64,000 nt of DNA from Oscillospiraceae bacterium (GTDB lineage: Bacteria > Bacillota > Clostridia > Oscillospirales > Ruminococcaceae), in NCBI GenBank assembly GCA_017848115.1, contig JAGAKZ010000021.1:52365-116364 (forward strand), in the 5' to 3' direction. Made by a program: the position numbers and the translations under genes. The notes beneath the pieces are model-generated. The model searched no databases. It saw only the letters and a list, made by a program, of their open reading frames with translations, and had not been told where the DNA came from. Positions 1 through 64,000 of the stretch are shown in pieces (the stretch's first letter is position 1; each line of letters opens with the position of its first letter).

Positions 1-702
1 TTTCTGATTTGTTGCTCCCTTGTAAACTTTTTCATAACCAAAAGTATTGAAAACTATCTGAAAAGCATCGGCAAATTTTAGCGAAAGATCTACAGCTTCC
101 ACAGGATATATATTTTCGCCGTCATCTACAGTAAGACCGGAATTGTTGATAGTTTCAACAAGAGAAATAAATTCAGAGTAACTATGAGGAATTTCCCATC
201 CGTTTTCTTCGAACATGGTTCTGTCATAGACTATACCATAAATGTCTGATAATCCCGGAAGATAGTATATGGCTCCGTTTTTATCAATGCATGGTTCTAT
301 ACTGCTCACATAATACTGACCACTGAATTTTTGTGAAGAAAGGTCTGCAAAATACGTTGATGCATTATTAACAGCCGGAATATCAACTGAAAATATAATA
401 TCCTGTTCCTGTCCCAGTTCAAGATTTTTTTGCATACTATATGCAGAGTTATTGGAACCGCCGTGTTTCATGACGATATCAATATCAGGAAATTGTTCTT
501 CAATAATGTTTTCAAGTTCCTGATGCGGTACACCGCTTTCGTAACGTGCGGTAATCATAGTTTTGTTTTTATCGACAGGAGTAAGTGTCAGGATATCACT
601 CGGTTTTACATCATTGGATACTTCTGCAGGTTCTGCACTCTGGCACCCTGAAAGTAGCAAGAGTGTTGACATGAAAATGATAGTTTTCTTAAAAAAATTC
701 AT
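1..702 (-). CDS. Extracellular solute-binding lipoprotein (partial)
   Basis: The frame is open from an ATG at 702 down to base 1, so only the first 234 codons are present and the C-terminus lies outside the window. The N-terminus has a positive start, a hydrophobic stretch and the lipobox LLSGC, with lipid attachment predicted at Cys20. After a short linker the protein shows a family 1 solute-binding pattern: a region of the type MITARYESGVPHQELENII, a segment resembling VMKHGGSNNSAYSMQ, then YYLPGLSDIYGIVYD. It should bind a carbohydrate or similar ligand outside the membrane for an ABC importer, but no importer genes are visible. The start is the only in-frame ATG near the lipobox. The ligand is unknown. 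Confidence 0.8.
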   Translation of the reverse strand, partial: MNFFKKTIIFMSTLLLLSGCQSAEPAEVSNDVKPSDILTLTPVDKNKTMITARYESGVPHQELENIIEEQFPDIDIVMKHGGSNNSAYSMQKNLELGQEQDIIFSVDIPAVNNASTYFADLSSQKFSGQYYVSSIEPCIDKNGAIYYLPGLSDIYGIVYDRTMFEENGWEIPHSYSEFISLVETINNSGLTVDDGENIYPVEAVDLSLKFADAFQIVFNTFGYEKVYKGATNQK

Positions 703-815
703 AAATTATCTTAGTTCTCCTTATGCTGATATTTAAGGATATATCAGTATTATTTTTACAAAACAAAAAGCAATATAGATAAACAGGATTTTTTTGCTTA
801 AAATTTTGCCATATA

Positions 816-845
816 ATTATACCATATTTAATTAAAACAAGTCAA
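816..845 (-). promoter_or_regulatory. Predicted sigma-A promoter of the solute-binding lipoprotein
   Basis: Read on the minus strand, TTGACT (840-845) and TATAAT (816-821) are separated by 18 bases. They lie about 110 bases before the ATG at 702. A GGAG-type ribosome site is visible near 717-721, somewhat far (about 14 bases) from the start. Confidence 0.6.
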
Positions 846-884
846 TAAAAGTAAAATGCAGAGCCAATAAAATAACTCTGCATT
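845..884 (-). terminator. Hairpin downstream of the GH16 gene
   Basis: AATGCAGAG (855-863) pairs with CTCTGCATT (876-884). A T-rich tract follows on both strands, so it could act in either direction. It sits just after the GH16-dockerin stop codon. Confidence 0.65.
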
Positions 885-899
885 TTTTATTGTATTTAC

Positions 900-2963
900 T
901 TATTTTCCAAGAATAACATCATCTTTTGAAACATACTGTTTATAGTGTGCAAGATCTGCTATATCTACTTTTCCGTCAGCGTTTACATCTGCAAGACTTA
1001 CTTGCAGATCATCAAACTTCATATCTTTAAGAAGATAGAGCGATAAATAAGTCAGGTCTGTAAGATCAGTTTTTCCATCTTTGTTAAGGTCACCTGTCTT
1101 GTATGTATCCGCTTTGTCTGATACAGTTGTATCTTCTGTTGCCGATGTTATAGTTGTTACCAACGGCTCTGTTTTTTCCTCTGACCATTTCAGATTTGAA
1201 ATAACTACTTTATGCACACCGAGAGATGAAGCATTTTCTATATTTCCGAGAAGAAACTTTACGTCAACTATATCATCTTTTTCAAATGTGCAGTCATAAT
1301 GATAGTGTACTGCTTCACCTGTAAGCGAAAGTGTCTTATCAAAGTATCTGTCGTAAACAGAATTTTCTACTGTTACATTTACTGCTCTGTCTTTGTCTGA
1401 ATAGATGTCAAAATCAAGCGTATACTTTGTGTCCTTCTTTACACTTATATTTTCAAGTGCCGCCATTGCGCTGTATGTCTGTGTTCCGACTTCTGCAATG
1501 TTCATGGTTGTACCTTCAAAAGAATTTAGCAGTACACCATTTCCGCCTTCCATAAAGTATGATTTCAGAGGTATCTGAGTGTTTACAGGTTTCTGGGTAA
1601 CAGGAGGTTCTGTAACCGGAGCATCAGGGTCAGTCCATTTAAGATTTGAAATAACTACATCATGTGCGCCGACTGCTGATGCATCACCTATATTTCCAAG
1701 CTGGAACTTCAAGTCTATCTTCTCATCATTTTCAAATGTACACTCATAATGATAATGTGTATTTGTTCCGTTTACAGTAACTTCTTTTTCAAGAAATCTG
1801 TCATATACCGCATTTTCCGCTGTTACTATCATTGGACGTTTAGCAGTTGAAATTACATCAAAGTCAAGTTCGTATGTCTTTCCTTTTTTTACATCAATAT
1901 TTTCAAGTGTCGCCATTGCACTGTACTGCTGAGTTCCGACTTCAGAAATGCTGACAGTAGTTCCCGAATCTGTATTTGAGAGAAGACCCTGACCGCCTTC
2001 CATGAAGTAGCCTTTCATAGCCACTTGTGACGGTGCTGACGGTGTATGTGTGATACCGTCTTTCTGATATACTCTTACATAGTCTACTTCCAGCTCCTTT
2101 GGACCATCTGCAAATATTGACGGATCTGCGTGTATTCCATCTACACCGTCAAAATGACCGCCTACTGCAAGATTGAGAATAAGATAAAAATTCTGGTCAA
2201 AAGGTGCAGGAAAATCTCTTCCGTTTGAACTCCACGCATTTTGTGTGCTGTAAAGTTCACCGTCAACATACCATCTGATTTCGCCTTCTTCCCACTCTAT
2301 ACTGTAAACATGCCAGTTCTCAGTAGAATCACCGTTTTCAAAATGGTATTCATTTGTAAGGTATGTATTTCCGGGCCATGTATCACCAAAGTGTATTGTA
2401 CCGCATATTTTTTCGGGGGTACTTCCCCACCCCTCCATGATATCTATTTCTCCTGAAGCAGCCCATTTGCCGTAAACAGAATCTTCAGGAAGCATCCAGA
2501 GTGCAGGCCAGAGAGATTTTCCAGAATCAACTCTTGCACGTATATCTATTTTTCCGTAGCATACCGAAAACTTATTTTGTGTGATAAGTTTTGATGAAGT
2601 ATATTCATATGTACCCTGAACAGGGTCGGTATAGTTTTCTTTTTTAGCCTGAATTTTCAGTGTACCGTCACTTATAACAGTATTTTTATCAGTATAAAAC
2701 TCCTGTTCATTATTCCCCCAGCCCGATGTTTCATAGTTTCCCTTTTCATCGAGTTTCCAGTTGCCGATATCATAAGTCCACTTGGTCATATCCAGTGTAT
2801 CGCCTTCAAATTCGTCAGACCAGGTAAGTACCCAGTTATCTGTTGATTCTTCAGCGGTTACCTTACTGTTTTTCTTCATGTTTTCACCTGTGTAACCAAA
2901 TGCAGATACTGCAACCAGACAAGCAAGTGCCATTGACATCAATCGAATTTTTTTCATAAACAT
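900..2963 (-). CDS. GH16 beta-glucanase with two CBMs and a type I dockerin
   Basis: Secreted endo-beta-1,3(4)-glucanase (laminarinase/lichenase type), predicted to join a cellulosome. Residues 1-23 form a signal peptide (start could be M1 or M3). The GH16 catalytic domain spans about 45-300 and carries GEIDIMEGWG, giving Glu172 as nucleophile and Glu177 as acid/base in the ExDxxE pattern. Two closely related beta-sandwich modules follow at about 315-443 and 465-593, each starting with a YFMEGG segment and ending ISNLKW; they resemble CBM4_9-type carbohydrate-binding modules. A Thr-rich linker leads to the dockerin at about 623-687, with two EF-hand-like repeats starting DLNKDGKTDLTDL and DVNADGKVDIADL. 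The dockerin is close to that of the GH9 enzyme at 39719. Exact substrate is inferred. Confidence 0.93.
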   Translation of the reverse strand: MFMKKIRLMSMALACLVAVSAFGYTGENMKKNSKVTAEESTDNWVLTWSDEFEGDTLDMTKWTYDIGNWKLDEKGNYETSGWGNNEQEFYTDKNTVISDGTLKIQAKKENYTDPVQGTYEYTSSKLITQNKFSVCYGKIDIRARVDSGKSLWPALWMLPEDSVYGKWAASGEIDIMEGWGSTPEKICGTIHFGDTWPGNTYLTNEYHFENGDSTENWHVYSIEWEEGEIRWYVDGELYSTQNAWSSNGRDFPAPFDQNFYLILNLAVGGHFDGVDGIHADPSIFADGPKELEVDYVRVYQKDGITHTPSAPSQVAMKGYFMEGGQGLLSNTDSGTTVSISEVGTQQYSAMATLENIDVKKGKTYELDFDVISTAKRPMIVTAENAVYDRFLEKEVTVNGTNTHYHYECTFENDEKIDLKFQLGNIGDASAVGAHDVVISNLKWTDPDAPVTEPPVTQKPVNTQIPLKSYFMEGGNGVLLNSFEGTTMNIAEVGTQTYSAMAALENISVKKDTKYTLDFDIYSDKDRAVNVTVENSVYDRYFDKTLSLTGEAVHYHYDCTFEKDDIVDVKFLLGNIENASSLGVHKVVISNLKWSEEKTEPLVTTITSATEDTTVSDKADTYKTGDLNKDGKTDLTDLTYLSLYLLKDMKFDDLQVSLADVNADGKVDIADLAHYKQYVSKDDVILGK

Positions 2964-3094
2964 TCTTCCTTTTCACATACTTTGAAATATAGCTATCATT
3001 TCAAGGATATTATATCATAAATATATTACGATTGATATAGAAAAAATAATTTTCGGTAAAAAAATATATATTTTAAGCCTATTTAATTCCCGAT

Positions 3095-3832
3095 TTAATC
3101 AAAGTATTTAAATGTCGGCATGAGTTGCAATTTAAACAGATTTTTCTTATGCATATCATCTATTTTTTTCTTGATTTCCTTATCGGGTTCTATGCCTTCT
3201 CTTATATATTTATCAAGTGTTTCGTAAGTAAATCCAAGATTGTCTTCGTCTGTCTTTCCGCAAAGGCCGTCAATAGGCGGTTTCTCGATAAATTTTTCAT
3301 CAAGTCCGATTTCTCTGCCTATTGCTTTTACCTCTGCTACCGTAAAGCATGACAACGGACTGAAATCTCCTGCCGCATCGCCGTAACGTGTTGAATAACC
3401 TACCCAGTCTTCTGACAAGTTACAGGTATTTGCCACTCGTCCGTTTTTAGACTGTGAAACGGCATACAGAACAGACATACGCACTCTTGCAGGGAGATTA
3501 AATTTTGTCTGCTGTGATATATCTATTTTTCCATCAAGATTTTTATATATCCCGTCAATTGCATCTTTGATATTTACTGTTATATTTTCTATTCCGAGTG
3601 ATTTGCATAAATCAATTGAGTAATCTATATCGAACTGTTCACCCTGTGGCATCATTACTCCGATAACTCTTTCTTTACCGAGTGCCTTACAGCAAAGAGC
3701 CGCCACAACAGAACTGTCCTTTCCACCTGATATTCCTACAACGGCATTACAACCCTTACCGTTTTCTTCAAACCATTCTCTTATCCACGCAACACATTTT
3801 TCTGTAGCATCTTTTACATCAAATCTGTACAT
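3095..3832 (-). CDS. nadE: NAD(+) synthase, ammonia-dependent
   Basis: Last step of NAD synthesis: amidation of deamido-NAD with ATP and ammonia in the cytoplasm. The 245-residue protein has the N-type ATP pyrophosphatase P-loop SGGKDS at residues 35-40, and the later family segments YSTRYGDAAGDFSPL and PPIDGLCGKTDEDNLGF. Its length fits the short form, which has no nitrilase (glutaminase) domain and so uses free ammonia, as is usual in anaerobic Firmicutes. The start is an ATG preceded by AAAGGA. It appears to be a single gene between GH16 and the acetyltransferase. Confidence 0.95.
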   Translation of the reverse strand: MYRFDVKDATEKCVAWIREWFEENGKGCNAVVGISGGKDSSVVAALCCKALGKERVIGVMMPQGEQFDIDYSIDLCKSLGIENITVNIKDAIDGIYKNLDGKIDISQQTKFNLPARVRMSVLYAVSQSKNGRVANTCNLSEDWVGYSTRYGDAAGDFSPLSCFTVAEVKAIGREIGLDEKFIEKPPIDGLCGKTDEDNLGFTYETLDKYIREGIEPDKEIKKKIDDMHKKNLFKLQLMPTFKYFD

Positions 3833-3983
3833 AATCCATTATCCTTTCTTTTCACCGATATTTTCAGTGCTTGTTTATTCTTTATTATATTCCTCGCCAA
3901 AGAGATTGTCAAGCGATATTATAGAAAATCTCACCAAATACCCGCCACCTTGATTGATGACGGGTTAGCTTTCCTATGTAGTT

Positions 3984-4457
3984 TTAAAATTTGCAGACCA
4001 TTATGTATTCTTCTTCGTTTTCATCAATAACGACAAAACCGACCTTTTTATACATTTTCACGGCATAGTTTGCTTTCTGGACAGCAAGCGAGGAACTTTT
4101 GTAGCCTTTTCTCTTTAACTCCGCAAGCATAGTTTTCATAAGCTCCGTGCCTATTCCAAAGTTGCGATACTCCTTATAAAGTGAGATAGCAAAAGAAGGC
4201 ACACCATCGGCTATATGTCCGTAATCGTTCATATCACGTACCCATACCGCACCGATAACCGTTCCGTTGACTTCTGCCACAAAACATATATCATCTTTTT
4301 CCTGTCCAAAATCTTTAACATATACCTGCAAATCAGGCTGATAAATAATAGACTTTGGCGGTGGCTCTACACCATCGGGAATAAAAATTGCCTCATATAT
4401 GAAATCATCTAAAAGATTGTATTCGTCCTCACGGATTTTTCTGATATTATAATTCAT
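3984..4457 (-). CDS. GNAT family N-acetyltransferase
   Basis: A 157-residue protein of the GCN5-related acetyltransferase fold. The acetyl-CoA-binding motif A is visible as EYRNFGIGTELM at about residues 96-107, followed by the beta5-alpha4 region SLAVQKANYAVKMYKKVGF. The substrate (amino acid, peptide or small amine) cannot be told from sequence. The ATG is well supported by GGAGG nine bases upstream. It is transcribed in the same direction as nadE and fic, but gaps of over 100 bases make a shared transcript uncertain. Confidence 0.88.
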   Translation of the reverse strand: MNYNIRKIREDEYNLLDDFIYEAIFIPDGVEPPPKSIIYQPDLQVYVKDFGQEKDDICFVAEVNGTVIGAVWVRDMNDYGHIADGVPSFAISLYKEYRNFGIGTELMKTMLAELKRKGYKSSSLAVQKANYAVKMYKKVGFVVIDENEEEYIMVCKF

Positions 4458-4583
4458 TTTTTACCTCCAATTATTATGATTTTAATTGGATAACATTCCA
4501 CACATAACGATGCCACCTTTCATAAATTTGATTTATTATTTGCATTGAAAACCTGTCTGATTTATTAGACCTATTTTCAATGA

Positions 4584-5189
4584 TTATAATTCGCTTGATT
4601 TATATGTAGTATAGCCTTCATAATAGTAGCTTGTATCGATACCTTTCATGTACATTTCACGATCATTGATTTTATCGATAAGAGCATTTTTAAGAACGTA
4701 TTTTATTTCAATATCTCTCACAGGACTGCGTTCCATAGCAAGAAGATAATCTTCTTTATCTACACAACTCCAGTCAATAACCATATGAAGTTCAGAACGC
4801 AACATATGATCAAGCCATATCCTTCCGCTTCGGCCATTACCTTCACGAAAAGGGTGTGCTACATTCATCTCAACATACTTTTCCACTATTTCATCAAAAG
4901 TAGACTGTGGCATCTTATCAATATGATCAAGTGCAACTTCAAGATACATTACAGGTGCAAATCTGAAATTGCTTTTTGCGATATTCACATTACGTATCTT
5001 CCCTGCAAAATCATAAATATCCTCAAACATTACACGGTGTATTTCAGAAAGAGTCTTAAAAGTACCTGCTTTAAGCGTATCAAGATATCCACTTTCAAAA
5101 AGTCTGATGGCATTTTTCTTACTGATACGTTCTTCCTCTCGTGCAAGCTCAGCAGGATTTGTTATTCCAAGCTTATTTTCGAGTATCAT
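4584..5189 (-). CDS. fic: Fic-domain AMP transferase, class III (C-terminal inhibitory helix)
   Basis: Fic proteins transfer AMP from ATP (sometimes another nucleotide moiety) to hydroxyl side chains of target proteins. The 201-residue protein has the complete active-site loop HPFREGNGRSGR at residues 112-123, with catalytic His112. Near the C-terminus is SYYYEG (residues 187-192), which fits the (S/T)xxxE(G/N) inhibitory motif, with Glu191 expected to block ATP in the resting state. That location defines class III, the single-domain type known from Neisseria Fic, so no separate antitoxin is needed and none is seen. AAGGAG precedes the ATG. Targets are unknown; gyrase and topoisomerase IV are known targets of some relatives. 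Confidence 0.9.
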   Translation of the reverse strand: MILENKLGITNPAELAREEERISKKNAIRLFESGYLDTLKAGTFKTLSEIHRVMFEDIYDFAGKIRNVNIAKSNFRFAPVMYLEVALDHIDKMPQSTFDEIVEKYVEMNVAHPFREGNGRSGRIWLDHMLRSELHMVIDWSCVDKEDYLLAMERSPVRDIEIKYVLKNALIDKINDREMYMKGIDTSYYYEGYTTYKSSEL

Positions 5190-5250
5190 AGCGCTACTCC
5201 TTTATATATTTGATTTATTGTAAATATTATACTACTTTCTTATGGTGAAA

Positions 5251-6696
5251 TCAAGAAAATTTTGCTGTTACATACTTCTGTTTTTTACTTTTAGGTTTTT
5301 CTGGAATTGTCAGTCGAAGCATTCCGCTTTCTACTAAAGGATGAATATATTTTGTCATGACATAAGCGATAGTCATACGATCTGAAAACAGTATTTCCAG
5401 TTCAGCACGACTTTTAGGCTGTGTACAAAACGCTAATATTTCTTTTGTTTCATCATCTTCCGGCACAAGCATATTAGATATTTTGTTATACAGAGTCACT
5501 CGGAATACACCACGGTCATCAACAAACACCGGTGCCGGGAGACCATATTCCTTCATTGCGTGAATGACAGTAGGAATACCGCTATAACGATTTTCGGTTT
5601 CTCCGATAATTTCTAATGCGTTTGCAATAAATGGATTTCTGGTATCAGCAGATACTTGTCCCAAACGATCAATTGTCATACGGCCATACAAACCTCCGGG
5701 ATTTTCAATTTCCATTCTGTCACTATACATTCTTATAGTAATGGGAGTAGATTCTGTATGAACGCTGTAATCCCGATGTACAAGTGAATTGATTACAAGC
5801 TCTCTTATTGCAACTATAGGATATTCTGTTCGGTCTGTTCTTTTACCGGTTACAGGATCAATAATAGTTGCTTCTTTCATATTTTTACGGATGAAATTCA
5901 TTGTATCCACAATCATTTGAGGAATTGTACCTTCAATTTTTTTGCTATCTATAAAACGTTCTCCAACAGCTCCTGTCACGCTCATTTCTGTTCCCGGAAC
6001 AGAAACAGCTGTAATGCAAAGTTGTGGAAAAAACGTTTGCGGATAAAGCGAAAACAACATAATTCCAGCAAGTGTTGGTGTTCCCTCATTAGTAAACCCC
6101 TGCAGATCGCAAAGTATTTCGTCAGATAAGTTTGCAAAATTAGGTTTCTTACTTTTTAGTTCCAATATATATTTTGCAAAATCTGTTGTTATAAGATGTT
6201 TTTTCTTTGCTCTTGGTACATCACGCAACTCGTCCTGCAATTTTTGTTTAAATGCTTCATAACTGTAAACTTCATATTCTGTCATTAATCTGTCGCCATC
6301 TGCAACACGTATATATGACCCTTTTAATCTGCCTTTACCTTTATAAAAACATGGCTTTGAAAAGTGATCAATTTCTTGAATTTCAGCACAAACCACAGTT
6401 TTACCATCGATTAAAGTAACCGTGCAGAGCGGACGTACCTCCGGTTCCATCTGTAAACTCTGCTCCATAATCTTTTTTTGTAAATCTGCAGCATCATAGA
6501 CACCACAAACCGTATAATTCTGTCGCTCGTCTACACCAAACAGAATCTTTCCGCCTCCCGGCTGATTTGAAAATGCAGACAACGTATCTGTGATTTTCGG
6601 ACAACCCTCCGCAGCCGCTTTAAGTTCTATATAATTACTCTCACATTGTTGTAATTGTATTTTTTTTACAAGTTCATAAAGTTCTTGCTCAAGCAT
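5251..6696 (-). CDS. AlbA_2 / ATP-binding transcriptional regulator (RecG-like C-terminal type)
   Basis: A 481-residue protein of the family annotated as putative DNA-binding or RecG-like regulators, of unsettled biochemical role. The N-terminal AlbA_2 (Schlafen-like) domain lies at about 10-130 and includes YIELKAAAEGCPKITDTLSA. The central region REL(V)INSLVHRDYS to IENPGGLYG, at about 300-350, matches the HATPase_c_4 domain. The C-terminus ends in a winged-helix-like segment. I chose the ATG at 6696, because GGGAGGCG sits seven bases before it; a GTG at 6711 lies inside that ribosome site. The upstream region contains inverted repeats that may be its own operator. Solitary gene 62 bases from fic. 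Confidence 0.82.
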   Translation of the reverse strand: MLEQELYELVKKIQLQQCESNYIELKAAAEGCPKITDTLSAFSNQPGGGKILFGVDERQNYTVCGVYDAADLQKKIMEQSLQMEPEVRPLCTVTLIDGKTVVCAEIQEIDHFSKPCFYKGKGRLKGSYIRVADGDRLMTEYEVYSYEAFKQKLQDELRDVPRAKKKHLITTDFAKYILELKSKKPNFANLSDEILCDLQGFTNEGTPTLAGIMLFSLYPQTFFPQLCITAVSVPGTEMSVTGAVGERFIDSKKIEGTIPQMIVDTMNFIRKNMKEATIIDPVTGKRTDRTEYPIVAIRELVINSLVHRDYSVHTESTPITIRMYSDRMEIENPGGLYGRMTIDRLGQVSADTRNPFIANALEIIGETENRYSGIPTVIHAMKEYGLPAPVFVDDRGVFRVTLYNKISNMLVPEDDETKEILAFCTQPKSRAELEILFSDRMTIAYVMTKYIHPLVESGMLRLTIPEKPKSKKQKYVTAKFS

Positions 6697-6728
6697 AATA
6701 TCGCCTCCCACTATTTAAATTATAAGAA

Positions 6729-6808
6729 TTTTATAAGAAAATGTCAAGTGAATTTCGCATAGTTTTTCGCATAATTTTCTTATAAAATTATATTTTTTCT
6801 TATAATTG
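6729..6808. repeat. Inverted and direct repeats upstream of the AlbA_2 gene
   Basis: TTTTATAAGAAAA (6729-6741) and its exact reverse complement TTTTCTTATAAAA (6775-6787) flank two copies of TTTCGCATA (6753-6761 and 6766-6774, period 13). A further TTTTTTCTTATAA follows at about 6796-6808. The block lies in the 295-base intergenic stretch between the AlbA_2 regulator and spoVT, so it could serve either. Binding is inferred, not shown. The rest of the stretch is AT-rich and holds no gene that I can see. Confidence 0.5.
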
Positions 6809-6991
6809 CGATTACATTCGTATAAAATTTGTAAAGCATATATTATTTACGAAAATTTATTTTAGAAGCGAAAAATCCTTAATTTAATTTTTTATATATT
6901 TGTTTGTATATTATTAACACAAAATGCAGACAATAAAAAAGCAGGCAGAAAAAATTCAAAAAAATTAAGTTATATATGGAGGTATTTCAAA

Positions 6992-7531
6992 ATGAAAGCT
7001 ACCGGTATTGTCAGAAGAATAGACGATCTTGGAAGGGTCGTTATCCCTAAAGAAATCAGACGCACTATGAGAATACGTGAGGGAGATCCTCTCGAAATAT
7101 ACACAAGCAATGACGGCGAAGTTATCTTCAAAAAATATTCTGCTATAAGTGAAATGTCCGAAAATGCGACTCAGGTTGCAGATATAATGGGAAAACTCGC
7201 AGGTTGTCCTGTTGTTATTTTCGACAGAGATCATGTTGTTGCAGTTTCAGGTGTTTCAAAGAAAGAATTTAACGAAAGACGTGTTTCTCCTGCTCTTGAA
7301 GATATCATTGAGAGCAGAAAGAATTATTTTAAGACCGAAAGTGACAGTCACAACGTTCTCCCGGTTGAAGGTATAGACAAGCCTGCAATAGCCTGTGCAC
7401 CGATAATATCATCAGGAGATGTTACAGGTGCAGTTGCATTTTTAGAAGAAGGAAACATAAAGACAGCTTCAGAATTGCAGATCTCACTCATTCAGGCAGC
7501 ATCTCAGTTTCTTGGAAGACAGGTAGAATAA
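6992..7531 (+). CDS. spoVT: SpoVT/AbrB family transcriptional regulator
   Basis: A 179-residue DNA-binding protein. The N-terminal swapped-hairpin AbrB domain spans residues 1-50, with the hallmark GIVRRIDDLGRVVIPKEIRR. A GAF-like sensory domain occupies about 55-178, as in stage V sporulation protein T. In Bacillus this protein tunes sigma-G-dependent genes in the forespore; in this organism it may act in sporulation or as a general transition-state regulator. The ATG at 6992 follows GGAGG with eight-base spacing. It stands alone; the next gene has its own promoter. Confidence 0.93.
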   Translation: MKATGIVRRIDDLGRVVIPKEIRRTMRIREGDPLEIYTSNDGEVIFKKYSAISEMSENATQVADIMGKLAGCPVVIFDRDHVVAVSGVSKKEFNERRVSPALEDIIESRKNYFKTESDSHNVLPVEGIDKPAIACAPIISSGDVTGAVAFLEEGNIKTASELQISLIQAASQFLGRQVE

Positions 7532-7545
7532 CAGGTACTTTCTCC

Positions 7546-7574
7546 TTGACTTTATAACTTAAATATGTTATGAT
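7546..7574 (+). promoter_or_regulatory. Predicted sigma-A promoter of ybaK
   Basis: TTGACT (7546-7551) and TATGAT (7569-7574) are separated by exactly 17 bases and lie just after the spoVT stop codon, 36 bases before the ybaK ATG. AAGGAG is present in front of the start. Confidence 0.65.
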
Positions 7575-7610
7575 TAGTCCGTAAAATTTTAAGTTATACA
7601 AGGAGATACT

Positions 7611-8090
7611 ATGGCTAAGGAACTAAAAACAAACGCAATGCGTTTTCTTGATAAAAATAAGATCAACTACGAAATAACAGTATACGACTGCCCTGAGTTT
7701 ATTGACGGTGCCACTGTTGCACGTAAACTCGGACAGCCAGAAGAGGAAACTTTTAAAACTCTTGTAGCACAAGGCAAAAGCGGAAACTACTACTGTTTTC
7801 TGATACCTGTACTTCTTGAGCTTGATATGAAAAAGGCGGCAAAAAGCGTCGGAGAAAAGTCTGTTGAACTTATAGCCGTTAAGGATATTACCAAGATCAC
7901 AGGATATGTGAGAGGTGGCTGTACTCCTATAGGAATGAAAAAACAGTTTGTTACTGTTGTTCACAATACAGCAGAAAAACTTTCACTGTTTTATATAAGC
8001 GGTGGCAGAATAGGTACACAGATACAACTTTCTCCGTCAGAACTTGTAGATGCTATAAGGGGAAGTTTTGCTGATATAGTGCTTGACTAA
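7611..8090 (+). CDS. ybaK: Cys-tRNA(Pro) deacylase, YbaK family
   Basis: Trans-editing enzyme that hydrolyses tRNA(Pro) mischarged with cysteine by prolyl-tRNA synthetase. The 159-residue length and the order of motifs fit the YbaK branch of the INS superfamily: MRFLDKNKINYEI near the N-terminus, the central segment KKAAKSVGEKSVEL, and GYVRGGCTPIGMKKQF, which holds the conserved GxxxGGxxPxG pattern. The ATG follows AAGGAG. The gene has its own promoter and ends at a strong hairpin. Confidence 0.93.
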   Translation: MAKELKTNAMRFLDKNKINYEITVYDCPEFIDGATVARKLGQPEEETFKTLVAQGKSGNYYCFLIPVLLELDMKKAAKSVGEKSVELIAVKDITKITGYVRGGCTPIGMKKQFVTVVHNTAEKLSLFYISGGRIGTQIQLSPSELVDAIRGSFADIVLD

Positions 8091-8098
8091 ATAAATTT

Positions 8099-8132
8099 GA
8101 GGCTGTTCTTTGCGAACAGCCTCTGTTTTTTA
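8099..8132 (+). terminator. Rho-independent terminator of ybaK
   Basis: GAGGCTGTTC (8099-8108) pairs perfectly with GAACAGCCTC (8114-8123) around a five-base loop, followed by TGTTTTTTT. It overlaps the end of the convergent membrane-protein gene. Confidence 0.92.
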
Positions 8133-8750
8133 ATGTACATCATGATAATGAACATTCTGTATTTCTATCGCTTGCTTTGAATCATATTGTTCAAGTGTTA
8201 TTTCTTCCGCTTTATATTTCTCATCAACGCAATAACACACACATACTTCTTTAAGCTCACAGTAAAGTTTTACATAGATTTTTCTGTCTTCTGCCCATTT
8301 AATTTCTGCGTCGGCGACACCATCAGTTATAGTAACGCCATCTATGATATCTTTTGAAAATAAAAATGCAACAGGACGTTTTATTTTTACAGTAGACAGA
8401 TGTATAGGATTATCGTACTCTATGATAATAGTTTTTCCGTCATACGAAGGATTGCATACTTTTCCTTCTTCAGTATATAAAAACGGGAAAAAGCAATCTT
8501 TGAACAAAATCGCACAAGCCAGAAACGTTAAAAGAGATTTTCTGTTATTGTGCCCTGTTTCTCTTTTCTTTATGATTCTTCTTGATATCAATACTGTGAT
8601 AAAAAGAATTCCGGAATACATAAATGGTTCTGAATATTTATCTATACCATTTATGTAATATGTGATGTCTGTTATATGAAAAAACAATTCACCTATAAAA
8701 ACTATTGCTACTGAGATATTGTAAATTAAATCTGCTTTTTTCATAAGCAT
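8130..8750 (-). CDS. Hypothetical membrane protein
   Basis: I do not recognise this 206-residue protein. About three hydrophobic helices lie in the N-terminal half (near residues 8-25, 42-55 and 72-90). The remaining 115 or so residues look like a polar beta-rich domain outside the membrane, with several Cys in the VKLYCELKEVCVCYCVD stretch. It starts nine bases after the M48 peptidase stop codon and so probably belongs to that operon; the start could be the ATG at 8750 or the one at 8744, and no clear ribosome site is visible. A link to the peptidase is only positional. Confidence 0.65.
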   Translation of the reverse strand: MLMKKADLIYNISVAIVFIGELFFHITDITYYINGIDKYSEPFMYSGILFITVLISRRIIKKRETGHNNRKSLLTFLACAILFKDCFFPFLYTEEGKVCNPSYDGKTIIIEYDNPIHLSTVKIKRPVAFLFSKDIIDGVTITDGVADAEIKWAEDRKIYVKLYCELKEVCVCYCVDEKYKAEEITLEQYDSKQAIEIQNVHYHDVH

Positions 8751-8759
8751 TTACCATAA

Positions 8760-10139
8760 CTATTTTCTGTACAGATTTTCCTTACCGCAGTATTCACAGA
8801 ATCGTGATGAAGCGGAGATTCTCTTACCGCAATGAGAACAATATACATCTTTATCAAAAAGTGAAGACAATATCTTATCGGGTTTGCGTTCGGCTTTTCT
8901 TCTTTCATTTACATTGTATATCTTGCTGTACTCACCGTTATCATACCATGTACGCAACTCTTTTGCACGCATAACTGTCCATGGGTGATTTTTGTAGAGT
9001 ACACTGAAAAGTTTCATAAGTTTATCAAAGAGATTGTTATCAAAGTTTTCAAACTCTACTGCCTGTTCAAGGAAGAGTTTATTATCTATTTCATCATAGT
9101 GACTCGGTGGATATCCTGACAGTTTTGCCATGACGGTGATAGCGGCATCAATATTTTGACACGCAAGAAGTCCTGCTCTGTCGGCGGTAAGTTCAGACAT
9201 TCTGTACCAGCGGTAAAGTAAAAGAACAACACCTTTTACAGCTATTTCTCCTATTCCGAGTGTAAGGTTTCCTACTATATTGGCAATATACGGAATGAAG
9301 TTTCCTATAGAGTGATAAAGCACATGCTGACTCTTGATATGACCGACTTCATGACCGAGTATAAAGAGAAGTTCATCATATGTAAGCAGACTCAGACATA
9401 TTCCCGAAATAACTATTATAGGCTTTGACGAACCTATAGTGCAGGCATTGAGTGAACCGGGAGCCACATAGAGCGGTGGCATCTCCTTTACGTCAAGAAC
9501 CTCGCATACGGTTTTCAGTGCATTATAAAGATATGGAAGATTTTTTTCGGTTACACGTATATTTGAACCGGTGTACTGTACTGTTACAAGTCGCTCAAAA
9601 TTGTATTCGGAGTACAGTTTCATTATCTTCTCTATAACCTTATTTGTATTCAGATTGTCAAGATAAGCCCTGTCTGTCGGATGCTCATACTCACTCGAAG
9701 AAATATTTGTAAATATTTTCTTATCCTGATAAAGTGGCTGCATTACCGCTTGTTCAAGCATATTGGTTATATAACTTTCATTGTTCATGAAAATATCATG
9801 AGCCGCCCTTCCTTTACTTGCAAATTCATCAAGTATAAACTGAATTCTCTTTTTGGTTATAACGTTCATACTGTTTACAGCAATGGAATTCGGAAGTGAA
9901 AATGCCTTTATAAGCTTATTTAACGGTGTTGTTTCCTGCATTGTAAGCTTACAGTACAGATAACAGTAGTGATAAATAAGTGCTGCCTGATTTTCAGATA
10001 TCTTGTTTTTGGCGAGAATATCATCAAGGTGTTTTTCTGAAAATTCACCGAAATAGTTATAATATTCTGCTATATCATAAAGCTCATCAAGTGATACTAC
10101 CTTTGATACAGCAGCAATGAGTACAGCTGTCATATTCAT
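8760..10139 (-). CDS. M48 family metallopeptidase with C-terminal zinc ribbon
   Basis: Zinc peptidase of the Ste24/HtpX type. The 459-residue protein carries HEVGH, with His263 and His267 as ligands and Glu264 as base; the third ligand probably lies in the ELTADRAGLLAC stretch. Hydrophobic segments around IPYIANIVGNLTLGIGEIAV suggest membrane association. The C-terminus has a double CxxC zinc ribbon, CSHCGKR...CEYCGKE. The N-terminal 200 residues are helical and unassigned. I chose the ATG at 10139, which overlaps the stop codon of the preceding small gene and has GGAGG eight bases upstream. A TTG at 10166 is less likely. Confidence 0.88.
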   Translation of the reverse strand: MNMTAVLIAAVSKVVSLDELYDIAEYYNYFGEFSEKHLDDILAKNKISENQAALIYHYCYLYCKLTMQETTPLNKLIKAFSLPNSIAVNSMNVITKKRIQFILDEFASKGRAAHDIFMNNESYITNMLEQAVMQPLYQDKKIFTNISSSEYEHPTDRAYLDNLNTNKVIEKIMKLYSEYNFERLVTVQYTGSNIRVTEKNLPYLYNALKTVCEVLDVKEMPPLYVAPGSLNACTIGSSKPIIVISGICLSLLTYDELLFILGHEVGHIKSQHVLYHSIGNFIPYIANIVGNLTLGIGEIAVKGVVLLLYRWYRMSELTADRAGLLACQNIDAAITVMAKLSGYPPSHYDEIDNKLFLEQAVEFENFDNNLFDKLMKLFSVLYKNHPWTVMRAKELRTWYDNGEYSKIYNVNERRKAERKPDKILSSLFDKDVYCSHCGKRISASSRFCEYCGKENLYRK

Positions 10140-10288
10140 TTGTTGTCCTCCTCGTCTACACCGCAACTTTTTATGTACAGTTCTTCTGCACTTTCCTTTT
10201 TAGCTCCAAAAAGTTCTTCTTTCTTTTTTTCATGCTCTGCCTTTTTGATAATGTCATCAATGTTCTGCAAATGCTTCAAAAAATTCAT
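10136..10288 (-). CDS. 50-residue charged micro-protein coupled to the M48 peptidase
   Basis: A short gene with an ATG at 10288 and a TGA at 10136-10138 that overlaps the M48 ATG (ATGA). GGAGG sits eight bases before the start. The product is Lys- and Glu-rich, begins MNFLKHLQNIDDIIKK and continues into a likely amphipathic or coiled helix. The good ribosome site and the stop/start overlap argue that it is real and translationally coupled to the peptidase. No function is recognised; it could be a regulator or partner of the peptidase. Confidence 0.65.
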   Translation of the reverse strand: MNFLKHLQNIDDIIKKAEHEKKKEELFGAKKESAEELYIKSCGVDEEDNK

Positions 10289-10464
10289 ATCATTGTCCTC
10301 CTGATTCTTTTGATAATAGTTTCATTATTTTATGATACTAAAAAAATTATAACCGTTTTAACAGTATCTTGTCAACAAAATTCACAAAAAAATAATATAA
10401 ATAATTTGCAATTAGTTGTGTGATGTGTTACAATTATCGTACAACAACAAAGGAGGAGAAAAAT

Positions 10465-10953
10465 ATGATGTTGACATTGTATCATGGAAGTAATGTAGTT
10501 GTTGAAAAACCCGCTCTTATTAAACAAAACAGATTTCTTGACTTTGGTTATGGTTTCTATACAACTACAAATGAAGAACAGGCAAAAGATTTTGCTGTAA
10601 AAGTAACTAAAAAACGAAAAGAAGGTACAGCTACCCTGAATATATATGAAATAGATGAAAAAAAAGCTTTCGAAGAATGTAGTCTTCTGAACTTTGATGA
10701 ACCAGATGAAAAATGGCTCGATTTTGTTGCAGAAAACAGACAAGGCACATATCATGGAGAAAAGTACGACCTTGTATATGGACCTGTTGCAAATGATGAT
10801 GTTTACAGAACAATTACTTTGTATATGACAGGAATACTCTCAAAAACTCAGACACTTGAAGCACTGAAAATAAGAAAATTATACAATCAACTTGTTTTCA
10901 AATCTGAAAAATCTCTTGAATATATAAAATTTCAGCGGAGGATTTTTATATGA
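10465..10953 (+). CDS. DUF3990 protein, ADP-ribosyltransferase-like fold
   Basis: First gene of a four-gene overlapping operon. The 163-residue protein begins with LTLYHGS, then [18 protein letters not shown] at about residues 33-50, and has [14 protein letters not shown] at about 100-113. These segments fit DUF3990 and line up with the His-Tyr-acidic pattern of ADP-ribosyltransferases (HGS, YxFYTT, and an acidic or hydrophobic strand), which suggests NAD-dependent transfer. Activity is not shown. I chose the ATG at 10465, nine bases after AGGAGG; the frame runs upstream without a better site. Its TGA overlaps the next ATG. A homologous gene lies at 26232-26711. Confidence 0.8.
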
Positions 10954-11189
10954 ACAAAAATCAATTTAACTCACTTCTTACACTTATTGTTCCTCAGATA
11001 ATTGATAAAATAACAGAAAACAGTAATATTACCGAGATAAATGCAATAAACCAATTTTATCATTCCAGACTTTATAGTGAACTATCAGATGAAGAAACTA
11101 AGTTATGGCATTACAGTCCATTACTTTTATATACTATGTATCAGGATGAACTACTTACAGGAACTTATGATTATCCGGAGGAGGCATAA
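10950..11189 (+). CDS. Small unknown protein of the DUF3990 operon
   Basis: A 79-residue protein, unrecognised. It is predicted to be mostly helical, acidic, and rich in Tyr and Leu near its C-terminus ([21 protein letters not shown]). Its ATG overlaps the TGA of the DUF3990 gene, with GGAGG inside the end of that gene, and its stop lies three bases before the DUF3791 ATG. The position between two co-occurring families suggests an adaptor or antitoxin role, which is inference only. Confidence 0.72.
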
Positions 11190-11192
11190 ATA

Positions 11193-11414
11193 ATGAGCAG
11201 AGAAAGTGAATTTCTTATATATTGCATGGAACGTTATCGATATTATAAAAATCTCACCGGAAAAGAAGTAGCAGAACTTTTTGAAAAAAGTGATGTTCAG
11301 ACATATATAATCAACTGTTTTGGTGCACTTCATACCGTAGGAGAAGAATATCTTATAAACGATATAGAAGAATACATTAACAGAGACAATAATTCAAAAG
11401 GAGCACTTTTATGA
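11193..11414 (+). CDS. DUF3791 family protein
   Basis: A 73-residue protein matching the small DUF3791 family, which is commonly found beside DUF3990. The pattern is EFLIYCMERYRYYKN, then KEVAELFEKSDVQTYI, then a C-terminal helix with EEYLINDIEEYI. It is the same layout as residues 5-62 of the protein at 25805-26251, which also sits beside DUF3990. It starts three bases after the preceding stop, with GGAGGAG upstream, and its own TGA overlaps the nucleotidyltransferase ATG. Binding to the DUF3990 protein is a reasonable guess. Confidence 0.78.
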   Translation: MSRESEFLIYCMERYRYYKNLTGKEVAELFEKSDVQTYIINCFGALHTVGEEYLINDIEEYINRDNNSKGALL

Positions 11415-12181
11415 CACAACAGGAAATGAACATACTTGTTCCAAAAAAACTTCAGGAAATCGAAAAAGAATACAATGTAACCATTCTTCTTGCAGTAGAA
11501 TCAGGTAGCAGAGCGTGGGGATTTGCTTCGCCTGACAGTGACTTTGATGTAAGATTTATCTACAAACGTCCGAAAAATGAATATCTGAAACTAAATACAG
11601 ACCGTGATGTAATAGAGCTTCCGGTTGATGATACATGGGATGTAAACGGCTGGGATCTTGATAAGACTCTGAAACTTCTTTTCAAATCAAATCCTACATT
11701 ATTTGAATGGATAAACTCTCCTTTATGCTATTACAAAACAGATTTTACCGATAAAATAAAACCTGTTTTAAATGAATATTTTTCTGTAAAAAACACTGTA
11801 TATCATTATTTGAATACAGCCCGTAATAATATGAAGATATATCTGTCAGGTGAAAAAATACACCCCAAAAAATATTTCTATGCTTTAAGACCTGTTCTTG
11901 CTTGTCTATGGGTACTCGAACACCAGACTCCTCCACCTGTTTTGTTTAGCGAACTCACAAAAACAATGCTCCCCGATAATCTCCTTCCCTCACTCGACTA
12001 CCTTCTCGACATAAAGATGAATAATCCCGAAAAGACAGAAATAGCACCGGTCAGGGATATTGATGAGTTTTTGCGTCAGCATATTGAAGAAATCGACAAG
12101 GTAATGGAAAGTCTTCAGAGAAGAGAATATAAAAGCTGGGACTTACTGAATGAATTTTTTATAAATGAAATTGCACAGTGA
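11411..12181 (+). CDS. Nucleotidyltransferase, RlaP/YcgL family
   Basis: A 256-residue polymerase-beta-fold nucleotidyltransferase. The active-site signature SGSRAWGFASPDSDFDVR lies at residues 31-48: Gly32-Ser33 and the metal-binding Asp44 and Asp46. The family (PF10127, COG3541) includes proteins linked to RNA ligase repair operons, but no ligase is present here. It would transfer a nucleotide to an RNA, protein or small molecule; the substrate is unknown. Its ATG overlaps the DUF3791 stop by four bases, so it is the last gene of a coupled operon that ends at a hairpin inside its own stop codon. Confidence 0.87.
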   Translation: MTQQEMNILVPKKLQEIEKEYNVTILLAVESGSRAWGFASPDSDFDVRFIYKRPKNEYLKLNTDRDVIELPVDDTWDVNGWDLDKTLKLLFKSNPTLFEWINSPLCYYKTDFTDKIKPVLNEYFSVKNTVYHYLNTARNNMKIYLSGEKIHPKKYFYALRPVLACLWVLEHQTPPPVLFSELTKTMLPDNLLPSLDYLLDIKMNNPEKTEIAPVRDIDEFLRQHIEEIDKVMESLQRREYKSWDLLNEFFINEIAQ

Positions 12182-12198
12182 AAAACTGTGCTTTTTTT
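12173..12198 (+). terminator. Terminator of the DUF3990 operon
   Basis: GCACAG (12173-12178) pairs with CTGTGC (12186-12191), followed by seven T. The TGA of the nucleotidyltransferase lies in the loop. Confidence 0.85.
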
Positions 12199-12204
12199 AT
12201 TATA

Positions 12205-12239
12205 AAGCAAAAAACAAGCCACCACTTGAAGTGATGGCT
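12205..12239 (-). terminator. Terminator of the DUF3810 gene
   Basis: On the minus strand AGCCATCACTT pairs with AAGTGGTGGCT (12217-12239) around a minimal loop, followed by TGTTTTTTG. It faces the terminator of the convergent operon, with only a few bases between them. Confidence 0.75.
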
Positions 12240-12275
12240 ATTAATTTACAAAATTTAAACGTCAAAAGTACATCA

Positions 12276-13508
12276 TCAATAGAGTTTCCCTTCAAAATAC
12301 TGCAAAAGCAACAGAACAACTCCGCCATAATTATTTTCTTTGAGAATATCCGCCTGCGTCTTCCAGCCAAAATCAGCCGTTGTTTCTATAACTTCATTTA
12401 CAGAAGGCAGATTATCAATAGGATGTGAATCGCTTTCGTATACCTGTTCTTCTATTTCATCAGATTGATTATCTATCATATATACTTTTTTACTTAAATA
12501 CACAATTTCTCCAAACAATTCAATAAACACCTGTTCTCGTAATTCAAAGGCTTTTTTTCGTTCTTCTTTTGGTAAGCTTATGATATAATCAAAAGATGGA
12601 ATTGAACCATTATTTTCAAGTTCAATATATATTCTATCCGTTATAGTAAAGTAATCATTACAAATCCAGTTATACATAGAAAGAAAAGCCGATAAACGAA
12701 GATACGGATTTTCACTTCTGCTAAGTGTAAGCTGTGAAATAAAATTTGCTTCACTTTCCTTGTAATATCCCATATGATGACACATTTCATGTGATAACAA
12801 TACAGGCATATGAAGCGGTCCAACGTACTTTGAATATGTCATTTCCATTGTAAAAGGATATGTATATCCTCCGATATTCATTCTTTCAAGAATATCAGAA
12901 CAAAAAGCTACCTTTAACTCCGGATAATATTTATCAAGTCTTGAAAACTCGTCAGATGAATCACGCATAGCCGTTTCTATCAGTTCCATATATTCTTCTT
13001 TTGTCGGAAACGTAACTTTGCCATCTTCTGAAATTTCTATTTCTTCTGCAGCCTGATTTGCACCGTTTACAATATAAGTATAAAGTGCCATAACTTCTTC
13101 ATCTTTATACACCTTTCTCTGCTCAGATTCGCCTTTTCCAAGCACGGTTCCGCAAAAAGGTACATACCATGTAGGCATATATACAAACACAAGAGCCGTA
13201 AAAGCAACCAGCAGTGTTTTATAGAATCCTTTACAGAAACTACGGTATTTCTGTTTTTTACGTAAAAATATCAGAAGAATAAGAAATACAACAGACAGAA
13301 CAACTAAAACTGCACCAAGATACATCATTATTTCTCCGATTGCAAACGGGACAAGGGCGCTTACAAATCCTATACCATCAGCGATATAACGGTATATATT
13401 ATCGGTATACCAGTCACAGACAGACGGCGAAAGCGTCATAAGCCACATAAGAAATGTCAGTATCAGCAGTATAATAACCACCCAAAAAGTGCGTGATTTT
13501 TTTCTCAT
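12276..13508 (-). CDS. DUF3810 membrane protein with HExxH zinc motif
   Basis: A 410-residue protein. Three hydrophobic helices lie at about 8-25, 48-82 and 95-112. The remaining 290 or so residues carry HEMCH (His240, Glu241, His244) followed by KESEANF, which looks like a gluzincin peptidase centre with a downstream Glu ligand. DUF3810 is an uncharacterised family common in Clostridia. A membrane-bound peptidase facing the outside is inferred. The ATG is preceded by GAGGAGA. It stands alone between convergent and divergent neighbours. Confidence 0.82.
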   Translation of the reverse strand: MRKKSRTFWVVIILLILTFLMWLMTLSPSVCDWYTDNIYRYIADGIGFVSALVPFAIGEIMMYLGAVLVVLSVVFLILLIFLRKKQKYRSFCKGFYKTLLVAFTALVFVYMPTWYVPFCGTVLGKGESEQRKVYKDEEVMALYTYIVNGANQAAEEIEISEDGKVTFPTKEEYMELIETAMRDSSDEFSRLDKYYPELKVAFCSDILERMNIGGYTYPFTMEMTYSKYVGPLHMPVLLSHEMCHHMGYYKESEANFISQLTLSRSENPYLRLSAFLSMYNWICNDYFTITDRIYIELENNGSIPSFDYIISLPKEERKKAFELREQVFIELFGEIVYLSKKVYMIDNQSDEIEEQVYESDSHPIDNLPSVNEVIETTADFGWKTQADILKENNYGGVVLLLLQYFEGKLY

Positions 13509-13610
13509 AATAATCTCTCCTCATTAATTTCCTTTAAGAACGATAAAATATTCTGTACATATTATAACATTATTCTACTCATACAATCAAGTATTTTCAC
13601 AAAAGAGTAT

Positions 13611-13785
13611 ATTACACTCAGGAAAATTTTATATCACAAAAATTACAGTCAAACTAAATCACTTAAAAAATATTACATAAAAATTAACTCTGAAATACAA
13701 TCCAACATCAAACTATATACAATTTGCATATTTTATTGATTTTTAAAGTTGCAGATATTATAATTTAACCATAGAAACAAATCAA
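13611..13785 (+). repeat. Duplicated leader, copy 1
   Basis: This 175-base segment before the first VWA gene recurs at 15666-15840 with no net gap and about eight mismatches by my count. It holds the promoter. The adjoining 13509-13610 stretch contains only AT-rich sequence and the divergent start of the DUF3810 gene. Confidence 0.85.
13736..13764 (+). promoter_or_regulatory. Predicted sigma-A promoter of VWA gene 1
   Basis: TTGATT (13736-13741), a 17-base spacer and a perfect TATAAT (13759-13764), 54 bases before the ATG. The same elements recur before VWA gene 2. Confidence 0.75.
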
Positions 13786-13818
13786 TTATTTTTACATACT
13801 TGAAAGGATGGTTATATT

Positions 13819-15540
13819 ATGAAAAATAATATTTTAAAATGCATACTTATATCAACTCTTTTAATCTCAGCTTTTACTTCATGTGGTGATGAGGCCAAAA
13901 ATTCCATGGCAAACAGTTCATCACAAGCAGAACCATCACGTTCTGATGATTCTAAATCTGAAAATTCACATAATGACGAATTCAAATTAGAGATGAAGAA
14001 TTCTGATGAATCTGACGATGATATATCATATTCTCCTGATTATGATGACGGTGCGTCATACTCGCCCGATAGCAATATATCATATTCACCGAGTGCTAAT
14101 GACAGCGACATATCATATTCAACAAGCCCTGACAGTTCTTATGACTATTATGGTTACGATGAAGAATACTCGGAATTTGTAGAAAACACTTTCAAATCCG
14201 TTTTGGCAAACCCGCTCTCCACTTTTTCTTCAGATGTTGACACTGCATCATATTCAACTGTAAGAAGAATGATAAACGATTATGGTTTTGTCTATGATGC
14301 AAATGCAGTAAGAATAGAAGAAATGATAAACTATTTTGACTATAACTACGCACCACCGACAGATGATGCTTTTTCTGTAACAACAGAAATGTCAGAATGT
14401 CCGTGGAACACCAGTAATAAACTGCTTTCGATAGGAGTAAAAGGCAAGGAAATAGAAACTGACCGTATTCCGTCAAATATAGTATTTCTGCTTGACGTAT
14501 CGGGGTCTATGTATTCGGATGATAAACTTCCGCTTATGGTTGAGGCATTCTGTATGCTTACTGAAAATCTTAATGAAAACGACAGAGTTTCAATTGTAAC
14601 ATATGCAGGAGGTGACGCCGTTTTACTTACAGGAACTCCGGGAAATGAATATGCAGAAATTTCCTCTGTGCTTCATTCTCTTGAAGCAAGCGGTTCTACA
14701 AACGGCGCAGCAGGTATAAATACCGCATACGAACTTGCAGAAAAATATTTTATAAAAGGAGGTAATAACAGAGTTATCCTCGCAACTGACGGTGACCTTA
14801 ACGTAGGTGTTTCTTCTGTCGAAGAACTTGAAGAACTTATTACAGAAAAAAGAGAATCAGGTGTATATCTCTCAGTTCTCGGATTTGGCACCGGAAATAT
14901 AAAGGATAACAGAATGGAAACTCTCGCAGACAACGGCAACGGAAACTATGCTTACATTGACAGCATTTCAGAAGCCCGTAAAACTCTTGTCGAAGAAATG
15001 GGCGGAACACTCTTCACAATAGCAAAGGACGTAAAATTTCAGGTAGAGTTCAATCCTCAGTACGTATCCGAATATCGCCTTGTAGGATACGAAAACAGAC
15101 TTATGAACGACCAGGATTTTTACGATGACACCAAAGATGCCGGAGAAATAGGTTCAGGACATACAGTAACCGCACTTTATGAAATTGTTCCTGTTGACAG
15201 TGAACTACCGCTCAAATATCAGGCAGACGAAACCGCACCGACATCAGAATTTACAGACGAATGGCTCACAGTAAGCGTAAGCTACAAAGAACCTGACTCT
15301 GACAAAAGCAGTATACTGAAGTTCCCTGTCGGCAAAGACCACATAACAGACTTCCCGTCTGAAAATATGCAGTTTGCATCATGTGTTGCCGAATTTGGTA
15401 TGCTCTTGCGTGAAAGCGAATATGCAGGAAATATTACATATGACGATATTCTGACTACTCTTGAAGGGCTTGATTGCACAAGCAACGACAAGTACAAAAA
15501 AGAATTTACAGAACTTGTGAAAATAGTTTCTGAAAATTAA
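13819..15540 (+). CDS. Von Willebrand A domain lipoprotein, YfbK-like (copy 1)
   Basis: A 573-residue surface lipoprotein. The lipobox AFTSC ends at about residue 21. A low-complexity Ser/Asp/Tyr linker of about 90 residues follows, with repeats of the type ISYSP. Next comes the YfbK/vWF N-terminal domain (about 125-215), including LSTFSSDVDTASYSTVRRM. The VWA domain (about 218-390) has a MIDAS DVSGS, so divalent metal and a protein ligand are expected. A C-terminal domain of the DUF3520 type contains VEFNPQYVSEYRLVGYENR. The second copy, 333 bases downstream, is nearly identical from the VWA domain on. Ligand and role are unknown. Confidence 0.9.
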   Translation: MKNNILKCILISTLLISAFTSCGDEAKNSMANSSSQAEPSRSDDSKSENSHNDEFKLEMKNSDESDDDISYSPDYDDGASYSPDSNISYSPSANDSDISYSTSPDSSYDYYGYDEEYSEFVENTFKSVLANPLSTFSSDVDTASYSTVRRMINDYGFVYDANAVRIEEMINYFDYNYAPPTDDAFSVTTEMSECPWNTSNKLLSIGVKGKEIETDRIPSNIVFLLDVSGSMYSDDKLPLMVEAFCMLTENLNENDRVSIVTYAGGDAVLLTGTPGNEYAEISSVLHSLEASGSTNGAAGINTAYELAEKYFIKGGNNRVILATDGDLNVGVSSVEELEELITEKRESGVYLSVLGFGTGNIKDNRMETLADNGNGNYAYIDSISEARKTLVEEMGGTLFTIAKDVKFQVEFNPQYVSEYRLVGYENRLMNDQDFYDDTKDAGEIGSGHTVTALYEIVPVDSELPLKYQADETAPTSEFTDEWLTVSVSYKEPDSDKSSILKFPVGKDHITDFPSENMQFASCVAEFGMLLRESEYAGNITYDDILTTLEGLDCTSNDKYKKEFTELVKIVSEN

Positions 15541-15550
15541 CCCCTGAAAT

Positions 15551-15612
15551 AAACCGTATACTGTTTCTGAAATATCCCACCGGAAACGGCATACGGTTTA
15601 TATTTTTTCTAC
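15551..15612 (+). terminator. Hairpin with conserved loop, copy 1 (end of VWA gene 1)
   Basis: AAACCGTAT (15551-15559) pairs with ATACGGTTT (15591-15599) and GTTTC with GAAAC further in, followed by a T-rich tract. The loop region holds GTTTCTGAAATATCCCAC, identical in the copies at 17465 and 18299. Confidence 0.85.
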
Positions 15613-15665
15613 TGTATACAAATTTATGTTGTAATATTTATTTACACTTTTTCATTCTGAATTTA

Positions 15666-15840
15666 ATTACACTCAGGAAAATTATATATCACAAAAATTA
15701 CAGCAAAGCTAAATCACTTAAAAAATATTACATAGAAATTAACTCTGAAATACAATCCAGCATCAAACTATATACAATTTGCATATTTTATTGATTTTTA
15801 AAGTTGCAAATATTATAATTTAACCATAGAAAGAAATCAA
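15666..15840 (+). repeat. Duplicated leader, copy 2
   Basis: Second copy of the 175-base segment found at 13611-13785, placed identically before the second VWA gene. Together with the terminator it accounts for most of the 332-base gap between the two VWA genes; no other gene is seen in the gap. Confidence 0.85.
15791..15819 (+). promoter_or_regulatory. Predicted sigma-A promoter of VWA gene 2
   Basis: TTGATT (15791-15796), 17 bases, TATAAT (15814-15819), as in copy 1. Confidence 0.75.
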
Positions 15841-15872
15841 ACATATTTACATATACGAAAGGATGTTTTACT

Positions 15873-17456
15873 ATGAAAAAGAATATTTTAAAATGCACTC
15901 TTATATCAACCCTTATAATCTCATCATTTACTTCATGCGGAGACGAAATGTCCCAGGAAATGAGTTATACAAACTCTATAAAATCTGACAGCAGTATAGC
16001 TTATGATTATGCTACAGAAGAAACAGCAGACGATTTTATTGCAAACAACAGTACAATCACAAATACTGAAGAGTATTCAGAAATCACCGAAAATGATTTC
16101 AGATCTGTAAGTACAAATCCGCTCTCTACTTTTTCAGCAGATGTAGATACCGCATCATATGCAAATGTAAGAAGAATGATAAATGATTACGGAACAGTAG
16201 TTAATCCGGATGCAGTACGAATCGAAGAAATGATAAACTACTTTGATTACAACTACGCTCCACCGGAAGATGAAGCATTTTCAGTAACAACAGAAATGAT
16301 TGAATGTCCGTGGAATACAAGCAACAAACTGCTTTCAATCGGAGTAAAAGGTAAGGAAATAGAAACTGACCGTATTCCGTCAAATATAGTATTTCTGCTT
16401 GATGTATCAGGTTCAATGCACTCGGAAGATAAACTTCCGCTTATGGTTGAAGCATTTTGTATGCTCGCTGAAAACCTTACAGAAAACGACCGTATTTCAA
16501 TCGTAACATATGCAGGAAATGAGTCTGTTCTGCTGACAGGAACTCCGGGAAATGATTATGAAGTGATTTCATCTGCATTGTACTCATTGGAAGCAGGCGG
16601 TTCAACAAACGGTGCAGCAGGTATACAGACAGCATATGAGTTAGCAGAAAAATATTTTATAAAAGGAGGTAATAACAGAGTTATCCTTGCAACAGACGGT
16701 GACCTTAACGTAGGCGTTTCGTCAGTTGATGAACTCGAAAAGCTTATCACTGAAAAGAGAGAAACAGGTGTGTATCTTTCAGTCCTCGGATTTGGTACAG
16801 GAAATATAAAGGATAACAAAATGGAAACTCTCGCAGACAATGGCAACGGAAACTATGCTTATATTGACAGCATTTCAGAAGCCCGTAAAACTCTTGTTGA
16901 AGAAATGGGCGGAACACTCTTCACAATAGCCAAAGACGTAAAATTTCAGGTAGAGTTCAACCCTCAGTACGTATCCGAATATCGCCTTGTAGGATACGAA
17001 AACAGACTTATGAACGACCAGGATTTTTACGATGACACAAAAGATGCCGGAGAAATAGGTTCAGGACACACTGTAACCGCACTCTATGAAATAACTCCTG
17101 TTGGTAATGAGATCCCACTAAAATATCAACCGGAAGTGACAGAAGAAACAATACCGGCATCAGAATTTACAGACGAATGGCTTACAGTAAGCGTAAGCTA
17201 CAAAGAACCCGATTCTGACGAAAGCAGTATACTGAAGTTCCCTGTCGGCAAAGACCACATAACGGACTTCCCAACCGAAAATATGCAGTTTGCATCATGT
17301 GTTGCCGAATTTGGTATGCTCTTGCGTGAAAGCAAATATTCAGGTAATATTACATATAATGACATCTTAAACACTCTCTACAGTCTTGATTGTACAAGCG
17401 ACGACAAGTACAAACAGGAATTTGCAGAACTCGTAAAAATAGTTTCCGAAAGCTAA
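15873..17456 (+). CDS. Von Willebrand A domain lipoprotein, YfbK-like (copy 2)
   Basis: A 527-residue paralogue of the preceding gene. It has the lipobox SFTSC, a much shorter linker (about 50 residues, without the ISYSP repeats), and then the same three domains: vWF N-terminal, VWA with DVSGS, and DUF3520-like. Long runs of the VWA and C-terminal regions are identical or nearly so at DNA level to copy 1, whereas the N-terminal linkers differ. This points to recent tandem duplication or gene conversion. GAAAGGATG precedes the ATG. The two proteins may anchor on the same partner but expose it at different distances from the membrane. Confidence 0.9.
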   Translation: MKKNILKCTLISTLIISSFTSCGDEMSQEMSYTNSIKSDSSIAYDYATEETADDFIANNSTITNTEEYSEITENDFRSVSTNPLSTFSADVDTASYANVRRMINDYGTVVNPDAVRIEEMINYFDYNYAPPEDEAFSVTTEMIECPWNTSNKLLSIGVKGKEIETDRIPSNIVFLLDVSGSMHSEDKLPLMVEAFCMLAENLTENDRISIVTYAGNESVLLTGTPGNDYEVISSALYSLEAGGSTNGAAGIQTAYELAEKYFIKGGNNRVILATDGDLNVGVSSVDELEKLITEKRETGVYLSVLGFGTGNIKDNKMETLADNGNGNYAYIDSISEARKTLVEEMGGTLFTIAKDVKFQVEFNPQYVSEYRLVGYENRLMNDQDFYDDTKDAGEIGSGHTVTALYEITPVGNEIPLKYQPEVTEETIPASEFTDEWLTVSVSYKEPDSDESSILKFPVGKDHITDFPTENMQFASCVAEFGMLLRESKYSGNITYNDILNTLYSLDCTSDDKYKQEFAELVKIVSES

Positions 17457-17464
17457 AACCACAA

Positions 17465-17516
17465 AAACCGTACACCGTTTCTGAAATATCCCACAGAAAC
17501 GGTGTACAGTTTTTTA
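17465..17516 (+). terminator. Hairpin with conserved loop, copy 2 (end of VWA gene 2)
   Basis: ACCGTACACCGTTTC pairs with GAAACGGTGTACAGT (17496-17510), one mismatch, followed by TTTTTT. It has the same loop as copies 1 and 3. Confidence 0.87.
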
Positions 17517-17657
17517 GTATTAAATATTAATGTGCTTTCTGAAATTCGGCATATATTCGACTAATTTTAAGATAAATTTATCATAAAATAAAACATTGAC
17601 TTTCACGCAAAAAATCGGTTATAATAAAAGTAACATAGAAGAAAGGACGTGTTTTTT

Positions 17658-17924
17658 ATGCCGAATATTAAACCTGTTTCAGATTTAAGAAACTACTCAG
17701 CTGTTTTACAGGATGTTGCTTTCGGCTCACCTGTTTACCTCACTAAAAACGGCAGAGGTTGTTATGCTATTGTTGACATTGCAGAACAAGAAGAATACGA
17801 AAAAACAAAGGCAGCTCTCAGTTTGATGTGCGAACTCGATAAAGGCAGAAAAGCAGGAGAAGAACAAGGCTGGCTGTCATCAGATGATATAAGAGAACAT
17901 TTCAGGAGAAAATCAAATGGCTGA
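17658..17924 (+). CDS. Phd/YefM-type antitoxin
   Basis: An 88-residue antitoxin of a type II pair. The N-terminal Phd/YefM DNA-binding domain is visible as PVSDLRNYSAVLQDVAFGSPVYLTKNGRG. The C-terminal half is charged and helical (ELDKGRKAGEEQGWLSSDDIREHF), as expected for the toxin-binding arm. I chose the ATG at 17658, ten bases after GAAAGGA; a GTG at 17649 would lie inside that site. It overlaps the toxin gene by eight bases. Autoregulation by the pair is usual for the family. Confidence 0.9.
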   Translation: MPNIKPVSDLRNYSAVLQDVAFGSPVYLTKNGRGCYAIVDIAEQEEYEKTKAALSLMCELDKGRKAGEEQGWLSSDDIREHFRRKSNG

Positions 17925-18234
17925 AATACATTATTCTCCTCTTGCACTTAATGACCTTGATGAAATCTGGAAATATATATCTGAAACTTTATGCGATCCT
18001 GCTGCTGCACAAAATACAGTTGATGGCATTATAGATTCTGTAGATATGCTCGCAGATCACCCTCAAATGGGTACATCTCTTTATTTCACATCAGGACTTA
18101 ACAGTGGATACCGTTACATAATCCATGGAAACTACATGGCATTTTATCGTATAAAAAAACTTGATATATATATCGACAGAATTCTTTATGGTAAAAGTAA
18201 TTATATGCGAGTTCTTTTTGAAAATGACGAATAA
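17917..18234 (+). CDS. RelE/ParE family toxin
   Basis: A 105-residue small basic protein of the RelE/ParE fold. It has IHYSPLALNDLDEIWKYI at the N-terminus, the central PQMGTSL segment and the C-terminal YRIKKLDIYIDRILYGKSNYM. The conserved Arg/Tyr core looks intact. RelE members cut mRNA on ribosomes and ParE members poison gyrase; the sequence does not decide which applies here. AGGAGA precedes the ATG inside the antitoxin gene, so the two are translationally coupled. Confidence 0.9.
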   Translation: MAEIHYSPLALNDLDEIWKYISETLCDPAAAQNTVDGIIDSVDMLADHPQMGTSLYFTSGLNSGYRYIIHGNYMAFYRIKKLDIYIDRILYGKSNYMRVLFENDE

Positions 18235-18298
18235 CCCTGTAAATACCAGAGAAAAAATTTTTACACTGCTTGTAAAAAACTTTTGAAAATAAAACCAT

Positions 18299-18356
18299 AA
18301 AAACCGTACACCGTTTCTGAAATATCCCACATGAAACGGTGTACGGTTTTTATTTT
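18299..18356. terminator. Hairpin with conserved loop, copy 3 (shared by convergent genes)
   Basis: AAAACCGTACACCGTTTC pairs over 18 bases with GAAACGGTGTACGGTTTT (18333-18350), with T-rich tracts on both sides. The loop contains the same GTTTCTGAAATATCCCAC as copies 1 and 2. It lies between the toxin gene and the convergent FtsX gene. Confidence 0.87.
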
Positions 18357-18370
18357 TAAAGATTTTCTCT

Positions 18371-19714
18371 TTATTTTAATGATGTTACGATATTTTTTGG
18401 AATAGAAGACAAAAATACAAAACAAGACATGAGAAATATTACCACAAAACAAATTATCGAAGATATTGTATATATTTTCAGCAACTGTGATATTGTAATG
18501 ATTATCTCATCTGATATCATTACAGATATTATCTTATTTATAAAAAGTACAAATATCTCATAAATCGGAAACGAAACAAGTAAAGCAGCAACAATTAATA
18601 GTACCTGTTCAAAAAAATATGACACAAATAAAGAAATCCGGCTCATTCCTATTGCAGAAAGCATACCATAATATTTGCATGAAGAAATAATATTTGTCTT
18701 TATTATGCTGAAAACACTTAAAATCATAGAAAAAATTATAAACACACAAATTACACTTAAGATTTTTTTACTTACTTCTGATAACTTCTCAGTATATGAA
18801 AGACCGATAAGCGAACTTTCACTACATACAACTTTATCATTTGTCCCTAGTTGCTCTACAGCATTATAAACATCTATGTTATCCAATAAATTATCTATCG
18901 GCAGATAAAACTGTACATCTTCTCCACCTATACAATAATCTGCAATATTTTCAAGTGAGTCATAAATGATAATATCACTTTTTAAAGCAGTGCTTTTCAT
19001 ATTAAAATATTTTTCATTTATAACTCCAGCAACTCTTAGATTTTTTATATATTCAATACCATCTATAAAAAATGCAACGTTTTTTCCTATAATACTATTT
19101 GGATCATCTACGCCATAATGCAAAAGAATATAACTGTTTATCATAATCTCTCCAGATTTCTGTGCGGGACCACCGTAAAGAAAAAGTTTTTCATCTGGAT
19201 AGTAGTGCTCAAACTGTTTCTCGGTATTTATATCGATAATATCATATTCACTCAGACACAACTCAGCATCGAAGCTAAGATTTTTTGTGTAATATTCACC
19301 AAGATTATATATATTTTTTTCTTTTCCTGTATAAGATATACCGTCACAAACCATAGTAGTACGACTAAGCCTGATATATTTATGCTCGGTGTCTTTTATA
19401 TACCCCATTGTATCAAGTGGAATACTGCATACAGGTGAAGTAGTATTTTTCAGCTTGGACAAAATTTTAAACATATCTGTATCACGTTCAGGAATATCAC
19501 TTTTCTCCGAAACTTCTGTACTGAAAGTAACTGCATTTTTAATTATTTTATCGTATATTGTATTATCATAATAATTTTGTATTACACGAAAAATAAGAAA
19601 AGAACTTTGTATAACTGCCGTTATAAATGCCATACCTATAATCATACGAAAAGCATATGATTTTTTATAAAGTATATTGCTGCACGCATTTGATATACAA
19701 TTTAACGGTTTCAT
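18371..19714 (-). CDS. FtsX-like ABC transporter permease
   Basis: A 447-residue membrane protein of the MacB/FtsX superfamily. One helix lies near residues 23-45, followed by a large extracellular domain (about 50-300). Three or four helices occupy the C-terminal third (about 310-440), including VCVFIIFSMILSVFSII. Such permeases do not move a solute through a pore but drive extraction or mechanical work on extracellular proteins or lipids. It overlaps the second permease gene by four bases, and with the ATPase forms a LolCDE-like set. It is the last gene of the operon and ends at the shared hairpin. Confidence 0.85.
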   Translation of the reverse strand: MKPLNCISNACSNILYKKSYAFRMIIGMAFITAVIQSSFLIFRVIQNYYDNTIYDKIIKNAVTFSTEVSEKSDIPERDTDMFKILSKLKNTTSPVCSIPLDTMGYIKDTEHKYIRLSRTTMVCDGISYTGKEKNIYNLGEYYTKNLSFDAELCLSEYDIIDINTEKQFEHYYPDEKLFLYGGPAQKSGEIMINSYILLHYGVDDPNSIIGKNVAFFIDGIEYIKNLRVAGVINEKYFNMKSTALKSDIIIYDSLENIADYCIGGEDVQFYLPIDNLLDNIDVYNAVEQLGTNDKVVCSESSLIGLSYTEKLSEVSKKILSVICVFIIFSMILSVFSIIKTNIISSCKYYGMLSAIGMSRISLFVSYFFEQVLLIVAALLVSFPIYEIFVLFINKIISVMISDEIIITISQLLKIYTISSIICFVVIFLMSCFVFLSSIPKNIVTSLK

Positions 19715-20874
19715 AAATTCCTCCCGCTACTGCTTGTAAATGTTTTTTTGATTAATTTTCTGATACGGACAAGAACAATCAGAAGACAGATACAAATAAC
19801 TACAAAGTAAATAAGAAACTGCTTTATCGGAAATCCACTAAGCTCAAAATCTACTTTGAAGAGATCAAAAAGATAATTATCGAAGTATCCCATTATAAGC
19901 ATACACACACAACCGGCAACTAGCAGTGAAAAAACAAGCAACATACTAAGCAAAGTAAATATTATACGTATAATATCTTTTTGTGACATACCGATAATAT
20001 AATTTACAGAAAAGAAACTACGTCTTTTATTATAATAAAGTTCTGACAGATATATCACTATTCCCGTGAGAGCAACAGAAAGAATCACAACAGCAGCATA
20101 AAATGATGCATACATCATATTTACCGCAGATTGCATTTCGTCATAATAGTCAAACTCTAATCCTTTTTCTGAAAGTCTGTCGCAAAACACCTTGATTTTA
20201 CTAAAATCACTACATTTCACACATATATCAAACTGTTCATCATCACTATATTCACGTGTACTTCTGGCATTTTTATATGTATTTTCGGACATAAAAAGAT
20301 CACAGATATTTTTATCTGCTGTATATATTCCGGCTACTTCAAATGTCATATCAAATATTTTGGCATCATCATAACGGAGAATATCACCTGTACTGATTCC
20401 AAGCTGTTGTGAAAGTTCATCGCTTATCCAGACATGATTCTTATCTGTATCCGGAATGAAATTTCCGGAAATCATATTTTCATGAAGATAATCAACTGAC
20501 TGATTTTCAAATTTATCGCTTAAAGAGACTACGCATTCCTTTAAATTCAGAATATCTGTTTCATAAGAATCAGAATCGTCAAAAAAATCGGAAATAAATG
20601 ATGGCGCCATATCCGAACAGACATAATCTATAACCATATCTTCTCTTTCAAAAATATTTTCTATATCGCTTATTTTATTACACTCTATATTCAGATAATT
20701 GTATCCCAGTTCATCTGCAATATCCGCTATTTTATCAGGAGTATCCGTCGCTGCTTTCAGCATGGTGATCGATATCGATTCAAGACAAACAAGTATTATA
20801 AAATAAAGAGCAAACGTTTTTATTGAATGTATAAATTCACGAAACGCAATTGTAATACATGACTTCATCTTCAT
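19711..20874 (-). CDS. FtsX-like ABC transporter permease
   Basis: A 387-residue second permease of the set, with the same layout: one N-terminal helix (about 18-35), an extracellular domain rich in Asp and Ser, then three helices (about 258-280, 305-330, 345-370). It starts four bases inside the ATPase gene end and itself overlaps the next permease. Sequence identity to the partner permease is low by eye, so they probably form a heterodimer. Confidence 0.83.
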   Translation of the reverse strand: MKMKSCITIAFREFIHSIKTFALYFIILVCLESISITMLKAATDTPDKIADIADELGYNYLNIECNKISDIENIFEREDMVIDYVCSDMAPSFISDFFDDSDSYETDILNLKECVVSLSDKFENQSVDYLHENMISGNFIPDTDKNHVWISDELSQQLGISTGDILRYDDAKIFDMTFEVAGIYTADKNICDLFMSENTYKNARSTREYSDDEQFDICVKCSDFSKIKVFCDRLSEKGLEFDYYDEMQSAVNMMYASFYAAVVILSVALTGIVIYLSELYYNKRRSFFSVNYIIGMSQKDIIRIIFTLLSMLLVFSLLVAGCVCMLIMGYFDNYLFDLFKVDFELSGFPIKQFLIYFVVICICLLIVLVRIRKLIKKTFTSSSGRNL

Positions 20875-21539
20875 GGTGTATTTTCTCCGATTTTTCCGTC
20901 TTTCATGTATATTATACGGTCGGCTGTACGTGCTTCGTCCATATTATGTGTTATAAGCACAACTGTTTTTCCATTTTCGTTGAGTTCTTTTAATATATTC
21001 ATTATATTTTTAGTGTTCTCAGAATCCAGATTTCCACAAGGCTCATCTGCAAGAATTATTTCAGGGTCGTTTGCAAGTGCTCTTGCTATACATACACGTT
21101 GTTTTTCACCGCCCGAAAGGTTTCCGGCAAGTTCGTTTGCTTTTTCTTCAAGACCTACAGCTTTAAGGCATTCTTCGACACGGTTTTTTCTAGCTTTAGT
21201 CGGTACATCTGATATCAGAAGTGGCATTTCGACGTTGTGGTAAACAGGATACAGATGTTCAAGGTGAAAAGCCTGAAAAATATATCCTATTTTTTTATTT
21301 CTCAGTACAGCAAGCTGTTTATCGGTCATATTCTGTACATTTTCTCCGTCAATGAAAATATCACCCGATGACGGACGTTCAATAAGTCCTATCATATTCA
21401 TAAGCGTGGATTTTCCACTTCCGGATTTACCGATAACAGCGACAAATTCTCCTTTTTGTATCTCAAATGATACATCATTTACAGCAAAAAATTCTTTGCC
21501 CGAATAAAATTTCTTTACAACATTTCTGCATTTTATCAT
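20871..21539 (-). CDS. ABC transporter ATP-binding protein, MacB/LolD type
   Basis: A 222-residue ATPase. Walker A is GKSGSGKST (about residues 36-44), the signature LSGGEKQRVCIARAL is at about 140-154, and Walker B is ILADEPCGNLDS at about 161-172, with the switch His in LITHN. Its size and the NLDS motif fit the MacB/LolD/FtsE branch, in agreement with the two FtsX-type permeases that follow. I chose the ATG at 21539 (MIKCRNV), eight bases after AAGGG; a GTG at 21548 overlaps that site. Confidence 0.93.
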   Translation of the reverse strand: MIKCRNVVKKFYSGKEFFAVNDVSFEIQKGEFVAVIGKSGSGKSTLMNMIGLIERPSSGDIFIDGENVQNMTDKQLAVLRNKKIGYIFQAFHLEHLYPVYHNVEMPLLISDVPTKARKNRVEECLKAVGLEEKANELAGNLSGGEKQRVCIARALANDPEIILADEPCGNLDSENTKNIMNILKELNENGKTVVLITHNMDEARTADRIIYMKDGKIGENTP

Positions 21540-21616
21540 ATCTCTCACCCTTGAAAATTTTCTTTGATTTTTTTTCAGTGTTTTCTCTCATTGTTTTTAT
21601 CACACTTCATATAATA

Positions 21617-24577
21617 TCAGATTTCATTAAGATAAAGTCTAGCACGGTTATCAATATTTTTTATTGTATCTTCGATATTCTGAGCATCTTTGAAAAACAG
21701 TTCTGCCTGTTCTGTTACTATCTGCAAAATATGTTCATCACTTACGAAATCACCGCATTTATTCTGCACATAGTCAAACAACATATTTACGATGTTGTTA
21801 TTTTTATCATCATACATAGACTTCCGGGCTTTTTCAAATGATTCCTTGTTTACAGGGAAAAGACCGTTTATTTTATCTGCGATATCGTCCTGATACGAAG
21901 AAGAAAGAAGAAAGCTTAAAAAATCCCATGACGCTTCTTTGTTTTCGGATTTTTCGGATATACCTGCAAGGGTTTCAGGAATTATTTCTGAATACATACC
22001 ATCTTTTCCGGGAAATCCGAAAAGTGAAAAATCGTCGAGTACTTGATTTTTTATCCTTAAAAGTTCAGACACACTCAGAACTGTTTTTTCAAGAAAACAT
22101 CTGTCATCTTTAAAACGTCTGTTTGCTTCCTTGAAATCCTCAGTAGTTATTATCTGAAACTTTTCATTAGCGGAATTTTCTTTTATAAACTTCAGAATAT
22201 CAGAAAATGTTTCTGTATCAAAAAATGTTTCTTTGTTTTCAAAGTCAACAAATCTGTTTATATTGTCCGTCACAAGGAGTCCGAGCAATTCTTCCTGTGT
22301 CATATCAAAGAAAATATTTTCTTTGTCGAAGTTTATCAGAGCGTCGTATGTCAGAGTATCTGTATCCCATTCCGATTTGTCGTATATCAAAGCCTCGGCT
22401 TTAAAGTCAATCGGGATATATCTGTTGTCAGCTACACTGTTGCAGATATTTCCGAGTAAGTCATCAAAAGAAATATTTTCGTCTTTACTCAGAAATGTAT
22501 TCAGATTTGTAAAAAATCCGTTGCGTAAATATGTACTCATATCAATTTCGCTGTTCCATAAAACGATATCCGGATTTTCATTTGAAATAACATCTGTACT
22601 GAACTCCGCAGCATCACGTATTTCATTTATGTTTATCAGATACTCCATATTTGAATTATTATATCTGTTCACTGCTTTTTTCAGATTTTCTGTTGCATTG
22701 AATACAGTAAGATTCAGAGATTTTCTGTTTTTAAGTTTTTCAACAGTTTCTTTATCGGCTTTGTTGAGAATACAGAGATTTTCCGACAGAGTGTTTTCGT
22801 CTAGCGTAGTACAGACAAAAGAATCATCATCTTTTAAGCGGACAATATCGGGATTTACGTATATCTGAGAGTCATTCCAGTCAATTATTTCTTCTGCTTT
22901 TTTCTCAGATTCAGAGTAACCGCAGACAGAGTCTCCGGTGGAGTAACAAAAGTCAAAATTTTCAGTTCCTTTATAAAACTCAGTGATATCATCTGTTTTT
23001 ATAGCTGGATTTGATTTTGTTTCTTTTTTTGTTTTGTAATCAATAGTTTCTACAGTCAGCTTATTTTCCGTATCTGTATACAGCATTTTAAATGTATCAC
23101 CGCTGTGAGAAGGAAAGATACCGAGTGTATGAGAATTTACGCTTACTTTTTTACTGTAAAGAGTGTTTCCGTCTTTATTGCACACGATATAATTAAAATA
23201 TGTATTTTCCGCATCATTTCCGACCGTGACATATCCTATATGAAAACAATCATCGCTGTCAGTGTATATGCTATGGATATAGTCAATGCATTCATCGGTT
23301 GTAATCGTGTATAATGTTTTCTCTTTATTACAGATATTTATCTGATAATCCCCGGATACTTCCGAGAAATAGAGTTCATTTCTGTCATTTACAAAAACAT
23401 CACCGAGCCCGCCATCATTTGTTCTGAATGTATCACGTTCTGTGACGTTTCCGTCGTTGTCTATCTTACAGATTGAAAAATCGTTATTTCCGGCTTGTGA
23501 TTGATACATAAGTAAACTGTCGCTTTCCGAAAATAAGCAATCGGGTGGCTCTTTACAGGAATAATCGCAGATTTTTTCAGTGTTGCCGGTTTTTAAATCA
23601 TACCCGTATATTCCGTCATTTTCAGAAATGCAGAAATCATACTTTGATGAAGACTGCCCCGGAGAGTTTAACAGATTTCCTGTAAGGAATGTTCCGGGCT
23701 CAAAAGTACATTCGTATCTTTCGGAAACTTTACCTGTTTTTGAATCTATTTCATTTATAAAATAATTGCTTTCGCTGTCTTTAAAAATCACAAGAAGATT
23801 TTTGTCGGGATTTATGCAGAGATTTTCAATCTCACCGCTCATATCCGAAAAATCGTCTATGCAGTATTGTACCGAAAATTCTCCGGAAATTTTATAAACA
23901 GACGGACTCAGACTGTCTGATGTATCAAGTGTAGTAACGTAATAACCGCCGTCACCATCCGATAAAAAACGTACAGGTTTTCTTCCTTCAGGGAGGTTTA
24001 ACTTTTCGCAAAGATTTATCTCCGATTGAAAATCAAGTGATTTATCATACATCATAGTAAATGAACTAAGCTTGAGATTTGATGTATTGACCATGTGAAA
24101 GTATATATTTCCTGTGCTGTCTTTAAAAATAGAATAGACAGCGTGGTCTGCTGATAAATAAATATCCTGAAGTTTTTCACCTGTAAATCTGTTGAAAACC
24201 GCAGCTTTCGCTTCCGAGTTACTGTTGCGATATCCTGCATATATCATCGAATCATCTGCATACAGTGCATCTATATGATAACAATCATCAAGTTTCAGAG
24301 CGATTGATACAAGTTTGTTTTCTTTCACGTCATATATGTCAATCACCTTATCACACACAAGTTCCGACAAAGCCCCGATAACATAAGTGGCATCATCGGT
24401 GCATTCGAGTTGTCTTATATATGATATATCTTTGATTTTGTCAACATAAATTCCGCTGTAATAATTATCGGTTTTAACCGGTCTGATACCGGTATCATCG
24501 CTTTTGTTGCAACTGCTTAAAGATAAAATCAGAGATGCAACAACCGCTTTTTGTAGCTGTGTTTTTCTGCTCATCAT
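21617..24577 (-). CDS. Large lipoprotein: beta-propeller-like region fused to a solute-binding domain
   Basis: A 986-residue exported protein. A lipobox LSSC puts the lipid on Cys23. Residues of about 50-600 consist of repeated beta-strand-rich units typical of a propeller (examples YVIGALSELVCDKVIDIYDV and YIGYRNSN-like turns); I cannot fix the blade number. From about 615 the sequence changes to a family 1 solute-binding domain: LTVFNATENLKKAVNRYN, PDIVLWNSEID, FTNLNTFL, PIDFKAEALIYDKSEWD, ending with the helical ASWDFLSFLL region. It is followed, after about 75 bases, by an FtsX-type ATPase rather than sugar-importer permeases. It may sense or deliver a ligand to that complex. Confidence 0.8.
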   Translation of the reverse strand: MMSRKTQLQKAVVASLILSLSSCNKSDDTGIRPVKTDNYYSGIYVDKIKDISYIRQLECTDDATYVIGALSELVCDKVIDIYDVKENKLVSIALKLDDCYHIDALYADDSMIYAGYRNSNSEAKAAVFNRFTGEKLQDIYLSADHAVYSIFKDSTGNIYFHMVNTSNLKLSSFTMMYDKSLDFQSEINLCEKLNLPEGRKPVRFLSDGDGGYYVTTLDTSDSLSPSVYKISGEFSVQYCIDDFSDMSGEIENLCINPDKNLLVIFKDSESNYFINEIDSKTGKVSERYECTFEPGTFLTGNLLNSPGQSSSKYDFCISENDGIYGYDLKTGNTEKICDYSCKEPPDCLFSESDSLLMYQSQAGNNDFSICKIDNDGNVTERDTFRTNDGGLGDVFVNDRNELYFSEVSGDYQINICNKEKTLYTITTDECIDYIHSIYTDSDDCFHIGYVTVGNDAENTYFNYIVCNKDGNTLYSKKVSVNSHTLGIFPSHSGDTFKMLYTDTENKLTVETIDYKTKKETKSNPAIKTDDITEFYKGTENFDFCYSTGDSVCGYSESEKKAEEIIDWNDSQIYVNPDIVRLKDDDSFVCTTLDENTLSENLCILNKADKETVEKLKNRKSLNLTVFNATENLKKAVNRYNNSNMEYLININEIRDAAEFSTDVISNENPDIVLWNSEIDMSTYLRNGFFTNLNTFLSKDENISFDDLLGNICNSVADNRYIPIDFKAEALIYDKSEWDTDTLTYDALINFDKENIFFDMTQEELLGLLVTDNINRFVDFENKETFFDTETFSDILKFIKENSANEKFQIITTEDFKEANRRFKDDRCFLEKTVLSVSELLRIKNQVLDDFSLFGFPGKDGMYSEIIPETLAGISEKSENKEASWDFLSFLLSSSYQDDIADKINGLFPVNKESFEKARKSMYDDKNNNIVNMLFDYVQNKCGDFVSDEHILQIVTEQAELFFKDAQNIEDTIKNIDNRARLYLNEI

Positions 24578-24597
24578 ATGCTCCTCATAAATGCGTG

Positions 24598-25098
24598 TTA
24601 ACCAATATATTTAAACTCTTTTAAACCTATTTCTAAAATACAGCAGGTTTCTTCTGTTATATTTACAGAAACAGTGAGTTCGTTATCCTCATTGCCATCA
24701 GAAACATGGCATACATATTCGTCTTTGAGGTCGTCCCATTCTTCAAGTCTGTAGCTGTTGTATTTTTTATCGAAGACGGATTTGTAGTCAAGGCCGTCTT
24801 CGATTTTTTCAATTTCAGCTTCTTTTTCTGCCATGTCATAATCTTCTTTTTCGACATCACTTTCATTCATCCTACGGTTGTATATAGATCGTGCACACGA
24901 TTTTTCGCAGGATTCATAATCTACATTTTCCATATACAATCTGTCTTTTTCTATTATTATTACAGATTTTTCTCCAGACTCATTTATATATTCAAATGTT
25001 CCGTAAAGGTGTTTATCTTTGTTGAAAAGCAACAGCATAATTGCTGATATAGCAACAACAAATAAAATTATTAAGCTTAAAAATATATTTTTTTTCAT
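24598..25098 (-). CDS. Membrane-anchored unknown protein
   Basis: A 166-residue protein with one N-terminal hydrophobic helix (residues 5-23) and an acidic extracytoplasmic region rich in Glu, Asp and Tyr. The Cys in YESCEKSCARS could form a disulfide. It is not recognised. It ends 20 bases before the large lipoprotein gene and is the first gene of the likely five-gene operon running down to 18371. Confidence 0.65.
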   Translation of the reverse strand: MKKNIFLSLIILFVVAISAIMLLLFNKDKHLYGTFEYINESGEKSVIIIEKDRLYMENVDYESCEKSCARSIYNRRMNESDVEKEDYDMAEKEAEIEKIEDGLDYKSVFDKKYNSYRLEEWDDLKDEYVCHVSDGNEDNELTVSVNITEETCCILEIGLKEFKYIG

Positions 25099-25242
25099 GT
25101 AACGTAACCTCTATTTTTAGTTAAATTAATTATATATTAAAAAATGATAATAATTATAATATCATTATATATTATTTTTTAATAGTTTTCAATAGATAAA
25201 AAGTATTGATTATTGTAATATTAATCATATTTGATATTCTGA

Positions 25243-25289
25243 TATTTAAAATTAGGGATAGTTTTTAATAATAAAAAAACTATCCCTAA
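25243..25289 (-). terminator. Terminator of the small lipoprotein gene
   Basis: TTAGGGATAG pairs with CTATCCCTAA (25252-25261 with 25280-25289) around an AT loop, followed on the minus strand by TTTTAAA. Confidence 0.7.
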
Positions 25290-25308
25290 ATGGTGTTGTT
25301 ATATTGGA

Positions 25309-25623
25309 TTAGAACTCAATGTCAACAGAATCATAATATCTTGTGACTTCTGCAATTGGCATTCCATCTTCATCATAACAAATATACTTCATTCCGCCTT
25401 CATAAGAGCCAGCTCTTTTACATTTACCACTGCCGTTGAAGTAAGAATTTCCACTTACTTCATAAGTTGTTTCTGTAATCCTAAGCGTTCCACCACCGTT
25501 TTCAAGTGCATATACGTACTCTTCCTCAGTTTCTTCTCCTGATGTTCGACATCCAACCATAGATATACTTGAGATTATCATGACGAATGCACACAAAACC
25601 TTTTTAAACTTATTTGTTTTCAT
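25309..25623 (-). CDS. Small lipoprotein of unknown function
   Basis: A 104-residue protein. It has a Lys-rich start, a hydrophobic core and a lipobox of the type SMVGC at about residue 25, then an acidic linker (EETEEEY) and a 70-residue domain with alternating beta-strand pattern (TLRITETTYEVSGNSYF, KYICYDEDGMPIAEVTRYYD). No family is recognised. It is a single gene with its own terminator. Confidence 0.68.
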   Translation of the reverse strand: MKTNKFKKVLCAFVMIISSISMVGCRTSGEETEEEYVYALENGGGTLRITETTYEVSGNSYFNGSGKCKRAGSYEGGMKYICYDEDGMPIAEVTRYYDSVDIEF

Positions 25624-25744
25624 ATATTTCCTCCAAATTATAAAATTGTGTGATCACACTAATTGTATTATATCATTTTTTTTTTTTTGTCAATATTTTT
25701 GCGATATTTAAATAAAAGTTATATTTGTATATGATTTTAAAGTT

Positions 25745-25780
25745 CAGAAAAAAACTGTCGCCATTTTGACCTGACGACAG
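25745..25780 (-). terminator. Terminator of the second DUF3990 locus
   Basis: CTGTCG (minus strand, 25775-25780) pairs with CGACAG (25755-25760), followed by TTTTTTTCTG. Confidence 0.8.
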
Positions 25781-25804
25781 CATTTTATTTTTGTTATTCT
25801 ATAA

Positions 25805-26251
25805 TCAATCAACCAATATCTCATTGTATTGATAACATGCTTTGATATAATCCCTTGACTGATAGAAAAAATCAGTATTATAGTTTGAAATTGCATCACT
25901 GAACATCGAATCATACACTTCACAAAGCGTATCTATTATATCATCGGTATACACATCCTGAATAAGTCTTGTATAAACTTTTCCTATTGACCAGTAATCA
26001 GGAACAGTATATCTGCAATCTGATACATTATCAAAATCACCCTCCGTGATTTCACACATTTCCATAAATACATCGGCTGTTTTAGCGATAGGTTCACAGT
26101 GCAATACGTCGGCTCTTTTATAGATATGAGCAATTCTTTCTTTGCCAAGTTGTTTTACTACATCTGAGCGCTTTAATTTTTTTTCTCTGCCGATATATTC
26201 AATCAGACTACAGGTGAAAAATAAATCATAATCAAACGCCATATACATCAT
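25805..26251 (-). CDS. DUF3791-like protein with C-terminal extension
   Basis: A 148-residue protein. Residues of about 5-62 (DLFFTCSLIEYIGREKKLKRSDVV to ADVFMEM) follow the same helical pattern as the DUF3791 protein at 11193, including the short helix-turn after the aromatic N-terminal helix. About 85 further residues (WSIGKVYTRLIQDVYTD onward) have no family that I know. It overlaps the upstream DUF3990 gene by up to 20 bases; the start could be 26251 or the ATG at 26242, which has a better-spaced AAAGGA. Pairing with DUF3990 again supports a functional unit. Confidence 0.7.
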   Translation of the reverse strand: MMYMAFDYDLFFTCSLIEYIGREKKLKRSDVVKQLGKERIAHIYKRADVLHCEPIAKTADVFMEMCEITEGDFDNVSDCRYTVPDYWSIGKVYTRLIQDVYTDDIIDTLCEVYDSMFSDAISNYNTDFFYQSRDYIKACYQYNEILVD

Positions 26252-26711
26252 ATCCTTTCACAAATTTTAACGTTGTCAAGGCTTTTGCAGTATGAAAACT
26301 TATCTGATGTGTAGGTTTCTTAAATCGAGCCAATTCCCTGAATGCTGTTCTTGAAATATTTCCATCGATAAAATCCTGAACGTAGTTAAAGATAGTATCG
26401 TCTGCCATTGGTCCTTCTACTATATCATAATCGTGTGCTTTACCAAGTCTGCAATCAACAATAAAATCAAGCCATTCTTCTGTCATAGTTTCAAACTTTT
26501 TTATTTTCAGAGCAGGGTTTTCAGTATATGAATATTCACTGAGATACCCCGATATCTGATAACGTGTTGCCCATTTGATAGCCTGATCTTTAAACAATGT
26601 GCAGTAGAAACCATAATAAAAATCCTTATTGTATCGTGCAATTCTTATTTCGGGAAATTCAACTATCTGAGTGCTTCCATGATATAATATCGTCGGCATA
26701 TATACCTCCAA
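26232..26711 (-). CDS. DUF3990 protein, ADP-ribosyltransferase-like fold (second locus)
   Basis: A 159-residue homologue of the protein at 10465. The same landmarks appear in order: LYHGSTQIVEFPE at the N-terminus, FYYGFYCTLFKDQAIKWA at about 29-46, and YDIVEGPMADDTIFNYV at about 97-113. The rest is divergent, so this is not a recent duplication. The ATG follows GGAGGTATAT. It forms a two-gene unit with the DUF3791-like gene, lacks the nucleotidyltransferase of the other locus, and ends at its own terminator. Confidence 0.78.
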   Translation of the reverse strand: MEVYMPTILYHGSTQIVEFPEIRIARYNKDFYYGFYCTLFKDQAIKWATRYQISGYLSEYSYTENPALKIKKFETMTEEWLDFIVDCRLGKAHDYDIVEGPMADDTIFNYVQDFIDGNISRTAFRELARFKKPTHQISFHTAKALTTLKFVKGYDVYGV

Positions 26712-26774
26712 TTATTTTTAAGTTTAATTTGGTACTTTTAGTATATCACGATATTGTATAATCGTCAAACTTTA

Positions 26775-28529
26775 TCAATTACTCACCTTCATAAGCGAAA
26801 CATTTGAAAGTGTCATCTGACTGTTATCCTGTCCGCCTATGCCAATCACCAGAGCGCAGTTGTCATCATTTTGATCAAGCGTTATTTCTGCACTGTACTG
26901 CTTTTTATCAGTACCACTGCCTGCTTTTACGATATCACTGAAGTAAACTTCCTTTTCGCCATAGTTCTGCTGTATTTTTACTGAGAACTCTGAAACAGAA
27001 CCGCTGTAATCAAATGAAAGTACGAATTTTCCTCCCGGATTGAGATCAAGCGGAGCAATATAAGCCTGCAGATCGTCAAGTTCCTTTCCGGCTGTAACGC
27101 TGTTTATCCAGAATGATTTGTCATATCCGAGATAACTGGAGGCATTTACACCATTGTCCTTGTTCTGTATCATTTCATATTCAGCTTCCTCTACAGCATT
27201 AAGACCTATCTTGTCAGAAGGAATGCCAAGAGCATCGCAGAGTTTATCTGCCATTACATAAGCGCTAAGTTGCTGTGTCTTTTCAGACGGATGCCAGTCA
27301 GCACCGTATCCGTTTGCGGGATTCTGTACTGTTGAGTGGAAGTAAGATATTTTCTTGTCACCTGTCTGAGATATGTATTTTTCAACTGTTTTTTCGATAA
27401 TAGCATATACTTCATCGCCACCCATCGTACCTACTGTACATACAATAGCCGCATCAGGATTTTTCTCTCTTACCTGAGTAAGAAAATCATAATAATCTTT
27501 TTCAAAGTCTGCCGAGCGTCCTTCTACATCTTTGCTTACATATGATGAATCATTTGTACCTAAGTTTATAACAACTGCGTCAGGCTGTCTGCGGTCAAAA
27601 TCCCATGCTACCTTGTAATCATCAAGTCTTCCGACATAGTTATAATAGTCAGGAACAAGCTGATCCCTGTTCTGTGCATCTGATGTATATCCCGAAGTTA
27701 CACCATATCCGCTGTACGATACAGCACTATAATCAACACCTATCTGCTCTGCTGCAAGGTATGCATATGATTTCATAAAGTTTTCAGTAGAAGTTGAAAA
27801 CTGGTCTCCGTTTGACTTGGCTTCTACGCCATATCCGCAAGTAATGGAGTCACCTATAAACTCAACAAGATATTTTTTATTTGGTGTCGGTTTTACCGAA
27901 GAACCGGTACCGACATTTATACTCTTTACACCGATAGCTCCGTTATTGGCCTCAGAAAGATGAATAACCTTTACTGTAGCTGTACGCTTTGTACTTCCCG
28001 AAAACAGCTCGATTTCTTTTTCCTCAGTATCTAAAACCTTATCTTCGATAAGTTCACCGTCAACAAAAACAGCATATCTCGGTCTGTATTTTTCTTCTGA
28101 ATGTACACAACCATCACCTGCAAGAGTAACCGATGCTTTGCTTGCAGTAACAGTAAATTCTGCTGCCGCACCGCTGTGAACAAGCCATGTTACATCGTTT
28201 TTGTGAAGCGTTCTTCCGATAAGTTTTACATACTGCTCTGTTGCAGGATATTTTCCGTCGGTAACTTCATTTCCTGTGGAATCGTTTTCTAGTATTTCTG
28301 ATTTAAGTGTTACTGCGTCCATAATATTGACTACTCCATCCCCATTCACATCATCACCTGATGAACTTTCCTGCTTTCCGTGGAAAACAGATACCAGATG
28401 AAAGAAATCATCGGCATTTAAAACCCCGTTTCCATCAGGATCGGCGAGTGCATATACAGTATTTCCTATAAGCGAACCTGTAAGTGCCAGCGCCATGATA
28501 ATCGATAAATTTTTCTTAACCTTTGACAT
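26775..28529 (-). CDS. CE2-type acetylxylan esterase with N-terminal dockerin
   Basis: A secreted 584-residue SGNH esterase, predicted to remove acetyl groups from plant polysaccharides on a cellulosome. The signal peptide covers about 1-29. The dockerin follows directly at about 30-80, with repeats DPDGNGVLNADD and DVNGDGVVNIMD; dockerins are more often C-terminal. A jelly-roll domain at about 100-207 is typical of CE2. The SGNH domain (about 218-435) has GDSI (Ser228), the block III GTND (324-327) and DWH (411-413, catalytic His). A C-terminal beta-sandwich of about 130 residues is probably a carbohydrate-binding module. The gene is monocistronic. Confidence 0.9.
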   Translation of the reverse strand: MSKVKKNLSIIMALALTGSLIGNTVYALADPDGNGVLNADDFFHLVSVFHGKQESSSGDDVNGDGVVNIMDAVTLKSEILENDSTGNEVTDGKYPATEQYVKLIGRTLHKNDVTWLVHSGAAAEFTVTASKASVTLAGDGCVHSEEKYRPRYAVFVDGELIEDKVLDTEEKEIELFSGSTKRTATVKVIHLSEANNGAIGVKSINVGTGSSVKPTPNKKYLVEFIGDSITCGYGVEAKSNGDQFSTSTENFMKSYAYLAAEQIGVDYSAVSYSGYGVTSGYTSDAQNRDQLVPDYYNYVGRLDDYKVAWDFDRRQPDAVVINLGTNDSSYVSKDVEGRSADFEKDYYDFLTQVREKNPDAAIVCTVGTMGGDEVYAIIEKTVEKYISQTGDKKISYFHSTVQNPANGYGADWHPSEKTQQLSAYVMADKLCDALGIPSDKIGLNAVEEAEYEMIQNKDNGVNASSYLGYDKSFWINSVTAGKELDDLQAYIAPLDLNPGGKFVLSFDYSGSVSEFSVKIQQNYGEKEVYFSDIVKAGSGTDKKQYSAEITLDQNDDNCALVIGIGGQDNSQMTLSNVSLMKVSN

Positions 28530-28543
28530 TGCAAAACCTCTTT

Positions 28544-28575
28544 CCTAATCACTTAAAAACCTAATCACTTAAAAA
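28544..28575. repeat. Short tandem repeat before the CE2 gene
   Basis: CCTAATCACTTAAAAA occurs twice in tandem with period 16, just upstream of the ribosome site of the esterase gene. A related AATCACTTAAAAAATATT lies in both VWA leaders. It may be a chance AT-rich duplication. Confidence 0.5.
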
Positions 28576-28645
28576 TATTGCCTAACCCACTTTAATTTTA
28601 ACACATAGCAATATTTAATTCAAGGGGAAAAGAGATTTTTGTCTA

Positions 28646-29314
28646 TTATGCCTGTAGCGAAAATTCCGTGATTTGTTCATCACTTTCCAATATTGAAAGT
28701 ATTTTTTCAAAAGATATCTTTTTGGACATTCTCACGACCATTTCCACTTGCATAGAGCCGTCAGAATTTGCAGTTATACCTGTACTCATTATAACTACAT
28801 TTTCCTTTTTGAATTTTTCTTTAAGGCTTTCCATAGCAACACTGTTTCTCATCATTTTCATTGTTATATCTATGGTAGGAGTGTTTTCAGGTCCCGGAAT
28901 AAGAAGGTGAAGGATTATCTGAATAATAATTATCATAACAGTAGCACTTATACCTATAACATACATTCCTGCGCCGATCGCACACCCTATACCTGCTGTT
29001 GTCCATATTCCGGCGGCTGTTGTAAGGCCTTTTACAAAAGCACCTCTTAAAAATATGACTCCTGCTCCTAAAAAACTGACACCCGTTACTATATTTGACG
29101 CCATTCTGGATACATCAACATTTATTCCGGGGTCACCGGCAACATCGAGAAATCCGTACTTTGAAACCAGAACAATTATAGTAGCTCCGAGTGTGACCAT
29201 AATATGTGTACGCATTCCCGCTTCCTTCTGTCTCTGATTTCGTTCAAATCCTATAGCAGCACCGCACGCTACTGCAATTGCCATTCTTGTCAGCAAACTC
29301 CATTCGTCTATCAT
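28646..29314 (-). CDS. MgtC/SapB family membrane protein
   Basis: A 222-residue protein with four or five N-terminal helices. The family signature is AIGFERNQRQKEAGMRTHIMVTLGA, and GVSFLGAGVIF follows. The C-terminal 75 residues form a cytosolic ACT-like domain (residues of about 150-222). MgtC homologues affect magnesium homeostasis and the F-type ATPase in pathogens; the role in commensals is unclear. I chose the ATG at 29314, with AGGGGGAT upstream; the frame runs further up without a ribosome site. Confidence 0.9.
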   Translation of the reverse strand: MIDEWSLLTRMAIAVACGAAIGFERNQRQKEAGMRTHIMVTLGATIIVLVSKYGFLDVAGDPGINVDVSRMASNIVTGVSFLGAGVIFLRGAFVKGLTTAAGIWTTAGIGCAIGAGMYVIGISATVMIIIIQIILHLLIPGPENTPTIDITMKMMRNSVAMESLKEKFKKENVVIMSTGITANSDGSMQVEMVVRMSKKISFEKILSILESDEQITEFSLQA

Positions 29315-29398
29315 AAAATTTAATCCCCCTCTTTTTAATACGAAAATGCCGCCGGAAGAGATATACTCCCTGCCGGTCGGCATACGTGATAATAAATA

Positions 29399-30724
29399 TT
29401 ATTCAGCTTCGATAAACATATTGTAAATGCATCTGATAGCGTCTTCAAAATCGCTTTCGCCTATACCAACGATGATATTAAGCTCACTTGAACCCTGGTC
29501 TATCATCTTGATGTTGATTCTTGCGTGTGAAAGCGCTGCGAATACACGTGCTGCTGTACCTCTTGTCTTGTACATTCCACGACCAACAACTGCAAGAAGT
29601 GCGATATTGTGTTCAACTTCAAGGTGATCAGGCTGGATCTCTTTTCTTATCTGTGAAATAACAGCTTCTTCCTTGCCTTCAAGTGATGCAGAACTGAGTA
29701 CTATTGTCATAGTATCTATACCTGAAGGAATGTGTTCAAATGAAAGGTTGTTTTTGTAGAGGATATCAAGTATCTTCTTTACAAAACCTATTTCACCGTT
29801 CATCATAGCTTTTTCTATATTGATAGCACAGAAACCTTTTTTACCTGCTATACCTGTGATAGTAGACTTGTTTATTTCTTCGCCTGTTTCTTCTGAAACG
29901 ATCATTGTACCTTCAGCTGAAGGATCATTTGTATTTCTGATATTTATCGGGATACCTGCTGTTCTTACAGGGAAGATAGCATCTTCGTGAAGAACTGTAG
30001 CGCCCATATATGAAAGCTCTCTGAGTTCTTTATAAGTGATAGTCTTTATAACCTTTGCGTTATCAACTATTCTTGGGTCAGCAACGAGGAAGCCTGAAAC
30101 GTCTGTCCAGTTTTCATATATTTTTGCACGTACTGCACGGGCAACGATAGAACCTGTTACGTCTGAACCGCCTCTTGAGAATGTCTTTATAGTACCGTTA
30201 AGTGTTATACCGTAAAATCCCGGGATAACAACATTTTCAAGGTCCTTTACTCTTTCTCTTATAGCTTCGATTGTCTTGTCGAGCATAAATGCACCGTTAT
30301 CATCAAAGAAAATAACTTCAGCAGCATCTACAAATTCAAAACCAAGATAATTTGCGAGAATGATACCGTTGAGGTATTCACCACGGCTTGCAGCGTAGTC
30401 ACGACCACTCTTTGCCTTGAGACAGTATTCTATTTCATCAAACTCTTTCTGAAGACTGAGTTCTATTCCAAGATCGCTTATTATTCCGTTGTAACGTTCT
30501 TTTATTTTTTCAAACTGCTCTGAAATACTCTTTCCGCTTGCAGAAAGTTCATAACAACTGTAGAGCATATCAGTAACTTTTATATCATCACTGTATCTCT
30601 TACCGGGTGCTGAAGGAACTACAAACTTTCTTTCAGGGTCTGCTTTTATTATATCTGCAACTTTTCTGAACTGGTTAGCATCTGCAAGACTGCTGCCACC
30701 AAATTTAACAACTTTAACACTCAT
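29399..30724 (-). CDS. lysC: Aspartate kinase
   Basis: First step of the lysine, threonine and methionine pathways: phosphorylation of aspartate. The 441-residue protein has the N-terminal VKFGGSSLA, the central TFSRGGSDVTGSIVARA and the regulatory tandem ACT domains (about 300-441), including SSELNIIVGIGESDF. Single-chain monofunctional form without a homoserine dehydrogenase domain. It is one of several possible paralogues, so the feedback amino acid cannot be told. It probably supplies the DAP used by the Ddh encoded at 46955. Confidence 0.94.
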   Translation of the reverse strand: MSVKVVKFGGSSLADANQFRKVADIIKADPERKFVVPSAPGKRYSDDIKVTDMLYSCYELSASGKSISEQFEKIKERYNGIISDLGIELSLQKEFDEIEYCLKAKSGRDYAASRGEYLNGIILANYLGFEFVDAAEVIFFDDNGAFMLDKTIEAIRERVKDLENVVIPGFYGITLNGTIKTFSRGGSDVTGSIVARAVRAKIYENWTDVSGFLVADPRIVDNAKVIKTITYKELRELSYMGATVLHEDAIFPVRTAGIPINIRNTNDPSAEGTMIVSEETGEEINKSTITGIAGKKGFCAINIEKAMMNGEIGFVKKILDILYKNNLSFEHIPSGIDTMTIVLSSASLEGKEEAVISQIRKEIQPDHLEVEHNIALLAVVGRGMYKTRGTAARVFAALSHARINIKMIDQGSSELNIIVGIGESDFEDAIRCIYNMFIEAE

Positions 30725-30877
30725 AGATAAATACTTCCTTACATAATATTAGTACACTATTAATTATATTAGACTTTGCCCGATAAATCAATAGGAATAA
30801 AAGATGAAATTACCAAAACTAAAATGTGTGTTTTTAGCAAATACGACTGTTCTTTTCAGAAAAACAATGTTAAGGTG

Positions 30878-32005
30878 CTACTCACAGTATATTCTTGGTA
30901 CACGCTTTGAAATACCACATACCACTTCATATCCTATAGTACCATACCATGACGCCAGTTCATCTGCTGTAATAGTGTCATTTCCGTCAGTTCCTATCAG
31001 CGTTACAATATCGCCGGCTTTTACATCTGCGTCAGTAACATCGATCATCATCTGATCCATACATATACGTCCGACTATATCACATCGTTTTCCTTTTACA
31101 AGTACCTTTCCGACAGATGACAAAAGTCGTGAATAACCGTCAGCATATCCTACTGTCACAGTTGCTATACGTACCGGACCGTCAGCTGTATATGTTCTTC
31201 CGTAACTTACACTGTCGCCTTTATTTATAGTTTTTACTTCTGAAATAACTGCTTTGAATTCCATTACAGGCTGTACTTCATACGGCAGAGGCATCGGATA
31301 ATTCGGATGAAGTCCGTACATCGTTATACCTACTCTGGCAAGCGTACTTGCACTGTCATAATGATATCCTGTTCCTGCACTGTTGAGAAAATGTATATGC
31401 GGAAGTCTGATATCGTGTTTTGTCAGCTCTTCATAAACCGATTTTATAAACCCGGCCTGATTTTTAGTAAACTTTATATTTTCCTCAGCGTCGCTGTCTG
31501 CTACTGCAAAATGAGTAAAGATACCTTCTGTTCTGATATTTTCTATATTCATTATACGCAGGATCTGCTCACAGCATTCAGACGGAGTTTCATGTTTAAG
31601 ACCTATTCTGCCCATTCCGGTATCTATTTTTATATGGCATCTTACTTCTGACGGTGCATTTTTACCGAGAAGAACAGCATATTCCTCCGATACGATGCAC
31701 TGAATGATATTGTATTTTATTATTTCATCGGCATATTCGGGAGGTGTATATCCAAGTATAAGTATCTCCTGAGAAGGACATACATTTCTGACGCTTATCG
31801 CTTCATCAAGATTTGAAACCGCAAAATATTTTATTCCTATCTCATTTAACTTTTTTAAGACTTCTTTTTCACCATGACCATATGCGTCAGCCTTTACTAC
31901 TGCCATAAGCTCAGTGCATGGAGAAAGCGTGGATTTTATGGTGTTTATATTATTTTCAAGCCTGGTAAGATTGATTTCTGCCCATGCTCTTTTATGATTT
32001 TTCAA
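30878..32005 (-). CDS. alr: Alanine racemase
   Basis: PLP-dependent conversion of L- to D-alanine for peptidoglycan. The 375-residue protein has the cofactor lysine in AVVKADAYGHG (Lys38), the catalytic Tyr region VSYGRTY, and VGYADGYSR and GRICMDQMM in the C-terminal domain. The fold III barrel and beta domain are complete. The ATG is preceded by AAGGAGAT. The 150-base gap to aspartokinase makes co-transcription possible but not certain. Confidence 0.95.
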   Translation of the reverse strand: MKNHKRAWAEINLTRLENNINTIKSTLSPCTELMAVVKADAYGHGEKEVLKKLNEIGIKYFAVSNLDEAISVRNVCPSQEILILGYTPPEYADEIIKYNIIQCIVSEEYAVLLGKNAPSEVRCHIKIDTGMGRIGLKHETPSECCEQILRIMNIENIRTEGIFTHFAVADSDAEENIKFTKNQAGFIKSVYEELTKHDIRLPHIHFLNSAGTGYHYDSASTLARVGITMYGLHPNYPMPLPYEVQPVMEFKAVISEVKTINKGDSVSYGRTYTADGPVRIATVTVGYADGYSRLLSSVGKVLVKGKRCDIVGRICMDQMMIDVTDADVKAGDIVTLIGTDGNDTITADELASWYGTIGYEVVCGISKRVPRIYCE

Positions 32006-32092
32006 AAGAAAACATCTCCTTGTCTTGATATTTAGTCATTAATATGTTAAAATAATAATTTAGAGATAACAAAAGTTTAAGGGGGACAAAAT

Positions 32093-32629
32093 GTGATAAA
32101 CAAAACTGTATGTTTCTCAGGACATCGCCCGGAAAAGCTACCCGGACGAGGCGATGATACAAAGGAAGAAACGTTATTTATTAAAAATCTTTTAAGAAGT
32201 AAGATCGAAGATTGTATAAATAAAGGCTATACACGTTTTCTTTCCGGAGTTGCAAGAGGAATAGACTTGTGGGCTGCTGAAACTGTAATAGAATTACGAA
32301 GTACAAATCCTCAGATAGAACTCGTTTGTGTAAAACCTATACAAAATCAAGGTTTTGATTTTCCGTACAATGATAAGAAAATCTATGACAAAATAATATC
32401 TTCTGCGGATCATGTAATATGCACATCAGATGTATATAAGAGAAATTGTTATATGATACGTAATAAGTATATGGTAGATAATGCGGCTATGCTGATAGCT
32501 TTTGTAAAAAATTACAGGAGCGGAACAGGTCAGACCATAAACTATGCCAAAAAGCTCGGTATAAATACAGATATAACCGATCTAAATGATATTGCGTATG
32601 ATATGAATTATACACAACTTTCTTTGTGA
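32093..32629 (+). CDS. SLOG-fold protein, DUF1273 / YpsA-like
   Basis: A 178-residue Rossmann-like protein of the DUF1273 family. It has the N-terminal CFSGHRPEKL, then FLSGVARGIDLWAAE, and a C-terminal SGTGQTINYAKKLG. The GxRP and GxxxGxD motifs resemble the nucleotide-binding site of the SLOG superfamily (which includes DprA and cytokinin-activating LOG proteins). A nucleotide or nucleic acid ligand is likely; the role is unknown. The start is a GTG seven bases after AGGGGGAC; no ATG is in frame near it. Confidence 0.87.
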   Translation: MINKTVCFSGHRPEKLPGRGDDTKEETLFIKNLLRSKIEDCINKGYTRFLSGVARGIDLWAAETVIELRSTNPQIELVCVKPIQNQGFDFPYNDKKIYDKIISSADHVICTSDVYKRNCYMIRNKYMVDNAAMLIAFVKNYRSGTGQTINYAKKLGINTDITDLNDIAYDMNYTQLSL

Positions 32630-32743
32630 TAGTATAAAGAAGCAGTCACAATACAAATATAATTATACTACTTAATGATTATTTTGTATAGCAGATATTT
32701 AAAAAAAGTTTTCAACATTATTTTCTCAACTTCTCCACAATGT

Positions 32744-32762
32744 TTTCAACACTGTGTTGAAA
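32744..32762. promoter_or_regulatory. Perfect 19-base palindrome before the LCP-like gene
   Basis: TTTCAACAC, one central T, then GTGTTGAAA. Nearby are another TTTTCAACA (near 32709) and TTCTCCACA (32731-32739), one base from a DnaA box consensus. It lies about 100 bases before the ATG at 32862. Operator or DnaA-related role is inferred. The rest of the 230-base gap is AT-rich without a gene. Confidence 0.5.
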
Positions 32763-32861
32763 GTGTGAGTGTTAATAATGTTAATATTAAAAAACTAGCT
32801 TTTACTTGATTCTACGCATACTTTAATATTTAAAATTTATCTTTTCAGGAGGAAACTCAAC

Positions 32862-33707
32862 ATGTTTATGTTTAAAAAAAGAAAAAAAGAGAGTGTGGCT
32901 ATTCCGTTTCTTGCGAGTATGATGGTTACTCTCATACTTGTCGGTTTACCGGTTTCTAAAATATACAGTCAGCTTCTTGAGAAAAAAGAAGCAAGTGAAA
33001 CTACAAAAAATTCGCTTATCTTTACTCCGACATCAAAAAATGATACTACGATATTGTTTGTGTATGACACAGATGATAATGCATTAAGGGATTCATTTGC
33101 GGTTTTGAGAACATCTGCACAGAGCAAAAGCTTTATTTTTATTCCTGTATCAAATGATATGCTTTGTGACAATAAAAAAATGTCAGATATTTATAAGCAA
33201 GGCGGTGTTATAGAGCTTCAGGCCGCTGTTGAAAAAACACTTGATATAGATGTACAGCGTTATATGAAACTCAACGATGAGGCTTTTACGCTTATCTGTG
33301 ATGCACTTGGTGGAGTAAACTACAATGTTCCCGATGGTTTGAGGGGACTTAACGAGGGTACGCAGTATCTGAGCAGCGAATATATTCTTAAACTGGTTTC
33401 AAATAAGAAATTTGCTGAAGACGCAAGAACCGTAACGATTGGTGCTGTTATGGCAGATATGATTTCTCAGACTACGGGAAACAGAGTTTCAGATGCACTT
33501 GATTATACTTTCAACAGTCTTATAAATATTGTTCAGACAGATATAACATCTATAGACTATGATAATCAGAAAAAAGCTATAGAATATATTTTCAACTCAA
33601 ATCAGTTCAAGGCATCGTACAGAATCCCGACAGGCGAGAGTACAAAGGCAGGACTCAAGGTTGATAAAGAGTTTATAGATAAGATACAGGAAGAACTGGG
33701 AATATAA
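32862..33707 (+). CDS. Divergent LytR-CpsA-Psr (LCP)-like membrane protein
   Basis: A 281-residue protein with one N-terminal helix (about 14-35) and an outside domain. The order ILFVYDTDDNALRDSFAVLRT, FIFIPVSND, then ICDALGGVNYNVPDGL matches the LCP fold that attaches polymers to peptidoglycan. Typical LCP motifs are altered: the SIPRD-like segment reads FIPVSND, without the conserved Arg, and the later Arg-rich R-x-R block is not obvious. It may be a non-enzymatic or specialised member. AGGAGG precedes the ATG by eight bases. It lies 22 bases upstream of tatD. Confidence 0.68.
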   Translation: MFMFKKRKKESVAIPFLASMMVTLILVGLPVSKIYSQLLEKKEASETTKNSLIFTPTSKNDTTILFVYDTDDNALRDSFAVLRTSAQSKSFIFIPVSNDMLCDNKKMSDIYKQGGVIELQAAVEKTLDIDVQRYMKLNDEAFTLICDALGGVNYNVPDGLRGLNEGTQYLSSEYILKLVSNKKFAEDARTVTIGAVMADMISQTTGNRVSDALDYTFNSLINIVQTDITSIDYDNQKKAIEYIFNSNQFKASYRIPTGESTKAGLKVDKEFIDKIQEELGI

Positions 33708-33729
33708 TATTTATGAAAGGCAATGCACA

Positions 33730-34509
33730 ATGTTAGAAAATATATTTGACACCCATGCACACTACACAGAAGAAAGTTTTGATGATGACAGAGACGAACT
33801 CATTACTGCGATACATAAAAACGGTGTAAAGTACATAATGCTTTCTGTTTCTGATATAGAAGATACAAAAAAAGCACTCTCAATAAGCAGAAACTACCCT
33901 TTTGTATACAGCGCAGCCGGTGTTCACCCTGAATGTGTCGCAAATATCCCATCTGATTATATTCAACAGATTGAAAAGATAATTGTTGAAAACAAAGACA
34001 AGATAAAAGCCATAGGCGAAATCGGACTTGACTACCACTATGAAGATTATGACGCTTCTCTTATGAAAGAAGTTTTCACAAATCAGCTTATACTTGCTCA
34101 AAAAACCGATCTGCCTGTGATAATACATTCAAGAGATGCTACAAAAGATACTCTTGACGTTTTAAGAAAACATACACCAAAAAAAGGTGTTGTGCATTGT
34201 TTCAGCGGTTCTGCACAGACTGCACGTGAACTTGTTGAAATGGGACTTCACATCAGTTTTACGGGTGTTATAACCTTTAAAAACGCAAGAAAAGCGCTTG
34301 AAGCACTTGAAGTTATTCCTCTTGATCGTCTTATGCTTGAAACAGACTGCCCGTTTATGGCGCCTGTTCCGTACAGAGGCAAACGTTGTGACAGTTCAAT
34401 GATAACCGAGATCGCAAAAAAAGCAGCCGAAATAAAAGGCATTTCCCCACAGGAAATGCTTGATGTTACTTGTAAAACAGCTATGAAATTTTTTGATATT
34501 AAAGAATAA
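33730..34509 (+). CDS. tatD: TatD family metal-dependent DNase
   Basis: A 259-residue TIM-barrel hydrolase. It has the N-terminal metal motif FDTHAHY (HxH), GEIGLDYHY (Glu ligand), VIIHSRDA, VVHCFSG and the late ETDCPFMAP with the last Asp. All metal ligands of the family look present. Family members degrade single-stranded DNA and may act in repair or quality control. GAAAGG precedes the ATG, and the gene probably forms an operon with the LCP-like gene. Confidence 0.94.
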   Translation: MLENIFDTHAHYTEESFDDDRDELITAIHKNGVKYIMLSVSDIEDTKKALSISRNYPFVYSAAGVHPECVANIPSDYIQQIEKIIVENKDKIKAIGEIGLDYHYEDYDASLMKEVFTNQLILAQKTDLPVIIHSRDATKDTLDVLRKHTPKKGVVHCFSGSAQTARELVEMGLHISFTGVITFKNARKALEALEVIPLDRLMLETDCPFMAPVPYRGKRCDSSMITEIAKKAAEIKGISPQEMLDVTCKTAMKFFDIKE

Positions 34510-34514
34510 ATTTA

Positions 34515-34547
34515 ATGCTCCCTGCAAAAAAACAGGGAGCATTTTTT
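34515..34547 (+). terminator. Terminator between tatD and recR
   Basis: AATGCTCCCTG pairs with CAGGGAGCATT, followed by a T run; it also faces the convergent recR end and may work in both directions. Confidence 0.9.
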
Positions 34548-34558
34548 ATGATATTAAA

Positions 34559-35164
34559 TTATATCTCATTTCTGTTCTCAAGCGCTCTGAAAAGTGTAAC
34601 CTCATCAGCATACTCAAGAATACCTCCTACCGGTAATCCGAATGCAAGTCTTGTAACTTTTATTCCAACCGGTTTTAAGAGTCTTGAAATGTACATCGCA
34701 GTTGCATCGCCCTCAACAGTAGGATTTGTTGCCATGATAACTTCCTTGATAGATGAATCAGCCTGAATACGTGCAATAAGCTCCTTTATTTTAAGCTTGT
34801 CAGGAGTTACTCCGTCTATAGGCGAAATAAGCCCATGAAGCACATGATAAGAACCTTTGTATTCACCTGTACGCTCAATGGCAGTTACGTCCTTAGGACC
34901 TTCAACAACACAGATAATACTTTTATCACGGCTGTTGTCTTCACATACCGGACAGACTTCTCTGTCGGTAAGATTCTGACATACACTGCAAAGTTTTATA
35001 TTTCTTCTGGCGTTTAGCAACGCTTCAGAAAAAGCAACAACCTCATCTTCAGGCATTGATGTTACAAAGTACGCAAGTCGCTGAGCCGTTTTCATACCGA
35101 TACCGGGCAGTTTTGCGAACTGTTCAGCCAGAAGAACTATAGGCAATGCGTTTGATGAAGCCAT
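34559..35164 (-). CDS. recR: Recombination protein RecR
   Basis: Recombinational repair protein that loads RecA with RecO/RecF. The 201-residue protein shows the helix-hairpin-helix [18 protein letters not shown]-type start (about residues 10-30), the zinc finger CSVCQNL...CPVC at about 57-72, and a Toprim domain starting [11 protein letters not shown]. Length and layout are standard. It begins four bases after the ybaB stop, and the dnaX-ybaB-recR order matches that near the Bacillus origin. Confidence 0.96.
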
Positions 35165-35168
35165 TTAA

Positions 35169-35519
35169 TTAGAATAAGCCAGGAAGTGAAACGCCACCAG
35201 TGATCTTGGACATTTCTTCTTCTGTTGTTTCTTCAATCTTTGAAATTGCTTCGTTTACAGCGCTGATAACGAGATCCTGAAGCATTTCGATATCTTCCTT
35301 GTCAACAACATCAGGCTTGATTGTGAGTGACTTGATAGCCTTTTTACCGTAAAGAACAACTTCTACAGCACCGCCACCGGCTGTTGCTGTAAATTCACGT
35401 TCTTCGATGTCGTCCTGAAGCTTTGTGATTTCGTCCTGCATTTTCTGAGCCTGTTTGATCATTGCGTTCATATTCTGTGCGCCGCCGCCGGCGTTCTGTT
35501 TTGGTACTCTTGCTTTCAT
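35169..35519 (-). CDS. ybaB: YbaB/EbfC nucleoid-associated protein
   Basis: A small DNA-binding protein, 116 residues, forming a tweezer-like dimer. It shows the hallmark NMNAMIKQAQKMQDEITKLQ helix and AGGGAVEVVLYGKKAIKSLTI. A Gly/Ala-rich N-terminal arm (NAGGGAQ) and a GVSLPGLF C-terminus fit the family. It lies between dnaX and recR. Confidence 0.94.
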   Translation of the reverse strand: MKARVPKQNAGGGAQNMNAMIKQAQKMQDEITKLQDDIEEREFTATAGGGAVEVVLYGKKAIKSLTIKPDVVDKEDIEMLQDLVISAVNEAISKIEETTEEEMSKITGGVSLPGLF

Positions 35520-35583
35520 ATTTTACTAACTCCTCTTTTTTTAAATTTTAAAAAATATTTTATTTGTTGCTGACAAATCAGCT

Positions 35584-37164
35584 TTATTCGAGAGATGTTT
35601 CTATCTCGGAACTTTTAGCCTTTTCAATCAGCTTGATAGCATTTTTTTCTTCTTTAGTTGCCTCAGCGTTGCATTTGGCCCTTATAGCATATCTCTTTCC
35701 GAGTACACTTTCTATTGCATCACCGAGCATCGCAGCATGTTCCTTGTTACGAAAAAGCGTTATAAAGAAAGGATTATTTGCTATTATAAACAATCCGTTA
35801 CCGTTTACAAAAGCCTTCGAATCCGTAAGGCTTGCGCTTACGGCAGGATTTGTTTCTGAGAATTTTTCCAGTACTTCCGCCCAGTTTGGAACCGGTCTGA
35901 AATCTTTCTGATTGAGTTTTGAAAAATCAACCTGCGGTTCGTCCGGTCTGTTGTATTCGGCTGTAGCTGTTCTGGTAGCTGACGTTGCCGGTACACTCTT
36001 ACCCGATACCGCTCTTGATATCATTTTTTCCATCTCATCAAGTCTGGAACTTAAATCTGCGGGAACAGATGCTGTTTTAGCAGACATTCCCGAAGCAAGT
36101 CTTATTATGCACATTTCGAGTTCTACTCTTTTATTTATAGCCCTTATCATCTTCTCACTGCACTCCTGCATATCCGTAAGATAAGACATTACAGTCTGAA
36201 GGTCTGTCTTCTGGGCAAGTTCTTTTAAAATTTCGATTTCATCGGGCATACATGATAAAAGACTTGTCTGTCCCGGATCTATTTTTATAAGCATTATATT
36301 TCTGAACTGAAAAATAATTTCCTCACAAAGACGTGCCATATCCTTTGAGCCTGAATAAAGCTCGTCTATATAGGCGATACCTTTTTCAGGTTTTTTATCA
36401 AGTATTGAACCGATTATACCAAAAACCTGATCTCTTCCTGCTATTCCGGCTGCCGTTGACACTGTCCGGGTATCTATGTTTTCAGAAAAAGCCATGCATT
36501 GATCGAGGAGCGAGAGTGCATCTCTCATTCCGCCATCAGCCAGCTTTGCTATAAGGAAAGCCGCATCGTCATCAAGCAGGATTTTTTCCTGTGACGCTAT
36601 ATACAGCAGTCTCTTTGCGATATCATCTGCAACGATGCGTTTAAAATCGTACCGCTGACATCTTGATGCTATAGTGGCAGGTACCTTGTGTATCTCGGTT
36701 GTTGCGAGTATAAACTTCACATAAGACGGAGGTTCTTCCATTATCTTGAGTAAAGCATTGAATGCATTTACTGAAAGCATATGTACTTCGTCTATAATAT
36801 AAACTTTATATTTACATCTTTCAGGTGTAAATACTGCTCCGTCACGGAGATCACGTATATCTTCAACACCGTTGTTTGAAGCGGCATCTATTTCTATTAT
36901 ATCGGCCAGTGCGAAATCATCTGCATCACGACAGATATCACACTCAAGGCATGGTGCTCCATCTGATGAATGTTCGCAGTTTATAGCTTTTGCAAAAATT
37001 CTGGCACATGTTGTCTTACCTGTTCCTCTTGAACCTGTAAACAAATATGCATGAGCTGTTTTATTATTTATTATCTGATTTTTCAGAGTAGTCGTAATGT
37101 GTGGCTGAGAAACCACATCATCAAACGTAAGCGGTCTCCACCGTCTGTATAAAGCTGTATACAT
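35584..37164 (-). CDS. dnaX: DNA polymerase III subunit gamma/tau
   Basis: Clamp-loader ATPase, 526 residues. It begins MYTALYRRWRP, and has Walker A GSRGTGKTT at about 45-53, four zinc Cys in CEHSSDGAPCLECDIC, Walker B YIIDEVHML and sensor-1 ATTEIHKVP. The C-terminal 150 residues are the tau-type region. The open frame extends upstream to 37311 but that part overlaps the SRP RNA gene; the ATG at 37164 starts the conserved sequence. No programmed frameshift slippery site stood out, but I did not check every position. Confidence 0.96.
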   Translation of the reverse strand: MYTALYRRWRPLTFDDVVSQPHITTTLKNQIINNKTAHAYLFTGSRGTGKTTCARIFAKAINCEHSSDGAPCLECDICRDADDFALADIIEIDAASNNGVEDIRDLRDGAVFTPERCKYKVYIIDEVHMLSVNAFNALLKIMEEPPSYVKFILATTEIHKVPATIASRCQRYDFKRIVADDIAKRLLYIASQEKILLDDDAAFLIAKLADGGMRDALSLLDQCMAFSENIDTRTVSTAAGIAGRDQVFGIIGSILDKKPEKGIAYIDELYSGSKDMARLCEEIIFQFRNIMLIKIDPGQTSLLSCMPDEIEILKELAQKTDLQTVMSYLTDMQECSEKMIRAINKRVELEMCIIRLASGMSAKTASVPADLSSRLDEMEKMISRAVSGKSVPATSATRTATAEYNRPDEPQVDFSKLNQKDFRPVPNWAEVLEKFSETNPAVSASLTDSKAFVNGNGLFIIANNPFFITLFRNKEHAAMLGDAIESVLGKRYAIRAKCNAEATKEEKNAIKLIEKAKSSEIETSLE

Positions 37165-37207
37165 TCCGAATTCCTTCCTTAAAAAAGATAATAAAAATAT
37201 CCGAAAC

Positions 37208-37315
37208 ATAGGTGTGCAGGCTTGCTGCGGCACACAAAACGGTCCGCTTAATGCTGCTCGGTTCCCCGCCTGACATGGTTCACGGTGTCTCGTTGCACAG
37301 GGCCCGCACACCTAT
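37208..37315 (-). ncRNA. ffs: Signal recognition particle RNA, small bacterial type
   Basis: On the minus strand, AGGTGTGC (37306-37313) pairs with GCACACCT (37210-37217), closing an RNA of about 105 bases. The apical domain shows the expected SRP core: CCGTGAACC, GTCAGG, GGGGAACCGAGCAGC, then AAGCGG. It binds Ffh for co-translational membrane targeting. It lies immediately upstream of dnaX, as the scRNA gene does in Bacillus. A TATAAT-like element is visible further upstream near 37390. No Alu domain is evident, so it is the short form; the exact ends are approximate. Confidence 0.93.
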
Positions 37316-37569
37316 ATTCCGGATAACTCTCTAGACTAAGTAGATGTTAGAGGCTAAGGGCTATTCACCCTCAAAACTTTTATTATTATACCATATATTT
37401 TTTTAAAAATCAATACTTTTTACAAAACATAAATAAAAAAATTTCAAAACAGATTTTCTAAAAAATGCCTCCGCACAATACAACCAGACAAAAATCCACG
37501 TTTTTTTATTGATTTCAAATAACTTATATGCTAAAATATATATATTAATTTACAAGAGTGGTTATTGAT

Positions 37570-38040
37570 ATGGAAAATTCAAACGTAGATATTCACAAAA
37601 TCGAAAATGCTGAATCTATAAAATCAGCACAAACAGATATAAATTTTTCTATAATATTTCGTATTGCTCAAACAGCACTGCTGGCGCTTAACCTTGCTAC
37701 CTCATATTCAGATGAAAAATCAAATCTTTTACGTATATATAGCGGATCTAATTCTTATTTTCACATTATAATACCGGTAATTTTACTGGATCTGATTCTG
37801 ACTGTTCTATGGTCATATTCTAAGAAAATAAATAATATACATTTTGTTATGTACATAGTATTTGGTGGTATTTTTTTAACTCTATACATGATGACAGCAT
37901 CTATAATTGTAACCCCATGGAATCTTTTAGTAGTGTATATATGCCTTCCGGGCTTATGGATTCTGGGGCTCATTCCTTTTATAATCTACAAAAAAGCAAG
38001 TTATAAACTGATGGTAGAAAAAATCCGTTATAAAAAATAA
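37570..38040 (+). CDS. Small membrane protein of unknown function
   Basis: A 156-residue protein with about four hydrophobic helices (near 25-45, 58-80, 85-110 and 115-140) and a charged C-terminal tail. It is not recognised. I chose the ATG at 37570, nine bases after AGAGTGG; a GTG at 37558 is also possible. It is a single gene with a clear terminator. The 240-base gap before it holds the SRP RNA promoter and AT-rich DNA. Confidence 0.62.
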   Translation: MENSNVDIHKIENAESIKSAQTDINFSIIFRIAQTALLALNLATSYSDEKSNLLRIYSGSNSYFHIIIPVILLDLILTVLWSYSKKINNIHFVMYIVFGGIFLTLYMMTASIIVTPWNLLVVYICLPGLWILGLIPFIIYKKASYKLMVEKIRYKK

Positions 38041-38050
38041 CATAATCAAA

Positions 38051-38082
38051 AAGTGTAGCATTTTACCGCTACACTTTTCTTA
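38051..38082. terminator. Bidirectional terminator
   Basis: AAGTGTAGC (38051-38059) pairs with GCTACACTT (38068-38076), with T runs on both strands. It serves the small membrane gene and the convergent symporter gene. Confidence 0.9.
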
Positions 38083-38089
38083 TTTTCTA

Positions 38090-39460
38090 TTAACCTTTAA
38101 AGAAGTTATACATACTTACAAAAAACAGAGCAACTATGATCACAGGCAGAATATAACTCATATAAAAACGCATACCGTTTTTTATCTTTATTCCTTTTCC
38201 TGTATTGGCTTCAGTCATAAATTTATCCCAGCCCCAGCCTTTTTTCGAGGTACAGAATAAAATAAACATCAGCGAGCCTATCGGAAGAATGAGATTGCTT
38301 ACGATAAAATCCTCAAGATCAAGAACAGTAGTTCCTTCTCCGAAAGGTTTAAAACCACTTAAAACGTTAAAACCAAGCGCACATGGCAGAGAAAGCAGAA
38401 ACATGAGTATTCCGTTTATTATACAAGATTTTTTTCTGCTCCAGTCAAAAAGATCCATAGTACATGCCAGTATTCCCTCAAATACAGTAAGAACTGTTGA
38501 AAGTGCCGCAAAACTCATGAAAACAAAGAACAAACTTCCCCACAGTCTTCCGAGCGGTATATTATTAAAAATATTCGGAAGCGTAATAAATATAAGACTC
38601 GGACCGCTGTTTACCTCAACATTATAGGCAAAGCAAGCAGGAAAAATTATAAGTCCCGACGCTACAGCCACAAATGTATCAAGCAAGGCAACACTTACAG
38701 CCTCACCCATAAGTGTACGCTTTTTCTCAATATAGCTTCCGAATATCGCCATAGCTCCCATTCCGAGACTCAGCGTAAAAAATGCCTGATTCATCGCTGC
38801 TACGACCACATTTGCTATTCCGATCTCTTTTATACGGTTTACGTCAGGCAGAAGATAAAATTTCAGTCCCTCTTCTCCGCCGTCCATAAAAATGCTGTTT
38901 ACCGCAAGAACTATCATTATCACAAGCAAAGCTATCATCATTATTTTTGTGATTTTTTCAAGTCCGTTCTGAAGACCTATCGAACAGACAATAAACCCTA
39001 TCGCTACAGATATCCCCATAAACAGAACCTGCATACCTGCCTGACCGAGCATTGTTTCAAAATGCTGTCCTACTCCTGAAGAATCAAGCCCGACAAAGTC
39101 ACCTTTTGCAGTGTCAACAAAATACCGCAACATCCAGCCACACACCGTAGTATAAAACATCATAAGAATATAGTTTCCTATTACAGCTGCTATTCCATGA
39201 AAATGCCATTTACTCCCCTGCGGTTCAAGTTCCTGATACATTTTTGCAGGGCTTTTCTGACTTGCACGTCCAAGCGAAAATTCCATCGTCATTACAGGAA
39301 CACCAAGGACTATCAGAAAAAACAGATAAATAAGTACAAAAAGTCCGCCACCGTTCTGCCCTACCATATACGGAAACTTCCACACATTTCCTATACCAAT
39401 TGCACAGCCCGCACTCAGTAAAATAAAGCCCAGACGACTGCCTAACCGCTCTCTGCTCAT
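38090..39460 (-). CDS. Neurotransmitter:sodium symporter family transporter
   Basis: A 456-residue inner-membrane protein with about 11-12 helices, of the LeuT/SNF type. The family N-terminus is SRLGFILLSAGCAIGIGNVWKFPY, where unwound helix 1 binds sodium and substrate, followed by GVPVMTMEFSLGR. It probably takes up an amino acid with sodium. The ATG follows AAGGAG. It is a single gene. Confidence 0.94.
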   Translation of the reverse strand: MSRERLGSRLGFILLSAGCAIGIGNVWKFPYMVGQNGGGLFVLIYLFFLIVLGVPVMTMEFSLGRASQKSPAKMYQELEPQGSKWHFHGIAAVIGNYILMMFYTTVCGWMLRYFVDTAKGDFVGLDSSGVGQHFETMLGQAGMQVLFMGISVAIGFIVCSIGLQNGLEKITKIMMIALLVIMIVLAVNSIFMDGGEEGLKFYLLPDVNRIKEIGIANVVVAAMNQAFFTLSLGMGAMAIFGSYIEKKRTLMGEAVSVALLDTFVAVASGLIIFPACFAYNVEVNSGPSLIFITLPNIFNNIPLGRLWGSLFFVFMSFAALSTVLTVFEGILACTMDLFDWSRKKSCIINGILMFLLSLPCALGFNVLSGFKPFGEGTTVLDLEDFIVSNLILPIGSLMFILFCTSKKGWGWDKFMTEANTGKGIKIKNGMRFYMSYILPVIIVALFFVSMYNFFKG

Positions 39461-39718
39461 TATTCAAAACTCCTTCATATTTGATATAACCTAATTATAA
39501 CTACAAAATATCCGAATGTCAACGAAATTAATTATCAGGTATATAAACAATGACTATAAATCAGTTGAAAAATTTGTGTACTTTTCAAGCGACCATCCGC
39601 ACTTTTTGCATTGTGAAATCCATTACATTCATAGTATACTTAATATATATGCATTCATACACTTTTAACGGTATATGAATATCAACCCCAATTCAACTCT
39701 TCAGAAAGGTAGTGGATC

Positions 39719-42304
39719 ATGAAAAGTTCGAAACTCTGGAAACACATTGTCGCAGGTGTTCTCAGTATCTCAATGATGAGCAATGTTACTGCTCATATCG
39801 CATTTGCCGATGCAGGTGAAAAACCACCTGAAATTTTTGAAGATGAAATCAAATTCCCCGACCCTGATTCATTTTCGTATGATGACGTAGAAGTAAACTT
39901 TGCCAAAGCACTTCAGTATGTGCTTTATTTCTACGACGCAAATATGTGCGGATATGACAAAGATCCCAAAACAGGTGAAAAAGCAAAAAAACTGGAATGG
40001 CGTGGTGACTGTCATACCGAAGACTACAATATACCGCTCCAGCCAATTGATGAAGAAGGCGCAGACGCAAGATACGGTACAAATCTGTCTCAGGAATTTA
40101 TAGACGAGTACAAAGATATACTTGACCCTGACGGAGATGGATTTATGGACTGCGGAGGCGGATTTCACGATGCAGGTGACCATGTTAAATTCGGCCTACC
40201 AGGTTCATACGCAGCCTCAACTCTTGGATGGGGATATTATGAATTCCGTGACGCATACAAGGATACGGGCACACAGGAACATATGGAAGACGTACTCCAT
40301 TGGTTCAATGATTTTTATATGAAAGGAACATATCTTGACGAAGACGGAAAGGTTCTTGCCTTCTGTTATCAGGTAGGCGAAGGTAAAAACGACCATAACT
40401 ACTGGTGTCCGCCTGAACTTCAGGATTCAAAAATGCTTCTTAACTTCGCAAGACCGGCATACTTCGCTACAGTGGAAACACCGGCTTCGGATATGTGTGC
40501 AGGTGCTGCCGCTTCTCTGGCTATAAATTATCTCAACTTCAAAGATACAGAACCCGAATATGCTGAGGAAAGTCTTGAAAAAGCCATTGCTCTCTATGAT
40601 TTTGCAAGAGAAACTCATAAGGAAGCTGATGACAGCAATGAGGTACTTAGTCTTGGCTATGACGGTGGATTTTATACATCAAGCTACGACTATGATGAAC
40701 TTGCATGGGCTGCAGTATGGCTCAATATATGCACAGGAAATGAAGAATATATAGATCATATCGTATCGGTAGATACATCGGAAGTAACCGAAACAGGCGG
40801 TTACAAATACACAGGATATGTAAAGCGTATAATGGAAACCACAGGCAGTACATGGCAGAATATCTGGGTACACTGCTGGGATACTGTATGGGGCGGAGTT
40901 TTCGCCAAACTTGCACCTATAACAAATAATGAACGTGACTGGTTTATTTTCAGATGGAATCTTGAATTCTGGTCAGGAGAACCACATCTGAAAACAGCAG
41001 GACTTGCTGATGAGATCTGGAATATGGACTATCAGCATGTAAAAGAAATCGATGCAAACGATAAGACATATATCGCAATGACACCGTCTGATTTCTCGAT
41101 GCTCAACGAATACGGTTCATGCCGTTACAACACAGCTGCAGGTCTGTGTGCAATGGTATACAGAAAAGAAACCGCAAAATTTGGTAAGGATGAAGAATAT
41201 ACAGGATTTGCTGACTGGGCAGAAAGACAGATGGAATATATAATGGGTAAAAACCCTATGAACAGACCATACATCGTAGGCTATTCCGAAACTTCCGCCT
41301 GCCACCCGCATCATCGTGCCGCTCATGGCTCAACTACATTCAGCATGGACGACCCTCTTGATCAGACTCATGTACTCTGGGGAGCACTTGTAGGCGGTCC
41401 TGACTCAAAAGACTGGCACAGAGATATAACAAAGGACTATGTATACAACGAAGTTGCTGTAGACTACAATGCCGCTGTTGTAGGTGATCTTGCAGGACTC
41501 TATTACTATTACGGTACAGAAGACATGAAACCTGAAGAAAACTTCCCTCCGAAAGAAGAGCCAAAGACATCTTTCTGGATAGAAGGCAATATCACACAGG
41601 AAAACAATGAACGCTCACAGATAACCGTAAGAGTACACAACGATACAACACAACCACCAAGATATCTGTATACAGAAAGCCTAAAGGCACGTTACTACTT
41701 CGATATAACAGAACTTATAGAAGCAGGACAATCCATAGCCGATGTAAGAACAGAAGTGTACTATGACGAAGTTCAGTCTACCACTGATATGAAAGAATCG
41801 GCAACAGTTTCACAGCCTATTCATCACGAAGGGAATATCTACTATATAGAAATAGACTGGACAGGCACACTTTTCCATGGTTCAAGAGCTCTGCAGTTCG
41901 GTATACTCGTAGGTCAGGACCAAAACTATGAAAGTAACTGGGACGCAACAAACGACTACAGTCGTAAAGGACTTGAACTAAGTGAAGAATTTGGCTACAC
42001 AGACCGTATTCCTGTATACTTTGAAGGCGAACTGGTTTATGGTCATCCTTACGGAGAAAACAGTGATACAGATGACAAAAATGACAAAGAGGATATTACC
42101 TATGGAGATATAAACAAAGATAAAAAAGTTGATCTTACAGATCTTTCAATATTATCATTATATCTTATAGGTGACTATACACTTGACAGCACACAGAAAA
42201 AAGTTGCTGACGTATCAGGTGACGGAAACCTGAATATAGCAGACCTTGCACATTTCAAACAGTATATTTCACATGACGAAGGTATTGTATTAGGTCCGCA
42301 GTAA
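39719..42304 (+). CDS. GH9 endoglucanase with CBM3 and type I dockerin
   Basis: A secreted 861-residue cellulase. The signal peptide covers residues 1-30. The GH9 catalytic domain (about 55-605) has DAGDHVKFG (Asp151 and catalytic-base Asp154), the HPHHRAAHG signature (529-537) and the acid Glu578 in YVYNEVAVDYNA. A CBM3 (type c) follows at about 616-780, beginning FWIEGNITQEN, the arrangement that makes such GH9 enzymes processive. The dockerin lies at about 796-855, with DINKDKKVDLTDL and DVSGDGNLNIADL; it is close to that of the GH16 enzyme, so the same cohesin is likely. A loop DPDGDGFMD (136-144) may bind calcium. GAAAGG precedes the ATG. Confidence 0.96.
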   Translation: MKSSKLWKHIVAGVLSISMMSNVTAHIAFADAGEKPPEIFEDEIKFPDPDSFSYDDVEVNFAKALQYVLYFYDANMCGYDKDPKTGEKAKKLEWRGDCHTEDYNIPLQPIDEEGADARYGTNLSQEFIDEYKDILDPDGDGFMDCGGGFHDAGDHVKFGLPGSYAASTLGWGYYEFRDAYKDTGTQEHMEDVLHWFNDFYMKGTYLDEDGKVLAFCYQVGEGKNDHNYWCPPELQDSKMLLNFARPAYFATVETPASDMCAGAAASLAINYLNFKDTEPEYAEESLEKAIALYDFARETHKEADDSNEVLSLGYDGGFYTSSYDYDELAWAAVWLNICTGNEEYIDHIVSVDTSEVTETGGYKYTGYVKRIMETTGSTWQNIWVHCWDTVWGGVFAKLAPITNNERDWFIFRWNLEFWSGEPHLKTAGLADEIWNMDYQHVKEIDANDKTYIAMTPSDFSMLNEYGSCRYNTAAGLCAMVYRKETAKFGKDEEYTGFADWAERQMEYIMGKNPMNRPYIVGYSETSACHPHHRAAHGSTTFSMDDPLDQTHVLWGALVGGPDSKDWHRDITKDYVYNEVAVDYNAAVVGDLAGLYYYYGTEDMKPEENFPPKEEPKTSFWIEGNITQENNERSQITVRVHNDTTQPPRYLYTESLKARYYFDITELIEAGQSIADVRTEVYYDEVQSTTDMKESATVSQPIHHEGNIYYIEIDWTGTLFHGSRALQFGILVGQDQNYESNWDATNDYSRKGLELSEEFGYTDRIPVYFEGELVYGHPYGENSDTDDKNDKEDITYGDINKDKKVDLTDLSILSLYLIGDYTLDSTQKKVADVSGDGNLNIADLAHFKQYISHDEGIVLGPQ

Positions 42305-42313
42305 AAAAATATC

Positions 42314-42356
42314 AGCCGGAAAATCATTTGTTCAATAAGATTTTCCGGCTTTTATA
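42314..42356 (+). terminator. Terminator of the GH9 gene
   Basis: AGCCGGAAAATC pairs perfectly with GATTTTCCGGCT (42339-42350), followed by TTTATATTT. Confidence 0.9.
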
Positions 42357-42485
42357 TTTATATCTGTTTATGTGTAACGTTGACTTTTTGTGTGATCTAT
42401 GATAAAATCAAATTTGTAAAAACCTGTTCAGTGGCTGAAAATATATTTGTAAGCTACTGATTTTTATTATGTGAGGTGTATTGAA

Positions 42486-43361
42486 ATGACATATGAAGAT
42501 TTCAGACAAAAAACACTCAGACTTATAAAAGAAAAAAATCTTTATGATCATATAATTAAAAATAACTATAATTTTTCTGATACGGATCTCATAAAAATAG
42601 CTTATGACCTTTCAGAAACCTATGAAAAACGTATGATGCTTATGAACGAAGCAACTATTTTATTTAACGGAAGAGCTGCCGAATTTGCAAGACATATCAT
42701 ACAGGACATGAAAAAAATCGAGAATATTTTTTATGAGAAAAGTGATGAATGTGTTTATGAATTGCATATAACCGACAAGCCGGGAGCTTATACTGAAAGA
42801 TACTTATGTAATTCTATGCCGTCGGCACTCAAAACTTTAAAATGGTTCTGCAAGCACTATGATATCACACTTGACGAAAAATCAGAAATTTCTGTATACA
42901 AAAGACGTATTATCACAGAAGATGCCGAACCTGACGAAGATATTGTCGCCGAAGTTTATCTTGACCATAAAATAAATGCTGTTTCATATTATGCACAGGA
43001 TCTTTCTGTCGGCAGAGTTCCTGAAGAAGAATGCATAAACGAATGTAACAACTGCACTGCCGAAAGTCTTTGCGATAATGTAAAATATCCAAGAATAATA
43101 AATGACAGGGATATTGTACAGTTCAGACAGAAATTCAACGATGACGGCTATGGAATCGTGATGTGTTGCTTTGGTTCAAAAACAGTACAGGATTATTATG
43201 TAATAAGAATTCATAAAGATGTATTTTCAGGCGATACATTATATGATCCATGGGATGATCACGTTCATATATCTCCTACTGATATAACAAAAATTTCAAA
43301 AGAAGAACTTCCGTCATCACTTATCGATATATATGAAAAAATTGACGATCTACTAAATTAA
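42486..43361 (+). CDS. Unknown protein with a central cysteine cluster
   Basis: A 291-residue cytoplasmic protein that I do not recognise. The N-terminal part is helical. A central cluster ECINECNNCTAESLC (Cys spacing C-x3-C-x2-C-x5-C) could hold a zinc or iron-sulfur centre, and DDGYGIVMCCFG follows. The C-terminal half has an alternating beta pattern. I chose the ATG at 42486, which has GTGAGGTG upstream; the frame opens at a GTG 15 bases before. It lies 18 bases upstream of the next unknown gene and is probably co-transcribed with it. Confidence 0.68.
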   Translation: MTYEDFRQKTLRLIKEKNLYDHIIKNNYNFSDTDLIKIAYDLSETYEKRMMLMNEATILFNGRAAEFARHIIQDMKKIENIFYEKSDECVYELHITDKPGAYTERYLCNSMPSALKTLKWFCKHYDITLDEKSEISVYKRRIITEDAEPDEDIVAEVYLDHKINAVSYYAQDLSVGRVPEEECINECNNCTAESLCDNVKYPRIINDRDIVQFRQKFNDDGYGIVMCCFGSKTVQDYYVIRIHKDVFSGDTLYDPWDDHVHISPTDITKISKEELPSSLIDIYEKIDDLLN

Positions 43362-43379
43362 ATGAAATGAGTTGACACA

Positions 43380-44264
43380 ATGGCAAATGGAATATATACT
43401 ACTGTAAACTCCAGGGAAGAACTGGCTGAAATGGACGAGAACAGAGATAAAATGCACCAGGTTAAGGTATGGTTTGAAAAGGCAGCTATCATAGAGGCAA
43501 TAGTTATGATTTATCTGTCTTTTGCATCTGTGATTGGTAATTTTGCAGTTATTCTTGGCGTAGTTTATCTGATATTATTAAAAAAGAAGGATGCTAAAAT
43601 CTGCAGAACAGCTGCTTTTATTCACTTATTACTCGCAGTTCTTATAGTAATAACATCAATAGTGTATTGTGTATCGGCATTTACTGCTGGCGCATCGTCA
43701 TTATCGATGCCAAAAGTTTTTTCAGCTATTGTGCCGGAAGAAGCTATCATGAGCAGCGAGGGGAATCAATCTCTCACTGACGTGGCGTTTAAATCTATAA
43801 AAATAATTACAATAATAAATCTCATAATATCATCATTTATGTCATTGTTACCTGTGTGGGTTAGCATGAAATCAATAGATTATTGTATAATGCATGATGA
43901 ATTAAAGGAGAAGAACGGATATCCTGGTTTTTACCCTGATATTGCAGCTGTTCAAAATAAATTTGCAACTTTGGATATGAAGTTATTTGATGAGACAGTA
44001 GAAAAGTTTACTAAAATTTTAACTCCTAAAAAGGAGTCAGAGAACAGTGCAGCAATGAAAGCACTTGTTAAGGAAGCTGAAAATCTCAGGTTTCAAAAAA
44101 CGATTCAGACAGAAAAAACAACTGTACTTCCTCAAAATGAACAGAAAGATTTAGATATTGATTTTATGCCTGAAATAGATGTTCTTCCGGAAATCACTGA
44201 TTCTGATGATTTAAAAAAACTTCCATCTGATAATTCTTTTATGGAAGATGTAAAGAGCTCCTGA
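43380..44264 (+). CDS. Membrane protein of unknown function
   Basis: A 294-residue protein with about four hydrophobic helices between residues 35 and 165, and a long charged cytoplasmic C-terminal tail rich in Glu, Lys and Asp. No family is recognised. The ribosome site is weak. It follows the Cys-cluster protein and ends at a hairpin overlapping its stop codon. Confidence 0.65.
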   Translation: MANGIYTTVNSREELAEMDENRDKMHQVKVWFEKAAIIEAIVMIYLSFASVIGNFAVILGVVYLILLKKKDAKICRTAAFIHLLLAVLIVITSIVYCVSAFTAGASSLSMPKVFSAIVPEEAIMSSEGNQSLTDVAFKSIKIITIINLIISSFMSLLPVWVSMKSIDYCIMHDELKEKNGYPGFYPDIAAVQNKFATLDMKLFDETVEKFTKILTPKKESENSAAMKALVKEAENLRFQKTIQTEKTTVLPQNEQKDLDIDFMPEIDVLPEITDSDDLKKLPSDNSFMEDVKSS

Positions 44265-44287
44265 CAGGCAGCTCTTTTATTTTTTTC
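44253..44287 (+). terminator. Terminator of the two-gene unit
   Basis: AAGAGCT (44253-44259) pairs with AGCTCTT (44270-44276), followed by a T-rich run; the TGA of the upstream gene lies in the loop. Confidence 0.8.
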
Positions 44288-44321
44288 AAAGCAGATTTTT
44301 AATATTTTTTTAAAAAAGGTA

Positions 44322-44350
44322 TTTACAAAGTCATTTATTTGTGGTATAAT
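44322..44350 (+). promoter_or_regulatory. Promoter of tRNA-Pro
   Basis: TTTACA (44322-44327), 17 bases, perfect TATAAT (44345-44350), 18 bases before the tRNA. Confidence 0.75.
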
Positions 44351-44368
44351 TTCTTATGTTAAAAGCAA

Positions 44369-44442
44369 CGAGGTGTGGCTCAGTTTGGTAGAGCGCTACG
44401 TTCGGGACGTAGAAGCCGCAGGTTCGAATCCTGTCACCTCGA
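44369..44442 (+). tRNA. tRNA-Pro (CGG)
   Basis: A complete 74-base cloverleaf. The acceptor pairs CGAGGTG with CACCTCG, the anticodon stem CTACG/CGTAG holds loop TTCGGGA with anticodon CGG, and the T arm contains GGTTCGAATCC. C1-G72 is the usual tRNA-Pro pair. CCA is not encoded. Its 3' end is the attachment site of the following island; a single-base variant of the same 26 bases recurs at 45897. Confidence 0.95.
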
Positions 44443-44444
44443 TT

Positions 44445-44485
44445 AAAGTGTAGATATGCTCAGATGACATATTTACACTTTTTTT
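44445..44485 (+). terminator. Terminator after tRNA-Pro
   Basis: AAAGTGTA and TTACACTTT, with an inner ATATG/CATAT pairing, followed by a T run. It lies inside the island. Confidence 0.85.
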
Positions 44486-44552
44486 GTTATTGTAGCAATT
44501 TACTGAAATATTCTATAGCATAACATAAATCTTAGAAAAACCAAAGATGTTG

Positions 44553-44580
44553 TAAGGGTGGCGTTATGACGTTATCCTTA
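44553..44580 (+). repeat. Flanking hairpin, copy 1
   Basis: TAAGGGTGGCGT, loop TATG, ACGTTATCCTTA: all 12 pairs form if G-U is allowed. Copy 2 at 45759 shows compensated changes. It precedes a T-rich stretch. Confidence 0.7.
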
Positions 44581-44655
44581 TTTTCTTTCTCAAAAGTATA
44601 TTTACTTTAAAAATTAATTTACAACCTTTATGTACAGACAAATAGATTTTTATTA

Positions 44656-44684
44656 TTGATTTATTACTTATAGTATGATATAAT
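44656..44684 (+). promoter_or_regulatory. Promoter of the Abi gene
   Basis: TTGATT (44656-44661), 17 bases, TATAAT (44679-44684), about 37 bases before the TTG start. Confidence 0.65.
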
Positions 44685-44720
44685 ATGACAAAAATATTAG
44701 TAAAATAAGTTGGTGAAATA

Positions 44721-45716
44721 TTGAACAGAAATAATAAACCAAAAGAATTTTCTGAAGACCTTATAGCACAACTCAAAGAAGAAAAAGGTGTTACTTTTAA
44801 AATAATCAGTGAACAGGACGCTGTCGTATACATAAAAAATATAAACAATTATTTACGAACCGCTTCTTACAGAAAAAATTATGAGAAACATCAAAAAGGT
44901 GAAAACAAGGGAAAATATATTAATCTTGATTTTGCATATCTCACAGAATTGTCAACAATAGATATGCATCTAAGAACTATTCTTTTGAAAATGTGTATTG
45001 ATGTAGAACATTGCCTGAAAACAAAATTAATTTCAACAATTGAAGATAATCCTGACGAAGATGGATATAGCATAGTTAAATCATTCCTAACCGAAAATCC
45101 TGATATTATTTCCAGCATAGAGAAAAAAGCAGACTCAATATTTACCGGAGGATTAATTGAAAAATACTTCAATCTATGTAGTGTGTTTTCCGTTACTTCA
45201 ACCTCTAAACCAGCTATATTCCATACCAGAATACTTAGTCAGGATTGTCCTGTATGGGTATTGATTGAATTGTTAAGTTTCGGTGATGTCATAAAGCTTA
45301 TTAATCACTACAATAACACTCACCCTTGTTATAAAATGATATATCCCAATTCCAAAGTATTAAATTCTATTAAAAGTCTTAGAAATGCTTGTGCACACAA
45401 CAACTGCCTTCTTAATAACCTTAATGTTGGTTCAACAGCACCGAATCAGGAAATAACAACATACATTTCAAAAATCAAAACAATTGGTAAAGAAGAAAGA
45501 AATAAAAAACTTTCTTGCAGACCGCTATTCGAAATTATTTGTCTCTTAAAAGTATATGATGAATTTGTATCTCCTAAAGTAAGAAAACACAGTATGAAAA
45601 ATTTAAAAGAATTTATTGATAATCGTATGTTAATGCATATAAAATATTATAAAAACAATCAGGTGGTAAAAACTTCTTTTGAATTTCTAAAAAAAGTTAT
45701 TGACAATTTAGTTTAA
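44721..45716 (+). CDS. Abi_2 family abortive infection protein
   Basis: A 331-residue protein of the AbiD/AbiF group (Abi_2, PF07751). The N-terminal region NINNYLRTASYRKNYEKH (about 40-57) is typical. A HEPN-type RNase motif RNACAH (Arg221-x4-His226) lies in SLRNACAHNNCL. Such proteins stop phage growth by killing or halting the infected cell, probably through RNA cleavage. The start is a TTG with weak ribosome site; no better ATG exists in frame. It lies alone between matching hairpins inside the tRNA-flanked island. Confidence 0.87.
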   Translation: MNRNNKPKEFSEDLIAQLKEEKGVTFKIISEQDAVVYIKNINNYLRTASYRKNYEKHQKGENKGKYINLDFAYLTELSTIDMHLRTILLKMCIDVEHCLKTKLISTIEDNPDEDGYSIVKSFLTENPDIISSIEKKADSIFTGGLIEKYFNLCSVFSVTSTSKPAIFHTRILSQDCPVWVLIELLSFGDVIKLINHYNNTHPCYKMIYPNSKVLNSIKSLRNACAHNNCLLNNLNVGSTAPNQEITTYISKIKTIGKEERNKKLSCRPLFEIICLLKVYDEFVSPKVRKHSMKNLKEFIDNRMLMHIKYYKNNQVVKTSFEFLKKVIDNLV

Positions 45717-45758
45717 ATAACATATAATAATATTGATATTAAAAAGCGAAAGCTTTTG

Positions 45759-45786
45759 TAAGGGTGGCGTTGCGACGTTGCCCTTA
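45759..45786 (+). repeat. Flanking hairpin, copy 2
   Basis: TAAGGGTGGCGT, loop TGCG, ACGTTGCCCTTA, with the same 12 pairs as copy 1, followed by TTTCCTTTTT. It lies 43 bases after the Abi stop codon and probably terminates that transcript. Confidence 0.7.
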
Positions 45787-45896
45787 TTTCCTTTTTATAC
45801 AGGTTTTTTGAATTTCATTTTGATATAAATGCCAACAAAAACTGCCAACTAATTTTTTGGAAACGGCTATTATGCATGGTTTGAACTCAAAATCCT

Positions 45897-45922
45897 GCAG
45901 GTTCAAATCCTGTCACCTCGAT
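45897..45922 (+). repeat. Direct repeat of the tRNA-Pro 3' end (candidate att site)
   Basis: GCAGGTTCAAATCCTGTCAC continues to CCTCGAT, matching 44418-44443 except for one G to A change in the T loop. No tRNA 5' half precedes it. Confidence 0.8.
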
Positions 45923-45936
45923 CAAGTTATAAAAAA

Positions 45937-45974
45937 ATGCAGATACGTTATTTTTCTCATATCTGCATTTTTTT
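45937..45974. terminator. Bidirectional hairpin after the right repeat
   Basis: ATGCAGATA (45937-45945) pairs with TATCTGCAT (45960-45968), followed by seven T. On the plus strand it looks like a displaced tRNA terminator; on the minus strand it serves the ASCH-DUF1810 gene. Confidence 0.8.
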
Positions 45975-45976
45975 AT

Positions 45977-46756
45977 TTATATCAAATCATTCGTAATTCC
46001 GAGTATTTCTAAAGTCTTTTCATCTTCTGCACCAAGGCAAAACTTATCAAGCACCTGTTTAAACAACTTCTGTTGCGGTGCGGCATACTTAAAAAGTGTC
46101 ATGCATGAACGAAGCTTATATGCGTCTATGTGACCGAATACTGCCATAGGATCATCGGTTTCTATATCCATCAGAGTCCTCGTTATTTCAATCAGTCTTT
46201 CACCTAAAACGGGGTGTGCATAATAGTCAACAGCTTCACTTATATCTTTTATAGAAAAATACGCTGTAACTTCACTGAACCCTAACCCTTGAACTTGAGG
46301 GAATATGTACCATATCCAGTGAGTCAGCTTTTCGCCCTGTTTCATTTCAGACAAAGCCGTCTGATATGTTTCTCCGAAACCATACCCATTATCCTGTGCG
46401 TCAATAAATTTCTGCAGATCAGTCATGCGCAGTTCTATTCCAAGAACACCATACTGACGCTGTTTTTCACGAGGATAATATTCTGTCATATGCTCAGGGT
46501 CAGGTATCTCCGATGCTGTATATCCGAGTTTTTCTTTTGGAAAAAATGCATACAGTTCCTCAAAAGAATCAAAATGATGCAGAGCTGTCACTCTGGTTTG
46601 AATCTTTTCATTCGGATCATCAAGCAGGCAAAATTCTATAAAATCTCCCGCCTGTACTTTCTGTCGCTTTTCATCATTCAAACGCAGTTCTACTGTCTTT
46701 TCATTGTTTTTTATTTTCATAAACGGCGATTTTTTCAATTTCATCCGATGAATCAT
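45977..46756 (-). CDS. ASCH-DUF1810 fusion protein
   Basis: A 259-residue two-domain protein. Residues of about 1-112 form an ASCH domain: MKLKKSPFMKIKNNEKTVEL with the conserved Lys, then GDFIEF and YPREKQRQYGVLGIEL. Residues of about 113-259 match DUF1810, with LTHWIWYIFPQVQGLG and AVFGHIDAYKLRSCMTLF. ASCH domains are thought to bind RNA or modified nucleotides. Each part is usually a separate protein, so the fusion hints that they act together. AAGGAG sits nine bases before the ATG. Its 5' end borders the TnpB remnant. Confidence 0.85.
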   Translation of the reverse strand: MIHRMKLKKSPFMKIKNNEKTVELRLNDEKRQKVQAGDFIEFCLLDDPNEKIQTRVTALHHFDSFEELYAFFPKEKLGYTASEIPDPEHMTEYYPREKQRQYGVLGIELRMTDLQKFIDAQDNGYGFGETYQTALSEMKQGEKLTHWIWYIFPQVQGLGFSEVTAYFSIKDISEAVDYYAHPVLGERLIEITRTLMDIETDDPMAVFGHIDAYKLRSCMTLFKYAAPQQKLFKQVLDKFCLGAEDEKTLEILGITNDLI

Positions 46757-46778
46757 ATCTGTCAGCTCCTTTCAAATT

Positions 46779-46901
46779 ATTATTAAGTTTCTTTTCAAGT
46801 TTTCTTATTCGAGAAGTTTTGTTTATGTTCTTGTAGATTTTGCCGTTTGAACAAGTTGCAAAACTTTTTAAGTCTAAGTCAACTCCCATCCCGAAATCAC
46901 T
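46779..46901 (-). pseudogene. Remnant of an IS200/IS605 TnpB gene
   Basis: About 40 codons survive: GVDLDLKSFATCSNGKIYKN then INKTSRIRKLEKKL, which match the RuvC-I region of TnpB proteins (consensus GIDLGLK...F). Both ends are missing and the downstream frame runs out of homology. It lies between ddh's terminator and the ASCH gene and marks an old insertion. It is unlike the TnpB at the window end. Confidence 0.75.
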
Positions 46902-46937
46902 TAAAACAAATACGCCATATCATTAACGATACGGCGT
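46902..46937 (-). terminator. Terminator of ddh
   Basis: ACGCCGTATC pairs with GATATGGCGT (46912-46937), one G-U pair, followed by ATTTGTTTT on the minus strand. Confidence 0.8.
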
Positions 46938-46954
46938 TAAGTTTAGTGTGAATA

Positions 46955-47941
46955 TCAGAGAAGTTCTTTTCTGAGTTCTTCTGCCGATTTTGTACTAAGG
47001 TATGCAGGAGGAATATCAAATACTGTCTTGCAACCTGTATTTCCTTCGTTGTACAAACGTACTACCGCTCTTGCATAAGCAACTATAACGCTGGCTGTAA
47101 ACTCCGGATTTGAATCAAGTTTAAGGCTGTATTCTATTACGTGCGTATTTTCTTTATTTTCGCCTGTTTTTCCGCTTCTTATTACAAAACCGCCATGAGG
47201 AATTCCCTTGTGATCTCTGTCGAGCTCTTCCTGACTTATAAAATGAACAATAGTGTTGTAATCGGCAAAGTAGTTAGGCATAGTTTTGATTTCGTTTTCT
47301 ATGCGTGCGAGATCTGCGCCTTCTTTGGCTACAACAAAACATTCACGTATATGTTTGTCTGCTGTAGTAAACTTTGGCTGCTTACCTGCTCTTACTTTTG
47401 AAAGTGCTTCATCTACAGGAATAGTATACTGTTTTCCGTCAGCTACACCATCTATTCTGCGTATTGCATCAGAATGGCCCTGGCTTACGCCACGTCCCCA
47501 GAATGTGTATGTTTCGCCTTCAGGAAGTACAGCTTCAGCATAAAGACGGTTTAATGAAAACATACCCGGATCCCAGCCTACTGAAATAGCAGCTGTCTTT
47601 CCGCCCTTTTTAGCAGCACTGTCAACATTTGCAAAATGTTCCGGAACTTTTGCATGAGTATCGAAACTGTCTACTACACAGAAATGTTCTGCAAGTGCAG
47701 GTGTCTGTACAGGAAGATCTGTTGCACTTCCGCCACAGAGGATCATTACATCTATTTTATCTTTCATTGTTTCAACATCGTCTACAGACATTACCTTAGC
47801 GGTCTTGCTTACAATGCTTACTTTTGACGGATCACGACGTGTAAAAACTGCAACCAGTTCCATATCAGGATTTTGTGCAATGCTAAGTTCCACTCCGCGT
47901 CCTAAATTTCCATAGCCAAAAATACCAACACGAATGCTCAT
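46955..47941 (-). CDS. ddh: meso-Diaminopimelate dehydrogenase
   Basis: NADPH-dependent reductive amination of tetrahydrodipicolinate in one step to meso-DAP, for lysine and peptidoglycan. The 328-residue protein has the Rossmann motif GIFGYGNLGRG at 6-16, and substrate-binding segments SVGWDPGMFS and WGRGVSQGHSDAIRRI. Length and motifs fit the family closely. It works with the aspartokinase encoded at 29399. The 5' leader contains a stable hairpin (47972-47996). Confidence 0.95.
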   Translation of the reverse strand: MSIRVGIFGYGNLGRGVELSIAQNPDMELVAVFTRRDPSKVSIVSKTAKVMSVDDVETMKDKIDVMILCGGSATDLPVQTPALAEHFCVVDSFDTHAKVPEHFANVDSAAKKGGKTAAISVGWDPGMFSLNRLYAEAVLPEGETYTFWGRGVSQGHSDAIRRIDGVADGKQYTIPVDEALSKVRAGKQPKFTTADKHIRECFVVAKEGADLARIENEIKTMPNYFADYNTIVHFISQEELDRDHKGIPHGGFVIRSGKTGENKENTHVIEYSLKLDSNPEFTASVIVAYARAVVRLYNEGNTGCKTVFDIPPAYLSTKSAEELRKELL

Positions 47942-47971
47942 TCAATATCTACTCCAATTCTCTTTAAACTT

Positions 47972-47996
47972 GCACTACGGGGTCTTTTCCCGGTGC
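47972..47996 (-). promoter_or_regulatory. Hairpin in the ddh leader
   Basis: On the minus strand GCAC-CGGG pairs with CCCG-TA-GTGC, leaving a two-base bulge and a loop of about AAAAGA. No T run follows. It lies 31 bases before the ATG. It does not match a riboswitch class that I know. Confidence 0.4.
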
Positions 47997-48151
47997 TATG
48001 CGGTCTTTATAAACTATTTTTTTAAAAAGATCACAAATACATTATACCATAAAAAAGCACTAAAAGGGAAGAGTTTCTTTTTTATATCAATAAAAAAATT
48101 TTAAAAAGATTTCCTTCAAATTTCATGCATTTTATGGATTTTATTATAAAG

Positions 48152-49549
48152 TTATTTTATCGCTGTTTTCTGAAGGTTGATTTTCTTTTTTACTGTTACA
48201 TAGCAGATAATATGTGCTATAAGCGTAAGACTCCAGCTTACGGGATATGTTATATACAGCATATCTGTTGTGTGGAACTGTTCAAGTCTGAATCCTGTAG
48301 AAAGCCAGAGTATACGCAGACCACACGCTCCTATAAGTGAAACTATCATAGGCATTACCGAATAGCCGAGGCCTCTGAGCATTCCTACCATAACGTCCAT
48401 CATTCCGCAAAGACAGTATGTAATGCAGATTATTTTCAGTCTGTCCATTCCCGCCATAATAACTGCAGGTTCATCAGTATACAATCCAAGAAGAAATTCT
48501 CCTGACAAAACTACTGCTATGCCAAGTACAAGACCGACTGTAAGTACGCATCCTTGTGCTACATACAAGATCTTATTTACACGTTTATATTTTCCGGCAC
48601 CTACGTTCTGGCTTGTAAACGAAATTGCAGCCTGATGAAAAGCATTCATTGCCACATATATAAATCCTTCAATGTTACTTGCCGCTGAGTTACCTGCAAC
48701 TACCGTATCACCAAATGAGTTTACCGCTGACTGGATAAAAACATTTGAAAGTGAAAACAGACAACCCTGAAATCCTGCCGGAAGCCCTATTTTCAAAATC
48801 AGTTTCAGCATATTCATATCTATTTTCATCTTTTTGAACTCAAGTTGTATACCGTTCTTTTCTTTTACAAGACAAACTACAACACACAAAGCTGATATGA
48901 CCTGAGCTATAACAGTTGCCAACGCAACACCAAGTACGCTCATATTAAACTGCCGTACAAACAACAGGTTGAGTGCAACGTTGACAACTCCGGAAATCAT
49001 AAGAAAATACAACGGTCGTTTCGTATCACCTATAGCCCTGAGTATTGCACTTCCGAAGTTGTAAACCATCATTGCGGTCATTCCCACAAAGTACATTCGT
49101 ATATACTGTACTGCCAGTTTCAGTACTTCCGGAGGAGTATTCATTATTTTCAGTATTGACGGTGCCCATATAACACCTACAAATGTAAGAAATATTCCGC
49201 TTATTATACTCAGCATCATAGATGTATGAACTACCTTTGACAACTGCTCTTTCTGCTTTGCCGCAAAATATCGTGCAGTCAGTACATTTGAACTTACTGA
49301 CAACCCTATAAAAAGATTGGTCAGAAGATTTATCAGAGATGACGTTGAACCAACTGCCCCAAGAGCAGCTTTTCCGGCATACCGCCCGACCACTATAACG
49401 TCTGCGGCATTAAACAGCAGTTGCAGCATACTCGAAAACATTAACGGCACTGTAAAAATAAGCATTTTCTTGATTATCGACCCGTTACACATATCGATCT
49501 CGTATTTACCCGATTTTTTTACGGATATTTTTTCTTCCTTTACACTCAT
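48152..49549 (-). CDS. MATE family efflux transporter
   Basis: A 465-residue membrane protein with 12 helices in two pseudo-repeats. Family features are FTVPLMFSSMLQLLFNAADVIVVGR in helix 1-2 and LNLLFVRQFNMSVLGVALAT. It exports drugs, flavins or other cationic compounds by Na+ or H+ antiport. I chose the ATG at 49549 (MSVKEEK), with GTGAGGCG eight bases upstream; an in-frame ATG 60 bases higher lacks one. No neighbour suggests the substrate. Confidence 0.93.
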   Translation of the reverse strand: MSVKEEKISVKKSGKYEIDMCNGSIIKKMLIFTVPLMFSSMLQLLFNAADVIVVGRYAGKAALGAVGSTSSLINLLTNLFIGLSVSSNVLTARYFAAKQKEQLSKVVHTSMMLSIISGIFLTFVGVIWAPSILKIMNTPPEVLKLAVQYIRMYFVGMTAMMVYNFGSAILRAIGDTKRPLYFLMISGVVNVALNLLFVRQFNMSVLGVALATVIAQVISALCVVVCLVKEKNGIQLEFKKMKIDMNMLKLILKIGLPAGFQGCLFSLSNVFIQSAVNSFGDTVVAGNSAASNIEGFIYVAMNAFHQAAISFTSQNVGAGKYKRVNKILYVAQGCVLTVGLVLGIAVVLSGEFLLGLYTDEPAVIMAGMDRLKIICITYCLCGMMDVMVGMLRGLGYSVMPMIVSLIGACGLRILWLSTGFRLEQFHTTDMLYITYPVSWSLTLIAHIICYVTVKKKINLQKTAIK

Positions 49550-49735
49550 AAAAATCGCCTCACATGTATTTATAATTACAAGTATAAAACCGCCAAATAT
49601 AAAAGTCAATAACAGAATACTCGCACATTTTGCACAATATGCACTCAGATTTTATGTGGTATACATTTCCTTTTGAGTGCTGATGTATGGATTTGCATCT
49701 CTGTTTCTGCGAATATATAGTTCACCTCATTTATC

Positions 49736-49766
49736 TAATCGTGATTTAGTAAATCGTGATTTGGTA
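49736..49766. repeat. Short direct repeat in the MATE-thi intergenic region
   Basis: AATCGTGATTT occurs at 49737 and 49752 (period 15). Further down, AGATATGTAGTTT (near 49798) pairs with AAACTGCATATCT (near 49845) to form a hairpin with T runs on both strands. The 49550-49883 stretch otherwise holds no gene. Confidence 0.45.
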
Positions 49767-49883
49767 TTGCTACACTATTTATTGTAAAACAAAAATAAGA
49801 TATGTAGTTTACAGCATAATTACATCTGAAAACTGCATATCTGCTTTTTATATTGACTGATACGAAAATGTCATAAATAACCA

Positions 49884-49912
49884 TTGAATTCATAAAAATT
49901 ATATGATATAAT
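49884..49912 (+). promoter_or_regulatory. Promoter of the thiamine operon
   Basis: TTGAAT (49884-49889), 17 bases, TATAAT (49907-49912), placing the transcript start just before the TPP riboswitch. Confidence 0.75.
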
Positions 49913-49926
49913 TATACCGACAATTG

Positions 49927-50018
49927 AACATCAGGGGAGCTTGTAGTACAGGCTGAGAGTGAGGTGTGACCTCAGACCCTTTAACCTGATTTGGATAATG
50001 CCAACGTAGGGAAATGTT
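49927..50018 (+). ncRNA. TPP riboswitch (THI element)
   Basis: AACAT pairs with ATGTT as P1. Inside are the conserved TCAGGGGAGC, CTGAGAG, GACCCTTTAACCTGATTTGG and CCAACGTAGGGAA blocks of the thiamine pyrophosphate aptamer. A hairpin with T run follows at 50038, so control is probably by transcription attenuation of thiS onward when thiamine is plentiful. Confidence 0.97.
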
Positions 50019-50037
50019 AAAATATTTTTGCATTTTA

Positions 50038-50072
50038 GGAAACTATCTATCAGGTAGTTTCCTTATTTTTTT
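50038..50072 (+). terminator. Expression-platform terminator of the TPP riboswitch
   Basis: GGAAACTATC pairs with GGTAGTTTCC around TATCA, followed by TTATTTTTTT. It lies between the aptamer and thiS. Confidence 0.9.
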
Positions 50073-50091
50073 GTCAAAAAGGAGCAGATAA

Positions 50092-50286
50092 ATGGTAACA
50101 GTAAACGGAAAACAACTTGATATTGCAGGTAAAAATTTCAGTGAATACCTTAGCGACTGCGGTTATGACCGTAACCGTATCGCAACAGAACTCAACGGAA
50201 ATATACTTACAAAATCAGAGTATGACAACACCATACTTAAAGACAATGACAAAGTAGAGATCGTCAGTTTTGTAGGAGGTGGCTGA
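50092..50286 (+). CDS. thiS: Sulfur carrier protein ThiS
   Basis: A 64-residue ubiquitin-like protein ending VGGG, whose C-terminal Gly is adenylated by ThiF and carries the thiocarboxylate sulfur for ThiG. It has the typical N-terminus VTVNGKQLDI. It is the first gene after the riboswitch, with AAGGAG upstream, and overlaps thiF by eight bases. Confidence 0.94.
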   Translation: MVTVNGKQLDIAGKNFSEYLSDCGYDRNRIATELNGNILTKSEYDNTILKDNDKVEIVSFVGGG

Positions 50287-50923
50287 TATATTTACAAAAG
50301 AACAGATATCACAGGCACTGTCACAAAAACACGGTGACACACTTGCAAAAAAGCTGTCACAGACTTGTGTTGCTGTGTGCGGTCTGGGAGGACTCGGCTC
50401 AAATATTGCAATGATGCTTACCCGTGCAGGAATAGGAAAACTCATACTTATTGACTTTGACAAAGTAGAGCTGACAAATCTGAACCGACAGAATTATTTT
50501 CTGTCACAGACAGGAATGTATAAAACACAGGCTCTTGCCGACACATTAAGCAAGATTCTCCCCTGCACAGATATACAGACATTTAACGAAAAAATAAATG
50601 CTCTAAACGTAAAGAAACTTTTAAAAGAAGCTGACATAATATGTGAAGCCTTTGATGACGCTGCGGCAAAATCAATGCTTGCTGACAGCATATTTACACT
50701 TTTTCCGGAAAAATATCTTGTAAGTGCCTCAGGTATGTCGGGACTTGGCTCTCCGAATGATATTGTCACCAGAAAAATAACCGACAAATTTTATATCTGC
50801 GGTGACGGAATAAGCGATACAGACTATGTAAAAGAAATCTTCCCGTCAAAAGTTATGTTGTGTGCCGCTCATCAGGTACACACAGTTCTTGGGATAATCG
50901 ATATGAAAGAAGGAAATTTATAA
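50279..50923 (+). CDS. thiF: ThiS adenylyltransferase, ThiF family 2
   Basis: A 214-residue E1-like enzyme that adenylates the ThiS C-terminus. The nucleotide site [19 protein letters not shown] is at about 35-53, then [13 protein letters not shown]. It is of the short clostridial type and lacks the usual CxxC zinc pairs. Start is a GTG (MADIF) inside the thiS end, so it is translationally coupled. Confidence 0.93.
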
Positions 50924-50924
50924 T

Positions 50925-51710
50925 ATGCAGACAAATATGCCGACAAATGACGACCTAATAATAGGCGGTCACAGATTCCAGTCAAGATTTATTCTCGGCT
51001 CAGGTAAATATTCTTTGAATCTTATAAAAGCCGCTGTAAACTTTGCAAAAGCTCAGATAATCACACTGGCTGTGCGCCGTACAAATACAGCAGACAGCGA
51101 AAATATACTTGACTATATCCCCGAAGGTGTAACACTTCTCCCGAATACTTCAGGTGCAAGAAATGCCGACGAAGCTGTACGTATAGCACGACTCGCAAGA
51201 GAACTTGGTTGCGGTAACTTTATAAAAATAGAGATCATGCGCGATTCAAAGTATTTACTGCCTGATAACAATGAAACCGTAAAAGCAACAGAAATACTTG
51301 CAAATGAAGGTTTTATAGTACTTCCCTATATGTATCCCGACCTGTATACTGCAAGAGATCTGAAAAATGCCGGAGCATCTGCTGTCATGCCTCTTGCATC
51401 TCCTATCGGCTCAAACAGAGGACTTTCAACAAAAGATTTTATACAGATACTTATAGATGAAACCGACCTACCGATAATAGTTGATGCCGGAATAGGAAAA
51501 CCGTCACAGGCGTGTGAAGCTATGGAAATGGGAGCAGCAGCGATCATGGCAAATACCGCACTTGCAACAGCAGGAGATCTTCCGCTCATGGCAGACGCTT
51601 TCAGACAAGCCATAGAAGCAGGCAGAAAAGCATATCTTTCCGGAACAGGACGTGTTCTTTCAAGAGGTGCATCTGCCTCCGACCCGCTTACAGGATTTCT
51701 TCATGACTGA
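50925..51710 (+). CDS. thiG: Thiazole synthase ThiG
   Basis: A 261-residue TIM barrel that joins dehydroglycine, 1-deoxyxylulose 5-phosphate and ThiS sulfur to form the thiazole. Motifs are [10 protein letters not shown], the Schiff-base region TLAVRRTN with the family Lys replaced in context (the Lys is expected near NFIKIEI), [14 protein letters not shown] and [12 protein letters not shown]. The start lies two bases after thiF. Confidence 0.94.
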
Positions 51711-51726
51711 CAAGGAGTAAATATCA

Positions 51727-52980
51727 ATGGAAAACCAATACTTTGTTGACTCTAAAAATCTTTCCGAAAATGCCCTAAAAAGAAAACACCGGCTTGAAAC
51801 CGATCCTTCATCACGTACAAATCACATGGAGTATCTTCCGGGAATGGAACAGATAAACTCGGATATCTGCGAAAAAGTCATATCACATATGGACTCCTAT
51901 GATTACTCACAATACACTGCAAGAGATGTTATCACAGCCCTTGAACACGATACCTGTACTATTGATGATTTCAAGGCACTTCTATCACCTGCCGCAGAAC
52001 CTTTCCTTGAAAAAATGGCTCAGAAGGCACAAAAAGAAACAACGAAACATTTCGGAAATACAGTGTATCTGTTTACACCGCTCTATGCGGCAAACTATTG
52101 TGATAACTACTGCGTTTACTGCGGTTTCAACTGTTATAATAACATAAAACGAATGAAATTGTCTCTTAGTCAGGCTGAACACGAAATGCAGATAATCCAT
52201 AATTCAAAGATGGAGGAAATACTTATCCTTACAGGCGAAAGCCGTAGCAAAAGTGATGTACAGTATATAGGAGAACTGTGTAAGACAGCACGTAAATATT
52301 TTAAAACAGTAGGTCTTGAAATATATCCGGTAAATACAGACGAATACAAATATCTTCATGAATGTGGCGCTGACTATGTAACAGTATTTCAGGAAACATA
52401 TGACCGTGACAGATACGAACAACTGCACCTTCTCGGACACAAACGTGTATGGCCGTATCGTTTCGACTCACAGGAAAGAGCCCTGATGGGCGGAATGCGC
52501 GGAGTAGCATTTTCTGCACTTCTCGGACTTTCAGACTTCCGTAAAGATGCTCTCGCAAGCGCTCTTCATGTTTACTTCCTTCAGAGAAAATACCCTCACG
52601 CTGAAATGTCACTTTCATGCCCACGACTCAGACCTATCATCAATAATGATAAAATAAGCCCTCTTGATACAGGTGAAAGACAACTTTGTCAGATACTCTG
52701 TGCATACCGCATCTTTCTGCCATTTGTCGGAATAACTGTTTCTTCAAGAGAAAGTGAATCTTTCAGAAACGGTATCATAAAAATAGCGGCAACAAAAGTT
52801 TCAGCAGGAGTATCAACAGGAATCGGCGACCACGAAAACAAATACAGCGGAAAGGAGAAAGCGGACAACTGTGGTGATGAACAGTTTGAAATAAACGATA
52901 ACCGCACACTTTTGAAAATGTACAGTGACATATCTGAAAGCGGACTGCAGCCTGTCTTGAATGACTATCTGTATGTCTGA
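51727..52980 (+). CDS. thiH: 2-iminoacetate synthase ThiH
   Basis: A 417-residue radical SAM enzyme that splits tyrosine to dehydroglycine, the anaerobic alternative to ThiO. The cluster motif CDNYCVYCGF (C-x3-C-x2-C) lies at about residues 120-129. It has the usual C-terminal BATS region. AAGGAG sits eight bases before the ATG. Confidence 0.95.
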   Translation: MENQYFVDSKNLSENALKRKHRLETDPSSRTNHMEYLPGMEQINSDICEKVISHMDSYDYSQYTARDVITALEHDTCTIDDFKALLSPAAEPFLEKMAQKAQKETTKHFGNTVYLFTPLYAANYCDNYCVYCGFNCYNNIKRMKLSLSQAEHEMQIIHNSKMEEILILTGESRSKSDVQYIGELCKTARKYFKTVGLEIYPVNTDEYKYLHECGADYVTVFQETYDRDRYEQLHLLGHKRVWPYRFDSQERALMGGMRGVAFSALLGLSDFRKDALASALHVYFLQRKYPHAEMSLSCPRLRPIINNDKISPLDTGERQLCQILCAYRIFLPFVGITVSSRESESFRNGIIKIAATKVSAGVSTGIGDHENKYSGKEKADNCGDEQFEINDNRTLLKMYSDISESGLQPVLNDYLYV

Positions 52981-53575
52981 TATCATATGTATAACAAACC
53001 GTAAACTCTGTCATAATGATTTTTACAGACAGATATCTCTTATAGCGCAGAGCAGACCAAAAGCTATTATACTGCGTGAAAAACATATGGACGAAAATGA
53101 GTACACTTCCCTTTCAAAAGAAATTATCAGTATATGCAAAGAAAACGATGTAACGTGTATCCTTCACAGTTTCACTGCCACTGCAATAACCTTGGGACAC
53201 GACAAAATACATCTTCCCCTTCCTTTGCTTCGCTCTCTGACACCGGAACAAAAGAAAATATTTTCTCTTATCGGCACATCATGCCATAGCATAGATGAAG
53301 CAAAAGAAGCACAAAAACTTGGCGCAGACTATATCATAGCAGGGCATATATTTTCTACTGACTGCAAAAAGGATCTTAAACCAAGAGGTACAGAATTTTT
53401 AAAAGAAATCATAGATAATGTTTCTGTTCCGGTTTATGCAATCGGAGGTATTTCTCCCGGTAATATAAATATGGTCAGAAAATGCGGTACATCGGGAGTA
53501 TGTGTTATGAGCGGCTTTATGAAATGCGATGATATCGCTGTATTTACAGAAAAATTGAAAGAAGGTGAACAGTAA
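52973..53575 (+). CDS. tenI: TenI-like thiazole tautomerase
   Basis: A 200-residue ThiE-fold paralogue without the full set of pyrophosphate-binding residues of ThiE. The SCHS segment near residue 110 corresponds to the catalytic His of Bacillus TenI, which aromatises the ThiG product. An ATG at 52961 is also possible; both overlap thiH. The gene has no clear ribosome site and is probably coupled. Its A ends one base into the thiE start (TAATG). Confidence 0.85.
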   Translation: MSDIICITNRKLCHNDFYRQISLIAQSRPKAIILREKHMDENEYTSLSKEIISICKENDVTCILHSFTATAITLGHDKIHLPLPLLRSLTPEQKKIFSLIGTSCHSIDEAKEAQKLGADYIIAGHIFSTDCKKDLKPRGTEFLKEIIDNVSVPVYAIGGISPGNINMVRKCGTSGVCVMSGFMKCDDIAVFTEKLKEGEQ

Positions 53576-54210
53576 TGATTTTTAAACCGGATTTTTTAAA
53601 ACTATACGCTATTACCGACCGTGCATGGATATACAGAAAACCGCTTGATCAGCAAGTAGAAGATGCCATCAGAGGTGGTGCTACCATAATCCAGCTTCGT
53701 GAAAAAAATATAAGCGAAGATGAATTTATAAAAGAGGCTGTTCTTATAAAAAAGGTATGCAGTAGATACAACATTCCGCTTATCATAAATGATAATGCAG
53801 ATGTCGCTTTTAAATCAGGTGCTGATGGTGTACATGTCGGAATCAATGATTGCCCTGCAGAAGTTATCCGCCGAAAATACGGAAAAAATTTTATAATAGG
53901 TGCTACCGCTAAAACTGTTGAACAGGCAAAATCCGCACAGAAACAAGGTGCAGATTATATAGGAGTCGGAGCAGTATTCCCCTCTCCTACCAAAACAGAC
54001 GCAGTACATATAACATTTTCACAACTTAATGATATCTGTAACAGCGTAACTATTCCGGCTGTAGCTATAGGCGGAATATCGCTTGAAAATATACACGAAC
54101 TTACAGGCTGCAGTATCAAAGGAGTAGCTGTAGTATCTGCTGTCTTTGGCAGTGAAGATATACAGAGTGCAACTGTAAAACTTCGAAAGGAAGTCGAAAA
54201 ATATCTATGA
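53575..54210 (+). CDS. thiE: Thiamine phosphate synthase ThiE
   Basis: A 211-residue TIM barrel that joins HMP-pyrophosphate and thiazole phosphate. Motifs are TIIQLREKN, PLIINDNADVAFKSGADGVHVG and GADYIGVGAVFPSPTKTDA, and GGI in the phosphate cup. It overlaps thiD by four bases. Confidence 0.95.
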   Translation: MIFKPDFLKLYAITDRAWIYRKPLDQQVEDAIRGGATIIQLREKNISEDEFIKEAVLIKKVCSRYNIPLIINDNADVAFKSGADGVHVGINDCPAEVIRRKYGKNFIIGATAKTVEQAKSAQKQGADYIGVGAVFPSPTKTDAVHITFSQLNDICNSVTIPAVAIGGISLENIHELTGCSIKGVAVVSAVFGSEDIQSATVKLRKEVEKYL

Positions 54211-55010
54211 AAAAAACATTGACCATAGCAGGAAGTGATTCCTGCGGAGGTGCAGGGATTCAGGCAGATATAAAAACCATAACCGTACACGGAGTATATG
54301 CAATGAGTGCCATAACAGCTCTTACGGCGCAGAATACAACAGGTGTTTTTTCTATAGAAGAAGTATCTCCAAAATTTTTGAAAAGCCAGCTTGATGTTGT
54401 ATTTTCAGATATTTTTCCCGATTCAGTAAAGATAGGAATGATATCTTCAGCAGACCTTATAAAAGTCACTGCCGAAAGATTAAAACACTACAACGCCAGA
54501 AATATTGTTGTAGATCCTGTCATGGTTTCAACTTCGGGCTCAAAACTGCTAAAAGATACGGCTCTTCTTACACTCTGCGAAGAACTTTTTCCTGTTTCAG
54601 CGCTTGTGACCCCAAATATTCCTGAAGCTGAAATATTAAGCGGAATATTTATACGAAGTGAAGATGATATGGTAAAAGCTGCACAAATCATATGTAAAAA
54701 ATACAGATGTCCGGTACTCTGCAAAGGCGGACACAGCGTAAATGACTCAAACGATATACTATTTGCAGATGAGTCATATTACCGTTTCAGCGGAGAACAC
54801 ATATCAAATCCAAATACTCACGGAACAGGCTGTACATTATCAAGTGCAATAGCCGCAAACCTTGCAAAAGGATTTCAGATATATGATGCTGTAAAAAATG
54901 CAAAAGAATTTATCAACGGCGCACTGTCTGCCGGACTTGATCTTGGAAAAGGAAGCGGTCCGCTTGACCATTCTTTTGATATACACAGCAAATTCAATAT
55001 TACACCCTGA
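54207..55010 (+). CDS. thiD: Hydroxymethylpyrimidine (phosphate) kinase ThiD
   Basis: A 267-residue ribokinase-like enzyme that phosphorylates HMP twice. It has the N-terminal AGSDSCGGAGIQADIKT, VVDPVMVSTSGSKLL, and the catalytic base region NTHGTGCTLSSAIAANLA. The ATG overlaps the thiE stop (ATGA). Confidence 0.95.
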   Translation: MKKTLTIAGSDSCGGAGIQADIKTITVHGVYAMSAITALTAQNTTGVFSIEEVSPKFLKSQLDVVFSDIFPDSVKIGMISSADLIKVTAERLKHYNARNIVVDPVMVSTSGSKLLKDTALLTLCEELFPVSALVTPNIPEAEILSGIFIRSEDDMVKAAQIICKKYRCPVLCKGGHSVNDSNDILFADESYYRFSGEHISNPNTHGTGCTLSSAIAANLAKGFQIYDAVKNAKEFINGALSAGLDLGKGSGPLDHSFDIHSKFNITP

Positions 55011-55025
55011 AAGGAATAAATCATT

Positions 55026-56333
55026 ATGAATACATATAAAACCCAGATGGAAGCTGCCAGAAAAGGCATTATTACTCCCCAGATGGAAACAGTTGCACAG
55101 AAAGAATATATTTCTGCTGAAGAATTACGCAGTTATGTTGCTACAGGCGAAGTTGCGATTCCATGCAATAAAAATCATAAATCAATTTCTCCTGAAGGTA
55201 TCGGCACTAAAATGCGCACAAAAATAAACGTAAACCTCGGTGTATCAGGTGACTGCAGAAACTATGAATCAGAAATGCTCAAAGTCGATACAGCGATAAA
55301 ATACGGTGCCGAAGCAATAATGGACCTTAGCAACTACGGAAAAACAAATGATTTCAGACGCAAACTTATTGAAAAATCCCCTGCAATGATAGGAACTGTT
55401 CCTATGTATGACGCAATAGGTTATCTTGAAAAGGAACTTTATGACATAACAGCACAGGATTTTCTGAAAGTTGTAAAAGCCCATGCAGAAGACGGTGTGG
55501 ATTTTATGACAATACACGCAGGTATAAACAAACGTACGGTTGAGGCATTTATGAGGGACAAACGAAAAATGAACATTGTTTCAAGAGGCGGTTCCCTTTT
55601 GTTTGCGTGGATGATGACAACAGGAAATGAAAATCCTTTTTATGAATATTATGACGATGTACTTGATATACTTTATGAATATGATGTAACTATAAGCCTC
55701 GGAGATGCACTGCGCCCCGGCTGTATAGATGACAGCACAGATGCCGGACAAATATCGGAACTTATAGAACTCGGACATCTCACCAAACGTGCATGGGAAA
55801 AAAATGTACAGGTAATGGTCGAAGGTCCGGGACACATGGCTATAAATGAAATAGCTGCAAATATGAAGCTACAGAAACGTCTGTGTCATAATGCACCGTT
55901 TTATGTACTCGGTCCGATAGTTACCGATATCGCTCCCGGATACGATCATATTACCTCAGCTATAGGCGGTGCAATAGCCGCATCGAGCGGAGCAGATTTC
56001 CTCTGTTATGTAACCCCTGCCGAACACCTTCGTCTTCCTGATGCAGATGATGTAAAAGAAGGCATAATAGCAAGCAAAATAGCCGCTCACGCTGCTGACA
56101 TAGCTAAAAATATTCCTCATGCAAGAGAAATTGACAACAGAATGTCCGACGCAAGACACAGAATAGACTGGGAAGAAATGTTCTCACTTGCAATTGACGG
56201 TGAAAAAGCAAGAAAATATTTTGAAAGCACACCTCCTTCCGACAGGCATACATGCTCTATGTGCGGAAAAATGTGTGCTGTAAAGACAACAAATATGATA
56301 CTTGACGGAAAAAAGGCTGATCTTTGCGGGTAG
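55026..56333 (+). CDS. thiC: Phosphomethylpyrimidine synthase ThiC
   Basis: A 435-residue radical SAM enzyme that rearranges aminoimidazole ribotide to HMP phosphate. Core motifs are [32 protein letters not shown] and VEGPGHMA. The C-terminal cluster motif reads CSMCGKMC (C-x2-C-x3-C), one residue shorter than the C-x2-C-x4-C of Escherichia coli ThiC. It ends the thi operon, and no T-run terminator follows. GAAAGGA precedes the ATG. Confidence 0.95.
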
Positions 56334-56356
56334 GTAAATGTAAAATCCCGCAAAAA

Positions 56357-56372
56357 TGTTCCACGTGGAACA
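56357..56372. promoter_or_regulatory. parS: parS-type ParB binding site
   Basis: TGTTCCACGTGGAACA is a perfect 16-base palindrome in the gap between thiC and the response regulator. It matches the bacterial parS family (consensus TGTTTCACGTGAAACA), with the CC/GG variant known from Pseudomonas. ParB-Spo0J would bind here to load SMC and segregate the origin region. Confidence 0.85.
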
Positions 56373-56473
56373 CTTATGATGTAAATATTTTTTTCTTGAC
56401 TTAATATTCAAGATGTGCTACCATAAAACATGGAAATTTTAAATACATGTGTTCTGGAGTGAATTTTTATAAA

Positions 56474-57148
56474 ATGATTTATTGTGTGGAAGACGATGCC
56501 GGTATTCGTGATATGATGGTATATGCGCTCAATGCTGCGGGGTTTGAGGCTCATGGATTTGAAAATGGTAAGATGTTTTTTGAGGAAATAAAAAAAAGAA
56601 TACCAAGACTTATTATGCTTGATATAATGCTTCCCGATGAGGATGGATTGACGATATTGAAAAAAATTCGTGAAAATCTGTCTACTTCATCTGTTCCGGT
56701 AATAATGGCGACAGCAAAAGGAACAGAATATGATAAAGTTATTGGTCTTGATCTTGGAGCAGATGATTATCTTACAAAGCCTTTTGGAATGATGGAAATG
56801 ATATCGAGAGTAAAAGCAGTTTTAAGGCGTAGTGAACCGAAAGTATCGTCTAAACTCCTGAAAATCGGAAATATCGAACTTGATACGGAAAAACGCAACG
56901 TAACTGTTGAGGGTGCTGATGTACAGCTCACACTCAAAGAGTATGAGTTGTTGTACCTTTTTATGAAAAATCCTGACTGTGTTTTTAAGCGTGAACAGTT
57001 GTTATCAGAAGTATGGGGAACAGATTTTATAGGTGAAACCAGAACGATAGATGTTCATATAGGGACCTTGCGAAATAAGCTTGGAAAATATGGCGAATAT
57101 ATACGTACGATGCGTGGCGTGGGTTATCGTCTGAGGGAAGAAAAATGA
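56474..57148 (+). CDS. OmpR/PhoB family response regulator
   Basis: A 224-residue two-domain regulator. The receiver domain (1-115) has the acidic pocket EDD, the phospho-Asp in LIMLDIMLPDEDG and the conserved Lys in TKPFG. The C-terminal winged helix (130-224) has RNVTVEGADVQLTLKEYELLYL and DVHIGTLRNKLG. I chose the ATG at 56474 as the conserved start. It overlaps the kinase gene by four bases. The regulon is unknown. Confidence 0.93.
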   Translation: MIYCVEDDAGIRDMMVYALNAAGFEAHGFENGKMFFEEIKKRIPRLIMLDIMLPDEDGLTILKKIRENLSTSSVPVIMATAKGTEYDKVIGLDLGADDYLTKPFGMMEMISRVKAVLRRSEPKVSSKLLKIGNIELDTEKRNVTVEGADVQLTLKEYELLYLFMKNPDCVFKREQLLSEVWGTDFIGETRTIDVHIGTLRNKLGKYGEYIRTMRGVGYRLREEK

Positions 57149-58488
57149 CAAGAAGAATTTTCAGATCGATATGTACAGTAGCATTTGTTGTGTTTTTTAC
57201 AACACTTATACTAGTTTCTGTTATGCTCTATTCCAGATTTTCTGACACTGAGCAAAAGCAGCTTAAAATTCAGACAAATCTTATCGCACAAGCTGTATCA
57301 GAGCTTGGAGATGAATATTTTAATGATTTGCATGCGGATGATATCCGTATAACATGGATAGATTCACAAGGAACAGTAATATTTGATAATAAGGCGCAGT
57401 ATACAGATATGGAAAATCACCTTGAGCGTGAAGAAGTTCAGGAAGCATTATTATCAGGTTACGGTGAATCTGTACGATACTCATCAACTATCATGGAGCG
57501 CTCACTTTATACAGCACAAAGATTGGATGATATGACGGTTGTAAGGTTATCTGTGGTACAAAGTACGATACCGGTTATTCTGATAAGTGAATTTAAAACT
57601 ATATTTTTTACATTTCTCATAGCTTTTGTCCTTTCTATGTTTCTTGCATCGCGACTTTCAAAGAAAATCGTTGATCCGATCAATGAAATAAATCTTGATG
57701 AACCTCTTTCAAATAAGGGCTATGATGAAATATCGCCGCTTCTCAAACGATTGGATACACAGAAAAAACAACTTAGCAATCAGAAAGCCGAATTAAAACA
57801 AAAACGTGATGAGGGCGAACAGATGCGCCGGGAATTTACTGCTAACGTTTCTCATGAGTTAAAAACACCGTTGCATTCGATATCAGGATACGCAGAACTC
57901 ATGAAAAATGGTATGGTGCAGCAGCAGGATATTATACCCTTTGCGGATAAGATATATCTGGAAGCTCAGCGAATGATAAAACTTGTAATAGATATTATAA
58001 ATCTTTCACACCTTGATGAAGATACAGGAGAAATGAAGTTTGAAGCAACAGATATATTTGCGGTTGCTTCAGAAACGATAAGCAGCCTTTCAGAAGAAGC
58101 AGCAAAAAATAATATAAAATTTATACTAAAAGGTGACCCTTTATATATAAATGCTATACCTCAGTTATTGAAAGGGATAGTATTTAACCTTTGTGATAAT
58201 GCTGTAAAATATAACAAACCAAATGGAACTGTAACAGTAGAGATAGAAGATAATGAGAACAGCTGTGTTTTTTCAGTTGCAGATACAGGAATCGGTATTC
58301 CTGCTGAGCATCACAGCAGAGTTTTTGAACGTTTTTATCGTGTTGATAAAAGTCATTCAAAAGAAGTTGGCGGCACAGGTCTTGGTCTTTCAATAGTAAA
58401 ACATTCAGTACGTATACATAATGCTGATGTAAAACTTGATAGTGTTGAAGGTAAGGGTACAAAAATAGTTGTAACTTTTCCAAAATAA
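57145..58488 (+). CDS. PhoR-like sensor histidine kinase
   Basis: A 447-residue membrane kinase. Two helices (about 10-30 and 148-170) enclose an extracellular sensor of about 120 residues. The HisKA box FTANVSHELKTPLHSISG holds the phospho-His at about 236. The ATPase domain has NLCDNAVKYN (N box), DTGIGIP (G1) and GTGLGLSIVK (G2). All catalytic motifs are intact. Signal unknown; in this operon it pairs with the preceding regulator. Confidence 0.94.
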   Translation: MTRRIFRSICTVAFVVFFTTLILVSVMLYSRFSDTEQKQLKIQTNLIAQAVSELGDEYFNDLHADDIRITWIDSQGTVIFDNKAQYTDMENHLEREEVQEALLSGYGESVRYSSTIMERSLYTAQRLDDMTVVRLSVVQSTIPVILISEFKTIFFTFLIAFVLSMFLASRLSKKIVDPINEINLDEPLSNKGYDEISPLLKRLDTQKKQLSNQKAELKQKRDEGEQMRREFTANVSHELKTPLHSISGYAELMKNGMVQQQDIIPFADKIYLEAQRMIKLVIDIINLSHLDEDTGEMKFEATDIFAVASETISSLSEEAAKNNIKFILKGDPLYINAIPQLLKGIVFNLCDNAVKYNKPNGTVTVEIEDNENSCVFSVADTGIGIPAEHHSRVFERFYRVDKSHSKEVGGTGLGLSIVKHSVRIHNADVKLDSVEGKGTKIVVTFPK

Positions 58489-58490
58489 AT

Positions 58491-58535
58491 AATGAGTCCA
58501 TTCATCGTAAATGTGGATGGACTCATTATTTGTTT
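58491..58535. terminator. Hairpin between the kinase and the sigma-partner gene
   Basis: AATGAGTCCA pairs with TGGACTCATT (58518-58527), with a T-rich tract on each side; shared by convergent genes. Confidence 0.8.
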
Positions 58536-59913
58536 ATTTATTAAGTACTTCCCATAAGAACAGATGAAGTTCAAGACAAGGCTCATACAAGGTTCTGTAC
58601 GGAGTACCGTTTACTACAAAGAATGGATTGTACACACCTATTTCTGTAGTATTTCCGTTTTCATAGCTGATAGTAACACTTATATACTGACCATCGTATT
58701 CATTTATACTCTGGTCTTCACGTCCTGTGCGTATATTTTTCATAAGTGACATCATATGAGAAATTTCTTCATCACTGAGTTCAACTGTTGTACCGCTTGT
58801 TACAGTGACTTTGCTTATTTTACTTTCATGATCTATATCTGGTGTACCCGGATAAACAAAATCGATCACACTTTCATCTCTTATATCTATAGAACGGTTT
58901 TCAGGTTCATATGTAAGACGTATTCTGTAGGGAGCGTCAATAGCCCCGTCAGGTAGCTTATTCGGAATACCCGATACATATAATATATATCCTTCAATAT
59001 CTGTCTTGTATTCCATAATATATATTCCCGAACCTACATCTGTACCATCGTATTCTCTAAAGTCAGCCCATGTAAGTTCGTGACCTTTTTTAGCAAGTTC
59101 TATTACGCTGTCGATATACATTTTCTTTTTAAAAGCAGGGTTTGGAATGATAACAGGTTGTGTGACAGTCGGTTTGGTTGAAACAACGACAGAGGAAGAA
59201 GGCGGGAGAGTTCCTGTATACTCAAAAGTACCTGTGTATTCGGTCGCTGTTGTTGGTTGGGTAAGAACAGGTTCGGGGGTCTCAATAACTTCTATGGATT
59301 CAGAAACTTTCGGTACAGAGCATATCGGTACTTCTGTAATCTGTGGTGATACCGTGACAGTTGTTGTTTGGGGTTCTGGTTCTGTAGGTGATGATATTTC
59401 CGTTTCTTCTGTACTTATCACAGTTTGCAGTATGATCTCTGCTGTGATTTTTTCGGTTTTTGTCATTGAAGTTTCTTTGCTCAGAACAGTTGCAGTTGTA
59501 ACTTCTGCATCTGTTTTTTCAGGGGCTGTTGTCTTAGATATTTCAAGAGTTTCGGAAGGTTTAGTAACCTCATATTGTGATGAAACCGATGTATAATTAT
59601 TTTCAACTGTGCTTTCATTATTTTTCTCTACATTTGAAAAAACAGAAGCTATTTTTCCTGATACAGCAAAGATTCCGATACACGCTGTGATCGGTACAAT
59701 GATACGGGCAAATCTTACAGCAGGATTTGTTGACTTTCTTATAACATATCCTGTAGTTTCGTTCTCCTGTAAATTATTTTCACCAAGATATTTTTCATAG
59801 CTTTTTTCAAACAGTTCATCGGTTTTAGGGTTCATCGGAAATTTTTTATCAATTTCAGATGCTGTATGGTTATCAAGTTTTTTTAACGAGCGGAGAATGT
59901 TTCGTATTTTCAT
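58534..59913 (-). CDS. Membrane protein partner of the ECF sigma factor (anti-sigma-like)
   Basis: A 459-residue protein. A cytoplasmic N-terminal part of about 80 residues, which would bind sigma, is followed by one transmembrane helix (IIVPITACIGIFAVSGKIAS). A Thr/Pro/Ser-rich extracellular linker of about 150 residues leads to a C-terminal domain from about 255 that may sense or bind something outside. No zinc anti-sigma motif is seen. I chose the ATG at 59913, with GAGGTGG upstream and 13 bases after the sigma stop; an ATG at 59946 overlaps sigma. Function is inferred from position. Confidence 0.7.
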   Translation of the reverse strand: MKIRNILRSLKKLDNHTASEIDKKFPMNPKTDELFEKSYEKYLGENNLQENETTGYVIRKSTNPAVRFARIIVPITACIGIFAVSGKIASVFSNVEKNNESTVENNYTSVSSQYEVTKPSETLEISKTTAPEKTDAEVTTATVLSKETSMTKTEKITAEIILQTVISTEETEISSPTEPEPQTTTVTVSPQITEVPICSVPKVSESIEVIETPEPVLTQPTTATEYTGTFEYTGTLPPSSSVVVSTKPTVTQPVIIPNPAFKKKMYIDSVIELAKKGHELTWADFREYDGTDVGSGIYIMEYKTDIEGYILYVSGIPNKLPDGAIDAPYRIRLTYEPENRSIDIRDESVIDFVYPGTPDIDHESKISKVTVTSGTTVELSDEEISHMMSLMKNIRTGREDQSINEYDGQYISVTISYENGNTTEIGVYNPFFVVNGTPYRTLYEPCLELHLFLWEVLNK

Positions 59914-59926
59914 CTTTACCACCTCA

Positions 59927-60490
59927 TCAGAATATACTTTCTTCATTTTCGTTTATGATCAGTTTTTTAAGACGTTTTAAAGAGCGACTCAGACGCATTC
60001 TTACATTTACAGATGAAATACCGAGATATTTCGCTATTTCAGAAGATGTACTCTCATAGTAAAACCTATGTATGATAATAGTAGAATCGGGCTCACCGAG
60101 TGAAATGATTTTTTCTAAAAGAACTTTGTTCATTTGTGCAGTTTCGGTTTTTTCTTCGATATTTTCATCGTCACACACATCAGTACAAAGTTCGTCACTG
60201 TTTAAATTACGGTTTTTCATGGCGGTAAGACTTCGGTATTTGTCTATGGCCATTCTTCCTGAAACAGTGCTTATGTACGTCGTGAGCATTCCGGGTTTTA
60301 TCTCATCAAAGTGGAGAAATATTTGTGCAAATATATCGCTAAGACATTCTTCGGCATCTTCTTTCCTGCCGACAAGTCTTATTTTTCTCCATACTACAGA
60401 GTATACATAACTGTAATAATGCCTGAACAATTCCCTGAATCCGTCTTTTTGTGATTTGCTGATCAATAACCTCAATTCATTTTCAGTCAT
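59927..60490 (-). CDS. ECF-type RNA polymerase sigma factor
   Basis: A 187-residue sigma-70 family protein with region 2 (about 20-90, including FRHYYSYVYSVVWRKIRLVG and AEECLSDIFAQIFLHF) and region 4 (about 125-180, with a helix-turn-helix YYESTSSEIAKYLGISSVNVRMRLSRS). I chose the ATG at 60490 (MTENEL), eight bases after AGAGGTGAT; the frame extends higher. It is co-transcribed with the membrane protein, which probably controls it. The target genes are not evident. Confidence 0.92.
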   Translation of the reverse strand: MTENELRLLISKSQKDGFRELFRHYYSYVYSVVWRKIRLVGRKEDAEECLSDIFAQIFLHFDEIKPGMLTTYISTVSGRMAIDKYRSLTAMKNRNLNSDELCTDVCDDENIEEKTETAQMNKVLLEKIISLGEPDSTIIIHRFYYESTSSEIAKYLGISSVNVRMRLSRSLKRLKKLIINENEESIF

Positions 60491-60726
60491 TGTGATATCA
60501 CCTCTTAACAAAAAGCAAATATGCATATTTTCAGTTGTTTGAAGCTTTCACTATATTAATTCGTATTGAGATGAGAAAGTGTAACATGGTAAAAATAATT
60601 TTTTTACTCAGAAATTAAAACCGTTGGCTCATAATATATAGACAATTTTATTTTTATGATGTATTATTATATATGTACAAAATAATTTATAACTATCCAT
60701 ATTTATAAACATAAAGGAGAAGGCTT

Positions 60727-61437
60727 ATGACAGCGCTGACTAAAATAGAGAAACTATGCGCCTGGTACAATGAAGGCAATAATGTTCTGGATTCTCTTGA
60801 TCTTACTCTTGAAAAAAATACAGTTGTAGGATTGCTTGGATTAAACGGAGCCGGAAAAACAACTCTTATAAATGTACTTTGCGGTCTTCATAATGACTAC
60901 AGACTCGGAAACTCCGATACACCAAAAAATTATTTTCGTGACAATAAATTTAAGGAAAACCGCTATGTAGTTTTTTCAGAAGACGATTCTTTTGGTTTTT
61001 TCACATTTGATGAATATATACGCTACGTGTTTAAAACCTATAAGAAAAAATTAAACACTGAACTTGTGGAAGAACTTATAGAACTTTTTAATTTTTCTTC
61101 ATACAGATCGGTAATGATAAAGGAACTTTCGCTCGGAAACAGAAAAAAAGTATATCTTATTACAGGATTTGCACTCAGAACTGACCTGCTTTTGCTTGAC
61201 GAACCTGTAAACGGTCTTGACTTTCAAAGTACAGAAGCTTTATATAAGCTGATAAAAGAATATAAAGAATACGGTACAGTATTGTTTTCATCACATATTC
61301 TCGAAAGCGTGACACTCACCGCTGACAAAGTAGTAATACTTGAAAACGGAAAAATAACAAAAACTTTTGAAAAAGATCAGATAAACGCTGAAAATATAAG
61401 AAATTCACTTGATTTTGAAAGAGATGATAATAAATGA
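60727..61437 (+). CDS. ABC transporter ATP-binding protein
   Basis: A 236-residue ATPase. Walker A is GLNGAGKTT at about 37-45, Walker B is LLLLDEPVNGLD at about 155-166 and the switch His is in FSSHIL. The signature is LSLGNRKK in place of LSGGQ, as in some drug- or bacteriocin-type exporters. The start follows AAAGGAGA. It overlaps the permease gene by four bases. Confidence 0.92.
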   Translation: MTALTKIEKLCAWYNEGNNVLDSLDLTLEKNTVVGLLGLNGAGKTTLINVLCGLHNDYRLGNSDTPKNYFRDNKFKENRYVVFSEDDSFGFFTFDEYIRYVFKTYKKKLNTELVEELIELFNFSSYRSVMIKELSLGNRKKVYLITGFALRTDLLLLDEPVNGLDFQSTEALYKLIKEYKEYGTVLFSSHILESVTLTADKVVILENGKITKTFEKDQINAENIRNSLDFERDDNK

Positions 61438-62579
61438 TAGAAGTTCTCTCAAAAAAAATGCTCGGTGAAAGATATTCACGAGCCATAAAGAGCGTAATTA
61501 TTGCTTTTACTGTATATATCGGACTAGATTCTCTGGAATACAAACTTAATATATCGACAAATGTATTTTTGTTTTCTACATTCTTTTTCGTAGTCGGAGT
61601 AATGATACAGGCACTTTCTTCAGATGACAATGCACAATATCTTAAAGGATTTTTCTCAATGCCTTTTGAAAAAAACAAAGTAAATACAGAGTATTGTACG
61701 ATAATGGGAATGTACATACTTACAGCAAGAGCCTCACTCTTGTTTGCAGTTTATTTTGCATTTGCCAGCCCTGATGTCATTTCTGTATTAATGCTGATAC
61801 TTAATTTTATTTTTGCCTGTCTGGCATCTATGATAATATTTGCGTTTTTAAAGACGAAGTTCTGGATCTCTGCAATAACATTTATAGCAGGTGTTGCAGT
61901 AGCATTTTTGGTAAATACAAATATTTACGGGATAATAATTTATGCTATACTGACAATAGCTGTTATCTTTCCGGTAATGCACATAGATCCATACCGATTT
62001 ATGAAAAATAAAACCTCAAAAATTAAAATCAGCAGTAAAACCAAATCAAATCATTTTCTGATACAAAAATATCTCTTACGATATATCTTTTCAAACAAAA
62101 GTTTTATAATGAACAGTCTGGCATTAATAGCATTCGGTTGTTTTTTTGTTAAAATGTTTGAAAATGCCACAGAAACAAATGCTGTAGACTTCCTGCCGAT
62201 AGGACTGGCTATGATATCTATAAATACGCCGTTTGCAATAGTAATAAGCAGTAATAAAAAACTCCGTGAAAAACTTGAGGTAATGCCAAATAAAATGTCA
62301 TCTTTTTGCATACCGTACACAATGACAATAACCGTATTCTATCTTGTCTGTTATGCAGTCTATATCCTGGCATTATATTTTCTGGGAGTAAAAGCAGACC
62401 TGACAGCAATTATATCAGCTGTTGTATTTGCCATAGAAAGCGCTGTCATAGTATGTTTTCTCGAAAATAAATTTCCTATCACAAAATGGAGCGTGGAAAC
62501 AGATCTTTGGCACAATCCAAGAAAATACATAATACCGATCGTATTAATGATACAAGGATTTTTGATACAATTTATCTAA
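61434..62579 (+). CDS. ABC transporter permease of the exporter type
   Basis: A 381-residue membrane protein with about ten hydrophobic helices spread over its length and no large soluble domain. No family motif is diagnostic. It is coupled to the preceding ATPase and so forms an ABC-2-type exporter; the cargo is unknown. It ends 5 bases before a terminator shared with the next gene. Confidence 0.8.
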   Translation: MIEVLSKKMLGERYSRAIKSVIIAFTVYIGLDSLEYKLNISTNVFLFSTFFFVVGVMIQALSSDDNAQYLKGFFSMPFEKNKVNTEYCTIMGMYILTARASLLFAVYFAFASPDVISVLMLILNFIFACLASMIIFAFLKTKFWISAITFIAGVAVAFLVNTNIYGIIIYAILTIAVIFPVMHIDPYRFMKNKTSKIKISSKTKSNHFLIQKYLLRYIFSNKSFIMNSLALIAFGCFFVKMFENATETNAVDFLPIGLAMISINTPFAIVISSNKKLREKLEVMPNKMSSFCIPYTMTITVFYLVCYAVYILALYFLGVKADLTAIISAVVFAIESAVIVCFLENKFPITKWSVETDLWHNPRKYIIPIVLMIQGFLIQFI

Positions 62580-62584
62580 AAAAA

Positions 62585-62625
62585 TATCACCGAAGAAAAA
62601 ATAACGCTTCTTCGGTGATTTTTTA
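62585..62625. terminator. Bidirectional terminator
   Basis: ATCACCGAAGAA (62585-62596) pairs perfectly with TTCTTCGGTGAT (62608-62619), with T runs on both sides. Confidence 0.92.
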
Positions 62626-63072
62626 TTATCTAAATTCCTTTACAAATGAAACATGGTCACAAAGTTCTGTGAAACCATTTTTCTTATAAAACTCAAAAGC
62701 CGGTACTGTACGCTCAGTCTGAAGAAAAATATGTGAAATACCCTTTTCCTCTACAAATTTCTCAACCATAGCAAGAAACTTAGTACCTATACCTTTCCCC
62801 TGCTTTTGAGATTTTATACAAAACTCGTCTATATAATATTCTGTACCTGTATACCAGTGTTTGATGCTTCCAAGTGCCATTCCTATAAATTTTTCATCTT
62901 CAAAAAGACCTATTGCAAGAGAATTGCGGTTGCCTGTAAGATCAAGTATATAATTATGAAGCTGATTTTCATCACTCCAGTCATCATTCCACGGCTCATT
63001 TGTAAAGATTTCAGCAAACAGTGTCTTTATTTCTTCAATAAAATCTACGGATAATTTTTTTATTAATATCAT
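62626..63072 (-). CDS. GNAT family N-acetyltransferase
   Basis: A 148-residue acetyltransferase. Motif A is QKQGKGIGTKFLAMVEKF at about 85-102, and the later HIFLQTERTVPAFEFYKKNGF is the usual beta5-alpha4 region. Substrate unknown. I chose the ATG at 63072, seven bases after AGAGGTAAC; a higher ATG at 63108 lacks a ribosome site. It lies between a terminator and the TnpB gene. Confidence 0.88.
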   Translation of the reverse strand: MILIKKLSVDFIEEIKTLFAEIFTNEPWNDDWSDENQLHNYILDLTGNRNSLAIGLFEDEKFIGMALGSIKHWYTGTEYYIDEFCIKSQKQGKGIGTKFLAMVEKFVEEKGISHIFLQTERTVPAFEFYKKNGFTELCDHVSFVKEFR

Positions 63073-63168
63073 CTTGTTACCTCTCTTTGCAACATTATCT
63101 GTAATCATGTCATTGAAAATATTAAACTTAATAAAAATTATATAAAATTTTATTAAAACATATTTTAT

Positions 63169-64000
63169 TTATTGTTCAACCCAGGACTGACCCAAGTTTA
63201 CTACAATCGGGTGTAACACACACCCTATATCCCATTTTATTGGGAATACTTTCTTTAATATCTGATATGCACCGTTTAAGTCCGCATTTATCAGCTTATT
63301 TTCGTTTGATCTGAATAAACCCCTGTGTATTCTTCTGGATTTATTGTAATTCTCTTTTACCGGTTCTTCATTATCTATAAAACTCGTTCCGCTTGTATAG
63401 CTCTCTTCGGTCTCTATGACGGCTATACCATATTCTTCTGCTTTGTAACGAATCATATCTATAAATCTTGTAAAAGGAATCTGCACGAAAGTCTGATTAT
63501 TTTTCCGACCAATATCAGCGTGTTGTTTCCATTCTTTGTTGTTGCCTACAACAATGGTATTGATGTTGTTTTCTCTGCAATAATCAACGATATATCTGCT
63601 TGCTTTGTGTAGGTAGTCTTCTATTTTTGAATTACGTTTTACTGTTAGTTTATGCATTCTTAAAGAGTAATCATTATTGTTCATTCTTTTTGCAACTTCT
63701 CGATAATAACTGATTTTTTTATTATAGTATTTGTTCATTGACTTTAACGGCTTACCGTTAATGATAAAAGCTTTGTCTGATATGTTGTTGCAAACAGTAG
63801 CAAGGTTATCCACACCTATATCAATTCCTATATATCTGTTGTTATCGAGCTTTTCTTCTAAAACAGCTACTGTGTACACCACTTCCACGACTATTCTGTT
63901 TCTTCTTGGCAAAAAACGAACCTGTTGAAATGATACTGCATTATCGTTTTTAATAAATTCAGGAGTTATTTCAAAACCGCAGAATGTTTTCGGAAACTTG
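63169..64000 (-). CDS. tnpB: IS200/IS605-type TnpB nuclease (5' part outside the window)
   Basis: The frame is open from 63169 to the window edge (277 codons), so the N-terminus is missing; the upstream codons are also open. RuvC-I is visible as GIDIGVDNLATV, RuvC-II around IAVIETEESYTS and RuvC-III as NADLNGAYQILKK. These hold the acidic residues expected for RNA-guided DNA cutting. The region between II and III has no CxxC pairs, where most TnpB proteins have a zinc ribbon. A guide RNA would be expected around the 3' end, near 63100-63200. Transposase TnpA is not in the window. Confidence 0.87.
   Translation of the reverse strand, partial: KFPKTFCGFEITPEFIKNDNAVSFQQVRFLPRRNRIVVEVVYTVAVLEEKLDNNRYIGIDIGVDNLATVCNNISDKAFIINGKPLKSMNKYYNKKISYYREVAKRMNNNDYSLRMHKLTVKRNSKIEDYLHKASRYIVDYCRENNINTIVVGNNKEWKQHADIGRKNNQTFVQIPFTRFIDMIRYKAEEYGIAVIETEESYTSGTSFIDNEEPVKENYNKSRRIHRGLFRSNENKLINADLNGAYQILKKVFPIKWDIGCVLHPIVVNLGQSWVEQ

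Follow-up and report, generated by a model that had tools for sequence, protein, structure and literature searches.

The first three of four packed genes at positions 10465 to 12181 of the window, i.e., DUF3990, a small partner (S) and DUF3791, make up a genuine three-gene module, which recurs and is already listed as a phage-defence candidate. Here, the window is the whole stretch of DNA that was analysed (64,000 nucleotides from an Oscillospiraceae bacterium). Judged by their sequences, the three genes are one unit that travels and is widespread, and we consider it fairly probable that they encode a mobile toxin-antitoxin module, in which a predicted ADP-ribosyltransferase (ART) would be held by a bipartite antitoxin. 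The fourth gene, an RlaP nucleotidyltransferase, appears to be an independent gene that shares the trio's promoter. Beyond the existing catalogue entry for the trio, what is new here is the bipartite, fusible and paralogous partner, the asymmetry of loss and the exclusion of RlaP. The unity of the trio, the paralogy and fusion of S and DUF3791, the catalytic-type residues, the asymmetric loss, the contexts and the separability of RlaP are all read from the sequence comparisons reported below. The features of the locus are as follows.

10406..10434, plus strand: promoter-like site TTGCAA-17-TACAAT, based on consensus match and conservation in the sister genome G010
10445..11388, plus strand: 944-base block with the trio, missing from G010
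10465..10953, plus strand: DUF3990 gene, 162 aa; PF13151 (E 2.5e-52), PDC-M13A (3.3e-73); predicted ADP-ribosyltransferase toxin
10950..11189, plus strand: S (small partner), 79 aa; PDC-M13B (3.2e-28); probably a diverged DUF3791 paralogue
11193..11414, plus strand: DUF3791 gene, 73 aa; PF12668 (5.8e-21), PDC-M13C (5.6e-30)
11411..12181, plus strand: RlaP nucleotidyltransferase, 256 aa; PF10127 (1.1e-81); neighbour, judged to lie outside the module
12173..12198, plus strand: hairpin resembling a terminator, with seven T in a row; overlaps the stop codon of RlaP

An earlier note on this DNA had described four packed plus-strand genes with 4-base overlaps and a single terminator, which is borne out by the coordinates and the hairpin. 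Both DUF3990/S and DUF3791/RlaP overlap by ATGA, and a 3-base gap (11190-11192) separates S from DUF3791. The motif residues that had been named are likewise in place: H7, G8, Y32, T34, G106 and A109 of DUF3990 occur in 61/61 aligned homologues, D102 in 59/61 and D111 in 58/61, and the fourth gene carries SGSRAWGF...SDFD. Pfam gives no family above its cut-off for S. The promoter-like site is weak when taken alone (14 such sites counted vs. 10.5 in shuffles); it is kept in G010, where it stands before RlaP alone. On the minus strand, an M48 peptidase gene flanks the cluster on the left and a DUF3810 gene flanks it on the right.

What is notable about the locus is not the tight packing itself but the recurrence of its first three genes. 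A scan of named genomes with the DUF3990 alignment confirmed at least 556 relatives, of which the best 80 loci were analysed. DUF3990 is accompanied by both S and DUF3791 in 77 of these best 80 loci (of at least 556), and in the remaining 3 the contig ends inside the cluster. The gene order DUF3990-S-DUF3791 is found in 72 of the best 80 loci (of at least 556) and the order S-DUF3791-DUF3990 in 3, which are Bacteroidota according to the record title. The same 80 include one tandem of modules (L065) and one DUF3990-S-DUF3791 locus with DUF3990 split in two pieces (L105). Among 29 loci from relatives, 8 show DUF3990-S-DUF3791, 4 DUF3791-DUF3990-S and 6 the PDC-M10 form described below; 1 holds DUF3791-DUF3990 and is cut by the contig end, and 10 hold DUF3990 without a recognised partner (mostly the longer subfamily, one cut). 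For 30 viral contigs, S-like and DUF3791-like partners are present in 16 and DUF3990 stands alone in 11.

The three proteins also share their history. Over 74 loci, their pairwise protein distances correlate with Spearman coefficients of 0.65-0.68, compared to 0.16-0.19 for the highest of 300 permutations per protein pair. A putative toxin with an adjacent, co-inherited small partner is the arrangement found in type II toxin-antitoxin systems. The DUF3990 tree mixes phyla (ten by record titles, with many rows being metagenome bins). The nearest kin of the window's DUF3990 are from Blautia and Fusobacterium naviforme (71-73% identity), and those same-genus copies that were compared show 29-43% identity. 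Since the closest kin are thus found in other lineages, we conclude that the module moves between lineages.

The phage defence candidate PDC-M13 of PADLOC-DB 2.0.0 has the same gene set and compact layout, and the window locus is a member, i.e., DUF3990 matches PDLC04436 (3.3e-73) and the small genes match PDLC04440 (3.2e-28) and PDLC04445 (5.6e-30), all contiguous. PDC-M13 contains no RlaP model. The part of PMC13356809 that deals with rumen genomes places PDC-M13 among the more abundant defence candidates there (3324 detected). In the literature covered, with preprints and most subscription papers outside its scope, we found no functional study of DUF3990, DUF3791 or PDC-M13/M10/M42 and no described mechanism for PDC-M13, its toxin or its partners.

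The surroundings of the module are often mobile or linked to restriction. On a Moraxella osloensis plasmid, the order is HsdM-DUF3990-S-DUF3791-HsdS with a 4-base overlap at every junction, and on a second plasmid the module precedes HsdS. Within the sequence examined, Hsd relatives lie near 3 of the best 80 loci (of at least 556); HsdM is 78 bases upstream in L086, and HsdR overlaps DUF3791 by 4 bases in L062. The contexts include 73 plasmid records; on plasmids, the module can follow parA plus a short gene, or precede a gene for a zeta toxin or for HipA. Neighbouring genes match 254 PADLOC families (150 proteins) vs. 65 in a control (133 proteins), where the counts refer to redundant models and not to proteins. 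The neighbour set comprises 150/158 genes from 33 of the best 80 loci (of at least 556), and the control 133 genes from 20 places in 14 genomes, which were hand-chosen and not random. Such embedding is said to be how PDCs were found, and most PDCs await validation, as stated in excerpts of PMC12988326. The mobile and restriction-linked context fits a role in defence and stabilisation, and the module probably both defends against phages and stabilises mobile elements.

The two small partners occur not only side by side. Pairs on Bacteroides plasmids (pBF9343; WP_004295329, WP_005647329) have both partner domains together with a toxin of the trio's family. Unlike in the window, S and DUF3791 are joined there in one protein that is encoded upstream of DUF3990, and zeta or HipA genes lie next to the pair. 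This fusion, a single protein of 147-149 aa, is found upstream of DUF3990 on plasmid pBF9343 and on two phage scaffolds. Using models built without them, the fusions score 45-49 bits with S and 65-66 bits with DUF3791, and Pfam's DUF3791 reports 1e-18 in both fusions tested. Relatives of the fusion are present in 59 plasmid records, many of which are near copies. The reverse fusion DUF3791::S occurs in two loci (L228, L240); a partner of this form has no match on plasmids, and the scans of viral contigs contain neither S::DUF3791 nor DUF3791::S.

Fusion aside, S and DUF3791 are probably distant paralogues that are linked through intermediates. The third gene of L065 scores with both the S and the DUF3791 model (27.8 and 20.4 bits), as does an intermediate in L175 (27.6 and 13.7 bits); bridging proteins were excluded from these models, and the best of 2000 shuffles reaches 9.6 bits with the DUF3791 model. 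In 6 loci, Pfam's DUF3791 is above its cut-off on both flanks of DUF3990. With the DUF3791 model, the window's S has a negative score, and real S proteins do no better than shuffled ones. Homology by profile comparison alone was considered and set aside as weak (hhalign P 0.017 for small sets, 6.6e-4 over 31 columns), such that the paralogy claim is made because of the intermediates and the Pfam matches at the S position. Unlike many type II antitoxins, neither S nor DUF3791 has a DNA-binding Pfam domain above the cut-off.

We also compared how toxin and partners are lost in 391 sampled genomes of the class, of which 80 have DUF3990, 62 DUF3791 and 23 RlaP. Entered were 137/141 DUF3990 rows (leaving out 4 weak rows below the cut-off), 99/104 DUF3791 rows (leaving out 5 below the cut-off, including two at the S position), 29/29 RlaP rows and 15/18 M10B rows (leaving out 3 partial ones). 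Within 1 kb of the 60 intact short DUF3990 genes, the Pfam or M10B model finds DUF3791 or M10B in 54 cases; our own models add a partner in L255 and L260, and an S-like gene in L256 was recognised by eye. For 3/60 (L257, L258, L259), there is no recognised partner. That is, the toxin has a partner in 57/60 cases.

Seen from the partner's side, the picture differs. The 90 DUF3791 sites comprise 48 with intact DUF3990, 9 with a broken or partial one and 33 with none. At 7/9 broken sites, S and DUF3791 are intact beside a split or truncated DUF3990; in L270 DUF3791 is split as well, and no S was found in L273. For the 33 sites without DUF3990 (31 read, 2 unread), a DUF3990 remnant is kept between the partners in three (L233, L234, L236), the other sites being 9 S-DUF3791 pairs or fusions, 5 cut by contig ends and 14 with lone DUF3791. 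Thus, intact S and DUF3791 are found at 19 sites where DUF3990 is broken (7), a remnant (3) or absent (9), i.e., S and DUF3791 sites have an intact toxin in 48/67 cases. Partner without toxin (19 vs. 48) therefore contrasts with toxin without partner (3 vs. 57) at a Fisher p-value of 7e-4, or 2e-3 when partners are assigned by models only, both values being rough because the loci are not independent. Such asymmetric loss is what one would expect of a toxin and its antidote. The 15 M10B sites have an intact DUF3990 in 11 cases, a broken one in 1 and none in 2, and 1 is cut. One of the two sites without DUF3990 is an orphan PDC-M10B in the window's own genome (L262, contig C55, 1528-2001), with no recognisable DUF3990 gene nearby.

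At 16/90 DUF3791 sites, two of them unread, neither S nor DUF3990 was detected, so DUF3791 may also serve other purposes. In L227, L232, L239, L242, L245, L246 and L250, DUF3791 scores strongly and stands alone, with no S or DUF3990 seen nearby.

H7, Y32 and Q142 are invariant in 61/61 aligned DUF3990 homologues and agree with the H-Y-[E/D/Q] pattern of the ADP-ribosyltransferase superfamily, where the third residue is assigned from conservation. The same pattern, written H-Y-[E,D,Q], is quoted for CmdT in a passage of PMC11618068, and DUF3990 is placed in Pfam's ART clan in a section of PMC7955679. Sequence searches of the PDB with DUF3990, alone or as a profile, returned no ART, and ART-PolyVal and PARP models match some DUF3990 members at E 0.004 to 0.24 only. 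The ART fold is a prediction from the Pfam clan and the conserved residues.

Toxicity, neutralisation, chemistry, target and trigger are what we infer for the DUF3990 module, as follows. Free DUF3990 would move ADP-ribose from NAD onto an essential target and thereby harm the cell. S and DUF3791, as two related small domains, would constitute one bipartite antitoxin, which is separate here and fused elsewhere, and which, when made together with DUF3990, would keep the toxin inactive. DUF3990 might be freed by infection, by failure of a neighbouring restriction system or by loss of the element. This turns DUF3990, DUF3791 and an unnamed small protein into a testable model of one toxin and one bipartite antitoxin. 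The model points to co-expressing both small proteins rather than one, RlaP can be left out, and the natural S::DUF3791 fusion should ease purification and structure work.

RlaP is a clear member of its family (PF10127, 274.6 bits with a family cut-off of 23) and represents a separate system from the trio. A model of the window's copy finds no RlaP in the best 80 trio loci (of at least 556) or in the 29 relatives' loci, and among 29 RlaP matches in the 391 genomes the only one within 3 kb of DUF3990 is the window itself. In 61 relatives, RlaP is found in 8 genomes and DUF3990 in 18, with both in G000, G008 and G010. The latter has the same locus without the trio: the same promoter and the same RlaP ribosome-binding site precede an RlaP that is 99% identical, and the DUF3990 genes of G010 sit on other contigs. 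Window positions 5443-10444 match G010 at 98.96% over 5002 bases and 11389-16899 at 95.7% over 5513; the two stretches adjoin there except for one base, with 10445-11388 missing. Residues 66-73 of DUF3791 and its stop codon lie in the DNA that is common to both. With a G+C content of 0.309, the trio block is poorer in G+C than the 5 kb on either side (0.353 and 0.345). This low value together with the distant nearest kin would favour a gain in the window over a loss from G010, but the end of DUF3791 falls in common DNA in either case. Since the trio separates RlaP from its promoter, RlaP would be last in the transcript by position and not by function.

The earlier note had taken the four genes with their two nucleotide-transferring folds as one system, either a toxin together with what neutralises it or a small module for defence, and had named separation of the genes in most relatives as evidence to the contrary. 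Separation is what we find for RlaP, where distribution and G010 both speak against membership; DUF3990, S and DUF3791 stay together, and for them the proposal stands as judged from sequence. A four-gene system was rejected since RlaP does not recur with the trio and the site in G010 is empty. If all four genes nevertheless formed one functional operon, RlaP might modify or repair what the ADP-ribosyltransferase touches, in the style of nucleotidyltransferase antitoxins. We regard this as very improbable: the ATGA overlap with DUF3791, the common terminator and a weak NCBIfam match to the MntA adenylyltransferase antitoxin (E 0.0076, 16.1 bits, cut-off 60) are set against the missing recurrence in both locus sets, the single co-occurrence near DUF3990, the G010 locus, where the same promoter is followed by RlaP alone, and the largely different genomes in which RlaP and DUF3990 reside. 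RlaP has no strong PADLOC match, and its sequence search of the PDB gave no ART hit. In six genomes (G145, G170, G439, G348, G144, G444), RlaP adjoins a second frame of about 330-390 aa that weakly matches the RlaP model and is a possible real RlaP partner.

For the trio itself, an anti-phage sensor-effector in the manner of CmdTAC, as opposed to an addiction module, has a substantial chance, yet one clearly below even; S or DUF3791 would then sense a phage product and switch DUF3990 on. Both the listing as PDC-M13 and the embedding in type I restriction operons point in this direction. CmdTAC, which senses capsid protein, likewise has three components, namely an ART toxin with the H-Y-[E,D,Q] pattern, an antitoxin and a chaperone, according to the portions of PMC11618068 describing it. 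However, CmdC is SecB-like, which S and DUF3791 are not according to Pfam, and no Pfam match to a SecB-like chaperone is found among the window's four genes. No model of PD-T4-9, the PADLOC entry for CmdTAC, matched, and DUF3990 gave no PADLOC match to the CmdTAC toxin. Kinship to CmdTAC by sequence was discarded, as the PADLOC families listed (E up to 5) include none for CmdTAC. The sensor-effector reading also overlaps the toxin-antitoxin model, as antitoxin and sensor can be the same protein. DarTG, an ART toxin with a neutraliser, is implicated in phage defence as well; it shares these two components with the trio, but DarG is a macrodomain hydrolase, whereas S and DUF3791 are small and have no macrodomain match (Pfam). 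That DUF3990 is a non-toxic housekeeping or regulatory ADP-ribosyltransferase with S and DUF3791 as its subunits seems unlikely to us. An obligate complex would give equally tight co-inheritance, but the distribution is patchy (80/391 genomes), extends to plasmids and viral contigs and includes several copies per genome, and DUF3990 is often damaged beside intact partners. Furthermore, Serratia Rhs5, which is predicted to be a T6SS effector in the account given by part of PMC4524185, has DUF3990 as its C-terminal domain.

The toxin-antitoxin model, which we prefer, may extend to a sister form of the module in the window.

25805..26251, minus strand: PDC-M10 partner, 148 aa; PDC-M10B (1.4e-59); DUF3791-like N half, S-like C half
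26232..26711, minus strand: second DUF3990 gene; PDC-M10A (1.8e-74); sister form of the module

PDC-M10 resembles the trio in combining DUF3990 with a partner (one copy in the window, 25805-26711), but this partner is a single protein of about 148 aa. The N half of the window's PDC-M10B scores 11.6 bits with the DUF3791 model and its C half only 1.7 bits; the S-like C half is clear in the homologue of L154 (20.5 bits). The DUF3990 proteins of PDC-M10 form one clade (13 rows, support 99/96). More tentatively, and with a chance clearly below even, all DUF3990 systems could be one ADP-ribosyltransferase toxin-antitoxin superfamily, whose antitoxin arose from a duplicated small helical domain and whose paralogues divide holding and sensing. 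If so, one paralogue would hold the toxin and the other would sense a phage protein or the state of the restriction complex; the module would fit hsd operons, plasmids and prophages in any order or fused, it would be a second defence line that fires upon restriction failure, and PDC-M10, PDC-M13 and the plasmid forms would be one system.

The window's PDC-M10 copy lies 15 kb from the trio, and contig C41 (L003) of the same genome has DUF3791-DUF3990-S, i.e., one genome shows three arrangements of the module. The viral contigs L183, L184 and L185 carry DUF3791, DUF3990 and two successive S-like genes. Two trio copies with 172 bits each are found about 5.2 kb apart on a 10.6-kb contig (L006 and L023; G004, contig C45), which are a repeat or an assembly artefact.

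For long intact DUF3990 genes, 46/51 are without DUF3791 within 1 kb. In L018 (915-2202, minus strand) and L030, DUF3990 is fused behind a helix-turn-helix, followed in L018 by an overlapping 143-aa gene; this is a different partner type for a longer DUF3990 subfamily. L013 (708-2007, minus strand) encodes a DUF3990 protein of 224 aa, whose gene overlaps that of a 213-aa partner. Upstream of the DUF3990 gene in L258 (1520-2221, minus strand), which has neither S nor DUF3791, is a 59-aa gene that looks ribbon-helix-helix-like by eye, and an amidase-like gene adjoins. Elsewhere in the window, positions 13819-17456 encode two secreted-looking paralogues in tandem (573 and 527 aa); they share long stretches that are nearly identical, and each is preceded by repeated DNA.
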